DNA of 64,000 nucleotides, taken from contig NZ_QTJY01000001.1 of the NCBI RefSeq assembly GCF_003703975.1, positions 186,001-250,000 of the forward strand, read 5' to 3'. Made by a program: the position numbers and the translations under genes. The DNA is from Larkinella soli (GTDB lineage Bacteria; Bacteroidota; Bacteroidia; Cytophagales; Spirosomataceae). Below, piece after piece: positions 1-64,000 of the stretch; the first letter of the stretch is position 1; the number at the start of each line of letters is the position of its first letter. Under the pieces are notes generated by a model. The model was not told where the DNA came from. It worked only from the letters and a program-made list of their open reading frames with translations, and did no database searches.

Positions 1-719
1 TCGTCGATGGAGTCGATGACGCCGTCGTGGTCGCGGTCGTCGGTTTCGTCCAGCGTGCCGGTCTGAAACCAGAACCGGAGCCCGGGCCAGGAGGTGCCCT
101 TGCGGACCAGGGCGTGCATGATCCGATCATCGTCGGTATAGCCTTCGTTCAGCCCTTTCTGCCGCCACCAGAAAGAGCCGGAAAAGGCCCCCGCTTTCCG
201 AAACTGGCTGGGGTGATTCCAGACCAGGTCGAACGCCGACAAACCGCCCAGCGAAAAGCCGGCGAAAACCGATCGTTCGGGGTCGTCTGTGATCCGGTAA
301 TGTTTTTTTACATACGGGATCAATTCATGAAGGACAAATTCGGAATACCGGCCGGCTTTGGAACCCCGGTGCAGGTAATCGGCCTGGGCCGCCACCCCGT
401 ATTCCTGAATCCGGTCCCCGGCATGAATGGCCACCAGCACGAAGGCACGAACCCGTCGTTCCCGAAACATCGAATCGAGAACGGCCGCCATCCGGAGCCG
501 TTCGAGGTCCTGTCCGTCATTAAGATACAGGACGGGAAGCCCTTCACCGGAAGACGAATAACCCGGAGGCAGGATCACTTCCAGAACCACCGGCCGGTTT
601 AAATATGCCGATACCAGCCCCTCGTCTTTCCGGACCGAAAGTCCCTGACCGGACGCATCGACCGCAGTTAAAAATTCACCCATACCCATCAGAGACCATA
701 GAAACCAGATGAATTTCAT
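1..719 (-). CDS. Secreted esterase, alpha/beta hydrolase fold (esterase D / enterochelin esterase-like), 3' end cut off
   Basis: The frame opens at the ATG at 719 and runs off the left edge with no stop, so the C-terminus is missing. The first ~20 residues (MKFIWFLWSLMGMG...) are hydrophobic and look like a signal peptide, so the enzyme probably acts in the periplasm or outside the cell. The text then reads as a putative-esterase family protein: an early beta-strand segment ending LPVLYLNDGQD, and the nucleophile elbow A-G-F-S-L-G-G followed by FDLVWNHP. The catalytic Asp/His region lies at or past the window edge. Substrate cannot be told. It is transcribed away from the rightward hydrolase gene at 855, with a TAnnTTTG promoter between them. 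Confidence 0.85.
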   Translation of the reverse strand, partial: MKFIWFLWSLMGMGEFLTAVDASGQGLSVRKDEGLVSAYLNRPVVLEVILPPGYSSSGEGLPVLYLNDGQDLERLRMAAVLDSMFRERRVRAFVLVAIHAGDRIQEYGVAAQADYLHRGSKAGRYSEFVLHELIPYVKKHYRITDDPERSVFAGFSLGGLSAFDLVWNHPSQFRKAGAFSGSFWWRQKGLNEGYTDDDRIMHALVRKGTSWPGLRFWFQTGTLDETDDRDHDGVIDSID

Positions 720-757
720 TCCGGTCGGTTTAAGGTTTAGAATCTTTTGAAAAGCCC

Positions 758-765
758 CAAAAATA
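758..765 (-). promoter_or_regulatory. Bacteroidota -7 element for the esterase gene
   Basis: On the minus strand this reads TATTTTTG, a full match to the TAnnTTTG -7 element of Bacteroidota, 39-46 bases upstream of the ATG at 719. Confidence 0.5.
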
Positions 766-854
766 GCGAGTCTTTTCTTGTAAATTACCAATAATGGTTA
801 TCTTTCCCACTGATTCAATAGATTTCAGGGTTCCATTTAACCTCCATCAACACC

Positions 855-1559
855 TTGCAGGAACAATACAGGAAATGGTATTCGCACCACCTCGGTCGGG
901 ATATTGAAATGCTGGTTTTCGGTCACTGGGGCTATCCGGTGCTGCTTTTTCCTACCACCATGGGGCGGTATTACGAAGCGAAGGATTTCAAACTGACCGA
1001 ATCCGCCCGCTGGTTCCTCGACTCGGGCAAAATTAAAATTTACTGCATCGACAGCATCGACCGCGACAGCTGGTACGCCAAACACCTTCACCCGTCCGTC
1101 CGGATCCAGAACCACCTCTGGTACGACCGCATGGTGAATGAGGAACTGATTCCCTGGATTCAGCACGAATGCCAGGTCGGAAAAATCGCCGTCGGCGGGT
1201 GCAGTTTCGGGGGCTTTCAGGCCCTCAATTTCGCCTTCCGGCACCCCGAAAAAGTGGCCCATCTCTGGAGCATGGGCGCAGCCTTCGACATCCGGTCGTT
1301 CATGAGCGGCTATTACGACGACAACGTCTATTTCAACAACCCGCCGGATTATATCCCCAACGCCCACAACGACCATTTTTACCGGATGCGGATCGTGCTG
1401 GGCACTTCGGAACACGATTTCTGCAAACCGGAGAACTACCGGATGTCGGAGATTCTCAACCGCAAGGGCATTCACCACTGGCTCGACGTCCGGCCCTGGG
1501 GAGAACATGACTGGCCGGTTTGGCGGGAAATGTTTCCGCATTATCTTTCCACCCTTTGA
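855..1559 (+). CDS. Esterase-like alpha/beta hydrolase (COG4947-type)
   Basis: A 234-residue cytoplasmic hydrolase with no signal peptide. The nucleophile elbow is G-G-C-S-F-G-G and a late His sits in the WGEHDWPVW segment, so a Ser-His-Asp machinery is plausible. The opening (QYRKWYSHHLGRDIEMLVFGH) is typical of the conserved bacterial COG4947 esterase-like group, so I keep the TTG at 855 as start; the next in-frame ATG would remove this conserved part. A near-consensus -7 element (TAGATTTC, 819-826) lies about 30 bases upstream. It is 29 bases ahead of the DinB gene and heads a rightward run that continues into the amidoligases. A role as hydrolase or thioester/ester partner of those ligases is inference. 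Confidence 0.8.
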   Translation: MQEQYRKWYSHHLGRDIEMLVFGHWGYPVLLFPTTMGRYYEAKDFKLTESARWFLDSGKIKIYCIDSIDRDSWYAKHLHPSVRIQNHLWYDRMVNEELIPWIQHECQVGKIAVGGCSFGGFQALNFAFRHPEKVAHLWSMGAAFDIRSFMSGYYDDNVYFNNPPDYIPNAHNDHFYRMRIVLGTSEHDFCKPENYRMSEILNRKGIHHWLDVRPWGEHDWPVWREMFPHYLSTL

Positions 1560-1588
1560 GAATCCATTCCTAAACACGCAACACGACG

Positions 1589-2068
1589 ATGGCTCCCGTC
1601 AAAGGATATTGGGAACAGCCGGGCCAGTTCAACGAGGCCCTAGTGCAGCTCCGGACCGTCATCCGGGAATTACCGGAACGCGTCAAGGCGCTCACCACCG
1701 ACGAGATGATGGCCCGCGAACCCGGGAAATGGTCAAAAAAGGAGGTGCTGGGGCACCTGATCGATTCGGCGCTCAACAACCTAAAACGATTTTCGGACGC
1801 CCAGACTCAGCCTTCCCCGTACCGGCTGCAGCCGTATGACCAGAACCGACTGGTGGAAATCAACCGCTACCAGGACCTTTCCCTCGACCACCTCCTGGTC
1901 CTCTGGCAGGCCCTGAATCAGCAAATCGTGTACGTGGTGGAGATCATGGCCGAAACCGAGCGCCGGAAGGAGGTGGCGTTGCCGGGGGCCGGGGAGCGGG
2001 TGACGCTCTCCTGGATTTTCGAGGACTATGTGGGCCATCTGGAGCATCATTTGAAGCAGATTTTTTAA
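1589..2068 (+). CDS. DinB-superfamily (DinB_2) protein
   Basis: A 159-residue four-helix-bundle protein of the DinB/YfiT-like superfamily. The family signature is visible as KWSKKEVLGHLIDSA near residue 50 and the C-terminal GHLEHHLKQIF, which supply the His residues that usually bind a metal ion. Family members include bacillithiol- and mycothiol-dependent transferases and many proteins of unknown function. It sits 29 bases behind the esterase-like gene and 71 bases before the first ATP-grasp gene. If it belongs to the same transcript it could be a metal-dependent transferase of the pathway, but the 71-base gap leaves this open. Confidence 0.85.
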   Translation: MAPVKGYWEQPGQFNEALVQLRTVIRELPERVKALTTDEMMAREPGKWSKKEVLGHLIDSALNNLKRFSDAQTQPSPYRLQPYDQNRLVEINRYQDLSLDHLLVLWQALNQQIVYVVEIMAETERRKEVALPGAGERVTLSWIFEDYVGHLEHHLKQIF

Positions 2069-2139
2069 CATTTAAGGCTTCCTTTCGCTTTTAACACACA
2101 TCACTTACCAACGACGGAGAACGGTTCTCCGGTTATCTT

Positions 2140-3219
2140 ATGAAGAAGATCGGTATTCTTTTCGGCCAGGAAAACACGTTTCCGCAGGCTTTCGTGGATC
2201 GCATCAACAGCAAGGGCCTCAGCGACATAACGGCCGAGTTCGTCACTATCGACAAGGTCGTTCAGGGAGAAGCCACCGAATACGCCGTCATCATCGACCG
2301 GATTTCCCAGGATGTTCCGTTTTACCGGGCCTACCTGAAAAATGCGGCCCTGACCGGGACGGCCGTCATCAACAACCCTTTCTGGTGGAGCGCCGACGAG
2401 AAATTTTTTAATAACTGTCTGGCTACCAGGCTGAATGTTCCGGTTCCAAAAACCGTTCTGCTGCCATCCAAAGACCGGCCGGACGATACCAACGAAAACT
2501 CGTTCCGGAACCTGAAGATGATGGACTGGGATTATATCTTTAACTATATCGGTTTTCCGGCCTATATGAAACCGCATTCGGGCGGGGGCTGGAAAAGCGT
2601 CTATAAAGTCTACAACCCGGAGGATCTCTGGAAAAAATACGAGGAAACGGCCCAGCTGGTCATGCTGTTTCAGGAGGAGATCGTGTTCGACGATTATTTC
2701 CGCTGTTACTGCATCGGCGGCAAGGACGTTCGGATCATGCCTTATGAACCCCGCAACCCGCATCACCTCCGGTATGTGGCCGAACCCAAAGCCACCGGTG
2801 ATGCGTATAAAAGGCTCATGACGACGATCAAAAATTACGTCGTCGCGCTGAACAGGGCGCTCGGTTATGATTTCAATACCGTCGAATTTGCGGTTCGGGA
2901 CGGCATTCCCTACGCCATCGATTTCTGCAACCCGGCCCCGGACGCCGACGTATATTCGGTCGGGCAGGAGAATTTCGAATGGGTGGTGGAAGCGGCCGCC
3001 AACATGGCCATCGAGCGGGCCAGAGCGCAAAAACCGGGACAGGACAACCTGACCTGGGGCTCGTATGTCCAGCATTCCGCCCGGGGTCAGATGTTCACCC
3101 CCGGCCTGAGCGAACCTCAGGAAGGCGAAAAGCCGAAAAAGGTGAAAAAGGAAAAGTCCGAAGATCACAAGCCTAAAAAAGACGAAAAGAAAAACGCCAA
3201 AAAGGCCAAAAAAGCCTGA
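2140..3219 (+). CDS. ATP-grasp ligase (RimK-like) with lysine-rich tail
   Basis: A 359-residue ATP-grasp enzyme, predicted to activate a carboxylate as acyl-phosphate and couple it to an amine or thiol. Visible parts: an N-terminal pre-ATP domain (KKIGILFGQEN), the nucleotide Lys144 followed by a Gly-rich loop (SGGGW, 147-151), and the metal-binding tail EFAVRDG...AIDFCNPAPD near residues 246-270. The last 32 residues (328-359) hold 15 lysines and no obvious fold. First of four tightly spaced ligase/amidotransferase genes (27, 37 and 17 base gaps). Substrate is unknown; the cluster suggests a small peptide or amide metabolite, or modification of a protein. Confidence 0.85.
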   Translation: MKKIGILFGQENTFPQAFVDRINSKGLSDITAEFVTIDKVVQGEATEYAVIIDRISQDVPFYRAYLKNAALTGTAVINNPFWWSADEKFFNNCLATRLNVPVPKTVLLPSKDRPDDTNENSFRNLKMMDWDYIFNYIGFPAYMKPHSGGGWKSVYKVYNPEDLWKKYEETAQLVMLFQEEIVFDDYFRCYCIGGKDVRIMPYEPRNPHHLRYVAEPKATGDAYKRLMTTIKNYVVALNRALGYDFNTVEFAVRDGIPYAIDFCNPAPDADVYSVGQENFEWVVEAAANMAIERARAQKPGQDNLTWGSYVQHSARGQMFTPGLSEPQEGEKPKKVKKEKSEDHKPKKDEKKNAKKAKKA

Positions 3220-3246
3220 GCCGTCCACTGCCTTAGCCCTACACTC

Positions 3247-4344
3247 ATGCCTGTTTTCACACTTGGAATAGAAGAAGAATTTCAGACGATCGACCCCGAA
3301 ACCCGCATGCTCCGCTCCCACATGTCCAAGATCGTGGAGGGCGGGCAGATTACGCTCCAGGAGCGGGTAAAATCCGAAATGCACCAGGCCGTGGTGGAGG
3401 TGGGGACCAATATCTGCACCAATATTCACGAAGCCCGAAACGAGGTGACTTTCCTCCGCCGGATGATCAGGGACCTGGCCGACAAGCAGAATCTGCGGAT
3501 CGCGGCCGCCGGAACCCATCCCATTTCCGACTGGCAGGACCAGCTCATCACCGACAACGAGCGTTACGACAAACTCATCGACGAGATGCGCGACGTGGCC
3601 CGTTCGAACCTGATCTTCGGCCTGCACGTACATGTCGGGATCGAAAACCGGAACGAGGCAATCCAGATCATGAACGCCGTGCGGTATTTTCTACCCCACA
3701 TCTACGCCCTTTCGACCAACTCGCCGTTCTGGTGCGGACGCAATACCGGCTTCAAGTCCTACCGCTCGAAGGTGTTCGATAAATTTCCGCGGACGGGCAT
3801 CCCCGACTATTTTGCCTCGGCCGCCGAATACGACGACTACGTCAACCTCCTGGTGAAAACCGGCTGCATCGACAACGGAAAGAAAATCTGGTGGGACATC
3901 CGCCTGCATCCCTTTTTCGATACCATCGAATTCCGGATCTGCGACGTGCCGATGCGGGTGGAGGAAACGCTTTGCCTGGCCGCCCTCATGCAGTCGCTGG
4001 TCGCCAAGATTTACAAACTACACCGGCAGAACCTGAATTTCAGGCCCTACCGCCGGCTCCTGATCAACGAAAACAAGTGGCGGGCCGCCCGCTATGGGAT
4101 CGAAGGCAAACTGATCGATTTCGGGAAACAGGAAGAAGTGCATTACCATGCCCTGGCCCGTGAATTGCTGAACTTCGTGGACGATGTGGTCGATGAGCTG
4201 GATTGCCGGAAAGAGGTGGAATACGTCAATACCATTCTGGAAATGGGCACGGGCGCCGACCGCCAGCTGGCGGTTTTCCGGCAGACCGAGGACCTGAAGC
4301 GCGTCGTCGATTACATCGTTGAGGAAACTTCTCACGGATTGTGA
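3247..4344 (+). CDS. Carboxylate-amine ligase, glutamate-cysteine ligase 2 family (YbdK-like)
   Basis: A 365-residue member of the GCS2/YbdK family, whose fold is related to glutamine synthetase and which forms amide bonds to a carboxylate, classically the gamma-carboxylate of glutamate. The family start GIEEE is at residues 7-11, the metal/ATP-site FGLHVHVGI has His127 and His129, and EFRICD occurs about two thirds along. Length is normal for the family. Lying between an ATP-grasp enzyme and a glutamine amidotransferase, it would supply a second amide-forming step. True glutamate-cysteine ligase activity is possible, but the neighbouring genes do not match a standard glutathione pathway. Confidence 0.88.
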   Translation: MPVFTLGIEEEFQTIDPETRMLRSHMSKIVEGGQITLQERVKSEMHQAVVEVGTNICTNIHEARNEVTFLRRMIRDLADKQNLRIAAAGTHPISDWQDQLITDNERYDKLIDEMRDVARSNLIFGLHVHVGIENRNEAIQIMNAVRYFLPHIYALSTNSPFWCGRNTGFKSYRSKVFDKFPRTGIPDYFASAAEYDDYVNLLVKTGCIDNGKKIWWDIRLHPFFDTIEFRICDVPMRVEETLCLAALMQSLVAKIYKLHRQNLNFRPYRRLLINENKWRAARYGIEGKLIDFGKQEEVHYHALARELLNFVDDVVDELDCRKEVEYVNTILEMGTGADRQLAVFRQTEDLKRVVDYIVEETSHGL

Positions 4345-4381
4345 GAGTTATCCTTTCAGTCTCCAATCTTTTTTACCCAAA

Positions 4382-5221
4382 ATGAATCCATTGAAAATTG
4401 CCGTTCTGGACCTGAACAACAACCATCCCAACGAGGGGATGCGCTGTATTCTTCAGTTGGTCCGGAATACGTTCGAAAGCGAGCACATTCCCATCGAACT
4501 CCGGGTGTATAACGTCCGGGGGGCCAATGAAATCCCCGACCTGACCTACGACCTGTATGTGTCTAGCGGGGGGCCGGGAAGTCCCCTTCCCACCGACGAT
4601 CCGTGGGAAGGGCGGTTTTTTTCGCTCATCGACCAGATTTTTGCCCATAACCGGGTCAGTACACGAAAAAAATACCTGTTTCTGATCTGCCATTCGTTCC
4701 AACTGGTTTCCCGCCATCTGGGCATCGGCACCATCAGCCTGCGGAAGTCGCCGTCTTTCGGGATTTTTCCGATTCATAAAACCGACGACGGCCACTCCGA
4801 ACCGCTTTTCAAGGCGCTGCCCGACCCATTTTTCGCGGTCGACTCCCGGAGTTACCAGCTTACCGCTCCCCACTGGGAACGCATCGGTCAACTCGGCGCT
4901 CAGGTGCTGTGCCTCGAAAAAATTCGGCCCAACGTGCCCTTTGAACGGGCCATCATGGCCGTGCGGTTTACCGGGGAAGTGTTTGGAACGCAGTTTCACC
5001 CGGAGGCCGACGGGGAGGGCATGCTCCGCTATTTCATGACCGAGGAAAAGAAACGGCAGGTCATCGAAAATTACGGGGAGGGGAAATTTCAGGACATGGT
5101 CGACTCGCTGCTGGACCCGGACAAAATCGCTCTGACGGAATCCGTCCTTCTGCCCTCCTTTCTGCGACAATCCGCTTTCCGGCTGATCAACAAACCGGTG
5201 GAGCGGCCCCAGGAAGTTTAA
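4382..5221 (+). CDS. Class I glutamine amidotransferase-like protein
   Basis: Start is set at the ATG at 4382 (MNPLKIAVLDLNNN); the open frame extends upstream to 4319 but overlaps the previous gene and adds nothing conserved. The 279-residue product has the class I GATase layout: an early SSGGPGSP oxyanion segment, the nucleophile Cys103 in LICHSFQL, and His206/Glu208 in TQFHPEAD. The usual elbow is G-x-C-x-G; here the Gly after C-x is Ser, so the oxyanion hole differs. It could release ammonia for a ligase next door or hydrolyse a gamma-glutamyl amide. Spacing (37 bases before, 17 after) puts it in the same operon. Confidence 0.83.
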   Translation: MNPLKIAVLDLNNNHPNEGMRCILQLVRNTFESEHIPIELRVYNVRGANEIPDLTYDLYVSSGGPGSPLPTDDPWEGRFFSLIDQIFAHNRVSTRKKYLFLICHSFQLVSRHLGIGTISLRKSPSFGIFPIHKTDDGHSEPLFKALPDPFFAVDSRSYQLTAPHWERIGQLGAQVLCLEKIRPNVPFERAIMAVRFTGEVFGTQFHPEADGEGMLRYFMTEEKKRQVIENYGEGKFQDMVDSLLDPDKIALTESVLLPSFLRQSAFRLINKPVERPQEV

Positions 5222-5238
5222 ACACAAACGACGCACGT

Positions 5239-6429
5239 ATGATTCGGGACATTCGTCAGGCCTATAACCAGGCCTTCAGTCAGGAACGTTACCAGGTCTT
5301 TCTGGATCAGATTCAGCACGATTATCCGGGTCAGCTGGAATTCCGGGTGGCCGAAACGCCGGTTTTCGTGCCCCGGCTCCTGAAGGAACGGCTGATCGAA
5401 GCCTGTGAATCAATCGTCGATACCCTGACCGCCGAATCGTTCAAGGAGTGGACCGAACAGGCCATTCCGGCCCACCAGCGGGTTCCGAACGAAGACGGCC
5501 ACCCGTCCTTTGTCGCCATCGATTTTGCCGTATGCCAGGATGCCGACGGCGAGCTGACCCCCCAGCTTATCGAGTTGCAGGGCTTTCCGTCGATCTTCGG
5601 GTTTCAGAGCTACCTTTCCGAGAACTACCGCCGGTTTTTTCCGATCCCGGACGGATTCAGTTACCTCTTCCATGTCGATTCGGTCGAAACGTACCGGCAG
5701 CACCTCCGACGCCTGGTGTTGGGTCTGGAGCAGCCTGAAAACGTGATCCTGCTTGACATATTCCCGGAGAAGCAGAAAACCCGGATCGACTTTGCCGCGA
5801 CGAAGGATCTGCTGGGCATCGAGCCGGTTTGCCTGACCAAAATCCGGAAGGAAGGCCGGAAGCTCTATTACGAAAAGGACGGCCGGTCTTACCACATCCA
5901 CAGGATCTACAACCGGCTGATCTTCGATGAGCTGGAGTCGATGCACGACCTGAAGACGGCGTTTCACCTGACCGACGACGTGGACGTCACCTGGGTAGGC
6001 CATCCGAACTGGTTTTTCCGGATCAGCAAGTACATCCTGCCCCTGCTCGAAAGTCCCTATGTCCCGAAAAGCTACTACCTGAAAGACCTCGAAAAGTACC
6101 CGGAAGACCTGGAGAATTATGTGTTGAAACCGCTGTTCTCCTTCGCCGGCAGCGGAGTCCGGCTTTCGGTGACGAAGGAAGACCTCAATGCCGTCACCGA
6201 CCGGGAGAACTTCATCCTCCAGCAAAAAGTAAAATACGAACCCGTCATCGAGGCCCCGGACGGCCCGGTGAAATGCGAAATCCGGATGCTGTACATCTGG
6301 CACGACAAAGACCCCCGGCCCATGCTGATCACCAACCTGGCGAGGCTCAGCCGGGGCGAAATGATCGGCGTTCGGTTCAACAAGGATTTCGACTGGGTCG
6401 GGGGTTCGACCTGCTTTTTCGAGAAATAA
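5239..6429 (+). CDS. Circularly permuted ATP-grasp enzyme, uncharacterised
   Basis: The 396-residue product resembles the glutathionylspermidine-synthase-like, circularly permuted ATP-grasp proteins. The acidic metal-binding strand (Glu112 and Gln114 in QLIELQGFPS) comes before the nucleotide-binding part, where Lys297 and the loop FAGSG (302-306) are followed by NFILQQKVKYEP and the basic KCEIRMLY strand. This order is the reverse of the RimK-like enzyme at 2140. It is the last gene of the run and ends a few bases before a strong inverted repeat. It probably makes the second or final amide bond of the product. I do not recognise a named family. Confidence 0.75.
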   Translation: MIRDIRQAYNQAFSQERYQVFLDQIQHDYPGQLEFRVAETPVFVPRLLKERLIEACESIVDTLTAESFKEWTEQAIPAHQRVPNEDGHPSFVAIDFAVCQDADGELTPQLIELQGFPSIFGFQSYLSENYRRFFPIPDGFSYLFHVDSVETYRQHLRRLVLGLEQPENVILLDIFPEKQKTRIDFAATKDLLGIEPVCLTKIRKEGRKLYYEKDGRSYHIHRIYNRLIFDELESMHDLKTAFHLTDDVDVTWVGHPNWFFRISKYILPLLESPYVPKSYYLKDLEKYPEDLENYVLKPLFSFAGSGVRLSVTKEDLNAVTDRENFILQQKVKYEPVIEAPDGPVKCEIRMLYIWHDKDPRPMLITNLARLSRGEMIGVRFNKDFDWVGGSTCFFEK

Positions 6430-6434
6430 AATAT

Positions 6435-6459
6435 GTCCGGATCATTTTCCGATCCGGAC
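6435..6459 (-). terminator. Hairpin between convergent genes
   Basis: Perfect 9-base arms GTCCGGATC / GATCCGGAC around a 7-base loop. On the minus strand it is followed by a T-rich stretch (ATATTTTATTT), so it looks like a terminator for the leftward gene ending at 6442, whose TGA lies inside the hairpin. It may also stop the rightward operon. Confidence 0.6.
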
Positions 6460-7341
6460 CTGATAGCTGATATACGGGAAAGGACTCGTCCGAATCAGGC
6501 CGTCCGTCGAATAAACCGGCATCAACAGGGCCGTATCGAAGGAATGCCGCCGGCGGTTGAACCGCAGCCCGGCCGACGAAAGGCCGCTCAGGTAGGTCAG
6601 GTTCGGTTCGATGGCCTCTCCGACCAGAATGTTATTCTGGCTGATGAAGGTCAGGTCCGGGGTAATCTTCCGAACATACCCGATCGTAACGACGCCCGAA
6701 GAGGCAATGCCCCGGACGGAGAACGTAGTTCCGAAGCCGACCGTAATGTTCCGCTCGGCATCCCCCATGGTAACCAGCCCCTGGGCCAGCCCGAATCGGG
6801 TCAGAATCCGCTCCGTCACCCGCAGACCGATGTACTGCACGCTCAGGGCCACCTGCGTGCGCGGAGCCAGTTTGGAGCTGACTTTCGTGGAAACCGTAAA
6901 GAAGTTTTGCGGACTCAGGGTCTGAAACCCGGCACCCACACTCCAGTTGCTGGTGATGCCGACGTCTACCCGGCTGAAAAGCACGTAACTGTTCTGGAAA
7001 TAAATCTTTTTCTTTTCCAGCGGCAGGGCCGTCGGCATGAAAAACAGGCGGAAGGGAAATCCGTTCGGATGGTCGGGACCGCTGCGCAGGGTGCCGCCCA
7101 CGAGGTCGGCCCGGACGATGTCTCCGGCCTGGACGATCCGGTCGCCGTGGGCTTTGGTCCGGATCAGGTAAGCCGAACTGTCGCTGCGGACCAGCTGGCC
7201 GCGCAGCAAAGTGCCGTCTTTCAGTTGGAAATCGTAAGTTCCGGGAATGTGGGCCCGTCCAGGTTCGTAATAAATCTCCTGTGCTTCAACCGCCGAAAAT
7301 CCGAAAACGCTCCAAAAAAGTAACAGGTAGATTAGCTTCAT
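6442..7341 (-). CDS. Secreted or outer-membrane beta-rich protein, unknown function
   Basis: A 299-residue protein with a clear signal peptide (MKLIYLLLFWSVFGFSAVEAQE). The next ~70 residues contain TYDFQLKDGTLLRGQLVRSDSSAYLI, reminiscent of short beta modules seen in Bacteroidota surface proteins. The remainder alternates hydrophobic and polar residues (VGAGFQTLSPQNFFTVSTKV, ITVGFGTTFSV) and ends in an aromatic-rich strand (YISYQVRIGK), as expected for a small outer-membrane beta-barrel. I do not recognise a named family. It stands alone, convergent with the amidoligase operon and divergent from the aminotransferase. Confidence 0.7.
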   Translation of the reverse strand: MKLIYLLLFWSVFGFSAVEAQEIYYEPGRAHIPGTYDFQLKDGTLLRGQLVRSDSSAYLIRTKAHGDRIVQAGDIVRADLVGGTLRSGPDHPNGFPFRLFFMPTALPLEKKKIYFQNSYVLFSRVDVGITSNWSVGAGFQTLSPQNFFTVSTKVSSKLAPRTQVALSVQYIGLRVTERILTRFGLAQGLVTMGDAERNITVGFGTTFSVRGIASSGVVTIGYVRKITPDLTFISQNNILVGEAIEPNLTYLSGLSSAGLRFNRRRHSFDTALLMPVYSTDGLIRTSPFPYISYQVRIGK

Positions 7342-7410
7342 AGGCAGACTGGTATCGTAAAGTACGAAAGTTAATAAAGTAACCGATTCGGCTCAAGCAT
7401 TTAAACGTTG

Positions 7411-7418
7411 TATTTTTG
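7411..7418 (+). promoter_or_regulatory. -7 promoter element of the aminotransferase gene
   Basis: TATTTTTG matches TAnnTTTG exactly. Transcription would start near 7425, so the true start codon must lie downstream, which favours the TTG at 7441 over the upstream TTG at 7408. Confidence 0.6.
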
Positions 7419-7440
7419 TACAATTAACCGGATTTTTATT

Positions 7441-8634
7441 TTGAATACCACCCAGCTTTTAACGCAGCGTCAGCTCTTTTTCCGGCACGTTGCCCAAACG
7501 TCCGATTTTCCGCTGGCCCTCGAGATCGAACGGGCGGACGGAATTCACCTCTACGACACCGACGGAAAGCGGTATATGGACCTGATTTCAGGGATCGGTG
7601 TCAGTAACGTGGGCCACCGCCATCCGCGCGTTCTGTCGGCCATTCAGGAGCAACTCGACAAGTATCTGCACCTGATGGTGTATGGGGAATTTGTGCAGAC
7701 CACCCAGGTGCAACTGGCTCAGGCCCTGGCCCAAACGCTCCCGGAGCCTTTGTCTGCCGTATATTTTACCAATTCGGGTACGGAAGCCATCGAAGGGGCG
7801 ATGAAGCTGGCGAAACGGTTCACGGGCCGGTCGGAAATCGTCTCCTGCTTCAACGCCTACCACGGCTCCACCCAGGGCGCCCTTTCCCTTTCAGGCAGTG
7901 AAAATTTTAAACGAAATTACCGCCCTCTCCTGCCCGGCATCCGGCACATCCGGCACGGAGACGAAGCGATGCTGTCCGGGATTACCGGACAAACGGCTGC
8001 GGTGATTATGGAAGTGGTGCAGGGGGAAGCCGGCGTTCGCATCCCTCAACAGGCTTACCTGGAACTGGTCCGGAAACGGTGTTCGGAAGTGGGCGCGCTC
8101 CTGATCTTCGACGAGATTCAGACCGGATTCGGCCGAACCGGCACCTTCTGGGCATTCGAGGGGTACGGCCTCGTTCCGGATGTGGTCGTATGCGCCAAAG
8201 GAATGGGGGGCGGCATGCCGATTGGAGCCTTCATCAGTTCCCCGGAAACCATCGGTGTGTTCCGCAACAATCCCATCCTGGGCCACATCACTACCTTCGG
8301 CGGCCACCCGGTTTCCTGCGCGGCCTCCCTGGCCACTCTCCAGGTCATCCGGGAGGAAAAACTTTACCAACAGGCCGAGGCCAAAGGGCAGTTGTTCAGG
8401 GACTTACTGGTTCATCCGGCCATTCGGGAGGTGCGGGGTAAAGGGCTGATGATGGCCGCCGAATTCGAATCGTTCGGGACGCTGAAACCGGTGATCGACC
8501 GCGCCATCGAACGGGGCGTCATTACCGACTGGTTCCTGTTCTGCGACAATTCCATGCGAATCGCTCCCCCGCTGATCATCACGGAGGAGCAGATTCGGGA
8601 AGCCTGCGGTCTTATTCTGGAGGCTATTGGATAG
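7441..8634 (+). CDS. Class III PLP-dependent aminotransferase (acetylornithine/GABA-type)
   Basis: A 397-residue enzyme when started at the TTG at 7441; the open frame reaches back to 7408 but that part overlaps the promoter. Features are those of fold-type I class III aminotransferases: SGIGVSNVGHRHP near the N-terminus, the FTNSGTEAIEGAMKLA phosphate-binding region, FDEIQTGFGRTG, and the PLP Schiff-base Lys253 in VCAKGMGGG. It would transfer an amino group from an omega-amino or similar donor to 2-oxoglutarate. Exact substrate (acetylornithine, ornithine, GABA or other) cannot be decided; no arginine-biosynthesis genes are adjacent. The last 11 bases overlap the convergent efflux adaptor gene. 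Confidence 0.9.
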   Translation: MNTTQLLTQRQLFFRHVAQTSDFPLALEIERADGIHLYDTDGKRYMDLISGIGVSNVGHRHPRVLSAIQEQLDKYLHLMVYGEFVQTTQVQLAQALAQTLPEPLSAVYFTNSGTEAIEGAMKLAKRFTGRSEIVSCFNAYHGSTQGALSLSGSENFKRNYRPLLPGIRHIRHGDEAMLSGITGQTAAVIMEVVQGEAGVRIPQQAYLELVRKRCSEVGALLIFDEIQTGFGRTGTFWAFEGYGLVPDVVVCAKGMGGGMPIGAFISSPETIGVFRNNPILGHITTFGGHPVSCAASLATLQVIREEKLYQQAEAKGQLFRDLLVHPAIREVRGKGLMMAAEFESFGTLKPVIDRAIERGVITDWFLFCDNSMRIAPPLIITEEQIREACGLILEAIG

Positions 8635-9781
8635 CCGTATCGGCAGTTTTTACCTGCGGGACCGGAAGGCCGTTGCGGACCTCTTCCGAAGCCGTAAGGA
8701 CCAGCTGGTCCCCCTCGTTCAGCTTCCCGAAGATTTCGATCTTTTCGTCGGCTTCCAGCCCTTTCTCGATGGGGACCCATTCGGCCTTCCCGCCGGCCAC
8801 CCGGATGACGAAAATGCCGGAGGTGGAATTGACGACGGCCGTTTTGGGAACGATGAAGGTGGCGGTCCGGGTCGGCAGGGGAATGGTCACCTCGGCCACC
8901 ATGCCCGGAAGCAGCTTGCGGTCGGCGTTGATCACGTCCACCTCCACCCGCTCCGAGCGCAGCTTTTTGTCGAGCGCTCCGGCCATCCGTTTCACTTTCC
9001 CGGTAAACTTGCGGTCCGGAAACGTCCGGACGGTAAAGCTGACCTCATCGTTCGCGTCCACATACCCGGTATAGGTTTCCGGCACCGAGACGACGAGCCG
9101 CAGCCGCTTCTGCTCGGTCAGTACGAACAGCGGCAGTTCCGATCCTTTTCCGGCCGGCCCGACATAGGCGCCGGTGCTGGTATTCCGAAGGCTGATGATG
9201 CCGCCGAAGGGGGCCCGGATTTCGAGGTATTTCCGCATATCGGAAACCTCCCGGAAGGAAGCTCTGGCGGCTTCGAGCTGGGCGTAGTCCGAATTCTTTT
9301 TCGCCAGGGCCTGTTCAAGCGTCGTCTGGGCGATGGCTCCCTGCGTTTTGGCGGCATCCACCACCCGGTCGTAATTCGCCTTGCTGGCAATGTACAGAGC
9401 CTCCTGCGATTTCAACCGGGATTCGGCCGCCGACACCTGGGCGTTCAGTTCGGGGGCTTCGGCAACGGCAAGAAGCTGCCCTTCAGACACTTCCGAACCC
9501 ACATCGACGTATAACCTTTTGATATAACTGCTGACGCGGGCGTAAATGTCCACATCCCGGAAAGCCACCAGCTCGCCCGGAACCTGGAGAGACGAGGACA
9601 GCTTTCCCTTTTTCAGGGCAAACACCTCCACCGGCGCTGCCTCCTGAACCATTTCGGTTTCCTCCTCCGCGCCCTCCTCCTTTTCCTCCGATTGGTGACA
9701 ACCGGTCAGAATGCTGATCAAAACCAAACTACCTAACAAAACCGGCAAACCGGCAAACCGTCTATGATCGGGCTGATTCAT
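8624..9781 (-). CDS. RND efflux periplasmic adaptor (membrane fusion protein), lipoprotein
   Basis: The start is placed at the ATG at 9781 (MNQPDHRRF), giving 385 residues; upstream codons in the open frame are inside the permease gene. The N-terminus carries a lipobox (ILTGC, Cys28), so it should be anchored to the inner membrane. The HlyD/AcrA pattern follows: biotinyl-lipoyl halves around a predicted coiled-coil hairpin rich in Ala, Glu and Lys (AESRLKSQEALYIASKANYD), then beta-barrel and membrane-proximal domains. It overlaps the end of the permease gene by 20 bases, so the two are co-translated. No outer-membrane TolC-like gene is nearby; one encoded elsewhere is needed. Confidence 0.93.
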   Translation of the reverse strand: MNQPDHRRFAGLPVLLGSLVLISILTGCHQSEEKEEGAEEETEMVQEAAPVEVFALKKGKLSSSLQVPGELVAFRDVDIYARVSSYIKRLYVDVGSEVSEGQLLAVAEAPELNAQVSAAESRLKSQEALYIASKANYDRVVDAAKTQGAIAQTTLEQALAKKNSDYAQLEAARASFREVSDMRKYLEIRAPFGGIISLRNTSTGAYVGPAGKGSELPLFVLTEQKRLRLVVSVPETYTGYVDANDEVSFTVRTFPDRKFTGKVKRMAGALDKKLRSERVEVDVINADRKLLPGMVAEVTIPLPTRTATFIVPKTAVVNSTSGIFVIRVAGGKAEWVPIEKGLEADEKIEIFGKLNEGDQLVLTASEEVRNGLPVPQVKTADTAIQ

Positions 9782-12700
9782 ACAGGGAGGGAATATAATG
9801 TTTACTTTCTTTGTCTTCAGGATCGAGGGAAACGGACTGCGTCGAAGTTTTGCCCTGAACCCAGGCAAATACCAGCGGCAGAATGAACAGGGCCGCAAAG
9901 GTGGAAGCGATCAGCCCGCCGATCACGGCCCGCCCCAGCGGAGCCACCTGGGAACCGCCTTCGCCCAGCCCGGAAGCCATCGGGACCATCCCGACCACCA
10001 TCGCCAGACTCGTCATCAGAATGGGCCGCAGGCGCAGGGAAGCCGACTCTTTCGCCGACAGGACGGCGTTACCGTTGTGCATCCGCAGATGCTCCGCATT
10101 AGTGACCAGCAGCACCGCATTCGAGATGGAAACCCCAACGGACATGATCATGCCCATGTACGACTGAAGGTTCAGCGTCGAACCCGTCAGGAGCAGCAGC
10201 GACAGCGAACCGACGATAACCGCCGGAACCGTACAGAGAACCACCAGGGATACTTTAAAGGACTGAAAATTAGCCGCCAGCATCAGGAAGATGACCAGGA
10301 TGGCCGTCACCAGCCCGCCCTGTAAACTTTCCAGCGTTTCGGTCAGGACCTGGGTCAGCCCCCGGGTTTCGATGGTCAGACCGCGGGGAAGCTCACCGAG
10401 CGAGGCAATCGCCCGGTCGACGTCTCCGGCTGCCGTGCCGAGGTCCACGTTGTTCAGGTTGGCCGTAACCGACAGCACAGGAACGGCCCCGATATTGTCG
10501 TTTTCGCCGTTGGTGACCGTTTGGGTGATGGTCGCAACGTCGCTCAGCACCGGCCGGTTCGAATTGGGAAGAATGGGGATTTCGCCCAGCGAGTTGATGC
10601 TGGTCATCTTGTTCTCCGGAACCTGCACCTGAACACTGTAGCTCTGGCCGGTTTTGGGGTCGATCCAGACACTTTTCTCCGTAAACCGGGAGGAGGAGGT
10701 CGACGCCGTCAGGGAGCGGGAAATGGCGGCAATGTCCGTTCCAAGCTGGGCGGCCCGCTGCCGGTCGATGTTCACCGAAATGGCCGGATACTTGATGGCC
10801 TGCCCGATCTGAACATCCCGCAGATACGGAATCTGCTTTAACTTGTCGATCACCTTATAGGCGAATTCCGCATTCTGGGCTTTGTTTTTTCCGATCACTT
10901 TTACCTCGATGGGCGTCGGAGAACCCTGGCTTAGAATTTTGTCGGTCAGCTCGATGGGTTCGAAAGACACCTTCACGTTGGGGAGGGCTTTCCGGATGCG
11001 GCCCCGGAACCGGTCTTTCAGTTTATCCATGTCCACCTCATAATCCTCCTTCAGACTGACCTGAAGCACCCCCTCCTGGGGGCCGGCCATGAAGAGGTAG
11101 ATCGGGCTGGTGGAAAACTGGGAACCGTGCATCCCGACCATAGCCGACGTGATTTCGATATTGTCCCGGCCGGTCAGCTTATAGAGTTCATGCAGCGCCT
11201 GAAGCATGATGGACTCCGTTTTTTCCAGCCGCGTACCGTCCGGAGCGCGAAGCCGAACCTGAAACTGGCCGGCGGTTACCCGGGGCAGCACGTCGCGGCC
11301 GATGGCGCTCAGGAACCAGGCCGCAACGGCCAGCGTACCGACGGCATACACGATCGTGATGGGTTTCCGGAACGGCAGGCATCGGTTCAGGAACCGCACA
11401 AACCGGATCCGAACCCGTTCGAAGAGGCTGATTTTTCCATCGTTATTAAAATCGTCTCGTTCGGCCAGAATCTTTTTCTGATCCCAGGTATCTTTTTCTC
11501 CGGCAATAAATGCCGCATCGGCCTCGAACGCCCTGCCGTTGACGGCTTCCTCCTTCCCGGCTTTTCCGTTGGACCGGGCATGGTGTTCCTTCATCAGCCA
11601 GTTGGCCAGGACGGGCACCAGGGTCTGGGCCATCAGGTAGGAAGTTACCATGGAAAAGCCGATCGCGAGCGCCAGCGGCAGAAACAGCGCACCCGGTATG
11701 CCTTTCATCGTGAAAGCCGGGGCAAATACGGCCAGAATACAGAAAAGAATCAGCAGCTTGGAGAAGGCGATTTCCTTACAGGCGTCCCAGATCGCCAGCG
11801 CCTTCGGTTTTCCCATGTCCAGATGCTGGTGGATATTTTCGATGGTTACCGTCGACTCATCCACCAGGATCCCGATCGCCAGCGACAACCCGCTGAGAGT
11901 CATGATGTTGATGGTTTGATTGAAAAGCGAAAGGAACAGCACCCCGGAAATGATACAGATCGGAATGGTGATGATGACGATGAGAGCCCCCCGGACGTCG
12001 CCCAGAAAGAGCAGGACCATCAGCCCCGTCAGGACGGCCCCGATCGCCCCCTCGGTCAGGAGACTTTTGACCGAGTTGATGACGTAAACCGACTGGTCGA
12101 AGGAGTAGGTAAGTTTGACGTCCTCGGGCAGCAGCGCCTGGAACCGGGGCAGGGCCTCTTTCAGATTCTGAACTACCTCCCAGGTCGACGCGTCGGCCGA
12201 CTTGGTGATCGGCAGGTAAACCGACCGTTTTCCGTTGACCAGCACATACCCGGAAGTGATGTCGGCACCGTCTTCTACCGTAGCCACGTCACGCAGGTAC
12301 AGGTTCTGAACGCTGTTGGAAAACAGCGGAATATTTTCGAAATCCTGAACGGTTCGGATGGTCGTGTTGGCCGGCGCATAATAGTTGAGGTCACCGATGC
12401 GGACGTTACCGGCCGGGGTGGCCTGGTTATTGATCCGAAGGGCCGCCACCAGTTGGTCGGGGGTCAGGTTATGGGAGCGGAGCAGGGCCGGGTCGGCTTT
12501 GATGACGATGGTTCGGGAGTTTCCGCCAAAGGGCGCAGGAGCCACCAGCCCCGGAATGGAACTGAATCCCGCCCGGACATACACGTTGGCCAGATCCTGC
12601 AACTCATTGTTGGTCCGGGTCGGACTACTCAGAATCAACTGGCCGACGGGGAGGGTCGATGCATCGAACCGCAGCAGGAACGGGGGTTGTGACCCGGGCG

Positions 12701-13058
12701 GAAAAATGGCCTGCGCCCGGTTGGTATAACCGGTTACTTCGGCCGCGGCCTGGGCCATGTTCGTCCCCTGGTAGAACGTCAGTTTTATCAGCGTAAGCCC
12801 CTGAATATTACGGGTTTCTATGCTCTTGACTCCGGAAACGTACAACAACAGGTTGACGTACTGTTTTCCGAAAAAGGATTCCATCTGGTCGGGAGTGAAC
12901 CCGCCGTAGGGGTGGGAAATGTAAATGACCGGCAAGTCGAGATCAGGAAAAATGTCGATCTTGATGTTTCGAACCGCATCTACTCCAAAGTAAAACAGAC
13001 CGGCTACCAGCACCAGAACGGTAATGGGCTTGCGGAGGGCTGCTCGGATAAGATTCAT
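9762..13058 (-). CDS. RND efflux transporter permease (AcrB/CusA/HAE superfamily)
   Basis: A 1098-residue inner-membrane RND permease. It starts with the usual first transmembrane helix (RKPITVLVLVAGLFYFGVDA), has two large periplasmic loops, and the proton-relay helix reads LAIGILVDESTVTIENI, so the second acidic residue of the common DD pair is Glu. Between the two halves is a ~65-residue hydrophilic insert (roughly 475-545) ending in an EF-hand-like loop, residues 536-547, which is unusual for RND pumps. Gene order is regulator, permease, adaptor. A palindromic site lies 44-54 bases upstream. Substrate is unknown; control by an FCD-type regulator hints at an organic acid or related ligand. 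Confidence 0.93.
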   Translation of the reverse strand: MNLIRAALRKPITVLVLVAGLFYFGVDAVRNIKIDIFPDLDLPVIYISHPYGGFTPDQMESFFGKQYVNLLLYVSGVKSIETRNIQGLTLIKLTFYQGTNMAQAAAEVTGYTNRAQAIFPPGSQPPFLLRFDASTLPVGQLILSSPTRTNNELQDLANVYVRAGFSSIPGLVAPAPFGGNSRTIVIKADPALLRSHNLTPDQLVAALRINNQATPAGNVRIGDLNYYAPANTTIRTVQDFENIPLFSNSVQNLYLRDVATVEDGADITSGYVLVNGKRSVYLPITKSADASTWEVVQNLKEALPRFQALLPEDVKLTYSFDQSVYVINSVKSLLTEGAIGAVLTGLMVLLFLGDVRGALIVIITIPICIISGVLFLSLFNQTINIMTLSGLSLAIGILVDESTVTIENIHQHLDMGKPKALAIWDACKEIAFSKLLILFCILAVFAPAFTMKGIPGALFLPLALAIGFSMVTSYLMAQTLVPVLANWLMKEHHARSNGKAGKEEAVNGRAFEADAAFIAGEKDTWDQKKILAERDDFNNDGKISLFERVRIRFVRFLNRCLPFRKPITIVYAVGTLAVAAWFLSAIGRDVLPRVTAGQFQVRLRAPDGTRLEKTESIMLQALHELYKLTGRDNIEITSAMVGMHGSQFSTSPIYLFMAGPQEGVLQVSLKEDYEVDMDKLKDRFRGRIRKALPNVKVSFEPIELTDKILSQGSPTPIEVKVIGKNKAQNAEFAYKVIDKLKQIPYLRDVQIGQAIKYPAISVNIDRQRAAQLGTDIAAISRSLTASTSSSRFTEKSVWIDPKTGQSYSVQVQVPENKMTSINSLGEIPILPNSNRPVLSDVATITQTVTNGENDNIGAVPVLSVTANLNNVDLGTAAGDVDRAIASLGELPRGLTIETRGLTQVLTETLESLQGGLVTAILVIFLMLAANFQSFKVSLVVLCTVPAVIVGSLSLLLLTGSTLNLQSYMGMIMSVGVSISNAVLLVTNAEHLRMHNGNAVLSAKESASLRLRPILMTSLAMVVGMVPMASGLGEGGSQVAPLGRAVIGGLIASTFAALFILPLVFAWVQGKTSTQSVSLDPEDKESKHYIPSLYESARS

Positions 13059-13101
13059 AACGTGTACTGGCTAAACTCAATAAATTCCTAAAAACGTCAT
13101 A

Positions 13102-13112
13102 TCATCTGATGA
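13102..13112. promoter_or_regulatory. Candidate GntR operator upstream of the efflux operon
   Basis: The perfect palindrome TCATC-T-GATGA sits in the 68-base gap between the GntR gene and the permease. It is part of a 17-base sequence (13095-13111) repeated exactly at the start of the GntR gene (13796-13812). Confidence 0.5.
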
Positions 13113-13126
13113 ATTCGGCGATCCTT

Positions 13127-13801
13127 TCAGCGGATCTGCCCGGTGATGCGGGCCGCCCAGTACCAGGCCTTTTTCGGGTCTTTCTCCACGATACTCTGTA
13201 GCAAAGCCGAATGCAGGTCCTGTTTACTCAGCAGGGTTTCGGTGGTAATAAAGACTTCGATGAACGATTTCTTCATCTTATTGGCAATAATGCGGTACAG
13301 CTCGGCGAGAATGTCGTTCTTGGCCGCATTGGCCAGGCTGATATGAAATTCGATGTCGGCTTCGATGCACTCGACCGGTTTGTTTTTCAGGGCGGCTTCG
13401 TGGCGTTTCTCCAGAAACCGGGTCATGCGATCGATGTCGTCCTGCGTCCGGTTGATGGCGGCTTTCTCGGCGATTTTCAGTTCGAGCAGCTGCCGGACTT
13501 CGTTGAGATCGTCGCCCTCGGCCCGCTGGAGGCTGTGGTGAAAGGGGGCGGTGAGGCTCTGCTGCAGCTCCACGAAGGTTCCCAGCCCCTGCTGAACCCG
13601 GATCAGGCCCGAATTGGACAGGATGCGGATCGCTTCACGAATCGTCGACCGGCCTACGCCGAACTGCTGCATCAATTCCGGCTCGGTGGGAAGTTTTTCG
13701 CCGATCCGGTATTGCCCCGAAGTAATCCTTTGCTGAAGCTCATCGACCACGGCATCGGCCAGGCTGTGCCGTTTGAGCAGGGTGGTATCTTTAGTCGTCA
13801 T
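13127..13801 (-). CDS. GntR-family transcriptional regulator, FadR/FCD subfamily
   Basis: A 224-residue regulator. The N-terminal winged helix-turn-helix is clear: LQQRITSGQYRIGEKLPTE, then FGVGRSTIREAIRIL at about residues 48-62 and LIRVQQGLGTFV. The C-terminal half is an all-helical FCD domain with the ligand/metal-site pattern (EADIEFHISLANAAKN). FCD regulators usually sense small carboxylates or similar metabolites. It lies 68 bases upstream of the RND permease in the same direction. The same 17-base site covers its own start codon and occurs ahead of the permease, so autoregulation plus control of the pump is likely. Confidence 0.92.
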   Translation of the reverse strand: MTTKDTTLLKRHSLADAVVDELQQRITSGQYRIGEKLPTEPELMQQFGVGRSTIREAIRILSNSGLIRVQQGLGTFVELQQSLTAPFHHSLQRAEGDDLNEVRQLLELKIAEKAAINRTQDDIDRMTRFLEKRHEAALKNKPVECIEADIEFHISLANAAKNDILAELYRIIANKMKKSFIEVFITTETLLSKQDLHSALLQSIVEKDPKKAWYWAARITGQIR

Positions 13802-13812
13802 ATCATCTGATG
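13796..13812. promoter_or_regulatory. Second copy of the candidate GntR operator, over the regulator's start codon
   Basis: CGTCATATCATCTGATG is identical to 13095-13111. The palindrome here is TCATCTGATGT, one base from perfect. It covers the ATG at 13801, so bound regulator would block its own expression. Confidence 0.5.
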
Positions 13813-13922
13813 TCTAAAGTTAGCTAAAATTTTCGTACCTTAAAGGTTAAATCCGAAAAACCGACCCCACCTGGATGACGGTGTTTCCCGGCTTTTTGAA
13901 AAAGTCAATTAGTTAGTAATCC

Positions 13923-16382
13923 ATGTCAATTTTTGGTAACGAAAAGCTTCGGCTGGCTAACGATTTTATCCTGCATACGAACCGGAACGTTTTTCTGACG
14001 GGCAAAGCCGGTACCGGAAAAACCACGTTTCTGCAATCCGTCAAACAGATTTCCTCCAAGCGAATGGCGGTGGTTGCCCCGACGGGGGTGGCGGCCATCA
14101 ATGCCGGGGGAGTTACCATTCACTCTCTCTTCCAGCTGCCCTTCGGCCCCCTGACGCCTGGGTTTCTGAACCGCGAATCCCGGAAGTTTAACCGGGAGAA
14201 AATCAGCCTGCTCCGCACCCTCGACCTGCTCATCATCGACGAAATCAGTATGGTTCGGGCGGATGTGCTGGACGGCATCGACGAGGTCCTGCGACGTTAC
14301 CGGAACCATACCGAACCGTTCGGCGGGGTTCAGCTACTGATGATCGGCGACATGCAGCAGTTGCCGCCGGTAATCCGGGATGAGGAATGGGCCTTGCTGG
14401 AACCGTATTATGAGACGGGTTACTTTTTCGGCAGTAAAGCCCTGCAGAAAACGCCCTACGTATCGATTGAACTGACGCAGATTTACCGCCAGTCGGACGA
14501 GCGGTTTATCGCGATCCTGAACAGCATCCGGGAGAAGAAAGTCACGCGGGCCCAGCTCGACGAACTGAACCGGCGGCACATCCCCGACTTTTCCCCCTCC
14601 GACAAAGAAGGGTACATTACCCTTTCGACCCACAACCAGGCGGCCCAGCAGATCAACAGCCAGAAACTCGAAGCGCTCAAAGCGCCGGTGAAAACTTTCG
14701 AGGCCCGGATTGAAGGTGATTTTCCGGCCCACGCCTACCCGACCGAAGCGACGCTGGAGCTGAAAATCGGGGCACAGGTCATGTTCATCAAGAACGATAT
14801 ATCCATTGAAAAGGCCTACTTCAACGGCAAAATCGGGCAGATCTCCGATATTCATGAAGAAACCATCTTTGTCCGAAGTGCGTCGGACGGGGAGGAAATC
14901 GCCGTGACGCCGGTAGAATGGAGCAACATCCGGTATAGCCTCGATCCGGCCACCAAGGAAATTACGGCCGAAACGATCGGGAAGTTTATCCAGTATCCGC
15001 TAAAACTCGCCTGGGCCATCACCATTCACAAAAGCCAGGGACTTACCTTCGAAAAAGCGATCATCGACGCGTCCGCGGCCTTTGCCCACGGCCAGGTATA
15101 TGTGGCCCTCAGCCGCTGCAAAAGCCTGGAAGGCATGGTATTACGAGCGCCGATTCCTTCCCATAGCATCAAAACGGAAGCCACGCTGGAGGTATTTCAC
15201 GACGAAGTCCAGCGCCAGATTCCCACCCTGACGGATTTATGGGAAGGTAAACGGGCCAATCAGGAAAAACTGCTGAACGAACTATTTTCCTTCGAGCGGG
15301 CCGATGGTCTGCTGTCCCGCTGCCGGAAGATCGTCGGGGAACACCTCGGAAGTTTTCCGGAAGAAACCGGGCCTGCGCTGGAAAACCTGGGGAGAATCCT
15401 GGATGAAAAGGCCCGGCAGGTGGGGAATCGTTTCCGCGGACAGTTCCCCCGTTACTTTTCGGCAGACCGGCTACCGGAGGAAATCGGCCCGCTGCAGGAG
15501 CGCATCTGTAAGGCCTCCGACTATTTTCGTGCCTTCCTCAGCGAAGAGCTGCTTCCGCCCCTCCAGAATCTCCCGACCGACTGCGATAACCGAAAAGTCC
15601 GGGAGTCGATGGTGGAAGCCCTCGATGAACTGGAAAAAGAGCTTTCCGCCAAACTGGAGTGTTTTGAGGTCACCCGGAAAGGGTTTGTGGCCCTCGCCTA
15701 CCTCAAGGCCCGGAATCTGGCTGAACTGAATTTCCAGTCTTCCCGGCAAAAGGCGCTCCGACTGAAACCGTCCGACCCCTCTCCTTCCGGCGGATCGCCG
15801 GGCCGGAAACTTTACACGGCCCTGACCCGCTGGCGCGATAACCTGGCCGGGGAACACGATGTGGCCGGCTACCTGGTCCTATCCCGCAAAACCATCCTCG
15901 AACTGGTCGAGACGCTGCCAACCACCCGGGAGGAGCTCCTCAATGTCAAGGGCTTCGGGAAAACGAAGGTCAAGCAAATCGGCGATGAGGTGCTGGCCCT
16001 GATCCGGGCGCACTGCGAAGAGCATCAGGTGGTCAGGGAACCTCCGGCACCGGAGATTCGGAAGGATAAAAAAACGGCAAGTTCGGCCGTCTCGCTGGCA
16101 ATGTTCCGGGAGGGCAAGACGATTCGGGACATTTCGGCGGGCCGCGGCATTTCCGTGGCTACCGTGGAGGGCCATCTGGCCCAGCATATTTCCCTCGGCG
16201 ATCTCGACGTGGAAGACGTGCTCCCGACCGACAAAGTCGAAACCATCCGTGCCTACCTCGAAACCCACCAGGACCAGACCCTGACCGAAACAAAAATGGC
16301 ACTGGGAGATTCCGTCTCCTATACCGATATCCGAATGGTTTTTAATTCGATGCGCCGGGAAACCGCCGGTGATCCGGACTGA
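13923..16382 (+). CDS. PIF1-like helicase with C-terminal HRDC and helix-turn-helix domains
   Basis: An 819-residue DNA helicase. Walker A is GKAGTGKTT at residues 28-36, followed by VVAPTGVAAINAGGVTIHS (motif Ia), LLIIDEISMV (Walker B), IGDMQQLPPV (motif III) and the C-terminal superfamily 1 motif ITIHKSQGLTFEKAIID with YVALSRCKSL. This is the PIF1/RecD2-like set. After residue ~480 come a helical linker, an HRDC-like domain (YLVLSRKTILELVETLPTT...LLNVKGFGKTKVKQIG) and a final helix-turn-helix module (FREGKTIRDISAGRGISVATVEGHLA). The architecture fits replication-fork or G-quadruplex processing. It stands alone between the GntR gene and a convergent acylase. Confidence 0.92.
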   Translation: MSIFGNEKLRLANDFILHTNRNVFLTGKAGTGKTTFLQSVKQISSKRMAVVAPTGVAAINAGGVTIHSLFQLPFGPLTPGFLNRESRKFNREKISLLRTLDLLIIDEISMVRADVLDGIDEVLRRYRNHTEPFGGVQLLMIGDMQQLPPVIRDEEWALLEPYYETGYFFGSKALQKTPYVSIELTQIYRQSDERFIAILNSIREKKVTRAQLDELNRRHIPDFSPSDKEGYITLSTHNQAAQQINSQKLEALKAPVKTFEARIEGDFPAHAYPTEATLELKIGAQVMFIKNDISIEKAYFNGKIGQISDIHEETIFVRSASDGEEIAVTPVEWSNIRYSLDPATKEITAETIGKFIQYPLKLAWAITIHKSQGLTFEKAIIDASAAFAHGQVYVALSRCKSLEGMVLRAPIPSHSIKTEATLEVFHDEVQRQIPTLTDLWEGKRANQEKLLNELFSFERADGLLSRCRKIVGEHLGSFPEETGPALENLGRILDEKARQVGNRFRGQFPRYFSADRLPEEIGPLQERICKASDYFRAFLSEELLPPLQNLPTDCDNRKVRESMVEALDELEKELSAKLECFEVTRKGFVALAYLKARNLAELNFQSSRQKALRLKPSDPSPSGGSPGRKLYTALTRWRDNLAGEHDVAGYLVLSRKTILELVETLPTTREELLNVKGFGKTKVKQIGDEVLALIRAHCEEHQVVREPPAPEIRKDKKTASSAVSLAMFREGKTIRDISAGRGISVATVEGHLAQHISLGDLDVEDVLPTDKVETIRAYLETHQDQTLTETKMALGDSVSYTDIRMVFNSMRRETAGDPD

Positions 16383-16391
16383 CCCGGGCGC

Positions 16392-18584
16392 TCACCGGTT
16401 GCCCGGATGGTAGGTACGTTCCGCGTGACTTTTCACCTCCTCCGGATAAAAATGAACATCCTTGAACCGGCCGATGGTATAGAGCGGAGCCTGATCGGTA
16501 AAATGAGGGGAAGTCGGGTCACTGCTCTGCCCTCCGGTCATGACGGTCCGGGCTTTCACGCGTTTTCCGAACTCCACGACGGCCACGAAACTGTTGCCTA
16601 CGACCCCGTACCGTTTTTTGGTCCCGGAATCCGGATTCGTACCAAAAGCCGCCAGCGAGCCCCAAACCGAGGGCGTAAACCCGACCGGCAGACTCGGCCG
16701 GCTGTCGTCAAATTTCTGGTCAATTTCTCCGGTCAGCCGCTGGAAACGATTGATTTCTCCCCAGGGCGTTTTCCAGGTCCCGAAATCCCGGATTAGTTGT
16801 TCCTGGGCTTCGGCCAGGGCAGTGAGCTTCTCCTGGGCAGTGGTAGCCTTTATGGCAAACGCATTGAAGGTCAGTTGATTGAACCGCTGACCTTTCGGGG
16901 TGCGCGTTCGGGCCAATCGGTAAAGCTGCTCCGCCCAATAAATCGCCAGCGTCGTCGGGATGGAATTGACGCCATAGTGTCGGTTCCAGGATTTCAGCAA
17001 GCCGACGGCTTCCGCAACGGCCTCAGGTTGCGTTCCCACCTTTGCCGATTGCTCCTCATAGGCCGAAATCAGGCCGGGAAGTAGGTCATCGAAAGCGGCC
17101 AGATAGGGGTCGTTCGCTGCCGCGATCAGGGTGTCCAGGGTAAAAACCGACTTTCGGCTCAGGACCCGGACGGCATTGATGCCCCGGTAATTCTCCGCAT
17201 CGGGTGCCATGTAGGAAGGGTACCTTTTCGGGTCCGGGCTGTCGGGGCCCGACACCGTGAAGGGCGTGGAATTGCAGTTCTGTATCCAGCCGACGGCCGG
17301 GTTATGGACCTGCACGACCTCGTCGATCCCATGAAGCCCTTTCCAGTCGGTTCTGGGGTTGCTGCCGTCCACCGGGTTGTTCCAGTCGAAAGCCGGATCC
17401 CGTTTTGGCATGAAGTTCCCGTGCCAGTAGGCAATGCCTTTTCGATCGGCGAAAACCGTATTATTGGACGAATTTCCGTTCAGTTTCATCACCTTGCGGT
17501 AAGAGGCATAATCGGTGGATTTGGTGCGGAGGTAGGATTGCTCCAGGGCATGGATCGGGTCATTCATCATGCCGATGCTCACCCACCGGTCGCCTTCCAG
17601 CCCGGCAACAGGCCCGTGATGGGTCCGGAACAGGGTGAATTCTTTCCGTTTAACCTCGTTGCCCTCCTTAAACGGCAGGGTAACGGTTTCGGTCGTTACC
17701 GGACGCCATTCATTGCCGTACCGATAAAAATACTTGCCGTCCTTTTTCTCGATGGTTTCCAGAAATTCGTCCATCGTGTCGGCATTGCTGGAGGTATGCA
17801 TCCAGCCGCAATTTTCGTTAAAGCCCTGATAGACAAAGAACTGCCCCCAGGTAACGGCCCCATAGGCATTCAGGCCCTGCTCACTGACCAGATGAACTTC
17901 GGACCGGAAATAAAAGGAGGTATGTGGATTGATCAGCAGCAGCGGATGGCCGGTCGCGCTTTTGGACGGAGCCACGGCAAAGCCGTTCGAGCCGACCGGT
18001 TCCCGCTCGAACTGATCGAAGTCCGGAACGACGGAGGTCCATCTGGTATGGGTGTAAAACGCCTTCAGGCGCTCGGTCGAAACGGCGCTGATGTTGCCCC
18101 CTATGCTGCCTTCGCTGAACATCAGCGGCATCCAGGGCTGAAACCGGGTCAGGAGCCTGGGTTTCACCTGAGGATGGGTGGCGAGGTAGAAATTGGCCCC
18201 GTCGGCGAAGGCATCGAGCAGCTTCCGCAGCCAGGAGGGGCTTTTCCTATACAGTGAAACGGCCTCGGCGGAATCCAGAAACAGCCGCGCCCGCAGATCG
18301 TGGTACAGGGCACTCTCCCCTTCTACTTCCGCCATCCGGCCGACGGCATCGATATAGTTGGCTTCCACCCGGGCGAAGTCGTCCTCACACTGGCTGTAAA
18401 GTAACCCGAACACCACATCCGCATCGGTTTTCCCATAAATGTGCGGAACGCCCCAGTTGTCGCGGATAATAGTTACTTTTTTAGCCTGCTCCTGCCAACG
18501 GCCAACCTCGGCCGGACGGAAGGGCTGGGACAGGGCCGGAACAACGGTCAGGAGAAATAACAGGAAGGCCGGAACTCTTGTCAT
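16392..18584 (-). CDS. Penicillin acylase-family (Ntn) amidohydrolase, secreted
   Basis: Start is set to the ATG at 18584, where a signal peptide begins (MTRVPAFLLFLLTVVPALSQ), giving 730 residues. The alpha-chain start IIRDNWGVPHIYGKTDADVVFGLLYSQ is typical of penicillin/AHL/aculeacin acylases. The beta-chain nucleophile after self-cleavage should be Ser199 in VG-SNGFAVAPSKSATG, and LLLINPH follows. Further family blocks include NENCGWMHTSSNAD and the late VVGNSFVAVVEFG. Such enzymes cleave amide-linked acyl groups (beta-lactams, acyl-homoserine lactones, cyclic lipopeptides) in the periplasm. The substrate is not predictable here. Convergent with the helicase gene, ending 9 bases from it. 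Confidence 0.9.
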   Translation of the reverse strand: MTRVPAFLLFLLTVVPALSQPFRPAEVGRWQEQAKKVTIIRDNWGVPHIYGKTDADVVFGLLYSQCEDDFARVEANYIDAVGRMAEVEGESALYHDLRARLFLDSAEAVSLYRKSPSWLRKLLDAFADGANFYLATHPQVKPRLLTRFQPWMPLMFSEGSIGGNISAVSTERLKAFYTHTRWTSVVPDFDQFEREPVGSNGFAVAPSKSATGHPLLLINPHTSFYFRSEVHLVSEQGLNAYGAVTWGQFFVYQGFNENCGWMHTSSNADTMDEFLETIEKKDGKYFYRYGNEWRPVTTETVTLPFKEGNEVKRKEFTLFRTHHGPVAGLEGDRWVSIGMMNDPIHALEQSYLRTKSTDYASYRKVMKLNGNSSNNTVFADRKGIAYWHGNFMPKRDPAFDWNNPVDGSNPRTDWKGLHGIDEVVQVHNPAVGWIQNCNSTPFTVSGPDSPDPKRYPSYMAPDAENYRGINAVRVLSRKSVFTLDTLIAAANDPYLAAFDDLLPGLISAYEEQSAKVGTQPEAVAEAVGLLKSWNRHYGVNSIPTTLAIYWAEQLYRLARTRTPKGQRFNQLTFNAFAIKATTAQEKLTALAEAQEQLIRDFGTWKTPWGEINRFQRLTGEIDQKFDDSRPSLPVGFTPSVWGSLAAFGTNPDSGTKKRYGVVGNSFVAVVEFGKRVKARTVMTGGQSSDPTSPHFTDQAPLYTIGRFKDVHFYPEEVKSHAERTYHPGNR

Positions 18585-18689
18585 GTGCGTCGGGGCGATC
18601 AGGTAAAATCGTAAGTTAACCCAAAAGACGACACAGGACAAGATGATCCGGCCTACGGTTGTTTTAGAAAGGGATAATTACGAATTGCC

Positions 18690-19172
18690 TCAACGGGCCG
18701 CTTCCAGATGATAGGCTTCTTCAAGTCCGGCCATATCGAGTTTATCCATCTGCATGAGGGCCTGCATCACCCGCTTCGATTTTTCGGGATCGCCGGCCTT
18801 CAGCATTTCATCGAGGGCGGTCGGAACCACCTGCCAGGAAAGACCATACCGGTCTTTGAGCCAGCCGCAGCGGCCCGGCTGCCCGCCTTCCGACAGCGCT
18901 TCCCAATACCGGTCGATTTCTTCCTGGGTTTCGCATCGGATGAAAAACGAAACCGATTCGTTGAATTGGAACTGCGGGCCTCCGTTCAGGGCCATAAACT
19001 CCTGCCCTTCCAGGACGAAGGTCGCCGACATCACCTCGCCGGCCGGGACAGGAATGCCTTCGGGAGCCCGGGTCAGGTTTTTGATTTCCGAATGGGGGAA
19101 GATGGACGTGTAAAAACGGGCGGCCTCCTCGACTTTCCCGTCGAACCAGAGGAATGGAGTGATTTTCTGCAT
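18690..19172 (-). CDS. VOC-fold protein (PhnB / 3-demethylubiquinone methyltransferase-like)
   Basis: A 160-residue protein of the PhnB-like branch of the glyoxalase/VOC superfamily. The signature ITPFLWFDGKVEEAARFYTSIF opens the protein, followed by the two beta-alpha-beta-beta-beta modules, with MALNGGPQFQFNESVSFFI and the closing GLSWQVVPTALDEML. These proteins are often misnamed as methyltransferases; actual activity is unknown. The gene is monocistronic as far as can be seen, and has a TAnnTTTG promoter with an overlapping inverted repeat 90-140 bases upstream. Confidence 0.9.
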   Translation of the reverse strand: MQKITPFLWFDGKVEEAARFYTSIFPHSEIKNLTRAPEGIPVPAGEVMSATFVLEGQEFMALNGGPQFQFNESVSFFIRCETQEEIDRYWEALSEGGQPGRCGWLKDRYGLSWQVVPTALDEMLKAGDPEKSKRVMQALMQMDKLDMAGLEEAYHLEAAR

Positions 19173-19260
19173 GATTTCCCTGCTTTGTTGTTTATGAAAT
19201 CCGTTTGCCGAGCGCCCTCTGAAATCGTTCAGGGACTGCTTTTCCCGGCAGACGGTATAA

Positions 19261-19268
19261 CAAAGATA
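19261..19268 (-). promoter_or_regulatory. -7 promoter element of the VOC gene
   Basis: The minus strand reads TATCTTTG, an exact TAnnTTTG match, about 90 bases upstream of the start at 19172. Confidence 0.45.
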
Positions 19269-19310
19269 ATGTCGCCCTCACACTTATATAGCGTGTAAAA
19301 GCGACATTAT
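19266..19310. promoter_or_regulatory. Inverted repeat over the VOC promoter (candidate operator)
   Basis: Perfect 10-base arms ATAATGTCGC (19266-19275) and GCGACATTAT (19301-19310), with shorter inner arms ACAC/GTGT. The left arm overlaps the -7 element of the leftward promoter and the rest covers its upstream contact region, the position expected of a repressor or activator site. It could instead be part of the trxA transcript end. Confidence 0.4.
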
Positions 19311-19317
19311 GACGGGG

Positions 19318-19359
19318 GGATTGCGCCAATCCGAAAGGCAAATTTTCGGACGGCAATCC
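19318..19359. terminator. Nested inverted repeat downstream of thioredoxin gene
   Basis: Outer arms GGATTGC (19318-19324) and GCAATCC (19353-19359) enclose inner arms TCCGAAA (19330-19336) and TTTCGGA (19344-19350) around a 7-base loop. It lies 33 bases beyond the trxA stop and may end that transcript, although no long T-tract follows. Confidence 0.35.
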
Positions 19360-19391
19360 GGCTTATATTCTATGTAGAATTGCGCGGTCGA

Positions 19392-19712
19392 TTACAGTTG
19401 CGCAACTAATTTCTGTTCCAGAACGGCTTTCGGAACCGCACCGATTACCTTATCGACCAGCTGACCGTTTTTGAATACCATCAACGTCGGGATGCTGCGG
19501 ATACCGAACTGCGCCGGTACGCGGGCATTCATGTCGACGTCCATTTTCGCTACCACTGCCTTCCCCTCATATTCATTCGCCAGTTGTTCGACAACCGGGC
19601 CGATCATCTTACAGGGTCCGCACCATTCGGCCCAGAAATCGACCAGAACCGGTTTATCGGAATTGATTACTTCCGCGAAGTTAGCGTCGGTTATTTCTAT
19701 CGCTTTTGCCAT
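19392..19712 (-). CDS. trxA: Thioredoxin
   Basis: A 106-residue cytoplasmic thioredoxin, normal length for the family. The redox motif WCGPCK is at residues 30-35 in the context VLVDFWAEWCGPCKMIGP, and the cis-proline loop appears as FGIRSIPTLMVF. It has no signal peptide. It would reduce protein disulfides using thioredoxin reductase encoded elsewhere. It lies just downstream of dnaE in the opposite sense of synteny only by position: both are leftward, but trxA precedes the dnaE stop by 45 bases. Confidence 0.97.
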   Translation of the reverse strand: MAKAIEITDANFAEVINSDKPVLVDFWAEWCGPCKMIGPVVEQLANEYEGKAVVAKMDVDMNARVPAQFGIRSIPTLMVFKNGQLVDKVIGAVPKAVLEQKLVAQL

Positions 19713-19786
19713 GATTGTATTATGATTTGTGTACAGTTTAACTTATCTGTACGTACAATGTTTTCGCATGGGAAAAAGTTCATCAC

Positions 19787-22700
19787 TTAATTGAGCCTGT
19801 AACCGACACCGTCCATCGCATCCAGCGCCCTCAGCAGTTCATTGACCGGTGCAATTTTGAACGGTCGGGATAACATGCTGACTTCTACCCGTTCTTCGGC
19901 ATCCGCCACGCTCAGAACCAGGTTGCACTGCCCCGGATAATTCCGGACGAGGTCGGTGATTTTGGCGACAAATTCATTATTGATCCTCTTCAGGTCCAGC
20001 TGAATACAGAGTTCCTTACTGTATTTCTGCCGCACCTCCGTGAGGAGCTGAATAAAGTTGGGACGAAATTCGAAGGCGTCCGAGTTCCAGCGATTCTGGA
20101 CCTTGCCCTTGACGTGGAGGAAGTGCCCTTCTTCGATGTAATTGCCCATCCGGACGTAATCTTCCCCGAACAGGCTCATTTCGACCGAACCGTTATAGTC
20201 TTCCAGTTTGAAGATCACGAACGGATTGCCGTTTTTCGACTGCCGGAGCTGTTTGCTGGTTACAATACCGCCGACGGTAATTTCCCGTCCTTTGTTCGCA
20301 TCATCATAAACCTTTTCGAGCGTGCAGGTACAGAAACTTTCCAGCTCAATCCGGAACTCGTCGAGTGGGTGTCCGGTAATGTAAAAACCGACCACGTCCT
20401 TCTCATATTTGAGTTTGATAATTTCGCCCCAGGGTTCCACGCCCGGCGGTTTCGGGCGCGGGGTCGACGGCTCCCCGCCCAGCCCGCCGAACAGCGACTG
20501 CTGGGCGGCCGATTTCTCGGCGTGGTAGTTGTTGGCAAACCGGGTCAGCTTTTCGATGAAGGTTCCGTTCTCACCGGCCGGCACCTCAAAATACTGGGCC
20601 CGGTGATACTCCTCAAAACTGTCGAAGGCCCCGGCGTAGGCAAGGCTTTCCAGCGTTTTCTTGTTGACGGTCCGGAGGTTGATCCGGGTTACGAAATCGA
20701 AAATGTCCTTATAGGCCCCGCCGGCCTTGCGTTCGTCGATGATCGACTCGACGGCCGCGTCCCCCGCGCCCTTGATCCCGCCAAGACCAAAGCGGATTTC
20801 ACCCTTCTGGTTAACCCCGAAAAACCGTTCGGATTCGTTCACGTTCGGACCCAGAACCGGGATACCTATGTTCTTACATTCCTCCAGAAAGAAAGTGATT
20901 TTTTCAATGTTGCCGAGGCAGCTCGTCAGAACGGCCGCCATATATTCACTTTTATAGTGGGCCTTCAGGTAGGCCGTCTGGTAGGCCACAAAGGCGTAGC
21001 AGGTCGAGTGCGACTTGTTGAAGGCATAGGACGCGAAGGCCTCCCAGTCGGTCCAGACCTTTTCGCAGGTTTTCAGGCTCAGGCCGTTCTTTCCGCAGCC
21101 TTCCATGAACTTTGACTTCATCTTGTCGAGCGTCACCCGGTCCTTCTTCCCCATCGCCTTCCGAAGCACGTCGGCGTCCCCTTTGGTGAAGTTGGCCAGT
21201 TTTTGGGAAAGCAGCATGACCTGTTCCTGGTAAACGGTAATCCCGTAGGTATCGCCGAGGAATTCCTCCATTTCCGGGAGGTCGTACTTTACCTCTTCGC
21301 GGCCGTGTTTCCGGTTGATGAAGTTCGGAATGTAGGCGATCGGGCCGGGACGGTAGAGGGCGTTCATGGCGATCAGGTCCTCGAAACGGTCGGGTTTGAG
21401 GTCCTTCATGTACTTCTTCATCCCGTCGGATTCGAACTGGAAGATGGCGTTCGTCTCCCCCCGCTGAAACAGTTTATACGTTTCCACATCGTCCAGCGGG
21501 ATGGCGTCGATGTCGATTTCCACGTCGTGGTTCTGCTTGATCAGCCGCAGACACTCCTTGATGATGGTCAGGTTTCGTAACCCCAGGAAGTCCATCTTGA
21601 TGACCCCGGCGTCCTCGATGACCTTGCCCTCGTACTGGGTGATGATAAGGTCGGTTTCGCGGGAGGTGGAGACCGGCACGATGTTCGACAGGTCTTCGGG
21701 TGCGATGATGATCCCGGCTGCGTGGATGCCTGTATTCCGGATGTTGCCCTCCAGCTTCCGGGCCTGTTTCAACACCTTGGCCTGCAGGTCGTTGCCGGCT
21801 TCGATCTGACGCATTTTCCTGACGTTCTCGACCTCCTCGGGCTGGATCATCTGCGCCAGCGAATCGATCGGATCCTCGAAAATCTTCTTCAGCGTCATGT
21901 TGTAGGTCGGCTTGTCCGGCACCAGCTTGGCCAGTGCGTTGGAATCCGGAAGCGGCAGCTCCATCACCCGCGCCACGTCCTTGATGGCCGACTTGGCCGC
22001 CATCGTACCGTAGGTCACGATCTGGGCCACCTGCTGTTTACCGTATTTCTGCACCACATAATCGATCACCTTCTGACGGCCTTCGTCGTCGAAGTCGGTA
22101 TCGATATCCGGCATGGATTTCCGGTCGGGGTTCAGGAAACGCTCGAACAGAAGGTTGTATTTGATCGGGTCGATGTTGGTGATGCCGATGCAGTAGGCCA
22201 CGGCCGAACCGGCCGCCGAACCCCGGCCCGGCCCGACCATGACGCCGAGATCCCGGCCTGCCCGGATAAAATCCGAAACGATGAGGAAATACCCGGCGAA
22301 ACCCATCTGACGGATAACGCCGAGTTCAAATTTAAGGCGCTCGTCGATTTCCGGCGTCAGGACCCGGTAGCGTTGCCGGGCGCCGTCGAAAGTCAGGAAT
22401 TCAAGGTAGTCGTCCTGGGTGGCAAAGCCGTCCGGGATGACGTAGTTCGGAAGAAGGATGTCGCGCTTCAGTTTCAGCGTTTCTACCTTACCGACGATTT
22501 CGTTGGTGTTGTCGATCGCTTCCGGCAGGTCGCTGAAGAGCGTCGACATTTCCTCGGTATTCTTGAAGTAGAACTGGTCGTTATAAAACGCGAAGCGGGT
22601 TCCTCTTTTGGCCCCTTCCTCATCGTTGAATTCCTTTTCGGAGGGCGTACTCAGCTTTTCGTTCGTGTTGACGCACAGCAGAATATCGTGCGCCACCCAA

Positions 22701-23341
22701 TCCTCCCGATCCACGTAATGCGAGTCGTTGGAGGCAATGATCTTCACGTTGTACTTCCGGGCCAACTTCACCAGCACCTCGTTGACCCGAAGCTGTTCGG
22801 GAATGTCGTGGCGCTGAAGTTCGACGTAATAATCTTCTCCGAAGCGGTCGAGCCACCATCTGAACTCCTTTTCCCCTTCTTCCTCCCCTTTTTTCAGGAT
22901 GGTTTTCGGGACCATCGCCCCGATGCAGCAGGTCGAAGCGATCAGTCCTTCCTTGTACTGGTCGATCAGGGCTTTGGTGATCCGGGGGTATTTCCCGTAC
23001 AACCCCTCCATGTACCCCAGGGAGCAGAGTTTGATCAGGTTTCGGTAGCCGGTCGGGTTTTTCGCCAGCAGGAGCTGGTGGTAGCGGACGTCCTTCTGTT
23101 CTTTGGTGAACTGCTTTTTGGTATGATCTTCGACCACGTAGAACTCGCAGCCGACAATCGGTTTGACACCCTGTTTGGCGGCCTCGGCCACAAACTCGAA
23201 CACCCCGAACATATTGCCGTGGTCGGTGATGGCCACCGCCGGCATATTGTCGGCTACCGCCTTTTTAACGAGCTTTTTAATCTCCGCCTGCCCGTCGAGC
23301 AGGGAGTACTGGGTATGACAATGGAGGTGGGAAAATTGCAT
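19787..23341 (-). CDS. dnaE: DNA polymerase III subunit alpha
   Basis: An 1184-residue replicative polymerase. The N-terminal PHP domain is marked by HLHCHTQYSLLDG and ITDHGNMFGVF; the catalytic palm by VGPGRGSAAGS and the Asp pair in PDIDTDFDDEGR; then fingers and helix-hairpin-helix regions, and a C-terminal OB fold (ITVGGIVTSKQLRQSKNG). Length is typical of DnaE1. The start ATG at 23341 (MQFSHLHCHT) is the usual family start. The thioredoxin gene is the next gene upstream of nothing but downstream of dnaE, leaving a 74-base gap between the trxA start and the dnaE stop. Essential housekeeping gene. Confidence 0.98.
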   Translation of the reverse strand: MQFSHLHCHTQYSLLDGQAEIKKLVKKAVADNMPAVAITDHGNMFGVFEFVAEAAKQGVKPIVGCEFYVVEDHTKKQFTKEQKDVRYHQLLLAKNPTGYRNLIKLCSLGYMEGLYGKYPRITKALIDQYKEGLIASTCCIGAMVPKTILKKGEEEGEKEFRWWLDRFGEDYYVELQRHDIPEQLRVNEVLVKLARKYNVKIIASNDSHYVDREDWVAHDILLCVNTNEKLSTPSEKEFNDEEGAKRGTRFAFYNDQFYFKNTEEMSTLFSDLPEAIDNTNEIVGKVETLKLKRDILLPNYVIPDGFATQDDYLEFLTFDGARQRYRVLTPEIDERLKFELGVIRQMGFAGYFLIVSDFIRAGRDLGVMVGPGRGSAAGSAVAYCIGITNIDPIKYNLLFERFLNPDRKSMPDIDTDFDDEGRQKVIDYVVQKYGKQQVAQIVTYGTMAAKSAIKDVARVMELPLPDSNALAKLVPDKPTYNMTLKKIFEDPIDSLAQMIQPEEVENVRKMRQIEAGNDLQAKVLKQARKLEGNIRNTGIHAAGIIIAPEDLSNIVPVSTSRETDLIITQYEGKVIEDAGVIKMDFLGLRNLTIIKECLRLIKQNHDVEIDIDAIPLDDVETYKLFQRGETNAIFQFESDGMKKYMKDLKPDRFEDLIAMNALYRPGPIAYIPNFINRKHGREEVKYDLPEMEEFLGDTYGITVYQEQVMLLSQKLANFTKGDADVLRKAMGKKDRVTLDKMKSKFMEGCGKNGLSLKTCEKVWTDWEAFASYAFNKSHSTCYAFVAYQTAYLKAHYKSEYMAAVLTSCLGNIEKITFFLEECKNIGIPVLGPNVNESERFFGVNQKGEIRFGLGGIKGAGDAAVESIIDERKAGGAYKDIFDFVTRINLRTVNKKTLESLAYAGAFDSFEEYHRAQYFEVPAGENGTFIEKLTRFANNYHAEKSAAQQSLFGGLGGEPSTPRPKPPGVEPWGEIIKLKYEKDVVGFYITGHPLDEFRIELESFCTCTLEKVYDDANKGREITVGGIVTSKQLRQSKNGNPFVIFKLEDYNGSVEMSLFGEDYVRMGNYIEEGHFLHVKGKVQNRWNSDAFEFRPNFIQLLTEVRQKYSKELCIQLDLKRINNEFVAKITDLVRNYPGQCNLVLSVADAEERVEVSMLSRPFKIAPVNELLRALDAMDGVGYRLN

Positions 23342-23451
23342 GGGATCGCCGGTTCTTCGCTAACCTGAAGCCCTAAATTAAGCCGAAAATCGGTCAAAAA
23401 CCGGGAAGCCGGCCAAAATCCTGCTGAATTATTTAAGCCAGGTCACCGTAT

Positions 23452-24267
23452 TCAATTCGAAGCAGTTTTCCGACTCCGCTCCTTCACCCACTCCTGCCGG
23501 AAGGTGACCGTGACGGGCTGGAGCTCCGGGCGGGTGTACCCTACGAGGAGGTAGGAAATTTCCCGGTTGTAAGGCAGGTAGACCAGACCGCGTACCGACT
23601 GCCCGGCCTCGACCGTCGTCCGTTTCAGGGCCAGTTCCTTCCAGCGGTAGGATTCATAATCGTAGCGCTGCATCCGGTCGGCGAAGGTGCCGTGATCGAT
23701 CAGGCGCTTGGCCTGAATGGCCGTGTAAAGGTTGTCGTGGGTCACGCGGTTCTGCACCCAGCGCTCCGGGCTACGATTGCGGCTGGAAGCGGTCGATGCC
23801 ACATCGCTGGCAATGACGGCCACCATCAGCACGGTATTGATCACTTTGGCCCGTTTCAGCCGTTTGACCTCCCGCTCCTGGTTCGTAACCACCCGGTCAC
23901 CTTCCAGGGCCGGATCGGCGGCCGAATAGACCAGCGGGTAAGACGAGCCGGCGGAAAGCACCCGATACACGGTGTCCCGGTCGGCGTTGAGGGCTACATA
24001 CCGGAAATCGGTCGGGTTGACTTCGATGGCATGGCCGCTGCGGTTCTTGATTTCAATGTCCAGAGCCAGATACTGCATATCCAGCCGCTCGAAGGAGGCC
24101 ACGAGGCCCAGGCTGTCCTGCTCGGTTCTGGTGGTCGGCCGGCCGTCGATCCAGGCCACCTCGCCGGAGACAGGCCGCACCTGCAGGATGCTGCGCGTAC
24201 AGCCGCCGGAACCGGCCAGGAGAAGCAGCCAGACCAGCAAATGGAGGGTAGTTTTTCCGGTTTTCAT
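23452..24267 (-). CDS. Predicted lipoprotein, unknown function
   Basis: A 271-residue protein with a signal peptide and lipobox ending GSGGC (Cys23), so probably lipid-anchored. The middle (LALDIEIKNRSGHAIEVNPTDF) reads like an Ig-like beta-sandwich seen in secreted proteins of this phylum; a short hydrophobic segment follows around residues 138-155 (VINTVLMVAVIASDVAS). The last part (TTVEAGQSVRGLVYLPYNREI) again looks beta-rich. No named family recognised. It is the last gene of a leftward run, 30 bases behind the Nramp-like transporter, so it may be co-transcribed with the 5-oxoprolinase genes. Confidence 0.75.
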   Translation of the reverse strand: MKTGKTTLHLLVWLLLLAGSGGCTRSILQVRPVSGEVAWIDGRPTTRTEQDSLGLVASFERLDMQYLALDIEIKNRSGHAIEVNPTDFRYVALNADRDTVYRVLSAGSSYPLVYSAADPALEGDRVVTNQEREVKRLKRAKVINTVLMVAVIASDVASTASSRNRSPERWVQNRVTHDNLYTAIQAKRLIDHGTFADRMQRYDYESYRWKELALKRTTVEAGQSVRGLVYLPYNREISYLLVGYTRPELQPVTVTFRQEWVKERSRKTASN

Positions 24268-24297
24268 CGGTGTGAAATCTGATTGTTACGAAGATAC

Positions 24298-25494
24298 TTA
24301 TCTTTTCCATAAATTCTGCCCGGCCAGCCAGAGGTTCCAGCCCCCAAACACCAGCGTCACCAGAACCACCAGCAGCAGGGCCAGATTCTGGGCGAGCGTA
24401 TTCCGGTATTCCTGCGGCATCAGCTTCCGGTCATTCACGGCCAGGAACAGAAAAATCGTCACCACCGGCAGCAGAATCCCATTGATGGCCTGGACCAGCA
24501 CGATGATCGTCACCGGGTTGAAATCCGACAGCCCGAACAGTAATCCGACCCCCAGCACCCCCGCCCAGATGGCCCGGTATCGCCAGGAACCGGTCTTCCA
24601 GCCCAGCAGGCTCTGCCCGGTGACCGAAGCTGCCAGCGGAGCGGTGAGGGAAGACGCGAAACCGGCGGCAAACAGCCCAAAGGCAAACAGCCAGGCCCCC
24701 CAGGAACCAATCTGCTGCTGCATCACGCCGGCCATGTTCCGAAAAGAAAAATCATCTTCGATCAACAGACCGGCCACCAGCAGCGCCACCGAAATCAGGC
24801 CGCCGAGTAAAACGGCCACCCAGATTCCCAGCCGCATTTCGGGCAGGGTTTGTCCTTCCGTGATCCCGGAACCGAAGAAAAGGTTGTAAGGCACGATCGT
24901 CGTTCCGATCAACCCGTTGATCAGAAGCAGCGAACCTCCCGGAAAGGCAGGAATCAGGAGGGCTCTGGTCATTTCAATGGCCGGGGGCGAAGCAACATAG
25001 GCGACATACACGAACGCCCCGCCCATGGCAAACACGATCAGCCCGAGAAAATGGGCGATCCAGCGGGTGGAGCCGACCGCCAGCATAACGGCGCACACCA
25101 GCCCGACGCCGGCCGTTAACCCCTTCACCGGCCAGCCCGTCAGCAGGGCCAGGCCGGACACCGCCCCGAGTATATTCCCGGCCTGGTAGGCGGCACAGCC
25201 GAACGTTACCGCCGAGAACAGCAGGGCCGGTATCGTTTTTCCCCGGTGCCGGTTGGCCAGGGCAATGGTCTGGCCCAGGTCGCGGCCGGTGGCAATGGTA
25301 ATCCGGGCGGCAGCTTCCTGGAGCCAGACCGTGCCGAGGGTCGCAAAGGTCAGCACCCAGAGCAGGTTGAGCCCATACTGAGCGCCGGCCATCGCACAGG
25401 CCGTCACCGAACCGGGACCAATGAAAGCCGCCGAAATGACCGACCAGAACAGAATACTGCCAAGACCGGAGCGAAGGGAAAGCGATTTGGGCAC
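24298..25494 (-). CDS. Nramp-fold transporter lacking the canonical metal site (YcsG-like)
   Basis: A 398-residue membrane protein with about 11 predicted helices and an Nramp/LeuT-type layout. In canonical Nramp metal importers helix 1 has D-P-G-N and helix 6 has M-P-H; here they read G-P-G-S (residues 26-29) and V-P-Y (201-203), so the metal-coordinating Asp, Asn and Met are all absent. It lies 34 bases downstream of a cyclase gene and two genes from 5-oxoprolinase. Bacillus subtilis also has an Nramp-family gene (ycsG) in its 5-oxoprolinase cluster. I therefore infer a carrier for 5-oxoproline or a related compound rather than Mn2+/Fe2+; many databases would simply call it a divalent metal transporter. 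Confidence 0.8.
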   Translation of the reverse strand: MPKSLSLRSGLGSILFWSVISAAFIGPGSVTACAMAGAQYGLNLLWVLTFATLGTVWLQEAAARITIATGRDLGQTIALANRHRGKTIPALLFSAVTFGCAAYQAGNILGAVSGLALLTGWPVKGLTAGVGLVCAVMLAVGSTRWIAHFLGLIVFAMGGAFVYVAYVASPPAIEMTRALLIPAFPGGSLLLINGLIGTTIVPYNLFFGSGITEGQTLPEMRLGIWVAVLLGGLISVALLVAGLLIEDDFSFRNMAGVMQQQIGSWGAWLFAFGLFAAGFASSLTAPLAASVTGQSLLGWKTGSWRYRAIWAGVLGVGLLFGLSDFNPVTIIVLVQAINGILLPVVTIFLFLAVNDRKLMPQEYRNTLAQNLALLLVVLVTLVFGGWNLWLAGQNLWKR

Positions 25495-25528
25495 AGCCGT
25501 TTCGTTTTGCGTAAAGAAAAAAACCGGT

Positions 25529-26182
25529 TCAACCCAGCCGGGCGAATGCCCGCACCGGAAACGTCCCGACTCCCTTGAATTTGGGAGGAACCGCCGTAAA
25601 AAGAAAACCGGATTCCGGAAGGCGGCCCAAGTTCGTCAAGTGTTCGACAATCAGGATTTCCTGTTTCAGCAGGATGGAATGCACGGGCCGGGACCGTGGC
25701 CGCGTGTCATCGATATTGTGGCTGTCGATGCCGACCAGCCGGACGCCCGAACGGGCCAGCAGGTCCGCGGCACCGGCCGTCAGGAAAGGGTGGTTTTCAA
25801 AGTAAGTGTCCGTCCGCCAGTGCCGCGACCAGTCGGTGAATACCAGCACGGCTTTTCCGGCGAGGTCCCGGCCCTGAAAAAACGTCTCATCGATGGCCTG
25901 TATGCTCCGGGCATCGATCCGGATGCCTTCCAGATCGACGAAGGCCGAAAGCGGGGTGTCGGCGAGGTCGTTTCCGTCTTCATACCGGTGGAACGGGCAG
26001 TCGATGTAGGTGCCGGTATTGGAAACCATCTCGATCCGGCCGATCTGAAACTCAGTACCTTCCTCATAAATCGCACGCGACGCTTCCCGGCTCAGAAAAT
26101 CGCAGATAAGCGGTGCGGGAAGCCCCTTGTAGGTAATCATCCCGGATTCGATGACATGACTCAGGTCGATCAGTCGTTCCAT
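25529..26182 (-). CDS. Cyclase-family (kynurenine formamidase-like) hydrolase, variant metal site
   Basis: Start set at the ATG at 26182 (MERLIDLSHVIESGM), giving 217 residues and the normal family start; the longer open frame runs back into the oxoprolinase gene. Family blocks are IDLSHVIESGM, SNTGTYIDCPFHRYEDG and PVHSILLKQEILIVEHLTNL. In kynurenine formamidases the metal motif is HxGTHxDxPxH; here the two first His are Asn and Tyr, while Asp and the last His remain. It may bind metal differently or act on another cyclic amide. It sits 31 bases after 5-oxoprolinase, suggesting a step in the same degradation route. Confidence 0.85.
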   Translation of the reverse strand: MERLIDLSHVIESGMITYKGLPAPLICDFLSREASRAIYEEGTEFQIGRIEMVSNTGTYIDCPFHRYEDGNDLADTPLSAFVDLEGIRIDARSIQAIDETFFQGRDLAGKAVLVFTDWSRHWRTDTYFENHPFLTAGAADLLARSGVRLVGIDSHNIDDTRPRSRPVHSILLKQEILIVEHLTNLGRLPESGFLFTAVPPKFKGVGTFPVRAFARLG

Positions 26183-26213
26183 TCCATTTCCCGTAGATTG
26201 ATGTTCACGAAAA

Positions 26214-29200
26214 TCACTCCGCTTCTCCAAATCCGCCACCGCCCGGCGTTTCCAGCCGAATGCGTTCCCCGGCCTGCACCGGAAGGGAGAAGATTCCGGG
26301 AAGTTCTTCCCGGCTGCCGTCGGCTCGGATGAGCCACTGCCGGCCCGGTTGTCCGGGTTCACCGCCGGCCAGCCCATAGGGTCTCTCGACCCGGTGCTGG
26401 CTGAGCAGAGTCGTCTGGACGGGTTGCAGAAATTCCAGCTCCCGCACAATGCCGTCGCCCCCGTCCCACTGCCCTTTGCCGCCGGACCCCTGCCGGACCG
26501 AAAACTCGTGGAGCCGCACCGGATACCGCCTTTCGAGTTCCTCCGGGTCGGTCATTCGGGTATTGGTCATGTGCTGATGTACCGCCGACCGGCCGGCAAA
26601 CCCCGGCCCAGCGCCGGCTCCCCCGCCGATGGTTTCGTAATAGCCGAAAGCCGCGTTCCCGAACAGAAAATTGTTCATCGTACCCTGACTACAGGCCGCC
26701 GTCCCCAGGGCTTTCAGCAGGGTATCGACCAGCCGCTGACTGACTTCAGTGTTCCCGCCGACCACGGCCGGACATTCCTCCGGATGGTCGGAAAAGGAAG
26801 GATTCAGGAAGCATTCCGGCAGATGAAGCGTCACGGGGACCATCAGACCCTCATTCAGTGGAAGGTCTTTGCCGCACCAGAGCCGCAGCACGTACAGCAC
26901 CGCACTGAAAAGAATGGAGCGATTGGCGTTCAGATTATGGGGATGCACGGGGGAGGTTCCCGCAAAATCAAAGGTGATTCCGGCTTTTTCCAAAACGATT
27001 TTCACCTGAATGGAATGGCCGTCGTCGAGCTTTTCGGTAGCGTCCCGGATTATAGCCTTCTCCGTTCCTACCCGCTCCAGTTCCGCGGAAAGGCGGTCCA
27101 GCAGGGTGTCGGTAGCCGACTGCTTCAGCCGTTTCATGTACTGGTGAACTACCGGAAGCCCGTGCTGATTCACCAGCGTCTTCAGGGCGATTTCGCCGGT
27201 ACGCAGGGAGGCCAGGGCGGCATCGATGTCGGCCCGATTTTCGGCCGGCGAGCGGGTGGGATACCGGGCCCCGGTAAACTGTTTTTCCACGGCGGCCCAT
27301 TGCAGCTCACCGTTTTTGACCAGGTATTGCGGTTCGAGAACCACCCCTTCCTCCACCAGCCGGGTAGCGTCGGGCGGCATGGAACCCGGAACTTTTCCTC
27401 CGATTTCGGCGTGGTGCGCCCGGTTGATGACGTAGCCTACCAGTTCGCTTTTCCCGGTAAAAACTCCGGCCAGCAGGGTGACGTCGGGCAGGTGTGATCC
27501 TCCGTATTTGGGATGATTGGTAATGACGACGTCACCGGGTCCCAGCGTTAAACGATCCAGAACCAGCCGGGTACAGATTCCCAGGCTTCCCAGATGAACC
27601 GGAATATGAGGAGCATTGACCAAGAGTTCGGCCGACGCGTCGAGCAGGGCACAGGAAAAGTCGAGCCGCTCCTTCACGTTCACCGAAAAGGCGGTGCGCT
27701 GCAACTGAACTCCCATCTCTTCGGCAATGGCCGTAAAGCGCCGGGCAAACAACTCGGTCTGAGCGGCTTCCAGCAAAGGAAGGTCATTCGGATCGGTATT
27801 TTCCAGGAGCAGGCCCTGCACATTCTTTCCTTCTTTTACCATGATCTCCCATCCCGGTTCAATAAAGGCGGAAGAAGTCCGGTTCAGCAGCAGAGCCGGC
27901 CCCTTGAAGGAATCTCCTTCCTCCAGCCGCGTCCAGTCAAAAACCGGATAGGCTTCCGTATAAAAAGCCGGCGAAGCAGGTCTGGTTACCGCTGTAACGG
28001 GTTGGGGACGAGGCTCTTCCGACGGAGTACCGACCAGCACCCGGAGGCTTTCCAGCTCCGGCACCCGTTGGGCAGGATAATGCCCGAACCGATTTTCATA
28101 TTTTTCCCGGAAAAGGATCTCAAGCCGCTGCACCTCTCTTTCCCAACCCTGGCCTTCGACGCGGATTTCTATCGTGCTTTCCTGACCCTGAAACCGCAGG
28201 AAGAACATCACCTCCCGAAGCCCGACCTCCTGCCCGGCGATTTGCTCCTTCTGCCAATCCAGGACGGCGGTTTTCGTCAGGCTCCGGATCTGTCCGGGCA
28301 GATCCGGAAGGGCCTCGGCAAGGGGAAGCAGAATCTGTCGGGCAGCCATCCGTTCAATCCGGGCCTTTCCGATTCCGTAGGCGCTCAGCAACCCGCCATC
28401 GAAGGGCAGAAGGATCGACCGCATCCCCAGCAGGCGGGCCACCGCACAGCCGTGAAGGCCGCCGGCTCCGCCAAACACCAGCAGGCCATATTCCTTCGGA
28501 TCGAAACCCCGCGCCACCGAAATCTTCCGGATGGCTCCGGCCATGGCCTCGTTAGCAATTCGCTCGAAACCCGCCAGCAACCAGGCTTCGTCCATCGGCT
28601 CGCCGGTTTTTTCCCGGATTTCCTCCGCCACCGCCCGCAAGGCTTCGCGGGCTTTCTCCGGGTCAACCGGAATGCCGAACCGGGCCGGATGGAGCCTGCC
28701 TAGGAGCAGGTTGACGTCGGTAATGGTCAGCGGCCCACCGGCGCCATAACAGGCCGGGCCCGGACTGGCTCCGGCGCTTTCCGGCCCGACCCGGAGCTGC
28801 GAACCGTCGAACCGGCAGACGGAACCGCCACCGGCCGCCACCGTCTCCACCGCCAGCGAAGGCGACTGAAGCTCGAACGGCCCTACGGGAGTTGAAAACC
28901 TATAATCCACCCGGCCGGCATACCGGGCCACGTCGGTACTGGTCCCCCCCATATCCAGGGTCAGAATACCGGAAAAATTCCGGTTTACGGAAAAGCCGGT
29001 CATCCGCTCAACGACGGAAGCAGCCCCGATGACGCCCCCCGCCGGGCCGCTTAGCAGGCTGTCTTTAGGCAAAAAGTTTTCGGCCCGGACCAGACCGCCC
29101 GCACTGGTCATGACCCAAACCGGATGGCCCTGCAACTGTCGGGTCAGATTCTGGAGGTAAGACCTCAGAACCGGGGTGAGGTAGGCGTTGACCACGGCCG

Positions 29201-30029
29201 TCCGGGTTCGGGGAAGGTAGTGAATGGCGGAGGAAATTCCCGTAGACAGGGTCACCGGAAAGCCGGCTTCCCGCAGTGCCTCCCCCATCCGAATCTCATG
29301 CTGCGGGTTCCGCCAGGCATTCAGGAAAGACACCGCCACGGCATCGGGCTTCTGCCGGGTCACCTGCGTAACCAATTCCTGAATGGTTTCTGCGGTCAGT
29401 GGAGACAGAACGGCACCTTCGGCGGTCATGCGTTCCTCCGCTTCCCAGACCGAGTCATACAGGGTGTCTGCCGGGGGAATGGCAAGCTGAAATAATTCCG
29501 GCCGCTGCTGGGTGCCGATGGTCAGCAGGTCGCGAAAACCTTTGGTAACCACCAGAGCCACCCGTCCGCCTTTCCGTTCCAGCAGGGCGTTGGTGCCCCG
29601 GGTGGTGCCGAGCCGCATTTCCAGGGGGGGAAATGGATGGCCTAACGGTGTTAAGGTAAGGAGACGTGTCGCCAGAACAGGAGCTTCTTCTCCGCTCGAT
29701 AACTCAACCGTTCCTTGAGTTATATCTTTTAAAATCCTATCCGTCAATAATTTACCATTCAGATTCAAGCTAACAACCTGCCCCGTTTCCCCGGTTTCGA
29801 TCACCCGAAGCCGGTATCCGTCGAAAATGGGGGCGGTCAGCCAGGGGGCTTCCAGGACCAGTCCGGGAGCCTCCGGTTCCTCTCCATCCGGATTTTCAGC
29901 GGGAACGGCTTTCAGAACGCCCCGCAGGCAGCTGCTGCTGAGGACTTTGGTTCGATGGAGATTCCCTTCAGGGTCGCGGGCCAGCCCGTCGGTAAACGTG
30001 CCGCCGGTATCGATCCAGATCTGCCACAT
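26214..30029 (-). CDS. 5-oxoprolinase / hydantoinase A-B fusion
   Basis: A 1271-residue fused protein, the usual length for single-chain ATP-dependent 5-oxoprolinases. The N-terminal half is the HyuA part with the ATP-binding IDTGGTFTDG at residues 6-15, TRGTNALLERKGG and LTLDMGGTSTDVARY. The C-terminal half, from about residue 750, is HyuB-like (FSVNVKERLDFSCALLD, GDVVITNHPKYGGSHLPD, ending IRLETPGGGGFGEAE). It would open 5-oxoproline (pyroglutamate) to glutamate, or a hydantoin, at the cost of ATP. Its ATG overlaps the stop of the PIG-L gene (TAATG), so the two are translationally coupled. A cyclase and an Nramp-like carrier follow. Confidence 0.92.
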   Translation of the reverse strand: MWQIWIDTGGTFTDGLARDPEGNLHRTKVLSSSCLRGVLKAVPAENPDGEEPEAPGLVLEAPWLTAPIFDGYRLRVIETGETGQVVSLNLNGKLLTDRILKDITQGTVELSSGEEAPVLATRLLTLTPLGHPFPPLEMRLGTTRGTNALLERKGGRVALVVTKGFRDLLTIGTQQRPELFQLAIPPADTLYDSVWEAEERMTAEGAVLSPLTAETIQELVTQVTRQKPDAVAVSFLNAWRNPQHEIRMGEALREAGFPVTLSTGISSAIHYLPRTRTAVVNAYLTPVLRSYLQNLTRQLQGHPVWVMTSAGGLVRAENFLPKDSLLSGPAGGVIGAASVVERMTGFSVNRNFSGILTLDMGGTSTDVARYAGRVDYRFSTPVGPFELQSPSLAVETVAAGGGSVCRFDGSQLRVGPESAGASPGPACYGAGGPLTITDVNLLLGRLHPARFGIPVDPEKAREALRAVAEEIREKTGEPMDEAWLLAGFERIANEAMAGAIRKISVARGFDPKEYGLLVFGGAGGLHGCAVARLLGMRSILLPFDGGLLSAYGIGKARIERMAARQILLPLAEALPDLPGQIRSLTKTAVLDWQKEQIAGQEVGLREVMFFLRFQGQESTIEIRVEGQGWEREVQRLEILFREKYENRFGHYPAQRVPELESLRVLVGTPSEEPRPQPVTAVTRPASPAFYTEAYPVFDWTRLEEGDSFKGPALLLNRTSSAFIEPGWEIMVKEGKNVQGLLLENTDPNDLPLLEAAQTELFARRFTAIAEEMGVQLQRTAFSVNVKERLDFSCALLDASAELLVNAPHIPVHLGSLGICTRLVLDRLTLGPGDVVITNHPKYGGSHLPDVTLLAGVFTGKSELVGYVINRAHHAEIGGKVPGSMPPDATRLVEEGVVLEPQYLVKNGELQWAAVEKQFTGARYPTRSPAENRADIDAALASLRTGEIALKTLVNQHGLPVVHQYMKRLKQSATDTLLDRLSAELERVGTEKAIIRDATEKLDDGHSIQVKIVLEKAGITFDFAGTSPVHPHNLNANRSILFSAVLYVLRLWCGKDLPLNEGLMVPVTLHLPECFLNPSFSDHPEECPAVVGGNTEVSQRLVDTLLKALGTAACSQGTMNNFLFGNAAFGYYETIGGGAGAGPGFAGRSAVHQHMTNTRMTDPEELERRYPVRLHEFSVRQGSGGKGQWDGGDGIVRELEFLQPVQTTLLSQHRVERPYGLAGGEPGQPGRQWLIRADGSREELPGIFSLPVQAGERIRLETPGGGGFGEAE

Positions 30030-32545
30030 TATTTCCCGACGGAAATCAGATTGGCAAACAGCCGATAGGCACCCGGTACCCCGGCCGGCAATTCCCGGAA
30101 AAATACCAGGCCGGTGTAAATGAAATGGCCTTTCCCGTATCTGGCGTAAATCAGGCTGCCCTGCTTCGGTGCTTCGTTCGTATCCCCAACCGAGAAAATC
30201 GGCTCGTACGCCTTATCCCATTCCTGCGCAAAATAGATTCCGCGCTCCTGAACCCATCCGGAAAAATCCTGATCGGTAATCTTATTCGGATAATTCAACA
30301 GCGGATGCTGCGGATTGACAAAATTCATTTTGGCATCCTCTTCCGTCACCCGCTCCCGGCCCACCGAGAAAGGATAAGGTCCGATCTGGGCGACTTTCAG
30401 GCCGTTCTGGATGAACGAACCGCCGGGAGTTACATACTGCACCACCATCCGGCCCCCGTTCTTCACATATTCCATCAGCTTCGCCTGATAATTGCGCAGC
30501 CAGTCTTCGGTGTTGTAGGCCCGAACGCCCACGACAACGGCATCATAGCCGGACAGATCCCCGTTCAGTTCCCGGGCCGTCAGGGGCGTTACCCGGCAGC
30601 CGATCTGCTGTAGCGCGGCCGGCACCTCATCCCCTGCCCCGATGATGTACCCAATGTTTCTACTTGTAACCCTAATGTCGAGTTTGACGAGCTTCGATTC
30701 GGCTGCGGGAAACAAGGTCTGCGTCGGAATATGGCGGTAGGCGACGGTCCGGAGGCTATAGGCGGTGGTTCCGGCGCTGGTGCTGACCACGGCGCGCAGT
30801 TGGCCCTCGCCGTAAGCCGGGGGCGGGCTGACCCGGAACGAAGCCCGGATCTCCTGATACTTGTCTTTAAGGCTGAACGGCATTTCCGCCGGTTCAATCC
30901 GCCAGCCGCCCGGAGCCTCCAGCTTCAGCGTTCCTGAAACACCGGCTTTCCCGGCTTTCAGAATCACCTCGACGGTTTTGGGGGTATTGTCCGCGAAGGC
31001 GTACACTTTTTCGGCAAGATTGGCGGTCACTTCGGGCTGAACCACAAAAGGCCGGTAAATCTCCCCATCGACCGGGTCGGTAAATTTATACGCCCAGGGC
31101 CGGCTGAAAGTGAATAGCTGGCCGTCGATGTCGAAGGTAAACTCGGTAGTCAGCGCAGGCGGGTTTTCCGGCAAACCGATCAGCCGTTGATCGTCCACCT
31201 GAAACAACCCCTTGTTCACGGGTTTCTGAAGCCAGTACGGCCGGGAAATTTTCTGACCGGCCGCCAGCGTAGCGGTGGTGAGGAAGGTCCGCTGGTCATT
31301 GGGTTTCAGGACCAGGTTGGTGGTCGTATCCCTGCCGACGGCCGGCATGTGCAAACCGACCAGTTTGACCGGCACCTCAGCACGGTTAACCACCGTGCTG
31401 GCCACCCGCACCGCTTCACCGGGGGCAGCCGCAAAATCGGAGGGGTTGGTTTCGAACCACAGGCCCAGGCATTGCTGGATGAGGTTTTCGACTTCTTTTT
31501 TCTTCGTCTTCACATAGACGTTCGCGGTATCCAGCCGGTTGAGGGCCCGGTACAACTGGACCAGAACCGGCACCGAGGCCGACGGACGCTCGGGTTTAAA
31601 GGAGCTGACGGCCTGGCTGACGAGTTGCTGCACCGGTTCGCTGCCGGGTACCCGTTTCCAGGTCAGATCAATGCCCTCGAAAGGATCCCGCGATACCGGT
31701 TCGCCGGCTTTGAGCAGCAGATAATCGATGCGTTCGCCCCGGGCCGCCGGTACCCCGAATCCCTGGCTTTTATGCTGGCTGCGGCTTTCCGCCGAGATTT
31801 CGCCGTACGACCGGCCCAGCAGGGGATTATATAACCCGGTTTCTACCGCCACCATCGTACCGGCCTCATCCGGTTTCTTATTGCTCAGAAAAGCCCCGGG
31901 AATAAAGACGTTCCAGAAAATCCGCTTCGGCTGCCAGGGCTGCACATACTTTAGTTGTTCGGGGTAACGGGAAGGGTCACCGGCTATTTTGAAAGCCTCC
32001 TCGGCCAGAAATCCCGAGGCACTGTGGTGACCGTGGCCGGCCCGGTTGTCGGGTGGAAAACGGGTTATGATCACGTCAGGCCGAAATTTCCGGATGGTCC
32101 AGACCACGTCTCCGAGTACCTGCTCCCGGCCCCAGGTTCGAACGGCTTCATCCGTCGATTTGGAAAAACCGAAGTCGTAGGCCCGGCTGAAAAACTGCTC
32201 CGGCCCGTCGATGCGCCGGGCGGCCAGAAGTTCCTGCGTCCGGATGACCCCGATATACTCACCCTGCTCCGGTCCGATGAGGTTCTGGCCGCCGTCGCCC
32301 CGTGTCAGGGAAAGATAACCCGTCCGAAGCTGCCGTTCGTTGGCGAGGTAGGTCAGCATCAGCGTATTCTCGTCGTCGGGGTGAGCCGCCACATAGAGGG
32401 CGGTGCCGACGACATTCAGCTTTTTCAGATTCTGCAAAATCTCCCCGGCCGGTGTCGGGCGGGAAAGCCCGGCCAGCGGCTGGGCCGACAGAGAAAGGGT
32501 GGCCGCCAACAAGCAGCAGAGACACAGACCGTATTGTTTTTTCAT
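30029..32545 (-). CDS. Secreted PIG-L/LmbE-family deacetylase, multidomain
   Basis: An 838-residue protein with a signal peptide (cut near SLSAQ, residue 22). The PIG-L zinc-hydrolase signature AHPDDE is at 54-59, with TRGDGGQN and the second His motif GHGHHSASG following, so N-deacetylation of an amino sugar or similar amide is likely. The middle is beta-rich (NEW3-like repeats, e.g. VVNRAEVPVKLVGL). The last ~200 residues (LSGYDAVVVGVRAYNTEDWL, NGGRMVVQYVTPGG) resemble a ThuA/GATase-like flavodoxin fold. It heads the leftward run and is coupled to 5-oxoprolinase. This multidomain form is common in Bacteroidota; its exact substrate is unknown. Confidence 0.88.
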   Translation of the reverse strand: MKKQYGLCLCCLLAATLSLSAQPLAGLSRPTPAGEILQNLKKLNVVGTALYVAAHPDDENTLMLTYLANERQLRTGYLSLTRGDGGQNLIGPEQGEYIGVIRTQELLAARRIDGPEQFFSRAYDFGFSKSTDEAVRTWGREQVLGDVVWTIRKFRPDVIITRFPPDNRAGHGHHSASGFLAEEAFKIAGDPSRYPEQLKYVQPWQPKRIFWNVFIPGAFLSNKKPDEAGTMVAVETGLYNPLLGRSYGEISAESRSQHKSQGFGVPAARGERIDYLLLKAGEPVSRDPFEGIDLTWKRVPGSEPVQQLVSQAVSSFKPERPSASVPVLVQLYRALNRLDTANVYVKTKKKEVENLIQQCLGLWFETNPSDFAAAPGEAVRVASTVVNRAEVPVKLVGLHMPAVGRDTTTNLVLKPNDQRTFLTTATLAAGQKISRPYWLQKPVNKGLFQVDDQRLIGLPENPPALTTEFTFDIDGQLFTFSRPWAYKFTDPVDGEIYRPFVVQPEVTANLAEKVYAFADNTPKTVEVILKAGKAGVSGTLKLEAPGGWRIEPAEMPFSLKDKYQEIRASFRVSPPPAYGEGQLRAVVSTSAGTTAYSLRTVAYRHIPTQTLFPAAESKLVKLDIRVTSRNIGYIIGAGDEVPAALQQIGCRVTPLTARELNGDLSGYDAVVVGVRAYNTEDWLRNYQAKLMEYVKNGGRMVVQYVTPGGSFIQNGLKVAQIGPYPFSVGRERVTEEDAKMNFVNPQHPLLNYPNKITDQDFSGWVQERGIYFAQEWDKAYEPIFSVGDTNEAPKQGSLIYARYGKGHFIYTGLVFFRELPAGVPGAYRLFANLISVGK

Positions 32546-32570
32546 CGGAGGGAGGACTAACGCACTGCAA

Positions 32571-32578
32571 CAAAAATA
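32571..32578 (-). promoter_or_regulatory. -7 promoter element of the PIG-L/oxoprolinase operon
   Basis: The minus strand reads TATTTTTG (TAnnTTTG), 26-33 bases upstream of the ATG at 32545. Confidence 0.55.
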
Positions 32579-32726
32579 AAAAAGCCTGGGTCAACCTGTC
32601 ACTACAACGGGGTATGCATTTCACTTTAGGTAACTATTTTCCTTAATTCATTAAAATAGCCACAGTTTTCCCTTAAAAAATTCAACTAAAACCGTGGCCT
32701 CCTGTTTCATTTGCTTCCGATAACTC

Positions 32727-32734
32727 TATATTTG
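32727..32734 (+). promoter_or_regulatory. -7 promoter element of the membrane pyrophosphatase gene
   Basis: TATATTTG, an exact TAnnTTTG match, 37 bases before the ATG at 32771. The 225-base region between the divergent genes holds this and the opposing promoter, and otherwise only AT-rich sequence. Confidence 0.6.
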
Positions 32735-32770
32735 CGACGTTCCATAATAAACCAACTTTAACCGTTCAGC

Positions 32771-35026
32771 ATGAATTACAGTATTTACCTTGTTCCGATT
32801 CTGGGTCTGGTGGGCCTGGCGGTGATGTATACTAAATTTCTATGGGTTTCCAAACAGGATCCCGGGGATGCCCGAATGCAGGAAATTGCATCCTACATCG
32901 CCAACGGGGCCATCGCCTTTCTGAAAGCGGAATGGCGTGTGCTTGGTTTTTTTGCCGTAGTCGTTGCGTTGCTGCTGGGGTATTCCGGTACCCAAACCGA
33001 GAAATCCAGCCCGGTGATTGCGGTTTCCTTCCTGCTTGGGGCCTTCCTTTCCGCTCTGGCCGGATACATCGGGATGAAAGTGGCTACCAAAGCCAATGTT
33101 CGGACCACCCATGCCGCCCGCACCAGCCTGAGCCGGGCCCTGGCGGTTTCGTTCACCGGCGGCTCGGTCATGGGTATCGGGGTAGCCAGTCTGGCCGTCA
33201 TTGGATTAGGCACGCTTTTTATCATTTTCTATAATCTTTATGTAGCACAGTCCGGGGACGTCAACGGCCTCCCGATGGAGAAAACTCTGGAGGTACTCGC
33301 CGGTTTTTCCCTGGGTGCCGAGTCCATCGCCCTGTTCGCCCGGGTGGGTGGCGGGATTTATACCAAAGCCGCCGACGTGGGGGCCGACCTGGTCGGGAAA
33401 GTGGAAGCCGGGATTCCGGAAGACGATCCGCGCAACCCCGCCACCATCGCCGACAACGTGGGTGACAACGTGGGTGACGTGGCCGGGATGGGCGCCGACC
33501 TTTTCGGCTCTTATGTGGCAACAATCCTGGCTACCATGGTACTGGGACGCGAAATCCGGATTCCGGAAGACGTCAATCTCACCGGCCACGCTCCCATTCT
33601 GCTGCCGATGGTGATTGCCGGTCTGGGGCTTATTTTTTCCATCATCGCCACCTACTTCGTACGCGTCAAGGACGGCGGTAACGTGCAGGGCGCCCTTAAT
33701 GCGGGCAACTGGGGTTCCATCATCCTCACCGTTCTGGCTTCCTACTTCCTCGTTGTCAGTATGCTGCCTACCGGCACGCTGGAAATCCGGGGGGTCGAGT
33801 TCGACCGGATGGATGTTTTCTACGCTATCGTGACCGGCCTCATCGTCGGGGCGTTGATGTCGATCATTACCGAATATTATACGGCCATGGGCCGTCGTCC
33901 GGTCATGACGATCGTTCGGCAGTCCTCTACCGGGCACGCGACGAACATTATCGGGGGGCTTTCCATCGGGATGGAATCGACCGTGCTGCCGATTCTGACG
34001 CTGGCCGCCGGGATTTTCATCTCCTATAAATTCGCCGGTCTCTACGGGGTGGCCATTTCAGCCGCCGGGATGATGGCTACCACCGCCATGCAGCTGGCAA
34101 TCGACGCGTTCGGCCCCATTGCCGACAACGCGGGTGGGATTGCCGAAATGAGCGAACTGCCGGAGGAAGTCCGGGGCCGGACCGACATTCTGGATGCGGT
34201 CGGCAACACCACGGCCGCCACCGGAAAAGGGTTTGCCATTGCCTCGGCCGCCCTGACCTCCCTGGCCCTGTTTGCCGCCTTCGTCGGCGTGTCGGGCATT
34301 ACGGCCATCGACATTTACAAAGCCGACGTGTTATCCGGGCTGTTCATCGGCGGGATGATCCCGTTCATTTTCTCCTCACTTGCCATTGCCGCCGTCGGGC
34401 GTGCCGCCATGAAAATGGTGGAGGAAGTCCGTCGCCAGTTTCGCGAAATCCCGGGGATTCTGGAAGGCAAAGCCAAGCCGGAATACGAAAAATGCGTTGC
34501 CATTTCCACCCAGGCCTCCATCCGGGAAATGATCCTGCCCGGAGCCATCGCCCTGACGGTGCCGGTCTTCTTCGGCTTTGTTTTCGGGCCGGAAGTGCTG
34601 GGCGGTCTCCTGGCCGGGGTAACGGTATCGGGCGTATTGATGGGTATTTTCCAGAACAATGCCGGCGGGGCCTGGGACAACGCCAAGAAATCCTTCGAAA
34701 AGGGCGTTGAAATCAACGGCCAGATCTACTACAAGAAATCCGAACCGCACAAGGCGTCCGTCACGGGTGATACCGTCGGTGACCCGTTCAAGGATACCTC
34801 CGGGCCATCGATGAACATCCTGATCAAGCTGATGTCCATCGTCTCGCTGGTAATTGCACCCTACATCGCCGTTCCGGGGGCCTCCGTCGAAAACGGCACC
34901 GACCCGCGCATCGAGGAGGTGCGTCCGCCGGCCGGAGCCGTGGAAGACTCCGAAGCGCCGGGCGCAGAATCGACTGTGGACGAACGTACCGATTCCAGTT
35001 CAGTGACCGGCAGTGAGGAGAAATAA
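32771..35026 (+). CDS. hppA: K+-dependent membrane proton pyrophosphatase, Flavobacterium johnsoniae type
   Basis: A 751-residue integral membrane pyrophosphatase, about 16 helices, that pumps ions using PPi. The substrate site is intact ([33 protein letters not shown]). Ala in [10 protein letters not shown] points to a K+-dependent enzyme. In most K+-dependent members a Glu sits in helix 6 (DLFESY); here that position is Gly246 and instead helix 5 has Glu184 ([12 protein letters not shown]). This Glu shift is the mark of the F. johnsoniae H+-pumping subgroup, so H+ rather than Na+ is expected. The last ~45 residues are an acidic, Ser/Glu-rich extension. A strong terminator follows. Confidence 0.95.
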
Positions 35027-35057
35027 TTGTCCTCTCCCGTAGATATTGGAAACATAA

Positions 35058-35087
35058 AAAAAGCCAACCCGAGCGGGTTGGCTTTTT
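35058..35087. terminator. Bidirectional rho-independent terminator between hppA and rplY
   Basis: Arms of 13 bases (AAAAAGCCAACCC / GGGTTGGCTTTTT) around a GAGC loop, with the A- and T-runs on the two sides. It can stop both the rightward pyrophosphatase transcript and the leftward L25 transcript. Confidence 0.9.
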
Positions 35088-35120
35088 GATGTTGGTAACC
35101 TATTAGTCGATCAATTGATG

Positions 35121-35684
35121 TTAGCTGGTTTTGCCGCGCATCGAACGGGGAATTTCGATGGAGGCAATCGGATTCAGCGGGCCGTCGAGAATTTCGACGC
35201 CTTCCAGCTGAATGGCCCCTACTTTGATGGTCTTACCCATATCCAGATCGGAAACATTGACATCTACATAGTCGGGGATGCGGTCGGCGGCCCCGCGCAG
35301 TTTCAGTTTACGAACTTTCTGAATCAGTTTACCCCCTTTCTGAACACCCGGAGCCGTTCCGATGAAGCGGATGGGCACTTCTACCCTCACATCCTTGCCT
35401 TCCACCAGTTCGAGGAAGTCGGCATGAAGGAGCATGTCGTTGACCGGGTGAAACTGAGTATCCTGAAGAATCGCCTTGTATTCGTCGCCTTCGATGTTCA
35501 GATGAACTTCGTATGCATCCGGCGTCGTCAGCAGCGTACGGAACAGAATGGCCGGCGCATAGAAGTGTACCTGCTCTTTGCCACCGTAAAGAACACTGGG
35601 AACGTATCCCTCGGCGCGAAGAGCCTTCGACTCCTTTTTACCGAGATTCGCTCTTTTAAACCCTACAATCTCGTGTTGTTTCAT
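35121..35684 (-). CDS. rplY: 50S ribosomal protein L25 (general stress protein Ctc family)
   Basis: A 187-residue protein with an N-terminal 5S-rRNA-binding L25 domain (KKESKALRAEGYVPSVLYGG) and a C-terminal TL5/CTC beta domain (VRVEVPIRFIGTAPGVQKGGKL, DLDMGKTIKVGAI). It binds 5S rRNA in the large ribosomal subunit. It lies downstream of prs in the same direction, an order common in bacteria. A hairpin repeat fills the 118-base gap between the two, so co-transcription is not certain. Confidence 0.95.
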   Translation of the reverse strand: MKQHEIVGFKRANLGKKESKALRAEGYVPSVLYGGKEQVHFYAPAILFRTLLTTPDAYEVHLNIEGDEYKAILQDTQFHPVNDMLLHADFLELVEGKDVRVEVPIRFIGTAPGVQKGGKLIQKVRKLKLRGAADRIPDYVDVNVSDLDMGKTIKVGAIQLEGVEILDGPLNPIASIEIPRSMRGKTS

Positions 35685-35691
35685 GAAATTA

Positions 35692-35810
35692 AATTGTTGA
35701 ATTGTTGAATTGTTGATTGATTGAGTTGTGCTTCGAAAAGCCTTGAATTACGGAATGATTGTGCCTTTGTGGCAAAAATCAATCATTCATTAATTCAACA
35801 ACTCAATAAT
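35692..35810. repeat. AT-rich inverted-repeat element, copy A
   Basis: Left arm (35692-35729) has tandem AATTGTTG units and ends TTGATTGATTGAGTT; right arm (35777-35810) is an imperfect reverse complement (AATCAATCATTC...AATTCAACAA). About 45 bases lie between the arms. A related element with the same units occurs at 41190-41294. Confidence 0.6.
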
Positions 35811-36744
35811 TTTTAAATAGTGAACTAATAGATTCATGGTCACGGATTCGCCCGATGGCCTTGGCAAACAGCTCGGACACGGACAGGACGCGGATTTTGG
35901 CGTTGGGCTGGCGCATCGGCAGCGTATCCGACACCACCAGTTCCTCCAGCGTCGAGGACGCGATGTTTTCATGCGCCTTCCCCGACATGACGGCGTGCGT
36001 ACAAACCGCCCTCACGGATTTGGCCCCCTTGTCCAGAATGATTTCAGAGGCCTTGCAGAGTGTTCCGCCGGTGTCGATCAGGTCATCGACCAGAACGACG
36101 TTGGCCCCTTCGACATCCCCGATCACCTGCATCGAGGCAATCTCATTGGCCCGCTTGCGGTGTTTGTCACACAGGACAATGTCGGCGTTGAAGTGCTTGG
36201 CGAACGACCGGGCCCGGGCCGCTCCGCCCACGTCCGGCGAAGCGATGATCAGATTTTCAAGGTTCAGGCTCCGGATGTAAGGCACAAATACCGAAGCGCC
36301 CTCCAGGTGGTCGACGGGAAAGTCGAAGAACCCCTGAATCTGACCCGCGTGCAGATCGACCGTCATCAGCCGGTCAGCGCCCGCAGCGGCCAGCATATTG
36401 GCAACGAGCTTGGCGGCAATGGCCACCCGGGGCTTGTCCTTCCGGTCCTGACGGGCGTATCCGAAATAGGGAATCACGACCGTTACGTAGTGAGCCGAGG
36501 CCCGGCGGGCCGCATCCACCATCAGCAGGAGTTCCATCAGATTGTCCGCCGGCGGATTCGTCGACTGAATCAGAAACACGTCACACCCCCGAATCGACTC
36601 CTCAAAGCTGGGCGATAATTCGCCGTCACTGAATTTGCGGAGAGTATACCCTCCTAAATCCTTGCCGTAATACCGGGCAATTTTCTCCGCCAGGTAATTA
36701 GATTGACTTGCTGAAAAAATTTTTACGGTATTTAGGGAAGCCAT
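35803..36744 (-). CDS. prs: Ribose-phosphate pyrophosphokinase (PRPP synthetase)
   Basis: A 313-residue class I enzyme that makes PRPP from ribose 5-phosphate and ATP for nucleotide, His and Trp synthesis. Visible are the start (VKIFSASQSNYLAEKIA), the flexible-loop/ATP region (PYFGYARQDRKDKPR), the metal-site VDLHAGQIQGFF and the PRPP loop VLVDDLIDTGGTL. Length is normal. A TACCTTTG -7 element lies just upstream on the minus strand. It is followed by rplY and is divergent from the AraC-type regulator gene. Confidence 0.97.
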   Translation of the reverse strand: MASLNTVKIFSASQSNYLAEKIARYYGKDLGGYTLRKFSDGELSPSFEESIRGCDVFLIQSTNPPADNLMELLLMVDAARRASAHYVTVVIPYFGYARQDRKDKPRVAIAAKLVANMLAAAGADRLMTVDLHAGQIQGFFDFPVDHLEGASVFVPYIRSLNLENLIIASPDVGGAARARSFAKHFNADIVLCDKHRKRANEIASMQVIGDVEGANVVLVDDLIDTGGTLCKASEIILDKGAKSVRAVCTHAVMSGKAHENIASSTLEELVVSDTLPMRQPNAKIRVLSVSELFAKAIGRIRDHESISSLFKNY

Positions 36745-36762
36745 CGGTGCCTAAAATTTCCG

Positions 36763-36770
36763 CAAAGGTA
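36763..36770 (-). promoter_or_regulatory. -7 promoter element of prs
   Basis: The minus strand reads TACCTTTG (TAnnTTTG), 19-26 bases upstream of the ATG at 36744, implying a very short leader. Confidence 0.55.
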
Positions 36771-36812
36771 GGGAAATATTCGTAGTTTCGGGTGAATCGT
36801 TGCATCTTTTGT

Positions 36813-37934
36813 ATGTCGTTCACCGTAACCGACCTGATTCTTTGCCTGATTATCTTCCAGCTGCTGTTCGTCAGCTTTTTTCTTTTCACCCATCCCAAAG
36901 GCAAACGGGTCAGCAACCGGCTCCTCGGCAGCTTTTTCCTTTCCATCTGGCTCAATATCGTCGATAACTTCCTGCTGATGAAGGGAGTATACTTCCGTTT
37001 CCCGTCCTGGGGGCTGTGGGGTATGAACCTGTCCCTGTTGTTTGGGCCACAGCTATACCTGTACGTTCGCTCGGTCGTTTACCGGGATTTCCGTCTGAAA
37101 CCCGTTCACCTGCTGCACACGGTCCCCTTCCTGCTGCTGACCTTCCTGTCGTTGTCCGGCTATCATCAGCTTTCGGAGCCGGAAAAGCGCCGGCTACTCA
37201 GCGGCATCATCGACCGGAACCTGCCCACTGGTTTCTACGTCGTCTCGCTGGGGATCTTCCTCCATTTTTCGGCCTACCTGCTGCCGGCCTTCCGGCAGGT
37301 CCGCAAGTACCGCCGGACCCTGATTACCAGCTACTCCAACCTCGGCGGCAAGAACCTTTCGTGGCTGTCCTGGACGATGGGTTACCTGCTCCTCTTTTTC
37401 CTGCTCAGCGTCCTGAACGGTTTTCTTTCCGGTACCTCCCTGGCGGGTTATTATTTCGGGGTGCTGCTGGTGCTGCTTCTGAGCCTGTTCGTGTTTGTCA
37501 ATCAGTTTTTGCTGAAAGCGCTCCGCCAGCCGGATTTTTTCCAGGGACTGGAGGACGCGGGGCCACCCCTTCCGGAAAAAATTCCGCATCCCGACCAGAA
37601 GCCGCTGCGGGAACGGGTGCTCCGGTTTATGGTCGAGCAGAAGCCGTATCTCGATCCCGAGCTGACGCTGGAAGAACTCGCCCGGCAGTTGTCACTCCGG
37701 CCGAAGGAGCTTTCCCTGCTAATCAACGACGACCTCCGGCAGCACTTTTTCGATTTCGTCAACCGGTATCGGATCGATGAGGCCAAACGGCTGCTGGCCC
37801 ATCCGAAAGACCCCGGCGTCACGGTGCTGGAGGTGATGTATCAGGTCGGTTTCAACTCCAAATCCTCCTTCAACACCCTGTTCAAAAAATACACCGGGCA
37901 GACGCCGTCCGAATACCGGAAACAGCAGGCCTGA
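36813..37934 (+). CDS. AraC-family regulator with N-terminal membrane domain
   Basis: Start set at the ATG at 36813 (MSFTVTDLILCLIIFQ), which directly opens the first helix; the open frame extends to 36792. The 373-residue product has about seven predicted transmembrane helices in residues 1-240 and a C-terminal double helix-turn-helix AraC domain (LTLEELARQLSLRPKELSLLI and VTVLEVMYQVGFNSKSSFNTLFKKYTGQTPSEYR). It would read a membrane or periplasmic signal and bind DNA from the membrane. A near-consensus -7 element (TAGTTTCG, 36783-36790) precedes it. A 10-base inverted repeat just downstream, ahead of the Lnt-like gene, is a candidate target. Confidence 0.9.
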   Translation: MSFTVTDLILCLIIFQLLFVSFFLFTHPKGKRVSNRLLGSFFLSIWLNIVDNFLLMKGVYFRFPSWGLWGMNLSLLFGPQLYLYVRSVVYRDFRLKPVHLLHTVPFLLLTFLSLSGYHQLSEPEKRRLLSGIIDRNLPTGFYVVSLGIFLHFSAYLLPAFRQVRKYRRTLITSYSNLGGKNLSWLSWTMGYLLLFFLLSVLNGFLSGTSLAGYYFGVLLVLLLSLFVFVNQFLLKALRQPDFFQGLEDAGPPLPEKIPHPDQKPLRERVLRFMVEQKPYLDPELTLEELARQLSLRPKELSLLINDDLRQHFFDFVNRYRIDEAKRLLAHPKDPGVTVLEVMYQVGFNSKSSFNTLFKKYTGQTPSEYRKQQA

Positions 37935-37968
37935 ACCGCCAAAACCGCGTTCGACTTCCGGCACGCCT

Positions 37969-37999
37969 AAAGTCGAACTGAAAAAATGCGTTCGACTTT
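37969..37999. promoter_or_regulatory. Inverted repeat between AraC-type gene and Lnt-like gene
   Basis: AAAGTCGAAC (37969-37978) and GTTCGACTTT (37990-37999) are perfect 10-base arms 11 bases apart. A third copy of the core (GCGTTCGACTT) is at 37947-37957. No T-tract follows, which argues for a protein-binding site rather than a terminator. Confidence 0.4.
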
Positions 38000-38064
38000 G
38001 CAAACCCGGACGACTTTGCTTCCACCGACAGGCAGTTTTGGGCCATCATTCAACCCAGACCGCC

Positions 38065-39735
38065 ATGCTTTCCAATTTTTCATTCACCCCAAAATTTCAG
38101 GTACGATTTGCCGTATTCTGCCTCCTTGCCGGTTCAGTCGCCCAGGCGGCATTGTCTCCCAAATGGCTGGTTCCGGCCGCGGCCTGGATTGGACCGGCCC
38201 TGCTTCTCTGTTACTCCCGTACCGGCGCGATCCGCGGGAAATGGGGGTGGATGTTCGGCGCGCAGCTGCTGACGATTGCGGTTTCCCTGTACGAGGTAGC
38301 GCCTTTCCCGATGGTCGTGCTGGCGATCATCACCCTGATGGGAAGTTTGATCTCGCTCGCGGTATTCCGGCTGGATGCCTGGTGCACCGGCCGGAATATG
38401 GGTCTGGCCGGCACCCTGTTTTTTCCGGCCCTCAGCACGGCCCGGGAATTTCTGGAATCCGGCTCCGAACAGGGCGTCTGGGGCTCCATCGCCAACTCAC
38501 AGTATGCATTTCCCTGGCTGGCGCAACTGGCTTCCGTCACCGGACTGTGGGGCATCAGTTTCCTCATTTACTGGTTCGGGTCGGTGGCGGCCTGGGCCGT
38601 CCTTTCGCCTTCCGGCCCCAAAACCGCATTCCGGGGCCTGGCTTTGTATTCGGTCGTCCTGGCGGGCGTCCTCCTTTTCGGTGGGATACGCTATGAAAGC
38701 GAAGCACCGCCGACCGGTAAAACCCTGGCGGTGGGTGGGCTGACGGTTTCCAGCCTGCCCTTCCTGACGGCCCTGCACCGGGACGCCACCGGAACCGACC
38801 TCCGTCTCGACCCAAAAATTTCACAGACGGCCCCGGAGTTTCAGGCCGTCAATCGTTCCTTCGGCGCTTTTATCGAAAATCCGGATCCCAATCGCTTTCG
38901 GTACGGCTTCACAGTTCTCCAATCCCTTCATGATCAACTATTTACCCTTTCCGGTAAAGCCGTCCAACAGGGTGCAAAACTCGTCATGTGGTCGGAAGGG
39001 AACGCCCTGGTTCTGAAACCCGACGAACCGGCGCTCCTTGCCCGGGGAAGGGAGTTCGCCCGTAAAAACCGGGTTTATCTGCTGATGGGGATCGCTTCCA
39101 TCGCGCCGGGCCGTATCACGCCCGACCGAAAATTTCTGGAGAACCAGACCGTTCTGATCGGCCCGGACGGCCGGATCATCAACCGGTTTTTTAAAAACCA
39201 CCCGGTCCCCGGCGTCGAACCCAGCCGGATCGGCGACGGCCAAATTCCGGCCATTTCGACCCCTTACGGCCGGATAGCGCCTTCCATCTGTTACGATGCG
39301 GATTTCCCGAACACCATGCGGCAGCTTGGGCGGAAAGGCGTGGGACTTCTCCTGTTGCCCTCGGGCGACTGGTCCGCCATTTCACCTTACCACTCGTTCA
39401 TGGCGGTATTTCGGGGAATTGAAAACGGCTGCTCCATCGCCCGTCAGGTCAACGGGGGCTTATCGCTTTTCACCGATTACCGGGGTCGGATTTACGGCAG
39501 CCGGGACTTTTTTCAGGGCGGAGAAATTCTGACGGTGACGCGGGTCCCGGTTCAGGCGGTCCGGACGATTTATTCCCGCTTCGGGGACTGGCTGGCTTAC
39601 CTGTGTCTGGTGTTCGTGGCCGTATTGCCGGCCTGGCGGTTTTTCAGGCTCCGGCCGAGCCACCGGAATACGGTGACGGAAACGGTCGCCATCAGCACCC
39701 CGACGCCCGCTCCCGCCAATACGTCCAACGGGTAA
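38065..39735 (+). CDS. Apolipoprotein N-acyltransferase-like membrane protein (nitrilase fold)
   Basis: Start set at the ATG at 38065; the open frame runs to an upstream TTG in the operator region. The 556-residue protein has an N-terminal block of ~6 membrane helices and a periplasmic carbon-nitrogen hydrolase domain with the Glu-Lys-Cys triad: Glu311 (MWSEG), Lys377 (RFFKNHPVPG) and Cys409 (SICYDADFP). This matches Lnt, which adds the third acyl chain to lipoproteins, but overall similarity to housekeeping Lnt looks weak and a paralogue is possible. The 3' end overlaps the PAP2 gene on the other strand by 139 bases. It may be controlled by the AraC-type regulator next door. Confidence 0.8.
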   Translation: MLSNFSFTPKFQVRFAVFCLLAGSVAQAALSPKWLVPAAAWIGPALLLCYSRTGAIRGKWGWMFGAQLLTIAVSLYEVAPFPMVVLAIITLMGSLISLAVFRLDAWCTGRNMGLAGTLFFPALSTAREFLESGSEQGVWGSIANSQYAFPWLAQLASVTGLWGISFLIYWFGSVAAWAVLSPSGPKTAFRGLALYSVVLAGVLLFGGIRYESEAPPTGKTLAVGGLTVSSLPFLTALHRDATGTDLRLDPKISQTAPEFQAVNRSFGAFIENPDPNRFRYGFTVLQSLHDQLFTLSGKAVQQGAKLVMWSEGNALVLKPDEPALLARGREFARKNRVYLLMGIASIAPGRITPDRKFLENQTVLIGPDGRIINRFFKNHPVPGVEPSRIGDGQIPAISTPYGRIAPSICYDADFPNTMRQLGRKGVGLLLLPSGDWSAISPYHSFMAVFRGIENGCSIARQVNGGLSLFTDYRGRIYGSRDFFQGGEILTVTRVPVQAVRTIYSRFGDWLAYLCLVFVAVLPAWRFFRLRPSHRNTVTETVAISTPTPAPANTSNG

Positions 39736-40199
39736 TGGGCACCGACGTATATCCGACTGTATGAAACAAGGCCGGCCCACGCAAAGGCCCATCGGAGCGA
39801 GGGAAACCGCCGGCCCAGCAACAGCCACAGGCCCATCGCCAGGGCGAAGGAGTTGGCGGCATGGGAGGAGGCAAAGCCGTAGGTCCCTCCGCATTCCAGC
39901 ACCGGATGGAGGAGGTTTTTCAGGCCCGGTTCGTGGCAGGGACGCAGGCGCAGGGTCAGCGGTTTCAGCAGCGCCGAGGCCGTCTGATCACTGAGCGCGA
40001 CGGCCGCCACCAGGCTCAGAATCATCCCGACCGCCTGTTTTCGGTAAAGCCGCACCAGCCAGGCAATCAGCAGGATATATAAGGGAATCCAGGTGTTGCG
40101 CTCCGTCGCCAGGACCATGATCGGGTCGAGCCACCCGGCATAAAGGCCGTTCAGCCGGAGAAACAGGTCGGTGTCCAGGCGATTGAGCGCTTCCCCCAT
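39597..40199 (-). CDS. PAP2-family membrane phosphatase
   Basis: A 200-residue integral membrane phosphatase, start taken at the ATG at 40199 (MGEALNRLDTDL). The three active-site blocks are present: KPLTLRLRP (K-x6-R-P), the central GFASSHAAN (usually PSGH) and SRIYVGAHYPLDVLAG with catalytic His and Asp. Substrates could be phosphatidate, undecaprenyl-PP or lipid A phosphate. It is 11 bases downstream of trpS and overlaps the convergent Lnt-like gene by 139 bases, all downstream of or at the end of its last catalytic block. Confidence 0.92.
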   Translation of the reverse strand: MGEALNRLDTDLFLRLNGLYAGWLDPIMVLATERNTWIPLYILLIAWLVRLYRKQAVGMILSLVAAVALSDQTASALLKPLTLRLRPCHEPGLKNLLHPVLECGGTYGFASSHAANSFALAMGLWLLLGRRFPSLRWAFAWAGLVSYSRIYVGAHYPLDVLAGAGVGVLMATVSVTVFRWLGRSLKNRQAGNTATNTRHR

Positions 40200-40210
40200 G
40201 GCCGACGAGA

Positions 40211-41182
40211 TCAATAGCCCAGTTTCCGGCGAACGCGGGCGATGGTTCGGGAGGCTATGGCCCGGGCTTTTTCCTCACCGGCCCGCAGTTCCTTTTCGAG
40301 CGCTTCGTCGTTTTCCATGTAAAAGGCAAACCGCTCACGGGGCTTGGCGAAAACGCTCAGGATCAGTTCGTACAACTCTTTTTTGGCGTGTCCATACCCA
40401 TAACCGCCGTTCAGGTAGTTCTGTCGCATCTGCTCCGTCTGTTCAGGAGTCGCCAGCAGTGAATACAACTGGTAGGTGATGTCCGCGTCCGGATTTTTGG
40501 GCTCCTCCAGCGGGGTGGAATCGGAAACGATTTTCTTGATGACCTTGTAGAGGTCGTTGGCCGGCTGAAATATGTCGATGTAGTTGTTGTACGACTTGCT
40601 CATCTTCTGACCGTCGATGCCGGGAATCGTCATGATCCGCTCGTCGATGCGGGCTTCCGGAAGGATGAAAATCTCCTCGCCCACCTGGTTGTTCAGGGCG
40701 GAGGCCATATCCCGGGTCATTTCGAGGTGCTGTTTCTGGTCCTTCCCGACCGGAACGATGTGGGCGTCGTACAGCAGAATGTCGGCGGCCATCAGGCAGG
40801 GGTAGGTAAACAACCCGGCGTTGACGTCCGAAAGCCGCTCCGACTTCTCCTTGAACGAATGGGCGTTGGCCAGCATCGGGTAGGGTGTAAAGCAGCTCAG
40901 GTACCAGGCCAGTTCGGTATGTTCCGGAACGTGCGACTGCCTCCAGAAGGTATTCTTCGCGGTATCCAGACCGAATGCCAGCCAGGCCGAAGCCACCGCG
41001 CGAATAAATTCCCGGCGGGTTTCCCCGTCCTTGATGGAGGTGAGGGAATGGAGGTCGGCGATGAACAGAAATGATTCGTTTTCAGGCTGTTTGGAAAGTT
41101 CGATTGCGGGTTTGATGGCACCCAGGATATTTCCCAGGTGCGGCCGTCCGCTGCTTTGAATACCGGTCAGAATGCGAGACAT
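40211..41182 (-). CDS. trpS: Tryptophan-tRNA ligase
   Basis: A 323-residue class I aminoacyl-tRNA synthetase. I place the start at the ATG at 41182 (MSRILTGIQSSGRPHLGN), the standard family start; the open frame continues upstream only because it reads through a hairpin repeat. The HIGH motif variant is PHLGN and the KMSKS loop is QKMSKSYNNYI, both intact. Length is normal. No TAnnTTTG element was found upstream, and the repeat at 41190-41294 occupies the expected promoter region. Confidence 0.97.
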   Translation of the reverse strand: MSRILTGIQSSGRPHLGNILGAIKPAIELSKQPENESFLFIADLHSLTSIKDGETRREFIRAVASAWLAFGLDTAKNTFWRQSHVPEHTELAWYLSCFTPYPMLANAHSFKEKSERLSDVNAGLFTYPCLMAADILLYDAHIVPVGKDQKQHLEMTRDMASALNNQVGEEIFILPEARIDERIMTIPGIDGQKMSKSYNNYIDIFQPANDLYKVIKKIVSDSTPLEEPKNPDADITYQLYSLLATPEQTEQMRQNYLNGGYGYGHAKKELYELILSVFAKPRERFAFYMENDEALEKELRAGEEKARAIASRTIARVRRKLGY

Positions 41183-41189
41183 GAAAGGG

Positions 41190-41294
41190 AATTGTTGAAT
41201 TGGTGAGTTGTTGAATTGTTGAATGAATTGCGCTGCCTCCCTTGATTTGCAGAGCCAATTCAATCATTCGGCAATTCAACAATTCAACAATTGG
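41190..41294. repeat. AT-rich inverted-repeat element, copy B
   Basis: Left arm (41190-41230) and right arm (41255-41294) are near-complementary strings of AATTGTTG/TTCAACAATT units, about 25 bases apart. Same units and ending (TTGAATGA / TCAATCATTC) as copy A at 35692-35810. Confidence 0.65.
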
Positions 41295-41322
41295 TTTTCC
41301 TGCAAACTTCGTGATTTCTTGG

Positions 41323-41330
41323 TAGCTTTG
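41323..41330 (+). promoter_or_regulatory. -7 promoter element almost touching the DUF2461 start codon
   Basis: TAGCTTTG, an exact TAnnTTTG match, ends 9 bases before the ATG at 41339, so the mRNA should be leaderless or nearly so. Confidence 0.55.
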
Positions 41331-41338
41331 AAATACGT

Positions 41339-42049
41339 ATGAAAACGAAAACTGCTGCGGAATCGCAATTCACTTCTCAATCACTTGACTTCCTGCGTGA
41401 TCTGGTTCAGAACAACAACCGGGAATGGTTTCAGGCCAACCGGAGCCGCTACGAAGCCGCCAAAAAGGAACTGACCGGTTTCGTGGGCCGCCTGCTGGAG
41501 GCTGTCTGCCGGTTTCAACCGCTTCCCAATACCGAAGTAAAAGATTGTATTTTCCGCATCAACCGCGACATCCGGTTTTCGAAGGACAAATCGCCCTATA
41601 AACCGAATTTCGCGGTGGCCATCGGGCCGGGCGGGCGGCATTCGGGCCGGATCGATTACTTCCTCAGCATCCAGCCCGATGGAGAAACCTTTCTCGGGGC
41701 CGGGATGTGGCAGCCCACCCCCCAGCACCTGACCAAATTCCGCCAGGAGGTCGACTACAATCCGACCGAACTCAAACGCATTATCGAAGACCCCGAATTC
41801 CGGGCCTATTTCCCCGAAATCTGGGGAGAGACGATGAAAACCGCACCGAAAGGCTACTCCGCCGATCATCCCGACATCGACCTTCTTCGCCGGAAACAGC
41901 TCTTTTTCATGCACCGGTATTCGGACCGGGAGGTCACCAAACCGGGTTTCGCCGACGAGGTAGCCAGAGGCTGCCTGCTGATCAGACCTTACTGCGACTA
42001 TTTGAATTACCTGTTCTTTGAAGAGCAGGAAAATTCCATTACGCTCTGA
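41339..42049 (+). CDS. DUF2461-family protein
   Basis: A 236-residue cytoplasmic protein of the DUF2461 (TIGR02453) family, function unknown. The family start SLDFLRDLVQNNNREWFQANR and the central block CIFRINRDIRFSKDKSPYKPNF are clear, followed by DYFLSIQPDGETFLGAGMWQP. Length is normal. It is divergent from trpS and convergent with the TonB-dependent receptor. Its promoter position suggests a leaderless transcript. Confidence 0.93.
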   Translation: MKTKTAAESQFTSQSLDFLRDLVQNNNREWFQANRSRYEAAKKELTGFVGRLLEAVCRFQPLPNTEVKDCIFRINRDIRFSKDKSPYKPNFAVAIGPGGRHSGRIDYFLSIQPDGETFLGAGMWQPTPQHLTKFRQEVDYNPTELKRIIEDPEFRAYFPEIWGETMKTAPKGYSADHPDIDLLRRKQLFFMHRYSDREVTKPGFADEVARGCLLIRPYCDYLNYLFFEEQENSITL

Positions 42050-42060
42050 ATTACCGATCA

Positions 42061-44151
42061 TTACCAGCGGACCGCCAGCCGAACCCCACCGAGGAAATTT
42101 CGGCGGGGAGAGGCATTGAAATACCGGCCGCCGAAGGCATTCAGGTCGTAGCCGAGGCTATAGCTCTGGTCGAGCAGATTATCTCCGCTCACGTAGGCGT
42201 CCAAAGTCCAGCGCCGGGCGAAGGCGGTCCGGTAGCCCAGGGTGGCATTCAACAGCCGGGCCACGCCGGAACGGGCCGTCCCGGCATCATCCAGCGGAAA
42301 CCGGTCGATGAATTGATGCGTCACGAAGGCATACAGGCCGAGCCGGGTTTCGGCGTCGAACCCGGTGACCACCACCACGGGCGGCACCCCCGTCACGCGG
42401 TTTCCGGAAACGTCCACGGTGCCCTGGCGATAGTTGCGGAAGCGGTAATTGGCCAGGGTGGTGTTGTTCCAAAGCCGCGCCGACCGCCAGAAATCTCCCG
42501 TCCGTCGGGCCGCGAAGTCATACGACAACTGCGACTCCAGCCCTTTCTGATCCGTTCGTCCGGCATTGACGAAAAACTCCGCCCCGCTTTCGACGGAACG
42601 GCGGACGATGGTTTGCCGAAGCTGAAACCGATAGGCCACCAGATCGTACCGGAACCGTCCGGCCTGGCCGCGCAGCCCTACCTCCAGATTGGTGCCCCGT
42701 TCGGGTTCAAGCGTCGGGTTAAAGGTTCCCTCCGAAGGCCGGACCTCCTGAATGGTCGGCGCCGAATAGCCGGTACTCAGACTGCCGTAAACCGACAACT
42801 CCGGCCCGAACGTTTTCAACAGTGCCAACCGGGGCAACCAGACCGGGTCGAAACCGCGGGGCTGGGCCGTCACCGGCCGGACCGAAAACCGGGTGAACCG
42901 GTAGGCCACCTCGTTTCGGCTCAGGCCCACCGTAGCGATGACCCCAAGGGGCAGCGTAGATTCGATCTGGGCGAAAATGACCGACTGCACGGCACGCAGT
43001 TCATCGTCGGACTGGAGGGTGTCCGGGCGGCCGGCCTGATTCCCGTAGTTTCGGTTGACGGTGAAGTTATGCTGCCATTCTCCTCCGAAGACGACCTGCG
43101 TCGGCAGTCCCTCCCGGATGGCCTGCCAGCGCGTAACCGTCCGCCCGCCCACGCCCTGATCGGCGCGTAATTCATAGTTGGTAATGAACGGATTGCGGAA
43201 GTCGGTCAGCGAGGTGTAAACGACGGTCGTATTCTGAATGCGGTCGCTCCAGCGGTAGTTGTGGGAAATGCCGAGAAAGCCGTTTTTCTGGTAGATGGCC
43301 GCCCGCTGGCCGACGCTGCCCGGAACCACCCGGGTGGCGGGTCGGGCCTGGCGGGGATCGGCCCGGTATTGGGCTTCGGTCAGACCTCCCGGGGTTTGGT
43401 AGTACAGGTCGGAGTAAAAGCCGAGAACGGATAGGGTCTGTTTGGGATTCAGAACGAAAGTGCCGGTCAGGTTCAGGTTATCGCGGGTCATGGCGCTGTT
43501 CTGCCGGTAACCATCCGCTTCTAAATGGCCGTAATTCAGGGTGATGGCGGCATTGTTGCGGCCGGTCTGAAGCGACCAGTTATGGCCGAGCAACCCGTAA
43601 TCACCCACCGTCAGACCGGCTTCCGCCCGGTTTTCCCCGGCCGGAACGACCGGGCCGCCCAGCAGCAGCGTTCCGCCGGTATTGGCCCCGTACAGACTAC
43701 CGGACGGGCCTTTGATCACCTCGACCCTCCCAATGGAACGGACATCCAGTGCGTTCAGGTAGGTGGTCCCGCCCGCGTCGGTCAGCGGAATCTCATTCCA
43801 GTATACTTTGACGTTCCGCACCCCGAAGGGGGACCGGATCAGACTGCCCCGGATGGAAAGCCGGTAACTCCCGGGCGAACGTTCATCCATTCGAACGCCC
43901 GGCAGGGTATTGAGCGCCGGCACGAACGACGGGGTTCCGAAGCGACGGTTCAGGTCCCGGGGCGACAGCAAACCCACGGCCGCGGCCGTTTCCATCAGCC
44001 GCCGGTTCGTTTCATAGCCTTTCACGGTCACTTCCTCCAGCTGAATGGTATCCTGCAATGCGCCCCCTTCCGGGTCCTGAGCCCGTGCCGGGCCGGCGAA
44101 AAAGACGCCGAGCAGGCCCAAAGCAACCAACCTCACGTGTAATCCTGTCAT
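42061..44151 (-). CDS. TonB-dependent outer-membrane receptor
   Basis: Start taken at the ATG at 44151, which opens a signal peptide (MTGLHVRLVALGLLGVFFAG), giving 696 residues. The early IQLEEVTVKGYETNRR stretch resembles a TonB box, then a plug domain (LNTLPGVRMDERSPGSYRLSIRG, IGRVEVIKGPSGSLYGANTGG) and a long beta-barrel ending in the aromatic-terminated strand GGVRLAVRW. No SusD partner or carboxypeptidase-like N-terminal domain is present, so siderophore, metal or cofactor uptake is more likely than glycan uptake. Nothing beside it identifies the ligand. Confidence 0.92.
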   Translation of the reverse strand: MTGLHVRLVALGLLGVFFAGPARAQDPEGGALQDTIQLEEVTVKGYETNRRLMETAAAVGLLSPRDLNRRFGTPSFVPALNTLPGVRMDERSPGSYRLSIRGSLIRSPFGVRNVKVYWNEIPLTDAGGTTYLNALDVRSIGRVEVIKGPSGSLYGANTGGTLLLGGPVVPAGENRAEAGLTVGDYGLLGHNWSLQTGRNNAAITLNYGHLEADGYRQNSAMTRDNLNLTGTFVLNPKQTLSVLGFYSDLYYQTPGGLTEAQYRADPRQARPATRVVPGSVGQRAAIYQKNGFLGISHNYRWSDRIQNTTVVYTSLTDFRNPFITNYELRADQGVGGRTVTRWQAIREGLPTQVVFGGEWQHNFTVNRNYGNQAGRPDTLQSDDELRAVQSVIFAQIESTLPLGVIATVGLSRNEVAYRFTRFSVRPVTAQPRGFDPVWLPRLALLKTFGPELSVYGSLSTGYSAPTIQEVRPSEGTFNPTLEPERGTNLEVGLRGQAGRFRYDLVAYRFQLRQTIVRRSVESGAEFFVNAGRTDQKGLESQLSYDFAARRTGDFWRSARLWNNTTLANYRFRNYRQGTVDVSGNRVTGVPPVVVVTGFDAETRLGLYAFVTHQFIDRFPLDDAGTARSGVARLLNATLGYRTAFARRWTLDAYVSGDNLLDQSYSLGYDLNAFGGRYFNASPRRNFLGGVRLAVRW

Positions 44152-44330
44152 GGGACTTGTATGATCAAAATGAAATTTCCTGTGATTTTTCTGCAAAGAT
44201 CAGCACGGATCGTCAGGAAACCACTATGGGCGGCCCGGGAATTTAAGCCTTTAACAGCCCCTACGCTCAATTCATCCATCAATCCGGCGGTTTCAGTCAG
44301 ATCACCCTGAAGGGGCATTTTACCGTTTTT

Positions 44331-44338
44331 TACTTTTG
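44331..44338 (+). promoter_or_regulatory. -7 promoter element of the kinase cluster
   Basis: TACTTTTG, an exact TAnnTTTG match, 26-33 bases upstream of the ATG at 44364. Confidence 0.6.
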
Positions 44339-44363
44339 TATCCGTAAACTGATAAAATGAATA

Positions 44364-45416
44364 ATGACTTTGGAACGGCCTAACGACAGATGGCTCCGAT
44401 GGATTGGCATTCCGCTGATTGTATTGCTGGGGAACCTGCTGTACCTCCAGGAATATAATTATAACCCCGTCTGGTATTTCAGCTGGGTTATTTTCGGGAT
44501 CGCCTATATGACGGGTGTGTGGGAGTTGTCGCTGCGGTGGGTGCACTTCACCCGCAACCGGTTCCCGGATAACCGGCAATCGCTGCTGCGGATCATCATT
44601 ACGTTTGCGGGGTATTTTACCCTGACGATCCTCTGCCAGATTCTATTCGTCTTCCTTACGGACGCCACCGGGGTGGCGCTGGTGCCGGTGACCCGGAAAG
44701 TATATGTATCCTATATTCTGGTCGGAATCATCTGTTCGCTCCTGCTGGGAACCATCTATGAGATCATTTTTTACCTCCAGCAGTACCGGCAGGCCATTGC
44801 GGAAGCGGAGGCCGTCCAGAAGGCCGGTATTCAGAGCCAGTTCGACAGCCTGAAGAACCAGGTCAACCCGCATTTCCTTTTCAACAGCCTCAATTCGCTT
44901 TCGGCCCTGATCTCGGAAGACCGTGCGAGGGCCAACCAGTTTCTCGACGAACTTTCGACCGTTTACCGGTACCTGCTGCAATCCGGGGAACGACGGCTCG
45001 TGACGGTCCAGACTGAAATCGATTTTATCCACTCCTTCTTTTACCTGCTGAAAGCCCGCTACGGAGCCGCCATCGAACTGAAGATTGCCATCGACGTGCA
45101 GCTGCTCGACGCCTGGCTGCCGCCCTTCAGCCTCCAGACCCTGGTCGAAAACGCCATCCGGCACAACATCATCCTGGCCGAAAAGCCGCTCGTCATCACT
45201 ATCCATACGACGCAGGATTCGGCCCTGGCGGTGAAGAACAATATTCAGCGGAAAAACCTCCAGGTGAACAAGCAGCCGGGCGGTCTGGGCCACCTGACCG
45301 AGCGGTTTACGCTGCTTCGGCTCCCCCGGCCCCTGATCACCGACGACGGCCGTGAGTTTGTGGTCCGTTTGCCCCTGATCGTCAAAGGTGCCGATTTTTT
45401 GGTAAATTTACCGTGA
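44364..45416 (+). CDS. LytS/YehU-type sensor histidine kinase (1 of 3 in tandem)
   Basis: A 350-residue inner-membrane kinase with four predicted helices in the first ~140 residues and no other sensor domain. The dimerisation/phosphorylation motif is KNQVNPHFLFNSLNSL with His170. The ATP lid region has an N-box (LVENAIRHN) and a G-box (GGLGHLTERF), but the usual D-x-G of the G1 box is replaced by KNNIQRK, as in many kinases of this family. Sixteen bases before the next kinase gene. It should phosphorylate a LytTR-type regulator; the only one here is at 47708. Confidence 0.93.
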   Translation: MTLERPNDRWLRWIGIPLIVLLGNLLYLQEYNYNPVWYFSWVIFGIAYMTGVWELSLRWVHFTRNRFPDNRQSLLRIIITFAGYFTLTILCQILFVFLTDATGVALVPVTRKVYVSYILVGIICSLLLGTIYEIIFYLQQYRQAIAEAEAVQKAGIQSQFDSLKNQVNPHFLFNSLNSLSALISEDRARANQFLDELSTVYRYLLQSGERRLVTVQTEIDFIHSFFYLLKARYGAAIELKIAIDVQLLDAWLPPFSLQTLVENAIRHNIILAEKPLVITIHTTQDSALAVKNNIQRKNLQVNKQPGGLGHLTERFTLLRLPRPLITDDGREFVVRLPLIVKGADFLVNLP

Positions 45417-45432
45417 TCTATTTCCAACCGAT

Positions 45433-46479
45433 GTGGGCCTGACATTAAACCGATTTACCCAAAAGGATACGTTAATCGCGCTGATCATTCTGCCCTTCTA
45501 TTACTTCCTGCTGAATTACATGCTGTTCGGGAACACTTACCTCCAGCAGCGGCATGTTTTTCTGGGGGCATCGGTGGTTACGGCGGTGATCTGGACGCCG
45601 GCCTATTTCCTGCACGCCGTCCCGGCCGTCTTCCTTCGGAAACAGTTCCCCCATGTCCGTCAGATCTGGATGCGGATGTCGATGGCGCTGGTGATTCATA
45701 TTTTCATGTCCGCGCTTACCATAACGTTCCTGTTTTACTTTTACCACTGGATCCGGTTTCCGGATTACGCTTTCGATCCGGACCGGCTGCGGCTGGCCCT
45801 GACGCTCGGGGTGGTCGGCAATATCACGGCGAACATCATTCATGAGGGCGTTTATACGTTTGAAAAGTGGTCGCAGACGATCCGCGAAACGGAGCGGCTG
45901 AAAAAGATCAACCTGCAAAGCCAGCTCGACGGGCTGAAGCAGCAGGTAAACCCGCATTTTCTGTTCAACAGCCTCAATACGCTGTCCTCGCTGATCGACG
46001 AAGACACCGAGAAGGCCGGGCTGTTCATCGAGGAGCTTTCCAGCGTCTACCGGTATCTGCTCCAGACCAATGAGGGCGAACTGACCAGCCTGCAGACGGA
46101 ACTGGCCTTTATCGAATCCTATTTTCACCTGCTGAAAACCCGATACGGCGACGGCATTTTCCTGGAGGTGGCCGTGGCCGACCAGTACCGCGACGCCCGG
46201 ATTCCTCCGCTGACGCTGCAGATGCTGGTAGAGAATGCCGTCAAGCATAACGTCATCCTGCCCGAGCAGCCGCTTCACATCCGGATCGAAACCACCCGGC
46301 AGGGCCGACTGAAGGTGACCAACAACGTGCAGCGGAAAAACGCCCGGGTCCTGTCGAACGGCGTCGGGCTGTCGAACATTGCCACCAAATACCGGCTGCT
46401 GGGGCGGGGCGAACTGGAAGTGAAGGACTCCGAGCAGCAGTTTACCATTACCCTTCCGTTGATGACCCATGCCGGCTAA
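45433..46479 (+). CDS. LytS/YehU-type sensor histidine kinase (2 of 3)
   Basis: A 348-residue paralogue of its neighbours, started at the GTG at 45433. Four predicted helices span roughly residues 11-135, then a coiled linker and KQQVNPHFLFNSLNTL with His175. The ATPase half has LVENAVKHN and VGLSNIATKYR; the G1 position reads TNNVQRK. Over one stretch its DNA is almost identical to kinase 3, see the finding on gene conversion. It lies 16 bases after kinase 1 and 33 before kinase 3, so a single operon is likely. Confidence 0.92.
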   Translation: MGLTLNRFTQKDTLIALIILPFYYFLLNYMLFGNTYLQQRHVFLGASVVTAVIWTPAYFLHAVPAVFLRKQFPHVRQIWMRMSMALVIHIFMSALTITFLFYFYHWIRFPDYAFDPDRLRLALTLGVVGNITANIIHEGVYTFEKWSQTIRETERLKKINLQSQLDGLKQQVNPHFLFNSLNTLSSLIDEDTEKAGLFIEELSSVYRYLLQTNEGELTSLQTELAFIESYFHLLKTRYGDGIFLEVAVADQYRDARIPPLTLQMLVENAVKHNVILPEQPLHIRIETTRQGRLKVTNNVQRKNARVLSNGVGLSNIATKYRLLGRGELEVKDSEQQFTITLPLMTHAG

Positions 46480-46512
46480 CCCTCTCGCTCACCTCACCGC
46501 CCCCCCAGCGCC

Positions 46513-47571
46513 ATGAAGCCATTTAGGGACACCCGCCTTCGCATTTTCGGGCCCATCGTTCTGATGCTCTTCGGCTCGCTGTTTTTCCGCCTGAAGTTCA
46601 TCATCAGCTTCACGCCCGGCCATCTGCTTCAGTACCTCCTGGTTTCCATCACTTCCGGATATATTTGCTGGAATCTGACCCGGTGGGTGGTCCGGAGGAT
46701 TCAACGGCGCTATCCGGACCTGGTGCAAACCCGCCGGCGGCTGTTCCTGCTGGCGCTGGCGTTTCCCGTACTGGTCAACATCGGTTATTTCCTGCGGTAT
46801 TTCGGTCACGAGTGGCTGTCTCCCCTCCTGAACAATCCAAAACCGGCCCGCGAAGATCCGTTCATCTTGGATTACATCGAAACCGTGGGGGTCCAGATCT
46901 TTTATCATTTCATTTACATCGGTATTTACGAGGGCGTTTATATCTTCCTCCAGTGGCAGCAGACCACCACCGAAAAGCAGGAATTGCTCCGGACGCTGTG
47001 GCAGGGTAAGTTCGAAGTGCTTAAAAATCAGGTTAACCCGCACTTTCTGTTCAATTCGCTGAACACCCTTTCTTCGCTGATCTCCGAGAATCCGGCCCAG
47101 GCCGAAGAGTTCGTCGACGACATGGCCAGCGTGTACCGGTATCTGCTCCAGAGCAACGAGCGCGAACTGACCAGTCTCCGGACCGAACTGGCCTTTATCC
47201 AGTCGTATTTTTACCTGTTGAAGACCCGGTACGGGGAGGGGCTGTTTCTGAACCTGGAGGTCGACGACCGCTCGATGGACACGCTGATTCCCCCGCTGAC
47301 GCTGCAGATGCTGGTGGAAAATGCCGTCAAGCATAACGTCATCCTGCCCGAGCAGCCGCTGCAGATCGACATTGCCGCCCGGGAAGGAACGCTTCAGGTC
47401 CGGAATACGCTTCAGCGGAAACATTTACGAGTCGAATCGAGCCATATGGGATTGTCCAATATTGCAGCCAAATACCGGCTGTTGTCCCAGCCGGACCCGA
47501 AAATTGAAGAAAAAGAGGGCGCTTTCGTGGTTACGCTGCCGTTGATTCAGGAACGCGTAGCCGCCCTGTGA
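46513..47571 (+). CDS. LytS/YehU-type sensor histidine kinase (3 of 3)
   Basis: A 352-residue kinase with predicted membrane helices in the first ~145 residues and the phosphorylation site KNQVNPHFLFNSLNTL, His177. The catalytic part (TLQMLVENAVKHN, MGLSNIAAKYR) is very close to kinase 2, while the membrane part has diverged, so the three kinases may read different membrane cues. The response regulator gene starts 136 bases downstream; a 13-base palindrome, CAAACC-C-GGTTTG (47613-47625), lies in that gap. Confidence 0.92.
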   Translation: MKPFRDTRLRIFGPIVLMLFGSLFFRLKFIISFTPGHLLQYLLVSITSGYICWNLTRWVVRRIQRRYPDLVQTRRRLFLLALAFPVLVNIGYFLRYFGHEWLSPLLNNPKPAREDPFILDYIETVGVQIFYHFIYIGIYEGVYIFLQWQQTTTEKQELLRTLWQGKFEVLKNQVNPHFLFNSLNTLSSLISENPAQAEEFVDDMASVYRYLLQSNERELTSLRTELAFIQSYFYLLKTRYGEGLFLNLEVDDRSMDTLIPPLTLQMLVENAVKHNVILPEQPLQIDIAAREGTLQVRNTLQRKHLRVESSHMGLSNIAAKYRLLSQPDPKIEEKEGAFVVTLPLIQERVAAL

Positions 47572-47707
47572 CCCGTTTTGAGCCTACAATTCATAGCCGA
47601 TCCGTTCCGGTTCAAACCCGGTTTGTGCGGTTTCAGCCGACTGCCGATAGGCCGATTCCCGGATTTAACGTAATTAGTATAAAAAACATACCTGAAACCT
47701 GAATAAT

Positions 47708-48484
47708 ATGGATGTCCTGGTGATTGAAGACGAAGAACTGGCGGTTCGCAAGCTCACCAAACTGTTGCAGGAAGTGGACGACAGTATCCGGATCGTCGGA
47801 ACGGCGGCCAGCGTCCGGGCATCGGTTCAATGGCTGCAGACCAACTCCGCCCCGGACCTGATCCTGATGGACATCGAACTGGCCGACGGGCAGAGTTTCG
47901 AAATCTTTGAACAGACCGCCGTCGAATCACCGGTAATCTTTACGACCTCCTACGACGAATATGCGCTGCGGGCCTTCAAGGTGAACAGCATCGATTACCT
48001 GCTCAAACCCATCAAGCGGCATGAGCTGGAAGCCAGCCTGGAAAAACACCGGAAGTTCCGGAACCAGCCCGAAACCGAAACCGGCGGGCGGCTCGCCATC
48101 GACGCCCTGGTGCAGCAACTCCGCCAGCAGATTCAGCCAGCCGAATACCGGAAGCGGTTTCTGGTCAAACATCTGTCGCAGTGGATGCCGGTGGAAGTGG
48201 CCGACATCGCCTATTTCTATTCAGAGGAAGGTGTCAGTCTGTTCCGCACCCGCAACAACCAGAAGTTCTCGGTCGATTATACCCTCGATGAACTGGAGGC
48301 CATGCTGGATCCGACGCAGTTTTTCCGGGCCAACCGGCAATTCATCGTCGATATCAACAGTGTGCAGCAGATCCACCCCTATTTCAACAATAAGCTGAAA
48401 CTCACCCTCAAACCCAACCCGGAGGATGAGGTGCTGGTGAGCCGGGAACGGGCCACCGAGTTCAAGAAATGGATGGGAAAATAA
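47708..48484 (+). CDS. LytTR-family response regulator
   Basis: A 258-residue regulator. The receiver domain is complete: acidic pair in VIEDEEL, phospho-Asp55 in LILMDIEL, Thr in VIFTTSYDEYALRAF and Lys in YLLKPIK. A C-terminal LytTR DNA-binding domain follows from about residue 150 (FLVKHLSQWMPVEVADIAYFYSEEGVSLF, ending FRANRQFIVDINSVQQI). LytTR proteins bind pairs of direct repeats about two helical turns apart; such a pair lies just past the terminator at 48577-48608. It is the only regulator for three adjacent kinases. Confidence 0.95.
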   Translation: MDVLVIEDEELAVRKLTKLLQEVDDSIRIVGTAASVRASVQWLQTNSAPDLILMDIELADGQSFEIFEQTAVESPVIFTTSYDEYALRAFKVNSIDYLLKPIKRHELEASLEKHRKFRNQPETETGGRLAIDALVQQLRQQIQPAEYRKRFLVKHLSQWMPVEVADIAYFYSEEGVSLFRTRNNQKFSVDYTLDELEAMLDPTQFFRANRQFIVDINSVQQIHPYFNNKLKLTLKPNPEDEVLVSRERATEFKKWMGK

Positions 48485-48517
48485 TAGGTTTTTATATACG
48501 ATACTTTTTGCATTCGG

Positions 48518-48548
48518 CGCCGGCGACCATCACATCGCCGGCGTTTTT
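48518..48548 (+). terminator. Rho-independent terminator after the LytTR gene
   Basis: GC-rich 9-base arms CGCCGGCGA / TCGCCGGCG around an 8-base loop, followed by TTTTT at 48544-48548. Confidence 0.88.
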
Positions 48549-49085
48549 ATTGCCTTTTCCGAAAGCTCCCATTGCCTGTCCCAAAAGTGGTCGATATTGT
48601 CCCAAAAGAAACTGATCTTTTCTTCCATTGTTGATACCTTCCGTTCAGGAATAAAGAAAAAATTAAATAACGGCTCGTTCTGTTTAAAAGCGATTCCCCT
48701 ACGCTTTCTGCTCTATTTAATTCATCGATCTGCTCCGTTTATGTCCCGGTTTGGGGACTTTCGTTTCAGCGACTCCTTTCCGATTCTCCAACGCCAACCC
48801 GGAAAACGCCCTCCCTGCGCCTGATGTACTGACATTTTTTGCGTAAACTTGAGGCTATCCCTTCCAAAAAGGGTGGTTTAAGTTTTCATTTCTTTCATTT
48901 AATAAATTTCAATAACCCACTCCAAATGGACATATAAACGACGAATTAATCGCTCCATCGCATTGGAGACATTTCATCTGTTTCAACAAATCATTTTTCT
49001 CTGTCCGAAGAAAAAAAAGAATCCTTCCCGCTTCCGATTTCATGAGTCGGCAGAGAGGTGGTTCTTTCCTAAAATGTGTACAACT
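48549..49085. other. Intergenic region between LytTR terminator and SGNH gene
   Basis: About 540 bases with lower GC than the genes around. It holds a direct repeat (48577-48608) and a short GTCCC/GGGAC inverted repeat near 48742-48757. Short open frames here have no family features or good starts. No exact TAnnTTTG element was seen; TAAACTTG at 48844-48851 is one base off. Confidence 0.5.
48577..48608. promoter_or_regulatory. Direct repeat with 21-base period, candidate LytTR site
   Basis: TGTCCCAAAAG occurs at 48577-48587 and again, identically, at 48598-48608. A 21-base period puts both on one face of the helix, the arrangement used by LytTR regulators. Confidence 0.4.
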
Positions 49086-50516
49086 ATGAAACGCGTAGTT
49101 AAGTTTTTCGGAGCGACCGGACTATTCATGGCAACGGTTTTTGGCGGTCTGTACGGGTATGACCAGTCGTTTGGCTCCGCAGACGGAATTTTAAAGGGAT
49201 TCATCCTGGTCAATGTGGCGCAGGCGCTGGGATGGAGTCTCGGGACCCTTTTTATTCTCGCCCTCGGAATGACGGTACCCCACAAGCCTATCCAGAATGG
49301 ATTTCTGGCCGGCACTTCCCTCCTCGTTACGGTTCTTTTGCTGGAACTCGGTGGATATTTCGCCTATGGGATGGGCTGGTTTTCCTGCTCCGCCCCCCTT
49401 TTCCGCAGGTTTTACATTCGGGAAAGCCGCTGCCGCCAGGACGAACCATTTTCCGGCGACTTCAGCGTGGCTGCGGGCCGGTGGCGGCTTCCCTGCCGTC
49501 GCCGGACTCGGGTCACCTGCACCGGGGATACCCTGATCGAAACCTCCAATCGCTTTGGCGCCTATGACCGGGAACGGTCCCTGAAGTGCCCGAAAGGAAA
49601 CCGCAAACGGGTGGTCGTCCTCGGCGATTCGTTTCTGGAAGGCTACCTGGTTCCTCAGTCCGACCGGGTCACCAACCTGCTGGAAAACCGCCTGGAAACC
49701 GAACATCTGAATTTTGCCATCAACGGCACCAGTCCGATCAACTATCTCCTCACCTACCGATCCGTGGCCTGCCGGTTCGACCATGAGGTGGTGGTCATCG
49801 GTTTACTGCCCGCCAATGATTTCGAAGATTACCGGGAAGACCGAAAACCGCAGCTGGTCGAATGGCCCATTTACCGACCCTACTGGTCCGGAACCTACCC
49901 GAACTATCAGCTCCGGTATTCGCTTTCCAGCATCGGTCAGTCCATTGCGGGCGGCTGCACCAGTCCGGCGCAATTAAAAAGGGTTATCGACTCCCTGTAT
50001 GCCTCCCTTTCGCTTATTGAGAAACTGAAAGCTGATATTCTGTATAATTCCCTGGTGTTTAAAGGGTTGGTTGCCCTCTCCTCGCAAAAGGTTTGGAAAC
50101 AGGGCGGCTTTACGAAGTTTGAAAAATTCAGTGAGGAGGAGTTCCTGTATCTGTGCTATTCGCTTCAAAAACTGGTGGAATCGGCTCAAGGGAAAACCAT
50201 CGTCCTGCTGTCGATTCCGGTCTGGTACGACCTTGAAACGCTACACCGGGGCCACCCGAACCGGCTGGACCCCCGACTGGCCGGATTCTGCCGCCGGCAC
50301 CGCATCACGTTCATACCGCTCATCCCCTACTTTCAAAAGTATAAGGGCGATCTTCACCGGATCTTTCCGGAATGTGACGGACACTGGTCGAAGGAAGGGG
50401 AGCGATTCGTGGCGGATATTCTGGCTCGTCATCCGGCTTACCGGCAGGCGCTCGGGCAGCCGGAGGTCAGGAAATGGGAGGATCTCCGCCCGCCAGCCGT
50501 TTGGGCAGTTCGATGA
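49086..50516 (+). CDS. Membrane-anchored SGNH/GDSL-like hydrolase, unknown substrate
   Basis: Start set at the ATG at 49086 (MKRVVKFFGATG), which opens the first membrane helix; codons upstream look non-coding. The 476-residue product has three predicted N-terminal helices (to about residue 105), then a soluble domain with the SGNH block I VVLGDSFLEGY (Ser182), a possible block III-like ATNDF-type segment (GLLPANDFEDYR) and the C-terminal catalytic pair Asp431/His433 in CDGHWSKEG. This resembles acyl- or acetylhydrolases that act on cell-surface polymers. No partner gene is adjacent. Its last 50 bases overlap the convergent SRPBCC gene. Confidence 0.78.
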   Translation: MKRVVKFFGATGLFMATVFGGLYGYDQSFGSADGILKGFILVNVAQALGWSLGTLFILALGMTVPHKPIQNGFLAGTSLLVTVLLLELGGYFAYGMGWFSCSAPLFRRFYIRESRCRQDEPFSGDFSVAAGRWRLPCRRRTRVTCTGDTLIETSNRFGAYDRERSLKCPKGNRKRVVVLGDSFLEGYLVPQSDRVTNLLENRLETEHLNFAINGTSPINYLLTYRSVACRFDHEVVVIGLLPANDFEDYREDRKPQLVEWPIYRPYWSGTYPNYQLRYSLSSIGQSIAGGCTSPAQLKRVIDSLYASLSLIEKLKADILYNSLVFKGLVALSSQKVWKQGGFTKFEKFSEEEFLYLCYSLQKLVESAQGKTIVLLSIPVWYDLETLHRGHPNRLDPRLAGFCRRHRITFIPLIPYFQKYKGDLHRIFPECDGHWSKEGERFVADILARHPAYRQALGQPEVRKWEDLRPPAVWAVR

Positions 50517-50958
50517 CGGGGTTGGGCGTTTCTTCCAAAAGCTGTTTCAGCCGGAGCAGATCCGCGCGGAACTGGCGCTGCAGCTGGCTGATCAGCAGGG
50601 GAGCCATCAGGCGCTGCCAGCCTTTCAGTTCGACGCTCAGTTCGTAGGTCAGGCGGGTGTCTTTCTCGACCCGTTCAAAAATCCGCTGTTCCCAGAGTTC
50701 CACCGGGCCGTCGACGCTGACGTAGGCGGTCCGGCGGTTGGGGGCGGCTGCGGTGACTTCCGCCTGGACGGTGATTCTCTGATCGAAAAGCCGGATCTCC
50801 TGCCGCAGCCGCATTCCGGTGCGGGCCATACCGGGAGCATCCTGGTTAATTTGGGAGAGGTTGCTCCGCCAGAGCAGATCATTATCGTAACAGGCCAGGA
50901 TACCGTACACGTCCGCCAACGGCAATCGGATCAGTTCGGAATGACGAACGGTAATCAT
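50467..50958 (-). CDS. SRPBCC-fold protein
   Basis: A 163-residue START/Bet v1-like (SRPBCC) protein: the opening VRHSELIRLPLADVYGILACYDNDLLWRS is the typical first strand and helix-grip, the middle alternates beta-strands (VELWEQRIFERVEKDTRLTYELSV) and a long C-terminal helix follows (LLISQLQRQFRADLLRLKQLL). Such proteins bind hydrophobic ligands. It is the last of four leftward genes after the flavin monooxygenase, but gaps of 68 and 70 bases separate the members, so one operon is only possible. Confidence 0.85.
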   Translation of the reverse strand: MITVRHSELIRLPLADVYGILACYDNDLLWRSNLSQINQDAPGMARTGMRLRQEIRLFDQRITVQAEVTAAAPNRRTAYVSVDGPVELWEQRIFERVEKDTRLTYELSVELKGWQRLMAPLLISQLQRQFRADLLRLKQLLEETPNPVIELPKRLAGGDPPIS

Positions 50959-51026
50959 GAACAGGCGTTTAGGTTATTGCATGTACGGCATTTCCGACAA
51001 ACCGTCTCCGGTCGATGGATCATCGG

Positions 51027-51470
51027 TCAGGCCCCACGTTCACTGTTTTTTACTTCGAGAATAAACCGCTCGGCCTCCGGGAGCGTTTCGCACAGTTTGG
51101 TCGGGACAACGGAATTATCCCGCAGGTACAGCGCTTCGGAAGACAGTTTGGAAAAAAGATCGGGAGAAAGAATACTGATGTTATAGCGCAGACCGGCTTC
51201 GTAGGCCAGGGGAAAGTATTCATTGACAATCCATTCGACCGATTCGGTCCAGGCGCCGTCCATTTCCTTCGTGTCATGAACGTGAAACCGGCAATCGTTT
51301 TTTCGCCCTTCGGTTCGCTGCCATTCCAGCATGAGGAGGGTCGCCCGGATGAGTTCTTCATCCGTGCAGAAACCTACCCACCTCATCATCAAATAGTTAA
51401 CTGAAGGTTCAAAACTCAGGACAGCGTAAACGATTCCTTCCTCGTTCTCAATATTTTCAATGATGTTCAC
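51027..51470 (-). CDS. Small alpha/beta protein, unknown function
   Basis: A 147-residue soluble protein read from a GTG at 51470. The pattern of the first half (VLSFEPSVNYLMMRWVGFCTDEEL, then CRFHVHDTKEMDGAWTESVEWI) looks like the STAS/SpoIIAA-like fold seen in many small Bacteroidota proteins that start with a strand, a turn and a long helix. I do not recognise a named family. It lies between a Crp-like regulator and the SRPBCC gene, all leftward, with a 70-base gap on its upstream side. Confidence 0.7.
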   Translation of the reverse strand: MNIIENIENEEGIVYAVLSFEPSVNYLMMRWVGFCTDEELIRATLLMLEWQRTEGRKNDCRFHVHDTKEMDGAWTESVEWIVNEYFPLAYEAGLRYNISILSPDLFSKLSSEALYLRDNSVVPTKLCETLPEAERFILEVKNSERGA

Positions 51471-51540
51471 GGCAGACAGTTCCTTTCCACTAAAAGCAAC
51501 CCACTAAGATACGTATATTCATTCATTTTTTGCATGGTCC

Positions 51541-52119
51541 TTACGGTGTCCTTCCTGATTCGGTGGTCTGGTACAGCGCCAGCGTTTCGACCGTAATGCC
51601 CAGGTAACTGGCCACATAGCCCGACGGGATTCGTTTCAGTACTTTCGGATGTTCCTGGAGCAAACGGCGGTACCGGGCCTCGGGGGAGTCCTTGAGCAGG
51701 GTGGCCTCCCGGCGTTCGAGCCGGGTCAGCTGATCCTGAAGCAGAATGAGGCCGAAGCGCTGCCAGGCCGGGTAGGTCCGGCAAAGATGCATCACCTCGT
51801 CATGGCCCAGTTCAAGCACCTGCGTTTCTTCCAGCGTAGCGACATTCACATGGGAAGGCCGCTGAGTGAAAAAGCTGACGAACGACCCCAGGATCGAGTT
51901 TTCAAAGACGAATTCCTTCGAAACCTCCCAGCCTTCGGCTTCGTAAAAAAGCCGGCCGCAGCCCCGTTCGATGAAGCCGATGGTTTGGCAGATCTCACCT
52001 TCCCGGACATAGAGTTCACCGGCCGGCAGAGTCCGGGGCCGGATCGCACTTTCCAGAGCGTTCTTTTCTTCGATGGTGGGTTTGATGACGCGTTCAATAT
52101 TGAACAATACTCGATTCAT
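51541..52119 (-). CDS. Crp/Fnr-family regulator with unusual C-terminus
   Basis: A 192-residue regulator with a cyclic-nucleotide-binding-like domain (LPAGELYVREGEICQTIGFIERGCGRL) and a C-terminal helix-turn-helix (IPSGYVASYLGITVETL). Relatives in this phylum usually continue with a basic S-R-I-R recognition helix; here the end is ALYQTTESGRTP, so the last helix is altered. It is 37 bases downstream of the flavin monooxygenase and may control it. A late frameshift, natural or from sequencing, could explain the tail. Confidence 0.85.
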   Translation of the reverse strand: MNRVLFNIERVIKPTIEEKNALESAIRPRTLPAGELYVREGEICQTIGFIERGCGRLFYEAEGWEVSKEFVFENSILGSFVSFFTQRPSHVNVATLEETQVLELGHDEVMHLCRTYPAWQRFGLILLQDQLTRLERREATLLKDSPEARYRRLLQEHPKVLKRIPSGYVASYLGITVETLALYQTTESGRTP

Positions 52120-52156
52120 ACAGGGGAAGCGAATGAAGTAACTCCCCGTAATATAC

Positions 52157-53296
52157 TTAAAAATCTACCTGGTACAAGGTTTCCAGCCGACGTTCGTTCA
52201 TTCCGGCCGGCAGGAGCCGGAACAGGCGGTTCCGCAGCCCGGCCAGCACCGGGCTCTCCAGCTGGGCTACCTGCCCGATCCGCCGGGAAGTTTCCACGAT
52301 ATAATGGGTGCGTTTCAAACGCCTTTGCTCAAATCGACGGAAGGCTTCCGGAACGTCTTTGGAGCGGCTCAGCTCGTCGGCCAGGATGACCGCATCCTCG
52401 ATGGCCTGGCAGGCTCCCTGGCCCATATTCGGCGTCGTGGCATGGGCCGCATCCCCCATCAGCAGCAGGTTTCCGAAGGCATAGCGACGCAGCGGCTTCA
52501 GGTCCATGATGTCGTTCCAGAGCAGGTTCTCATTGCGGGTCCGGGCCAGGACCTGCGGAATCGGATCGTGGTACCCCTCAAACTGTCTGCGAAGGTCTTC
52601 GACCGAAAACCGGCGGAAACGAGGGTCTTTGGCGGGGGCATTGACACAGGCGAACCAGTAGAGCTTCTGGTCGGCCAGCGGCACCAGACCCACCCGGCCG
52701 CGACGGCCCCAGGTTTCGGAGGCTTCTTTCAGATCCAGACCGGACCCGTCGATCACGGCCCGCCAGCACGTATACCCCGCAAACCGGGGCATGGAATCCG
52801 GCAGCAGCTGCTGCCGGATCGGGGAATGGATCCCGTCGGCCACCAGCAGGTGATCAGTCTGATGAAAAGTGCCGTCGTCGAACCGTACCAGGACGCCATC
52901 CGGGGTCTGCTCGGCGCCGATGGCCCGTTTCCCCAGAATGATCTGGCTGTCGTTCAGGTAACTGAGCAACGCCTGGTGCAATACCGACCGGTGAATGGTA
53001 AAGTTGTCGGTGCCGAACTTTCGGCTGACCGCCCGGCTGTCGGTTCGGGTCAGCACCCTGCCCTGCTCGTCCAGAATGCTGAACGCATCGAGGAGCCGCC
53101 CGGTCCGAATGATGGTATCGGAAATACCGATTTTCTGAAATGCCTTGATGGCATTGGCGGCCAGGGCCAGGCCGGCGCCCAGCGGCTTCAGGGCCGGGGC
53201 AGCTTCGAAAATGACGGGCCGGTATCCCAGCCGGCCCAGGGCGATGGCCGTGGTCAGTCCGGCGATGCCGCCCCCGATGATGGTAAACCGGTTCAT
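52157..53296 (-). CDS. FAD-dependent class A monooxygenase
   Basis: A 379-residue flavoprotein. The N-terminal Rossmann motif is IIGGGIAGLTTAIALGRLG (dinucleotide fold), the central DG motif is LVADGIHSPIR and the FAD-ribityl GD motif is LLLMGDAAHATTPNMGQGACQAIEDA. It should hydroxylate or epoxidise an aromatic or isoprenoid substrate with NAD(P)H and O2. Similar proteins are annotated from salicylate hydroxylases to zeaxanthin epoxidases; I cannot choose. Some class A members inactivate tetracyclines, but no specific TetX features were seen. A Crp-like gene follows in the same direction. Confidence 0.9.
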   Translation of the reverse strand: MNRFTIIGGGIAGLTTAIALGRLGYRPVIFEAAPALKPLGAGLALAANAIKAFQKIGISDTIIRTGRLLDAFSILDEQGRVLTRTDSRAVSRKFGTDNFTIHRSVLHQALLSYLNDSQIILGKRAIGAEQTPDGVLVRFDDGTFHQTDHLLVADGIHSPIRQQLLPDSMPRFAGYTCWRAVIDGSGLDLKEASETWGRRGRVGLVPLADQKLYWFACVNAPAKDPRFRRFSVEDLRRQFEGYHDPIPQVLARTRNENLLWNDIMDLKPLRRYAFGNLLLMGDAAHATTPNMGQGACQAIEDAVILADELSRSKDVPEAFRRFEQRRLKRTHYIVETSRRIGQVAQLESPVLAGLRNRLFRLLPAGMNERRLETLYQVDF

Positions 53297-53310
53297 TGGT
53301 TTTGTTCAGG

Positions 53311-53520
53311 TTAGATAGCGGTTCTGGACAGATTACAGAAGGCCCGGTTCGGGCAGCCGAAGCAGGAACCGGTCCGTTGGGCAGGGGTTTGAGCGGAAGC
53401 CGGCGACGCTTTACTTCCGGGAACGTCCTCCGGTCGGGTTGTCCTACCGTCGAAGTCCCCAGAACCGGCCTCCCGTCCGATTGCCGATGTTTGACCTGCT
53501 GCCCTTTCAGTGAATTTCAT
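53311..53520 (-). CDS. Possible small Cys-containing protein
   Basis: A 69-residue open frame from the ATG at 53520 that ends 14 bases before the monooxygenase start. It is rich in Ala, Gly, Ser and Thr, with no fold visible, but its end has closely spaced cysteines, C-F-G-C-P-N-R-A-F-C. The rest of the 53297-53659 gap shows no other gene, promoter match or hairpin. It could be a real small gene of the monooxygenase transcript or chance; weak evidence. Confidence 0.25.
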   Translation of the reverse strand: MKFTERAAGQTSAIGREAGSGDFDGRTTRPEDVPGSKASPASAQTPAQRTGSCFGCPNRAFCNLSRTAI

Positions 53521-53659
53521 GGTTTCGTATTTGTTGTCCGATGCCGTAAAATTCAGGTACAGGGGCGGTTTCTTCAATCAGAAATCCGGTGAAACGGAAA
53601 AAGGCCGTCATGAATCGGCCCCGGCCGTTCCCAGGCCGCCCGCGGGCTGCGTTGCCTGC

Positions 53660-55000
53660 TTACTTTTCGAAACGGATCAGGGGCAGCGAAACGACGAAAT
53701 CCTCCGCCGTTTCCTGAAAGGTGGGAGCCGGCATACCAAGGAGCTGGTATTTGGTGAGGATGTTGAGCAGTCCCTTTTTCGTGCTCTTGACCCGGTCTAA
53801 CGGCTTCCGCTGGAGGTTGTTGCGAACCGTCAGCCAGCCCTGGCCGGAGGTGGAGATCCGGATCTTCAGGGGCTGATCACCGGAGACGATGTTGTGCTTG
53901 ACGGCATTTTCCAGCAGGAGCTGCAGCGTCAGGGGCGGCAGCCGGTAGTTCAGGTACAGCTCGTCGACGTCGATTTCCAGGCCGATGCCCCGGCCGTAGC
54001 GGGTTTGGAGGAGGTGATAATAGGAATGGATAAAGGTCAGCTCGCGGCTCAGGGTCGTCAGTTCATTGTCGTTGTTCTGCAGGAGATACCGGTAGACACT
54101 GGCCATTTCGTCGACGAACTGTTCCGCTTTTCGGGGTTCGTCGGTAATCAGGGAGGAAAGCGAATTGAGGGAATTGAACAGGAAGTGGGGATTCAGCTGT
54201 GCCTGGAGGGCCCGCATCTGCACTTCGGACATTTCCTGCCGCAGCTGCTGAACCGAAAGCTCGGCCTCCAGTTGTTTGCGGTGGTGCTGTTCACGCTGGC
54301 GGGCCAGCCGCTGCTCCATGACGGCGGTCTTGACGGCCGCCCGGCGCTGCCGGATTCCCAGTCCGAGGGAGAAACAGACCAGTTCCAGAATGATCCCGAA
54401 CTGAAAATAGGTCAGCGGGGCTTCCCAGAGTGTGACCGGGTTGTCGAAGTTGTAGCCGACGAACGTCATGACCATGGAAGTCACCCCGCCGGCCAGCAGA
54501 AAGGCCGTCCCCGAAATAAAATAGCGAACGACCGGGTCTTTCAGTTGCAGGATTCGGTAAATGCCGTACAGGGCAATGACCACGATGGCCAGCCGCATGA
54601 CGGTATGGGAGCCGTGGTAAAGGCCGGGATACCAGTCGTTTGCCAGGTAACAGATCCAGAGGTGCAGGAGCAGGAAGGCCACAATAAGACCCTTGGTGTA
54701 TTGAAAAAGCCGGAAAAGTCCTGGGATACGCTGCCGCAGGCCGATGAAGGCATCGGCGAAATCGAAGTAGATGAAATAGGCAATCATCGGTGCCCCGGTC
54801 CGGACGAAATACCAGTCGTTATCCGAAAACAGGTCGTTCACTTCCTTCAGCCGAAAGCCGAAATACGCCAGCCAAGTCAGCATGTAAAGAGTGTAAAGCC
54901 CGTAAATCCTCTCCCGGTAGATCACCCACTGGATTACGTTCAGCATCAGGATGGAAAGCACCATACCACCAAACATGGGCTTCCAAACTTCAAGAGACAT
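53660..55000 (-). CDS. Orphan LytS-type histidine kinase with seven-helix membrane sensor
   Basis: A 446-residue kinase. The first ~235 residues hold about seven predicted helices without a periplasmic domain, resembling a 7TM sensor. A basic coiled coil (RQREQHHRKQLEAELSVQQL) joins it to the kinase part with QAQLNPHFLFNSLNSL, His272. The ATPase half shows LLLENAVKHN and KKGLLNILTKYQ, with the G1 box reading RNNLQRK. No response regulator is adjacent. It is related to the three kinases at 44364-47571 and might use the LytTR regulator at 47708. A good promoter lies upstream. Confidence 0.92.
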   Translation of the reverse strand: MSLEVWKPMFGGMVLSILMLNVIQWVIYRERIYGLYTLYMLTWLAYFGFRLKEVNDLFSDNDWYFVRTGAPMIAYFIYFDFADAFIGLRQRIPGLFRLFQYTKGLIVAFLLLHLWICYLANDWYPGLYHGSHTVMRLAIVVIALYGIYRILQLKDPVVRYFISGTAFLLAGGVTSMVMTFVGYNFDNPVTLWEAPLTYFQFGIILELVCFSLGLGIRQRRAAVKTAVMEQRLARQREQHHRKQLEAELSVQQLRQEMSEVQMRALQAQLNPHFLFNSLNSLSSLITDEPRKAEQFVDEMASVYRYLLQNNDNELTTLSRELTFIHSYYHLLQTRYGRGIGLEIDVDELYLNYRLPPLTLQLLLENAVKHNIVSGDQPLKIRISTSGQGWLTVRNNLQRKPLDRVKSTKKGLLNILTKYQLLGMPAPTFQETAEDFVVSLPLIRFEK

Positions 55001-55032
55001 AGAACCGGCCGAATTACGTTAGAATCAGAGGT

Positions 55033-55040
55033 CAAAGGTA
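55033..55040 (-). promoter_or_regulatory. -7 promoter element of the orphan kinase
   Basis: The minus strand reads TACCTTTG (TAnnTTTG), 33-40 bases upstream of the ATG at 55000. Confidence 0.55.
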
Positions 55041-55100
55041 TCGAAATCCGGCCAATCTCCGGTAAAGAGTTTTAGCCGCCGGTATCGCCCGGGCCGGTCC

Positions 55101-55133
55101 AAAAAAAGCCCCCGACGACTGCTCATCGGGGGC
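55101..55133 (-). terminator. Rho-independent terminator after aconitase
   Basis: On the minus strand 8-base arms GCCCCCGA / TCGGGGGC around a 10-base loop are followed by seven T (plus-strand A-run 55101-55107). Confidence 0.9.
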
Positions 55134-55181
55134 CGGATATGGGGATCTGCCTGAAAGCGGCTTATCTGAAGCCTCTCAGGG

Positions 55182-57449
55182 TCAGGCGTTTTCCTTCTGC
55201 TTAATCAGGTTCAGCGCCGATCCGGCCTTGAACCATTCGATCTGCGTCTGGTTGTAGGTATGGTTCACCTGAAACTCCTCCTGGGTACCGTCGGCATGGT
55301 TCAGCCGGATTTTCAGCGGAACGCCCGGTGTGAAGTCCGTCAACCCGAGGATGTCGAGGGTATCGTCTTCCCGGATATCGTCGTAATCGTCCGGGTCGGC
55401 GAAGGTGAGCGCGAGCATACCCTGTTTTTTCAGGTTGGTCTCGTGAATCCGGGCGAACGATTTCACCAGGATGGCCCGAACGCCGAGGTGGCGCGGTTCC
55501 ATGGCGGCATGTTCGCGGGACGAGCCCTCCCCGTAGTTTTCGTCGCCGATCACGATGGAACCGATACCGGAAGCCTTGTAGGCCCGGGCCGTAGCCGGAA
55601 CCTCCGCATACTCACCCGTCAGCTGGTTCTTCACGCTGTTGGTCTTCTCGTTGTAGAAGTTGACCGCGCCGATCAGCATGTTGTTGGAAATATTGTCCAG
55701 GTGACCACGGTATTTCAGCCACGGACCCGCCATCGAAATGTGGTCGGTCGTACACTTGCCTTTCGCCTTGATCAGCACCTTGAGGCCGGTCAGGTCGGTA
55801 CCCTCCCAGGCCGGGAACGGTGCGAGCAGCTGAAGACGGTCCGAAGTCGGACTGACGATCACCTGCACCCCGCTGCCGTCTTCGGCCGGAGCCTGATAAC
55901 CGGCGTCTTCCACGGCGAAACCGCGGATCGGCAGTTCGATGCCTTTCGGTTCATCGAGCATCACCTCCTCGCCGGATTCGTTTTTCAGCTTGTCGGTCAT
56001 CGGGTTGAAGGTCAGGCTGCCGGCAATGGCCATGGCCGTCACCAGTTCGGGCGAGGCCACGAAGGCGTGGGTTGCCGCCAGACCGTCGTTCCGCTTGGCA
56101 AAATTCCGGTTGAACGAGGTGATGATGGAGTTTTTCCGGTTCGGGTCGTCGATGTGCCGCGCCCACTGCCCGATACAGGGTCCGCAGGCGTTGGCGAGCA
56201 CCACCCCGCCGATCTTCTCGAAGGTATCCAGCAGACCGTCGCGTTCGGTCGTGAAGCGAACCAGTTCGGAACCCGGCGTTACGGTATACTCGGAATGCGT
56301 TTTCAGATTCTTGGAAATGGCCTGTTCGGCGACGGAGGCCGCCCGGGTCAGGTCTTCGTAGGAGGAGTTCGTACAGGAACCGATCAGACCCACATCGAGT
56401 TTTTCGGGCCAGCCGTTTTCCTTCACCGCCTGGGCAAATTTGGACAGCGGCCAGGCCAGATCCGGGGTATACGGGCCGTTGATGTGCGGCTCCAGTTCGG
56501 ACAGGTTGATCTCGATCAGCTGGTCGTAGTAGGTAGCCGGATCGGCGTATACTTCCTCATCGGCGCGAAGGTGCTGTCTGACGGCGTCGGCGGCACCGGC
56601 GATGTCGGCGCGGCTGGTCGAGCGGAGGTAATCGGCCATTTTTCCGTCATAGCCGAAAATGGAGGTGGTTGCCCCAATTTCGGCGCCCATGTTGCAGATG
56701 GTGGCCTTTCCGGTGGCCGACAGGCTTTCGGCGCCCTCGCCGAAGTACTCGACGATACAGCCCGTTCCGCCTTTCACGGTCAGGATGCCGGCCACGCGCA
56801 GGATCACATCCTTGGCGGAGGCCCAGCCCGACAGTTTCCCGACCAGCTTCACCCCGATCAGTTTCGGCATTTTCAGTTCCCAGGGCAAACCGGCCATCAC
56901 GTCGCAGGCATCCGCCCCGCCGACCCCGATGGCGATCATGCCCAGACCGCCGGCGTTCGGCGTGTGGGAGTCCGTTCCGATCATCATTCCGCCCGGAAAC
57001 GCATAGTTTTCCAGCACGACCTGATGGATGATCCCGGCGCCGGGTTTCCAGAAGCCGATCCCGTATTTATTGGAAATGGAAGAAAGGAAGTCGTACACCT
57101 CCCGGTTCTTGTTGTTGGCGTTTTCAAGGTCCTTTTCCGCACCGACCTCGGCCTGAATCAGGTGGTCGCAGTGTACGGTGGAGGGAACGGCGGCCTTCGG
57201 TTTACCGGCCTGCATGAACTGCAGGAGGGCCATCTGGGCCGTGGCGTCCTGCATGGCCACCCGGTCCGGCGCGAAATCGACGTAATCTTTACCCCGGTTG
57301 AAGGCCTTTTCGGCCTTGCCGGCGCTGAGGTGTGCGTATAGGATTTTTTCCGAAAGGGTGAGCGGGCGACCCACGGCCTGACGGGCTGCTTCGACGCGCT
57401 CACCGAGTTCGGTGTAAACACGTTGAATCATGTCAAAATCAAAAGCCAT
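55182..57449 (-). CDS. Aconitate hydratase (mitochondrial-type)
   Basis: A 755-residue TCA-cycle enzyme converting citrate to isocitrate. The length and sequence ([47 protein letters not shown]) match the mitochondrial-type aconitase found in Bacteroidota rather than AcnA/IRP or AcnB. The 4Fe-4S cluster cysteines are in [11 protein letters not shown] and [11 protein letters not shown]. The C-terminal swivel domain has [17 protein letters not shown]. It is a single-gene transcript with a promoter upstream (TAATTTTG on the minus strand) and a strong terminator. Confidence 0.97.
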
Positions 57450-57537
57450 AGACTGAAGGAATTTAAGCAGTGAACAGAACGATGTATCTGAAAGGATAAC
57501 ATCGGCTACCTGAAAATCGGTTTCCGGGTTTGCGGGT

Positions 57538-57545
57538 CAAAATTA
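57538..57545 (-). promoter_or_regulatory. -7 promoter element of aconitase
   Basis: The minus strand reads TAATTTTG (TAnnTTTG), 89-96 bases upstream of the ATG at 57449. The rest of the 205-base gap to the GT2 stop shows nothing else. Confidence 0.5.
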
Positions 57546-57654
57546 GATGATTTTCGGTCGAAAGTAAAACCCGCAGTGATTTTAGAAATTATTTGGACTT
57601 GTTCTCATTACCGGCAATAACCTGACGGTGCCTTTTCCCAAAGAGTATTCCGGA

Positions 57655-58431
57655 TCAATCGACGGAATCGACGGATTCGGGCACTTTTCGGGAAACCGGC
57701 TGGAAAGCCGCCCGGCGCCTTCCGGGAAGGAGGTTGTATTTCAGAATGCAGTAGATGGCCCGAAGACCGTCCCGCCAGCCGATCTTTTTCCCTTCCTGAT
57801 AGGTCCGGCCGTAATACGCAATGCCGACCTCGTAAATCCGGATGCCGGGCACCCTCGCCATTTTTGCCGTTACCTCCGGTTCAAAACCGAACCGCTTTTC
57901 TTCGAGATGGATATTTTTGATCACCTCCGCCCGGAACACTTTGTAACAGGTTTCCATGTCGGTCAGGTTCAGGTCGGTGAGCATGTTGGATAGCAGGGTC
58001 AGAAACCGGTTGCCCACCGTATGCCAGAAGTAAAGCACCCGGTGCGGCCGTCCGCCCATGAACCGCGAGCCGTAGACGACGTCGGCCCGCCCGGCCAGCA
58101 GCGGCTGAAGCAAATGCCCGTATTCGGCCGGGTCGTATTCCAGGTCCGCATCCTGAATGACGACAAAATCACCGGTGGCCCTCCGGATGCCGGTATGGAG
58201 GGCCGCCCCTTTCCCCTGATTGACCGAATGACGAACGTACTGGCAGGAAAATTCAGGCTGTTCCGCCAGGAAGCCCTCCACCACCTCCTGCGTCCGGTCC
58301 GTCGAGCCATCGTCGATTACCAGAATTTCCCGGTCCATTCCGGAGGGAAGGCTGACCGCCGAAACCCGGTCCAACAGCAATCGAATAGTTTTCTCCTCAT
58401 TGAAGGCCGGAACGACAATCGATAATTTCAT
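57655..58431 (-). CDS. Family 2 glycosyltransferase (dolichyl-phosphate mannose synthase-like)
   Basis: A 258-residue GT-A glycosyltransferase. The start [32 protein letters not shown], the [11 protein letters not shown] segment, the DXD-like [11 protein letters not shown] and the acceptor-side YGSRFMGG are all present. There is no C-terminal membrane part. It probably makes a polyprenyl-phosphate sugar on the cytoplasmic face. It lies 75 bases downstream of a GT-C-like membrane protein in the same direction, which would use such a lipid-linked sugar on the other side. Confidence 0.93.
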
Positions 58432-58506
58432 ACGCTGATAAACGGGCGCAGTGGGGTTTGAGTTTGTAAAAGGTACCGTATTAATTAATATAGTCCCGCA
58501 ATTTGG

Positions 58507-60258
58507 TTACAAATTCCGAGACGCCCGCTGCCGGGAACTCCGAAAACCGTCGGCCAGGGTGCGGCCCCGCATCTCGAGGTCCGGATAATAATAGGGTGAG
58601 CAGGGCATTTCCTCATTGAAACAGCTTTGTTCCAGGGGAGCGGCCCGGGGAGTCAGCACGAGCATCCCGCTCCGGGTTTCCCGTTCGATGAACATGGCCT
58701 GGCGGGTGCCCTTGTCCGTATAGGTCAACGGTCGGGGCAGGACCGCATACCGCTCTACCGGAAATCGTTCCCCTACCAGATATCGATTCCCAAAATACCC
58801 GATCAGAATGAGGGATGCCCCGGTCACCAGGCCGTTGACAACCCTGTTTCCCATCCGTCCGCGAACCGGGCCGGACACCACCGGCTGCCAGGGCAGCAGG
58901 GCCGTCAACCAGATGAAAGCGTATCCGAACCGGAATTCGGGAGCCGAAAGAAACCAGAACAGGAAACCCGCCAGCGCCACCCCATACGGCAGATTGAGGG
59001 GCCGAAAGGCGGCTTTCCGTCGCGGGCTGAAAAAGTGAGAGACCGCCACGACCGGCGAAACGACCGCCAGTGCCCAGATCGGCTTGTTGAGGGCATAATG
59101 TTCCGGATGAAACAGCCATCGCGGTATCCATTCGGTGGCCGGCGTATTCAGCAGATCCGGCTGATAATAAGCTTCATGAATCCGGAACTTGGCCCAGAAA
59201 GCCACAAAATCCTTCTCAAACTGCACCCGGTCGGCGGGGATTTTCCAGTCGAACGAAAACAGGTCGAGGGCGGGGTACGGATACAATAGATAGCCCGACA
59301 GGATGACGTTCCGGACCAGCCAGGGCACTACCAGGCACAGGCCGATGCTCCCCAGAAGCCCCCACTGCCCCGCGGTCAGTTTGCGTCGCACCGCCCAGGC
59401 TACCGTCACCAGACTCAGCGCCACCGGAATCGTGGCCAGTTTGACGGTAAGGCTCAGGCTCACCAGCATGACCAGCAGCACCAGACGGAATGAAAAAACC
59501 GGTTTGATTTCCAGCCAGATCAGAAAAACAGCGACCGGAAGCAGGGTGGCCCACAGGTCAGGGGTCGGGGAATATACCTGCCGGATCAGATAATACAGGA
59601 TCAGCAGCAGGATCGCAAAAGCCGGCCAGCGGTAGGGTCCTCTCGAATGGGCCTGATTCAGCAGGCGCCAGCTTACCAGCAGGAACACGAAGCCGTTCAG
59701 CGGAAACAGGGTCTGACCCACCAGGTCAGTCAGACCGAAGGCGGCCGAAGCCACGAAAAAACTGGAGTTGAAGGCCAGCCGGCCGTGCAGATTTCCCAGC
59801 CCCGGAACGACCCGAAACCGTTCGTACCACCGGATCGAGGGCAGATGATACAGCCCGCTGTCGGCGTTGGCCGGGCTTAGGGTGGAATAAAGCAGGACCG
59901 TCAGCACGAGCAGGCCGAAAACCGGTACCAGCCGCTGTTTCTGAAAAAACTGGCGGCCGTAAGTTCGGACCTGGTCCGAATACCGGAAGGTGATCAGCAC
60001 GGCGCCCGCCAGCCAGACCGCCGTCAAATTAGAGTTGGCGGGAAAAAACAGGGAAGCAATCTGGACATAGGCCACCAGGAGGCAAAGGCCGGCCAGTACG
60101 AAGTCGCTGCCCTGGACCGGTTCGGCGGGTTCGCGGAAACGCCAGAGCCCCGTTGTCTTATAAAACAGGAAACCGTAGGTAAAACAACCGTAGGTCGCTA
60201 AGGCCCACAGGAAAAGTAAAAGCATCACGGATGGAAATGGAAAATGGCGACGGCTCAT
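58507..60258 (-). CDS. Polytopic membrane protein, GT-C-like (LIC_10190 family)
   Basis: Start set at the ATG at 60258 (MSRRHFPFPSVM); a TAACCTTG near-consensus promoter at 60298-60305 would overlap any earlier start. The 583-residue protein has about 12 predicted helices. The conserved part NADSGLYHLPSIRWYERFRV...GLGNLHGRLAFNSSFF, with an Asp near the end of the first long loop, matches the LIC_10190-type family and resembles GT-C glycosyltransferases that use lipid-linked sugars. It pairs with the GT2 gene downstream. Acceptor (lipid A, S-layer, polysaccharide) is unknown. Confidence 0.8.
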   Translation of the reverse strand: MSRRHFPFPSVMLLLFLWALATYGCFTYGFLFYKTTGLWRFREPAEPVQGSDFVLAGLCLLVAYVQIASLFFPANSNLTAVWLAGAVLITFRYSDQVRTYGRQFFQKQRLVPVFGLLVLTVLLYSTLSPANADSGLYHLPSIRWYERFRVVPGLGNLHGRLAFNSSFFVASAAFGLTDLVGQTLFPLNGFVFLLVSWRLLNQAHSRGPYRWPAFAILLLILYYLIRQVYSPTPDLWATLLPVAVFLIWLEIKPVFSFRLVLLVMLVSLSLTVKLATIPVALSLVTVAWAVRRKLTAGQWGLLGSIGLCLVVPWLVRNVILSGYLLYPYPALDLFSFDWKIPADRVQFEKDFVAFWAKFRIHEAYYQPDLLNTPATEWIPRWLFHPEHYALNKPIWALAVVSPVVAVSHFFSPRRKAAFRPLNLPYGVALAGFLFWFLSAPEFRFGYAFIWLTALLPWQPVVSGPVRGRMGNRVVNGLVTGASLILIGYFGNRYLVGERFPVERYAVLPRPLTYTDKGTRQAMFIERETRSGMLVLTPRAAPLEQSCFNEEMPCSPYYYPDLEMRGRTLADGFRSSRQRASRNL

Positions 60259-60450
60259 TTGCACCCGGGAACCGCCAAAAAACCCTGAAAATTCCTTCAA
60301 GGTTACTCAATTTAACCATACCGTAACCACAAAAAACCGCTTTTCTTTTCTGAACGAACCGCCCGTACAAATCGTTATTCAATTACGATTATTACCTGCC
60401 CATCCGGTCGTTCCCTACGTCAGACTTGCAGATTTTACGGGTTTTGCGTC

Positions 60451-60458
60451 TATATTTG
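60451..60458 (+). promoter_or_regulatory. -7 promoter element of the topA-sirtuin operon
   Basis: TATATTTG, an exact TAnnTTTG match, 77 bases before the ATG at 60535. Confidence 0.6.
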
Positions 60459-60534
60459 ACCCGCAGGACACGCATATCCGAATGCCGGGAACGCTTGAAT
60501 GAGGGGAAACTTTACAACTTCAACCTGAATCCAT

Positions 60535-63063
60535 ATGTCTAAAAACCTGGTTATCGTGGAATCGCCCGCGAAGGCGAAAACCATTGAAGGGTATCTGGGT
60601 AAAGATTTCGTCGTTAAGTCGAGTTACGGCCACGTCCGTGACCTGCCCAAGGACGATATGGCCATCGACATCCAGAATGGCTTTCGTCCCGTTTACGAAA
60701 TCACGCCCGATAAACGGCAGGTTATCAATGAATTGAAGAAGCTTGCCAAAACCGCCGAGGAGGTCTGGCTGGCGACTGACGACGATCGTGAAGGCGAAGC
60801 CATTTCCTGGCACCTGAAGGAAGCCCTGGGCCTTCGCGACGATACCAAGCGGATCGTTTTTCGGGAAATCACCAAGAATGCCATTCTGAACGCCATCGAC
60901 TCTCCCCGCCGGATCGACATCGACCTGGTCAATGCGCAGCAGGCCCGGCGCGTGCTCGACCGTCTCGTCGGTTTTGAACTGTCTCCGGTGCTCTGGAAAA
61001 AAATAAAGTCCGGCAGCTCGTCGGCCCTTTCGGCGGGCCGGGTGCAGTCGGTCGCGGTGCGGCTCATCGTGGAGCGCGAGCGCGAAATCGACGGGCACAA
61101 AGCCAAATCCAGTTACAAGGTAACGGCGCAATTCATCGTGGACGGCGGCAAGGTGTTGAATGCCGAACTGCCGAAGAACTTCCCGACGGCCGATGAAGCC
61201 CGGGCTTTCCTGGAAAAATGCCGGAATGCCATCTTCACCATCAGGAACCTGGAGACCAAACCGGCCAAAAAAACACCCGCACCGCCGTTTACCACCTCCA
61301 CGCTTCAGCAGGAAGCATCCCGGAAGCTGTCGTTCTCGGTTTCCCAAACCATGACGCTGGCCCAGAAGCTATATGAGGCCGGGAAAATCTCCTACATGCG
61401 GACCGACTCGACCAACCTTTCGCAGGAAGCCATCAATAAAGCCAAGGATGCGATTTTGGCGGAATTCGGCGAGCGATATGTGCATACACGCCAATATAAA
61501 ACCAAATCGGAGTCGGCGCAGGAAGCCCACGAAGCCATCCGCCCGACCGACTTTTCGGCCAAAAAAGCTAGCGGTGACCGGAACGAGCAGCGGCTCTATG
61601 AACTGATCTGGAAACGGGCCATTGCCTCCCAGATGGCGGAAGCCCAGCTCGAACGGACCACAGCCACCATCGGTATCTCGACCACTCCGGAGGAGCTGAT
61701 CGCCCAGGGCGAAGTGATCCGGTTCGACGGCTTTCTGAAGGTGTATATGGAGTCGACCGACGATGAAGACGAGGAAAACAAAGGGATGCTGCCCCCCCTG
61801 ACCATCGGCCAGGTCCTCCACCTGGACACGATGAAGGCCACCGAAAAGTTTACCCGTCCGGCCCCCCGCTACACGGAAGCCAGTCTGGTAAAGAAACTGG
61901 AGGAAATGGGCATCGGCCGGCCGTCGACCTACGCTCCGACCATCTCCACGATTGTCAAGCGGCAGTATGTCGTCAAGGAAGACCGGCCCGGCCAGGAACG
62001 GGCGTTTAAGGAATTGACCCTGAAAAACCGGGAGATCAGCGAAAAGAACGGAAAAGAGAACTTCGGATCGGAAAAAGCCAAGCTGTTTCCGACCAACATG
62101 GGAATGGTCGTCAACGACTTCCTGGTCGAATATTTTCCGGACATCGTCGACTACCAGTTCACCGCCACCGTCGAAAAGGATTTTGATGAAATTGCCAACG
62201 GCCGCATCGGCTGGCAGGAGATGATCCGCAACTTCTACGGCGGTTTTCACCAGAATGTCGAAACGGTGCAGGGTTCGGCCCTGACGGCCTCCAAAACCGG
62301 CAGCCGCGAGCTGGGCATCGACCCCCGGACGGGCAAGAACGTCTACGCGAAACTGGGCCGCTATGGCGCTTTCGTGCAGATCGGGGAAGCCACCGACGAT
62401 GAAAAGCCGCAGTTTGCCAACCTCCGGAAAGACCAGCTGATCGAAACGATTTCCCTGGAGGAAGCCCTCGACCTGTTTTCTCTTCCGAGAGAAGTCGGTT
62501 TCTTCGAGGACAAATCGATGACCATCGGGATCGGCAAGTTCGGGCCGTATGTCAAACACGACGACAAATATGTTTCGCTGGGGAAAGAAGACGACCCGTA
62601 TACGATCCTGCCCGAACGGGCCATTGAACTGATTCAGCAAAAGCGGGCCGAAACCGCCGGTGAAGCGCTCGGCGAATTCGAAGGCAAACCCGTTTCGACC
62701 GGCAAAGGGCGTTTCGGACCCTATATCAAACACGACGATAAATACATTTCCCTGCCGAAAGGCGAGACCATCGGCTCCCTCACCCTGGAGCGGGCGGTGG
62801 AACTCATCCGGCAGAAGCGGGAAACGGAAACCAACAAATTCATCCGGGAATTTCCGGAGAACCCGTCGGTGAAAGTCGTGAAGGGCATGTATGGCCCTTA
62901 CATCTCCATCGGGAAGCGGAATGTGAAAATCCCGAAAGACCAGGACCCCGCGGCTCTGACGCTCGAAGACTGTCTGCGCCTGGCCGGGGAACCGGCGGCC
63001 GAAGACAAGGCTCCGGCCAAACGGGCGACACCGGCCAAAAAAGCGGTGGCCCGCAAAAAATAA
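60535..63063 (+). CDS. topA: DNA topoisomerase I
   Basis: An 842-residue type IA topoisomerase that relaxes negative supercoils. The Toprim domain opens the protein (LVIVESPAKAKTIEGYLG) with the acidic TDDDREGEAISWHL; the active-site Tyr287 is in ISYMRTDSTNLS. After residue ~600 there are no zinc fingers; instead three C-terminal repeats carry the G-x-F/Y-GPY-(V/I)-K pattern (e.g. IGKFGPYVKHDDKYVSL), as usual in Bacteroidota. The last ~25 residues are a Lys/Ala-rich tail. Only one base separates its stop from the sirtuin gene. Confidence 0.97.
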   Translation: MSKNLVIVESPAKAKTIEGYLGKDFVVKSSYGHVRDLPKDDMAIDIQNGFRPVYEITPDKRQVINELKKLAKTAEEVWLATDDDREGEAISWHLKEALGLRDDTKRIVFREITKNAILNAIDSPRRIDIDLVNAQQARRVLDRLVGFELSPVLWKKIKSGSSSALSAGRVQSVAVRLIVEREREIDGHKAKSSYKVTAQFIVDGGKVLNAELPKNFPTADEARAFLEKCRNAIFTIRNLETKPAKKTPAPPFTTSTLQQEASRKLSFSVSQTMTLAQKLYEAGKISYMRTDSTNLSQEAINKAKDAILAEFGERYVHTRQYKTKSESAQEAHEAIRPTDFSAKKASGDRNEQRLYELIWKRAIASQMAEAQLERTTATIGISTTPEELIAQGEVIRFDGFLKVYMESTDDEDEENKGMLPPLTIGQVLHLDTMKATEKFTRPAPRYTEASLVKKLEEMGIGRPSTYAPTISTIVKRQYVVKEDRPGQERAFKELTLKNREISEKNGKENFGSEKAKLFPTNMGMVVNDFLVEYFPDIVDYQFTATVEKDFDEIANGRIGWQEMIRNFYGGFHQNVETVQGSALTASKTGSRELGIDPRTGKNVYAKLGRYGAFVQIGEATDDEKPQFANLRKDQLIETISLEEALDLFSLPREVGFFEDKSMTIGIGKFGPYVKHDDKYVSLGKEDDPYTILPERAIELIQQKRAETAGEALGEFEGKPVSTGKGRFGPYIKHDDKYISLPKGETIGSLTLERAVELIRQKRETETNKFIREFPENPSVKVVKGMYGPYISIGKRNVKIPKDQDPAALTLEDCLRLAGEPAAEDKAPAKRATPAKKAVARKK

Positions 63064-63064
63064 G

Positions 63065-63760
63065 ATGAAAAAGATCGTCGTATTATCCGGCGCGGGAATC
63101 AGTGCGGAAAGCGGTTTACGGACCTTTCGCGACTCGAACGGCCTCTGGGAAAACCACCGGATCGAGGACGTGGCCACGCCCGAAGCCTGGCAGCGGGACC
63201 CCGATCTGGTGCTGGAGTTTTACAATCTCCGCCGGAAACAGGCGCAGGACGCCCTGCCCAACGCCGGACACCTGGCTCTCAAACGGCTGGAGGATTATTT
63301 CGACGTGACTATCATTACGCAAAACGTCGACGACCTGCATGAAAAAGCCGGGTCGTCGAACGTTCTGCACCTCCACGGAGAGCTGTTCAAATCCCGCAGC
63401 ACCGTCGATGAACATCTGGTGTATTCCATCGAAGGCTGGGAACTCAAACGGGGTGATCTTTGTGAAAAAGGCTCCCAGCTGCGGCCCCACATCGTCTGGT
63501 TCGGCGAAGCGGTACCGATGATGGAAACCGCCATCGAGATTACCTATCAGGCTGACCTGTTCATCGTGGTTGGCACTTCGCTGGTCGTTTATCCGGCGGC
63601 CGGTCTGGTGGATTTTGTCCGGCCGGGCGTTCCGGTCTACGTCATCGACCCGAACGTTCCTGAAATCCGGACCCGCAAAAACCTCACTTTTATCCCGGAA
63701 GCCGCGACCACCGGCCTGACCCGGCTGGCCGAACAACTGATCGCTTCCGCCGGCACCTGA
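63065..63760 (+). CDS. cobB: NAD-dependent deacylase (sirtuin, CobB-like) without the usual zinc cysteines
   Basis: A 231-residue sirtuin. The NAD motif GAGISAESG is at residues 9-17, TQNVDDLHEKAG follows and the catalytic His104 is in LHLHGELF. Tyr53 and Arg56 (EFYNLRR) form the Y-x-x-R motif of class III sirtuins that prefer succinyl/malonyl-lysine. In the small domain, where most sirtuins have four zinc-binding cysteines, only one Cys is present (GDLCEKG). Translationally linked to topA (1-base gap). Confidence 0.9.
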   Translation: MKKIVVLSGAGISAESGLRTFRDSNGLWENHRIEDVATPEAWQRDPDLVLEFYNLRRKQAQDALPNAGHLALKRLEDYFDVTIITQNVDDLHEKAGSSNVLHLHGELFKSRSTVDEHLVYSIEGWELKRGDLCEKGSQLRPHIVWFGEAVPMMETAIEITYQADLFIVVGTSLVVYPAAGLVDFVRPGVPVYVIDPNVPEIRTRKNLTFIPEAATTGLTRLAEQLIASAGT

Positions 63761-63790
63761 CCACTGAAATCTCCGGCGTTTGTTTTCCGC

Positions 63791-64000
63791 CTAATGTAAT
63801 GGCCGCATTTTGATCATGCCGCCCCGGACGTCGGCGATGGAATGTTCGATGACGAAGGCTTTTTCGTCCACCTCCATCAGCTTGTCTTTCAGGCGCGTAA
63901 TTTCCAGGCGGGTAACGACCGCATACAGGATATTGATGTCGTTTTCCCGTAAACCGCGTTTCCCGTACCCTTTCTCCCCTTTAAGGACGGTAACACCCCG
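63791..64000 (-). CDS. YitT-family membrane protein, C-terminal part only (DUF2179)
   Basis: The frame ends with TAG at 63791-63793 and continues past the right edge, so only the last ~69 residues are present. They read as a DUF2179 domain: GVTVLKGEKGYGKRG, NDINILYAVVTRLEITRLK, VDEKAFVIEHSIADVRGG. This domain closes YitT-type proteins, which have several membrane helices in the missing N-terminal part. Function of the family is unknown. It is convergent with the sirtuin gene. Confidence 0.85.
   Translation of the reverse strand, partial: RGVTVLKGEKGYGKRGLRENDINILYAVVTRLEITRLKDKLMEVDEKAFVIEHSIADVRGGMIKMRPLH

Follow-up and report, generated by a model that had tools for sequence, protein, structure and literature searches.

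A co-inherited pair of ATP-grasp ligases in Bacteroidota and a candidate pathway to a small peptide-like amide in Larkinella soli

Introduction

What might a bacterium make with three kinds of amide-forming ligase and a glutamine amidotransferase (GATase)-like protein encoded side by side? The question is raised by a run of six genes in Larkinella soli that lies in the 64,000-nucleotide stretch of contig NZ_QTJY01000001.1 analysed here, which we call the window. Predicted amidoligase neighbourhoods are reportedly treated in a 2009 review by Iyer and co-workers as well as in their earlier work. In 2008, these authors described neighbourhoods in which GS-fold or GCS2-like ligases occur with GATase-like thiol peptidases and, in the sections concerned, predicted glutathione-related or other peptide metabolites for them (PMC2588565). 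The pairing of GCS2-like ligases with GATase-like proteins is the same in the run studied here, whereas the GCS2-like families treated in those sections differ from that of the run (PMC2588565).

Results

Gene content of the run

The original prediction described six genes on one strand with gaps of 17-71 bases, and both this arrangement and the claimed domains were borne out by ORF calls and domain evidence. Because the aligned start of the GATase family is the ATG at 4382, within an ORF of 4319-5221, the gaps between the six genes are 29, 71, 27, 37 and 17 bases. The features in and next to the run are as follows.

1..791, - strand: second esterase, PF00756, 106.9 bits (cut-off 22); divergent
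855..1559, + strand: esterase/alpha-beta hydrolase with a TTG start; PF00756 Esterase, 42.9 bits (cut-off 22)
1589..2068, + strand: DinB/YfiT-like protein; PF12867 DinB_2, 48.4 bits (cut-off 24.8); accessory, lineage-specific
2140..3219, + strand: RimK-like classical ATP-grasp ligase (R), Ddl/LysX/RimK fold; core member
3247..4344, + strand: GCS2/YbdK-type carboxylate-amine ligase; PF04107 GCS2, 220.7 bits (cut-off 21)
4382..5221, + strand: class I GATase-fold protein; PF00117 GATase, 29.5 bits (cut-off 22.8)
5239..6429, + strand: circularly permuted (CP) ATP-grasp ligase, family C, glutathione synthetase/GspS/YgiC fold; core member
7408..8634, + strand: class III aminotransferase, ArgD-like, scoring below the argD cut-off; possible lineage-specific member

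Three ligases that differ in fold or topology, namely a GS-fold GCS2 protein, a classical ATP-grasp enzyme and a CP ATP-grasp enzyme, are indeed combined with a GATase-fold protein whose triad is intact. As had also been proposed, no carrier protein or non-ribosomal peptide synthetase (NRPS) is visible: no NRPS or precursor gene fits within the cluster, and no gene for a LysW-type small carrier fits the 17-71 base gaps, ORFs in the flanks being called at 60 residues or more.

Co-occurrence across Bacteroidota

We surveyed a sample of 198 Bacteroidota genomes, counting R at an identity of at least 50%. R is present in 69 genomes, and all 69 also encode a CP ATP-grasp ligase, which exists as two very distant families, that of the window (C) and an alternative (X); C or X without R was found in two genomes. 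Judged from sequence, R and a CP ligase, with X in place of C in some lineages, are an all-or-none pair and the invariant core among the sampled Bacteroidota. GCS2 (58 of the 69 R-core genomes, missing in 11), the GATase-like protein (49, missing in 20) and the esterase clade of the window (44, missing in 25) are frequent but dispensable companions.

The four-gene core of the original prediction recurs elsewhere, with R, GCS2, GATase and C together in 34 of the 198 genomes and R, GCS2 and C in 20 more. Fisher tests, uncorrected for the kinship of the genomes, gave p-values of 7e-34 (R with C), 2e-37 (GCS2 with C) and 1e-51 (R with C or X), and both co-occurrence and gene order recur in many families of the phylum, more than by chance. 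Carriers among the relatives include strains of Hymenobacter, Spirosoma, Dyadobacter, Runella and Larkinella. The order esterase-R-GCS2-GATase-C is kept at 45 of 70 named loci and spans no more than 6.5 kb at 41 of these. Fifteen genomes of the families f21, f23, f26 and f27 retain R, GCS2 and C with none less than 6 kb from another, and inspection by eye of the neighbours of such dispersed copies revealed no common theme. Of two genomes from one genus, G072 encodes the esterase, R, GCS2, GATase and C, and G166 lacks all five.

The RimK-like ligase R

No relevant Pfam model was reached by R. Its predicted fold, Ddl/LysX/RimK, resembles Ddl, ArgX/LysX and graspetide ligases. Unlike in the LysX/ArgX, RimK and graspetide systems, with whose ligases R has this fold in common, no carrier or precursor gene was seen inside the cluster, and the RimK family score of R is far under the cut-off (28.2 bits against NCBIfam TIGR00768 rimK_fam, cut-off 143.4). 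RimK adds residues to a ribosomal protein, and R might likewise add residues to a protein, possibly to its own tail or to a ribosomal protein, with the hydrolases removing them again. Such tagging would agree with the fold, with the sub-threshold NCBIfam match and with the C-terminal tail of R, which is Lys-rich and of low confidence in the model (about residues 320-359), and variable and Lys/Ala-rich in many Cytophagales. However, many members have only a short tail or none, and the neighbourhood survey, covering ORFs of at least 60 residues, yielded no constant protein partner. We regard tagging as very improbable.

The circularly permuted ligase

The AlphaFold model of C (pLDDT 93.4) matched 19 chains in Foldseek at E<=0.001 (E 2.7e-15 to 1.6e-8), all of them glutathione synthetases, glutathionylspermidine-synthetase-like proteins or Cp1B. 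Because all 19 belong to the CP ATP-grasp superfamily, C is assigned to it, in agreement with the earlier reading of the last gene. Its fold relatives comprise 3n6x, yeast and human GSS, homoGSS, GspS, YjfC and fungal Cp1B. In Pfam, matches were sub-threshold only (GSP_synth, E 0.0026), and the curated glutathionylspermidine synthetase family score was not reached (PF03738, 17.5 bits, cut-off 29.3). The best HMM match is YgiC, with an E of 0.036 that is not significant; the regions of Lys264 and Lys297 align with it.

The residue names of the RxD...ExN site were taken from Cp1B, and the positions were matched by hhalign colinearity between C and X; their placement in C leans also on a residue spacing that we take to be that of human GSS. 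Arg is present in 0 of 32 sequences, Asp95 and Glu112 in 32 of 32, and Gln replaces Asn in 32 of 32. Because the Arg of RxD is gone and the Asn of ExN has become Gln, C may not perform the standard chemistry. These substitutions and the weak HMM match set C apart from glutathionylspermidine synthetase, YgiC and YjfC, with which it has the CP ATP-grasp fold in common. The same fold is found in eukaryote-type glutathione synthetase and fungal Cp1B, standalone amide-forming ligases from which C differs by its low identity (12-15% over the fold alignment), its active-site substitutions and its gene company. In the E-64 pathway, Cp1B has been shown to act as an amide ligase on its own, and the same source cites YgiC and YjfC as peptidylpolyamine synthetases (PMC12568646).

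The joint presence of GCS2 and a eukaryote-type GSS fold suggests glutathione or a related thiol, whereby GCS2 would make gamma-Glu-Cys and C would complete the tripeptide as in plants, with the esterases and DinB acting on S-conjugates. The DinB protein belongs to the thiol S-transferase family (bacillithiol/mycothiol), and GSH-S_ATP matches of lesser strength are frequent (above the family cut-off in 87 of 198 genomes, among them G000 with 63.8 bits elsewhere in the genome). Against this, C has no match to the Pfam glutathione synthase at E<=0.1 and lacks the Arg and Asn named above, GCS2 is absent from the 11 core genomes mentioned, and a third ligase, R, is obligatory. The original prediction had itself named plain glutathione-pathway ligases as the contrary case. 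Because a strong GshB-type GSH-S_ATP match (E<1e-50) occurs in only 3 of the 69 R-core genomes (12 of 198 overall), plain glutathione synthesis is unlikely, and on the Pfam results, the GSH-S_ATP counts and the active-site residues of C together we rejected a plain glutathione pathway as the reading. BshC occurs in 196 of 198 genomes irrespective of the cluster, so these bacteria probably have another thiol in any case; BshC is hence uninformative, and a bacillithiol link was dropped. In sum, a thiol product appears quite unlikely.

The relatives of C also bring a peptidyl-polyamine conjugate into consideration, similar to glutathionylspermidine. The CP ligase would join a gamma-glutamyl peptide to a polyamine, and the GATase-fold hydrolase and the class III aminotransferase would recycle it, as in the PuuA/PuuD/PuuE scheme. 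In the Puu gamma-glutamyl-putrescine pathway, a gamma-glutamyl group is put on and taken off by means of a GS-fold ligase, a class I GATase-fold hydrolase (PuuD) and a class III aminotransferase (PuuE). The cluster would share this logic and has these kinds of enzyme, but they are of other families, and its two ATP-grasp ligases have no counterpart there. GspS-like proteins, YgiC and YjfC are among the nearest fold or HMM relatives of C. Of 70 named loci, 17 have an ArgD-like aminotransferase no more than 500 bases behind C, and in 16 one more gene lies in between; in L064 and L078, tblastn boundaries place the aminotransferase next to C or overlapping with it. However, the aminotransferase occurs in part of the named loci only, and among the constant neighbours we recognised no gene of polyamine metabolism. 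The fold of C does not fix the acceptor, given that glutathione synthetase and Cp1B have it too and use amino acids. A polyamine conjugate is in our judgement rather unlikely. The ArgD-like gene was also considered as a plain ArgD; of six class III aminotransferases found in the genome, none reaches the argD cut-off.

GCS2 and the GATase-fold protein

The GCS2 protein passes the NCBIfam model PRK13515 (571.4 bits, cut-off 371), and active-site residues are conserved in both GCS2 and GATase. The GATase triad Cys104-His207-Glu209 (numbered on the translation from 4379) is invariant in 27 of 27 sequences. Because weak PDB HMM matches of the protein include homoserine succinyltransferase, glutaminase activity is not assured.

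The gene adjoins C in 27 of the 39 genomes that have both and X in 11 of 11, an arrangement that would suit an ammonia-supplying pair as well. The GATase-fold protein would then feed ammonia to the CP ligase in a glutamine-dependent synthesis of a terminal amide, and the intact triad agrees with this. However, GATase lies elsewhere in 12 of the 39 genomes and is absent from 20 genomes with R, GCS2 and C, glutaminase activity is, as said, not assured, and in two lineages without GATase an M29 peptidase occupies its place. We consider terminal amidation unlikely. The peptidase in these two lineages favours a hydrolase function for GATase. The M29 peptidase was also considered as a general GATase substitute, which was not supported; close homologs are confined to G055 and G093, and the other 18 GATase-less genomes with R, GCS2 and C have none.

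Esterases and DinB

The esterase of the window has Ser117 in a GxSxG motif, Asp188 and His218, and active-site residues are kept in most copies; the esterase of L112 lacks the Ser and the His. Esterase homologs at E<1e-30 occur in all 69 R-core genomes compared with 10 of the 129 others. Because a tree of all 89 esterase matches splits into two clades, we withdrew the claim that the esterase is an obligate member, which slightly lowers the probability of the undescribed pathway proposed below: all 34 esterases near R fall in the clade of the window, and 25 of the 69 R-core genomes have the other clade only, never near R. The second esterase, at 1..791, had escaped the original prediction; its ORF runs 153 bases past the left window edge, a start near 722 would give an N terminus that by eye resembles a signal peptide, and ORFs similar to it were found at about 50 of 120 loci compared.

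DinB had been counted among the gene set. It is instead a lineage-specific local addition, found in the window's place at 7 of 70 named loci and as one distant relative on the opposite strand (L110), and was rejected as a core member. Because an esterase-DinB fusion exists in L124, it is retained as accessory.

Matches outside the phylum

Protein searches outside Bacteroidota covered plasmids. Carriage by mobile or viral elements was rejected: R and C had no plasmid match, and none of 63 pattern-matching viral stretches encodes an R relative. GCS2 matches were found on 72 plasmid records. For the esterase, 15 records matched and four were inspected. In Peptoclostridium (L157) and Pararhizobium (L161) it lies directly behind an ATP-grasp_4 gene without full-length similarity to R, and in Thiodictyon (L158) it does not lie behind an ATP-grasp_4 gene; the ORFs of the Rhizobium record (L159), which carries no annotation, were read by eye only. 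Matches to X came from 25 records, again with four inspected: X adjoins an ATP-grasp gene in Streptomyces L160 and a gene annotated as biotin-carboxylase-like in Sinorhizobium L162, and in Streptomyces L163 an ATP-grasp gene is about 2.6 kb off. No ATP-grasp gene was seen in Pantoea L164, where the locus is cut by the record end.

Discussion

We favour, with a probability of roughly 0.55, the reading that the cluster encodes a cytoplasmic pathway, independent of NRPS, to a small peptide-like amide of gamma-glutamyl or aminoacyl type. Free carboxylates and amines would be coupled by successive ATP-dependent acyl-phosphate ligations, in which GCS2 may attach a gamma-glutamyl group to an amine, the CP ligase may couple an amino acid or an amine to the carboxyl end, and R may attach one further residue. 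The GATase-fold protein would strip the gamma-glutamyl group or another amide or, less probably, give ammonia to the CP ligase, and the esterase would free or recycle an intermediate, either an ester or an amide. A small soluble metabolite, rather than a ribosomal peptide, would be the product. The order of the steps and all substrates are guesses. Because GCS2, GATase and the esterase clade are each missing in some core genomes (11, 20 and 25 of 69), the proposed gamma-glutamyl, trimming and release steps cannot be indispensable in all of them. The pathway reading of the original prediction thus stands in part: the three ligase types with GATase, the co-occurrence of the genes and the departure from plain glutathione synthesis agree with it, and DinB as a constant member does not.

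As a class, amidoligase neighbourhoods were already predicted in earlier work; as far as we have checked, an obligate pair in which two CP ligases can stand in for each other has not been described. Among the matches listed in the open literature, we recognised no paper in which this gene set is studied by experiment. It is a tentative and still doubtful proposal that the genes encode an undescribed small-molecule pathway common to many Bacteroidota, resting on the obligate pair of R and a GSS-fold ligase in two interchangeable forms; in this proposal the C form, its catalytic Arg lost, would use a modified ligation chemistry.

Roughly one in three of the Bacteroidota genomes sampled (69 of 198) inherit both ligases as a unit, even where these lie far apart on the chromosome. 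Most R-core genomes add GCS2, the GATase-fold protein and the esterase; the genes therefore look like a single pathway that yields a definite product. If the proposal is true, this shared small-molecule product would perhaps be a cofactor, a protectant or a signal, and the partner esterase may be a transfer or release enzyme paired with ATP-grasp ligases across phyla.

Composition of the cluster

All six open reading frames of the run named in the original prediction were found, separated by 29, 71, 27, 37 and 17 bases; for these sizes we set the start of the GATase gene at the ATG at 4382, as suggested by its family alignment. The domain types likewise agreed: four proteins matched Pfam models over the cut-off (PF00756, PF12867, PF04107 and PF00117), and the RimK-like classical ATP-grasp ligase (R) and the circularly permuted (CP) ATP-grasp ligase (C) gave weak family-model matches and were clearly identified by fold. 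The window's genome measures 6.9 Mb, and Larkinella species are the nearest named relatives (75-77% identity for the C protein).

Cluster genes and neighbours (window positions)
start 791, leftward past the window edge, minus: second esterase (PF00756 match)
855-1559, plus: esterase
1589-2068, plus: DinB protein
2140-3219, plus: R
3247-4344, plus: GCS2 ligase
4382-5221, plus: GATase-fold protein
5239-6429, plus: C
6442-7341, minus: protein matching no Pfam model; 16 of the 70 named loci have related ORFs
7408-8634: ArgD-like class III aminotransferase; six genes of this class were found in the genome, all short of the argD cut-off

Association of R with CP ligases

We searched 198 whole Bacteroidota genomes with R, GCS2, GATase and C and obtained matches in 72, 62, 53 (50 strong) and 60 genomes, respectively. 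The presence patterns were all four (34 genomes), R+GCS2+C (20), R+GATase (7), R+GATase+C (4), R+GCS2+GATase (4), R alone (3), GCS2 alone (2), GCS2+GATase+C (1), GCS2+C (1) and none (122). Three distant R matches (33-42% identity) were left out, so that 69 genomes, with R matches of at least 50% identity, were counted as having R (R-core genomes). The predicted four-gene core does occur, in 34 of 198 genomes, but the actual core differs and consists of R with either C or a second CP ligase, X (69/69). GCS2 accompanied R in 58 and GATase in 49 of these 69 genomes, and C without R was seen in two (G144 and G154). Fisher p-values for the associations (7e-34 for R with C, 2e-37 for GCS2 with C, 1e-51 for R with C or X) take no account of how closely the genomes are related. 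Within a single genus, one genome (G072) has R, GCS2, GATase, C and the esterase, whereas another (G166) has none of them.

In the eleven genomes with R and GATase that lack C, X sits between these two genes. X comprises about 450-507 residues (five loci read) and is colinear with C yet very distant from it (hhalign E 0.004, at a low probability of 8-9%). A search of the 198 genomes with X gave strong matches in those eleven and in G137 (35% identity) and weak matches in 14 others.

The esterase as a partner

Esterase homologs (E<1e-30) were present in 79 of 198 genomes, comprising 69/69 R-core genomes versus 10/129 others. Because the window's genome holds a second, 34% identical paralog (L224, G000:C1:514084-514809), we built a tree of all 89 matches at E<1e-30, which resolved two well-supported clades (local support 1.0 in one analysis, 92/100 in another). 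The window's clade contains all 34 esterases located within 2.5 kb of R and has members in 44 R-core genomes as well as in six others. The other 25 of the 69 R-core genomes possess esterases of the second clade alone, none of which lies near R, so the esterase counts as a frequent partner of the cluster and is not proven to be an obligate one. Of 17 rows compared, 16 or 17 keep the catalytic residues Ser117, Asp188 and His218; the copy that deviates, at locus L112, has lost Ser and His.

Gene order

Of 80 named loci, the 70 that span at least 15 kb were compared for gene order; all contain C by selection. GATase was present in 69, GCS2 in 62, R in 46, the esterase in 45, the ArgD-like gene in 39 and DinB in 8. 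All five genes in the order esterase-R-GCS2-GATase-C were found in 45 loci, in 41 within at most 6.5 kb; R and the esterase lie apart from the other cluster genes in those Spirosoma loci that were examined. DinB occupies the window's position in seven loci (Larkinella and Rudanella), and the eighth match (L110) is a distant relative on the opposite strand. The ArgD-like gene follows C within 500 bases in 17 loci and lies behind the minus-strand gene (the 6442-7341 type) in 16; it abuts or overlaps C in L064 and L078.

Several single loci deserve mention. In L124, one ORF (11963-13525) fuses the second PF00756 esterase to a DinB/mycothiol-S-transferase-like domain (DinB_2, 77 bits). L061 has a Fibrisoma/Spirosoma-like cluster including flanks (65% identity) on a contig bearing the title Flavobacterium sp. 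SUN052, possibly through mislabelling or contamination. In two families with dispersed genes, R directly follows a gene that was identified by eye as encoding an LpxH-like phosphoesterase (L143 3896, L144 5563).

Active sites of the ligases

In C (n=32), Lys264, Lys297, Gly304, Gly306, Asp95 and Glu112 are invariant; two positions ahead of Asp95 stands Ala, Gln, Val, Thr or Ile and never Arg, and Gln114 replaces the usual Asn. The corresponding residues R139, D141, E163 and N165 are required for activity in Cp1B (PMC12568646). From this pattern, C probably binds ATP and may stabilise the ligation step differently. X keeps both R-x-D and E-x-N, with Arg117, Asp119, Glu133 and Asn135 invariant (n=5). 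The GhExE signature of GCS2, as defined in PMC2588565, has both its glutamates, Glu9 and Glu11, invariant (n=30). Most ATP-grasp residues of R (n=34) are nearly invariant, with deviations in three distant relatives; its Lys/Ala-rich, histone-H1-like C-terminal tail (residues about 320-359) has low confidence in the structure model and ranges among relatives from absent to more than 100 residues.

A plain glutathione pathway was judged an unlikely identity for the cluster because, in a search with the GSH-S_ATP model, strong matches (E<1e-50) occurred in 12 of 198 genomes and in just 3 of the 69 R-core genomes. Including weaker matches over the family cut-off, 87 genomes were positive, among them the window's own; the weaker matches may be other ATP-grasp proteins. 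BshC is nearly universal in the sampled genomes.

Role of the GATase-fold protein

The GATase-fold protein shows no variation at Cys104, His207, Glu209 or the GGPG loop (n=27). We favour, with a probability of about 0.5, a trimming hydrolase that acts on gamma-glutamyl or similar amides. A role in supplying ammonia appears rather unlikely to us; it would fit the position of the gene, which neighbours C in 27 of the 39 genomes that carry the two and neighbours X in 11 of 11. The gene lies away from C in the other 12 and is absent from the 20 R+GCS2+C genomes. Two of these 20 (G055 and G093) have an M29 peptidase between GCS2 and C, and no close M29 homolog was found in the other 18.

M29 peptidase-like genes in the GATase position, in two families without GATase
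L117, 7348-8367
L120, 8296-9324

Wider occurrence

As the original prediction had mentioned, amidoligase neighbourhoods were already predicted in earlier work (PMC2588565), and reportedly in a 2009 review as well. Beyond Bacteroidota, our protein search covered plasmid records. Two of four inspected records with an esterase match had an adjoining ATP-grasp_4 gene unlike R, and in two of four with an X match a classical ATP-grasp or biotin-carboxylase-like gene adjoined. Because of these adjoining genes, esterase-ligase pairs and pairs of CP and classical ligases may be wider themes, judged from very small samples (4 of 15 and 4 of 25 records, respectively). The cluster itself is a real finding, and its support as a pathway is better than a reader of the sequence alone could know.
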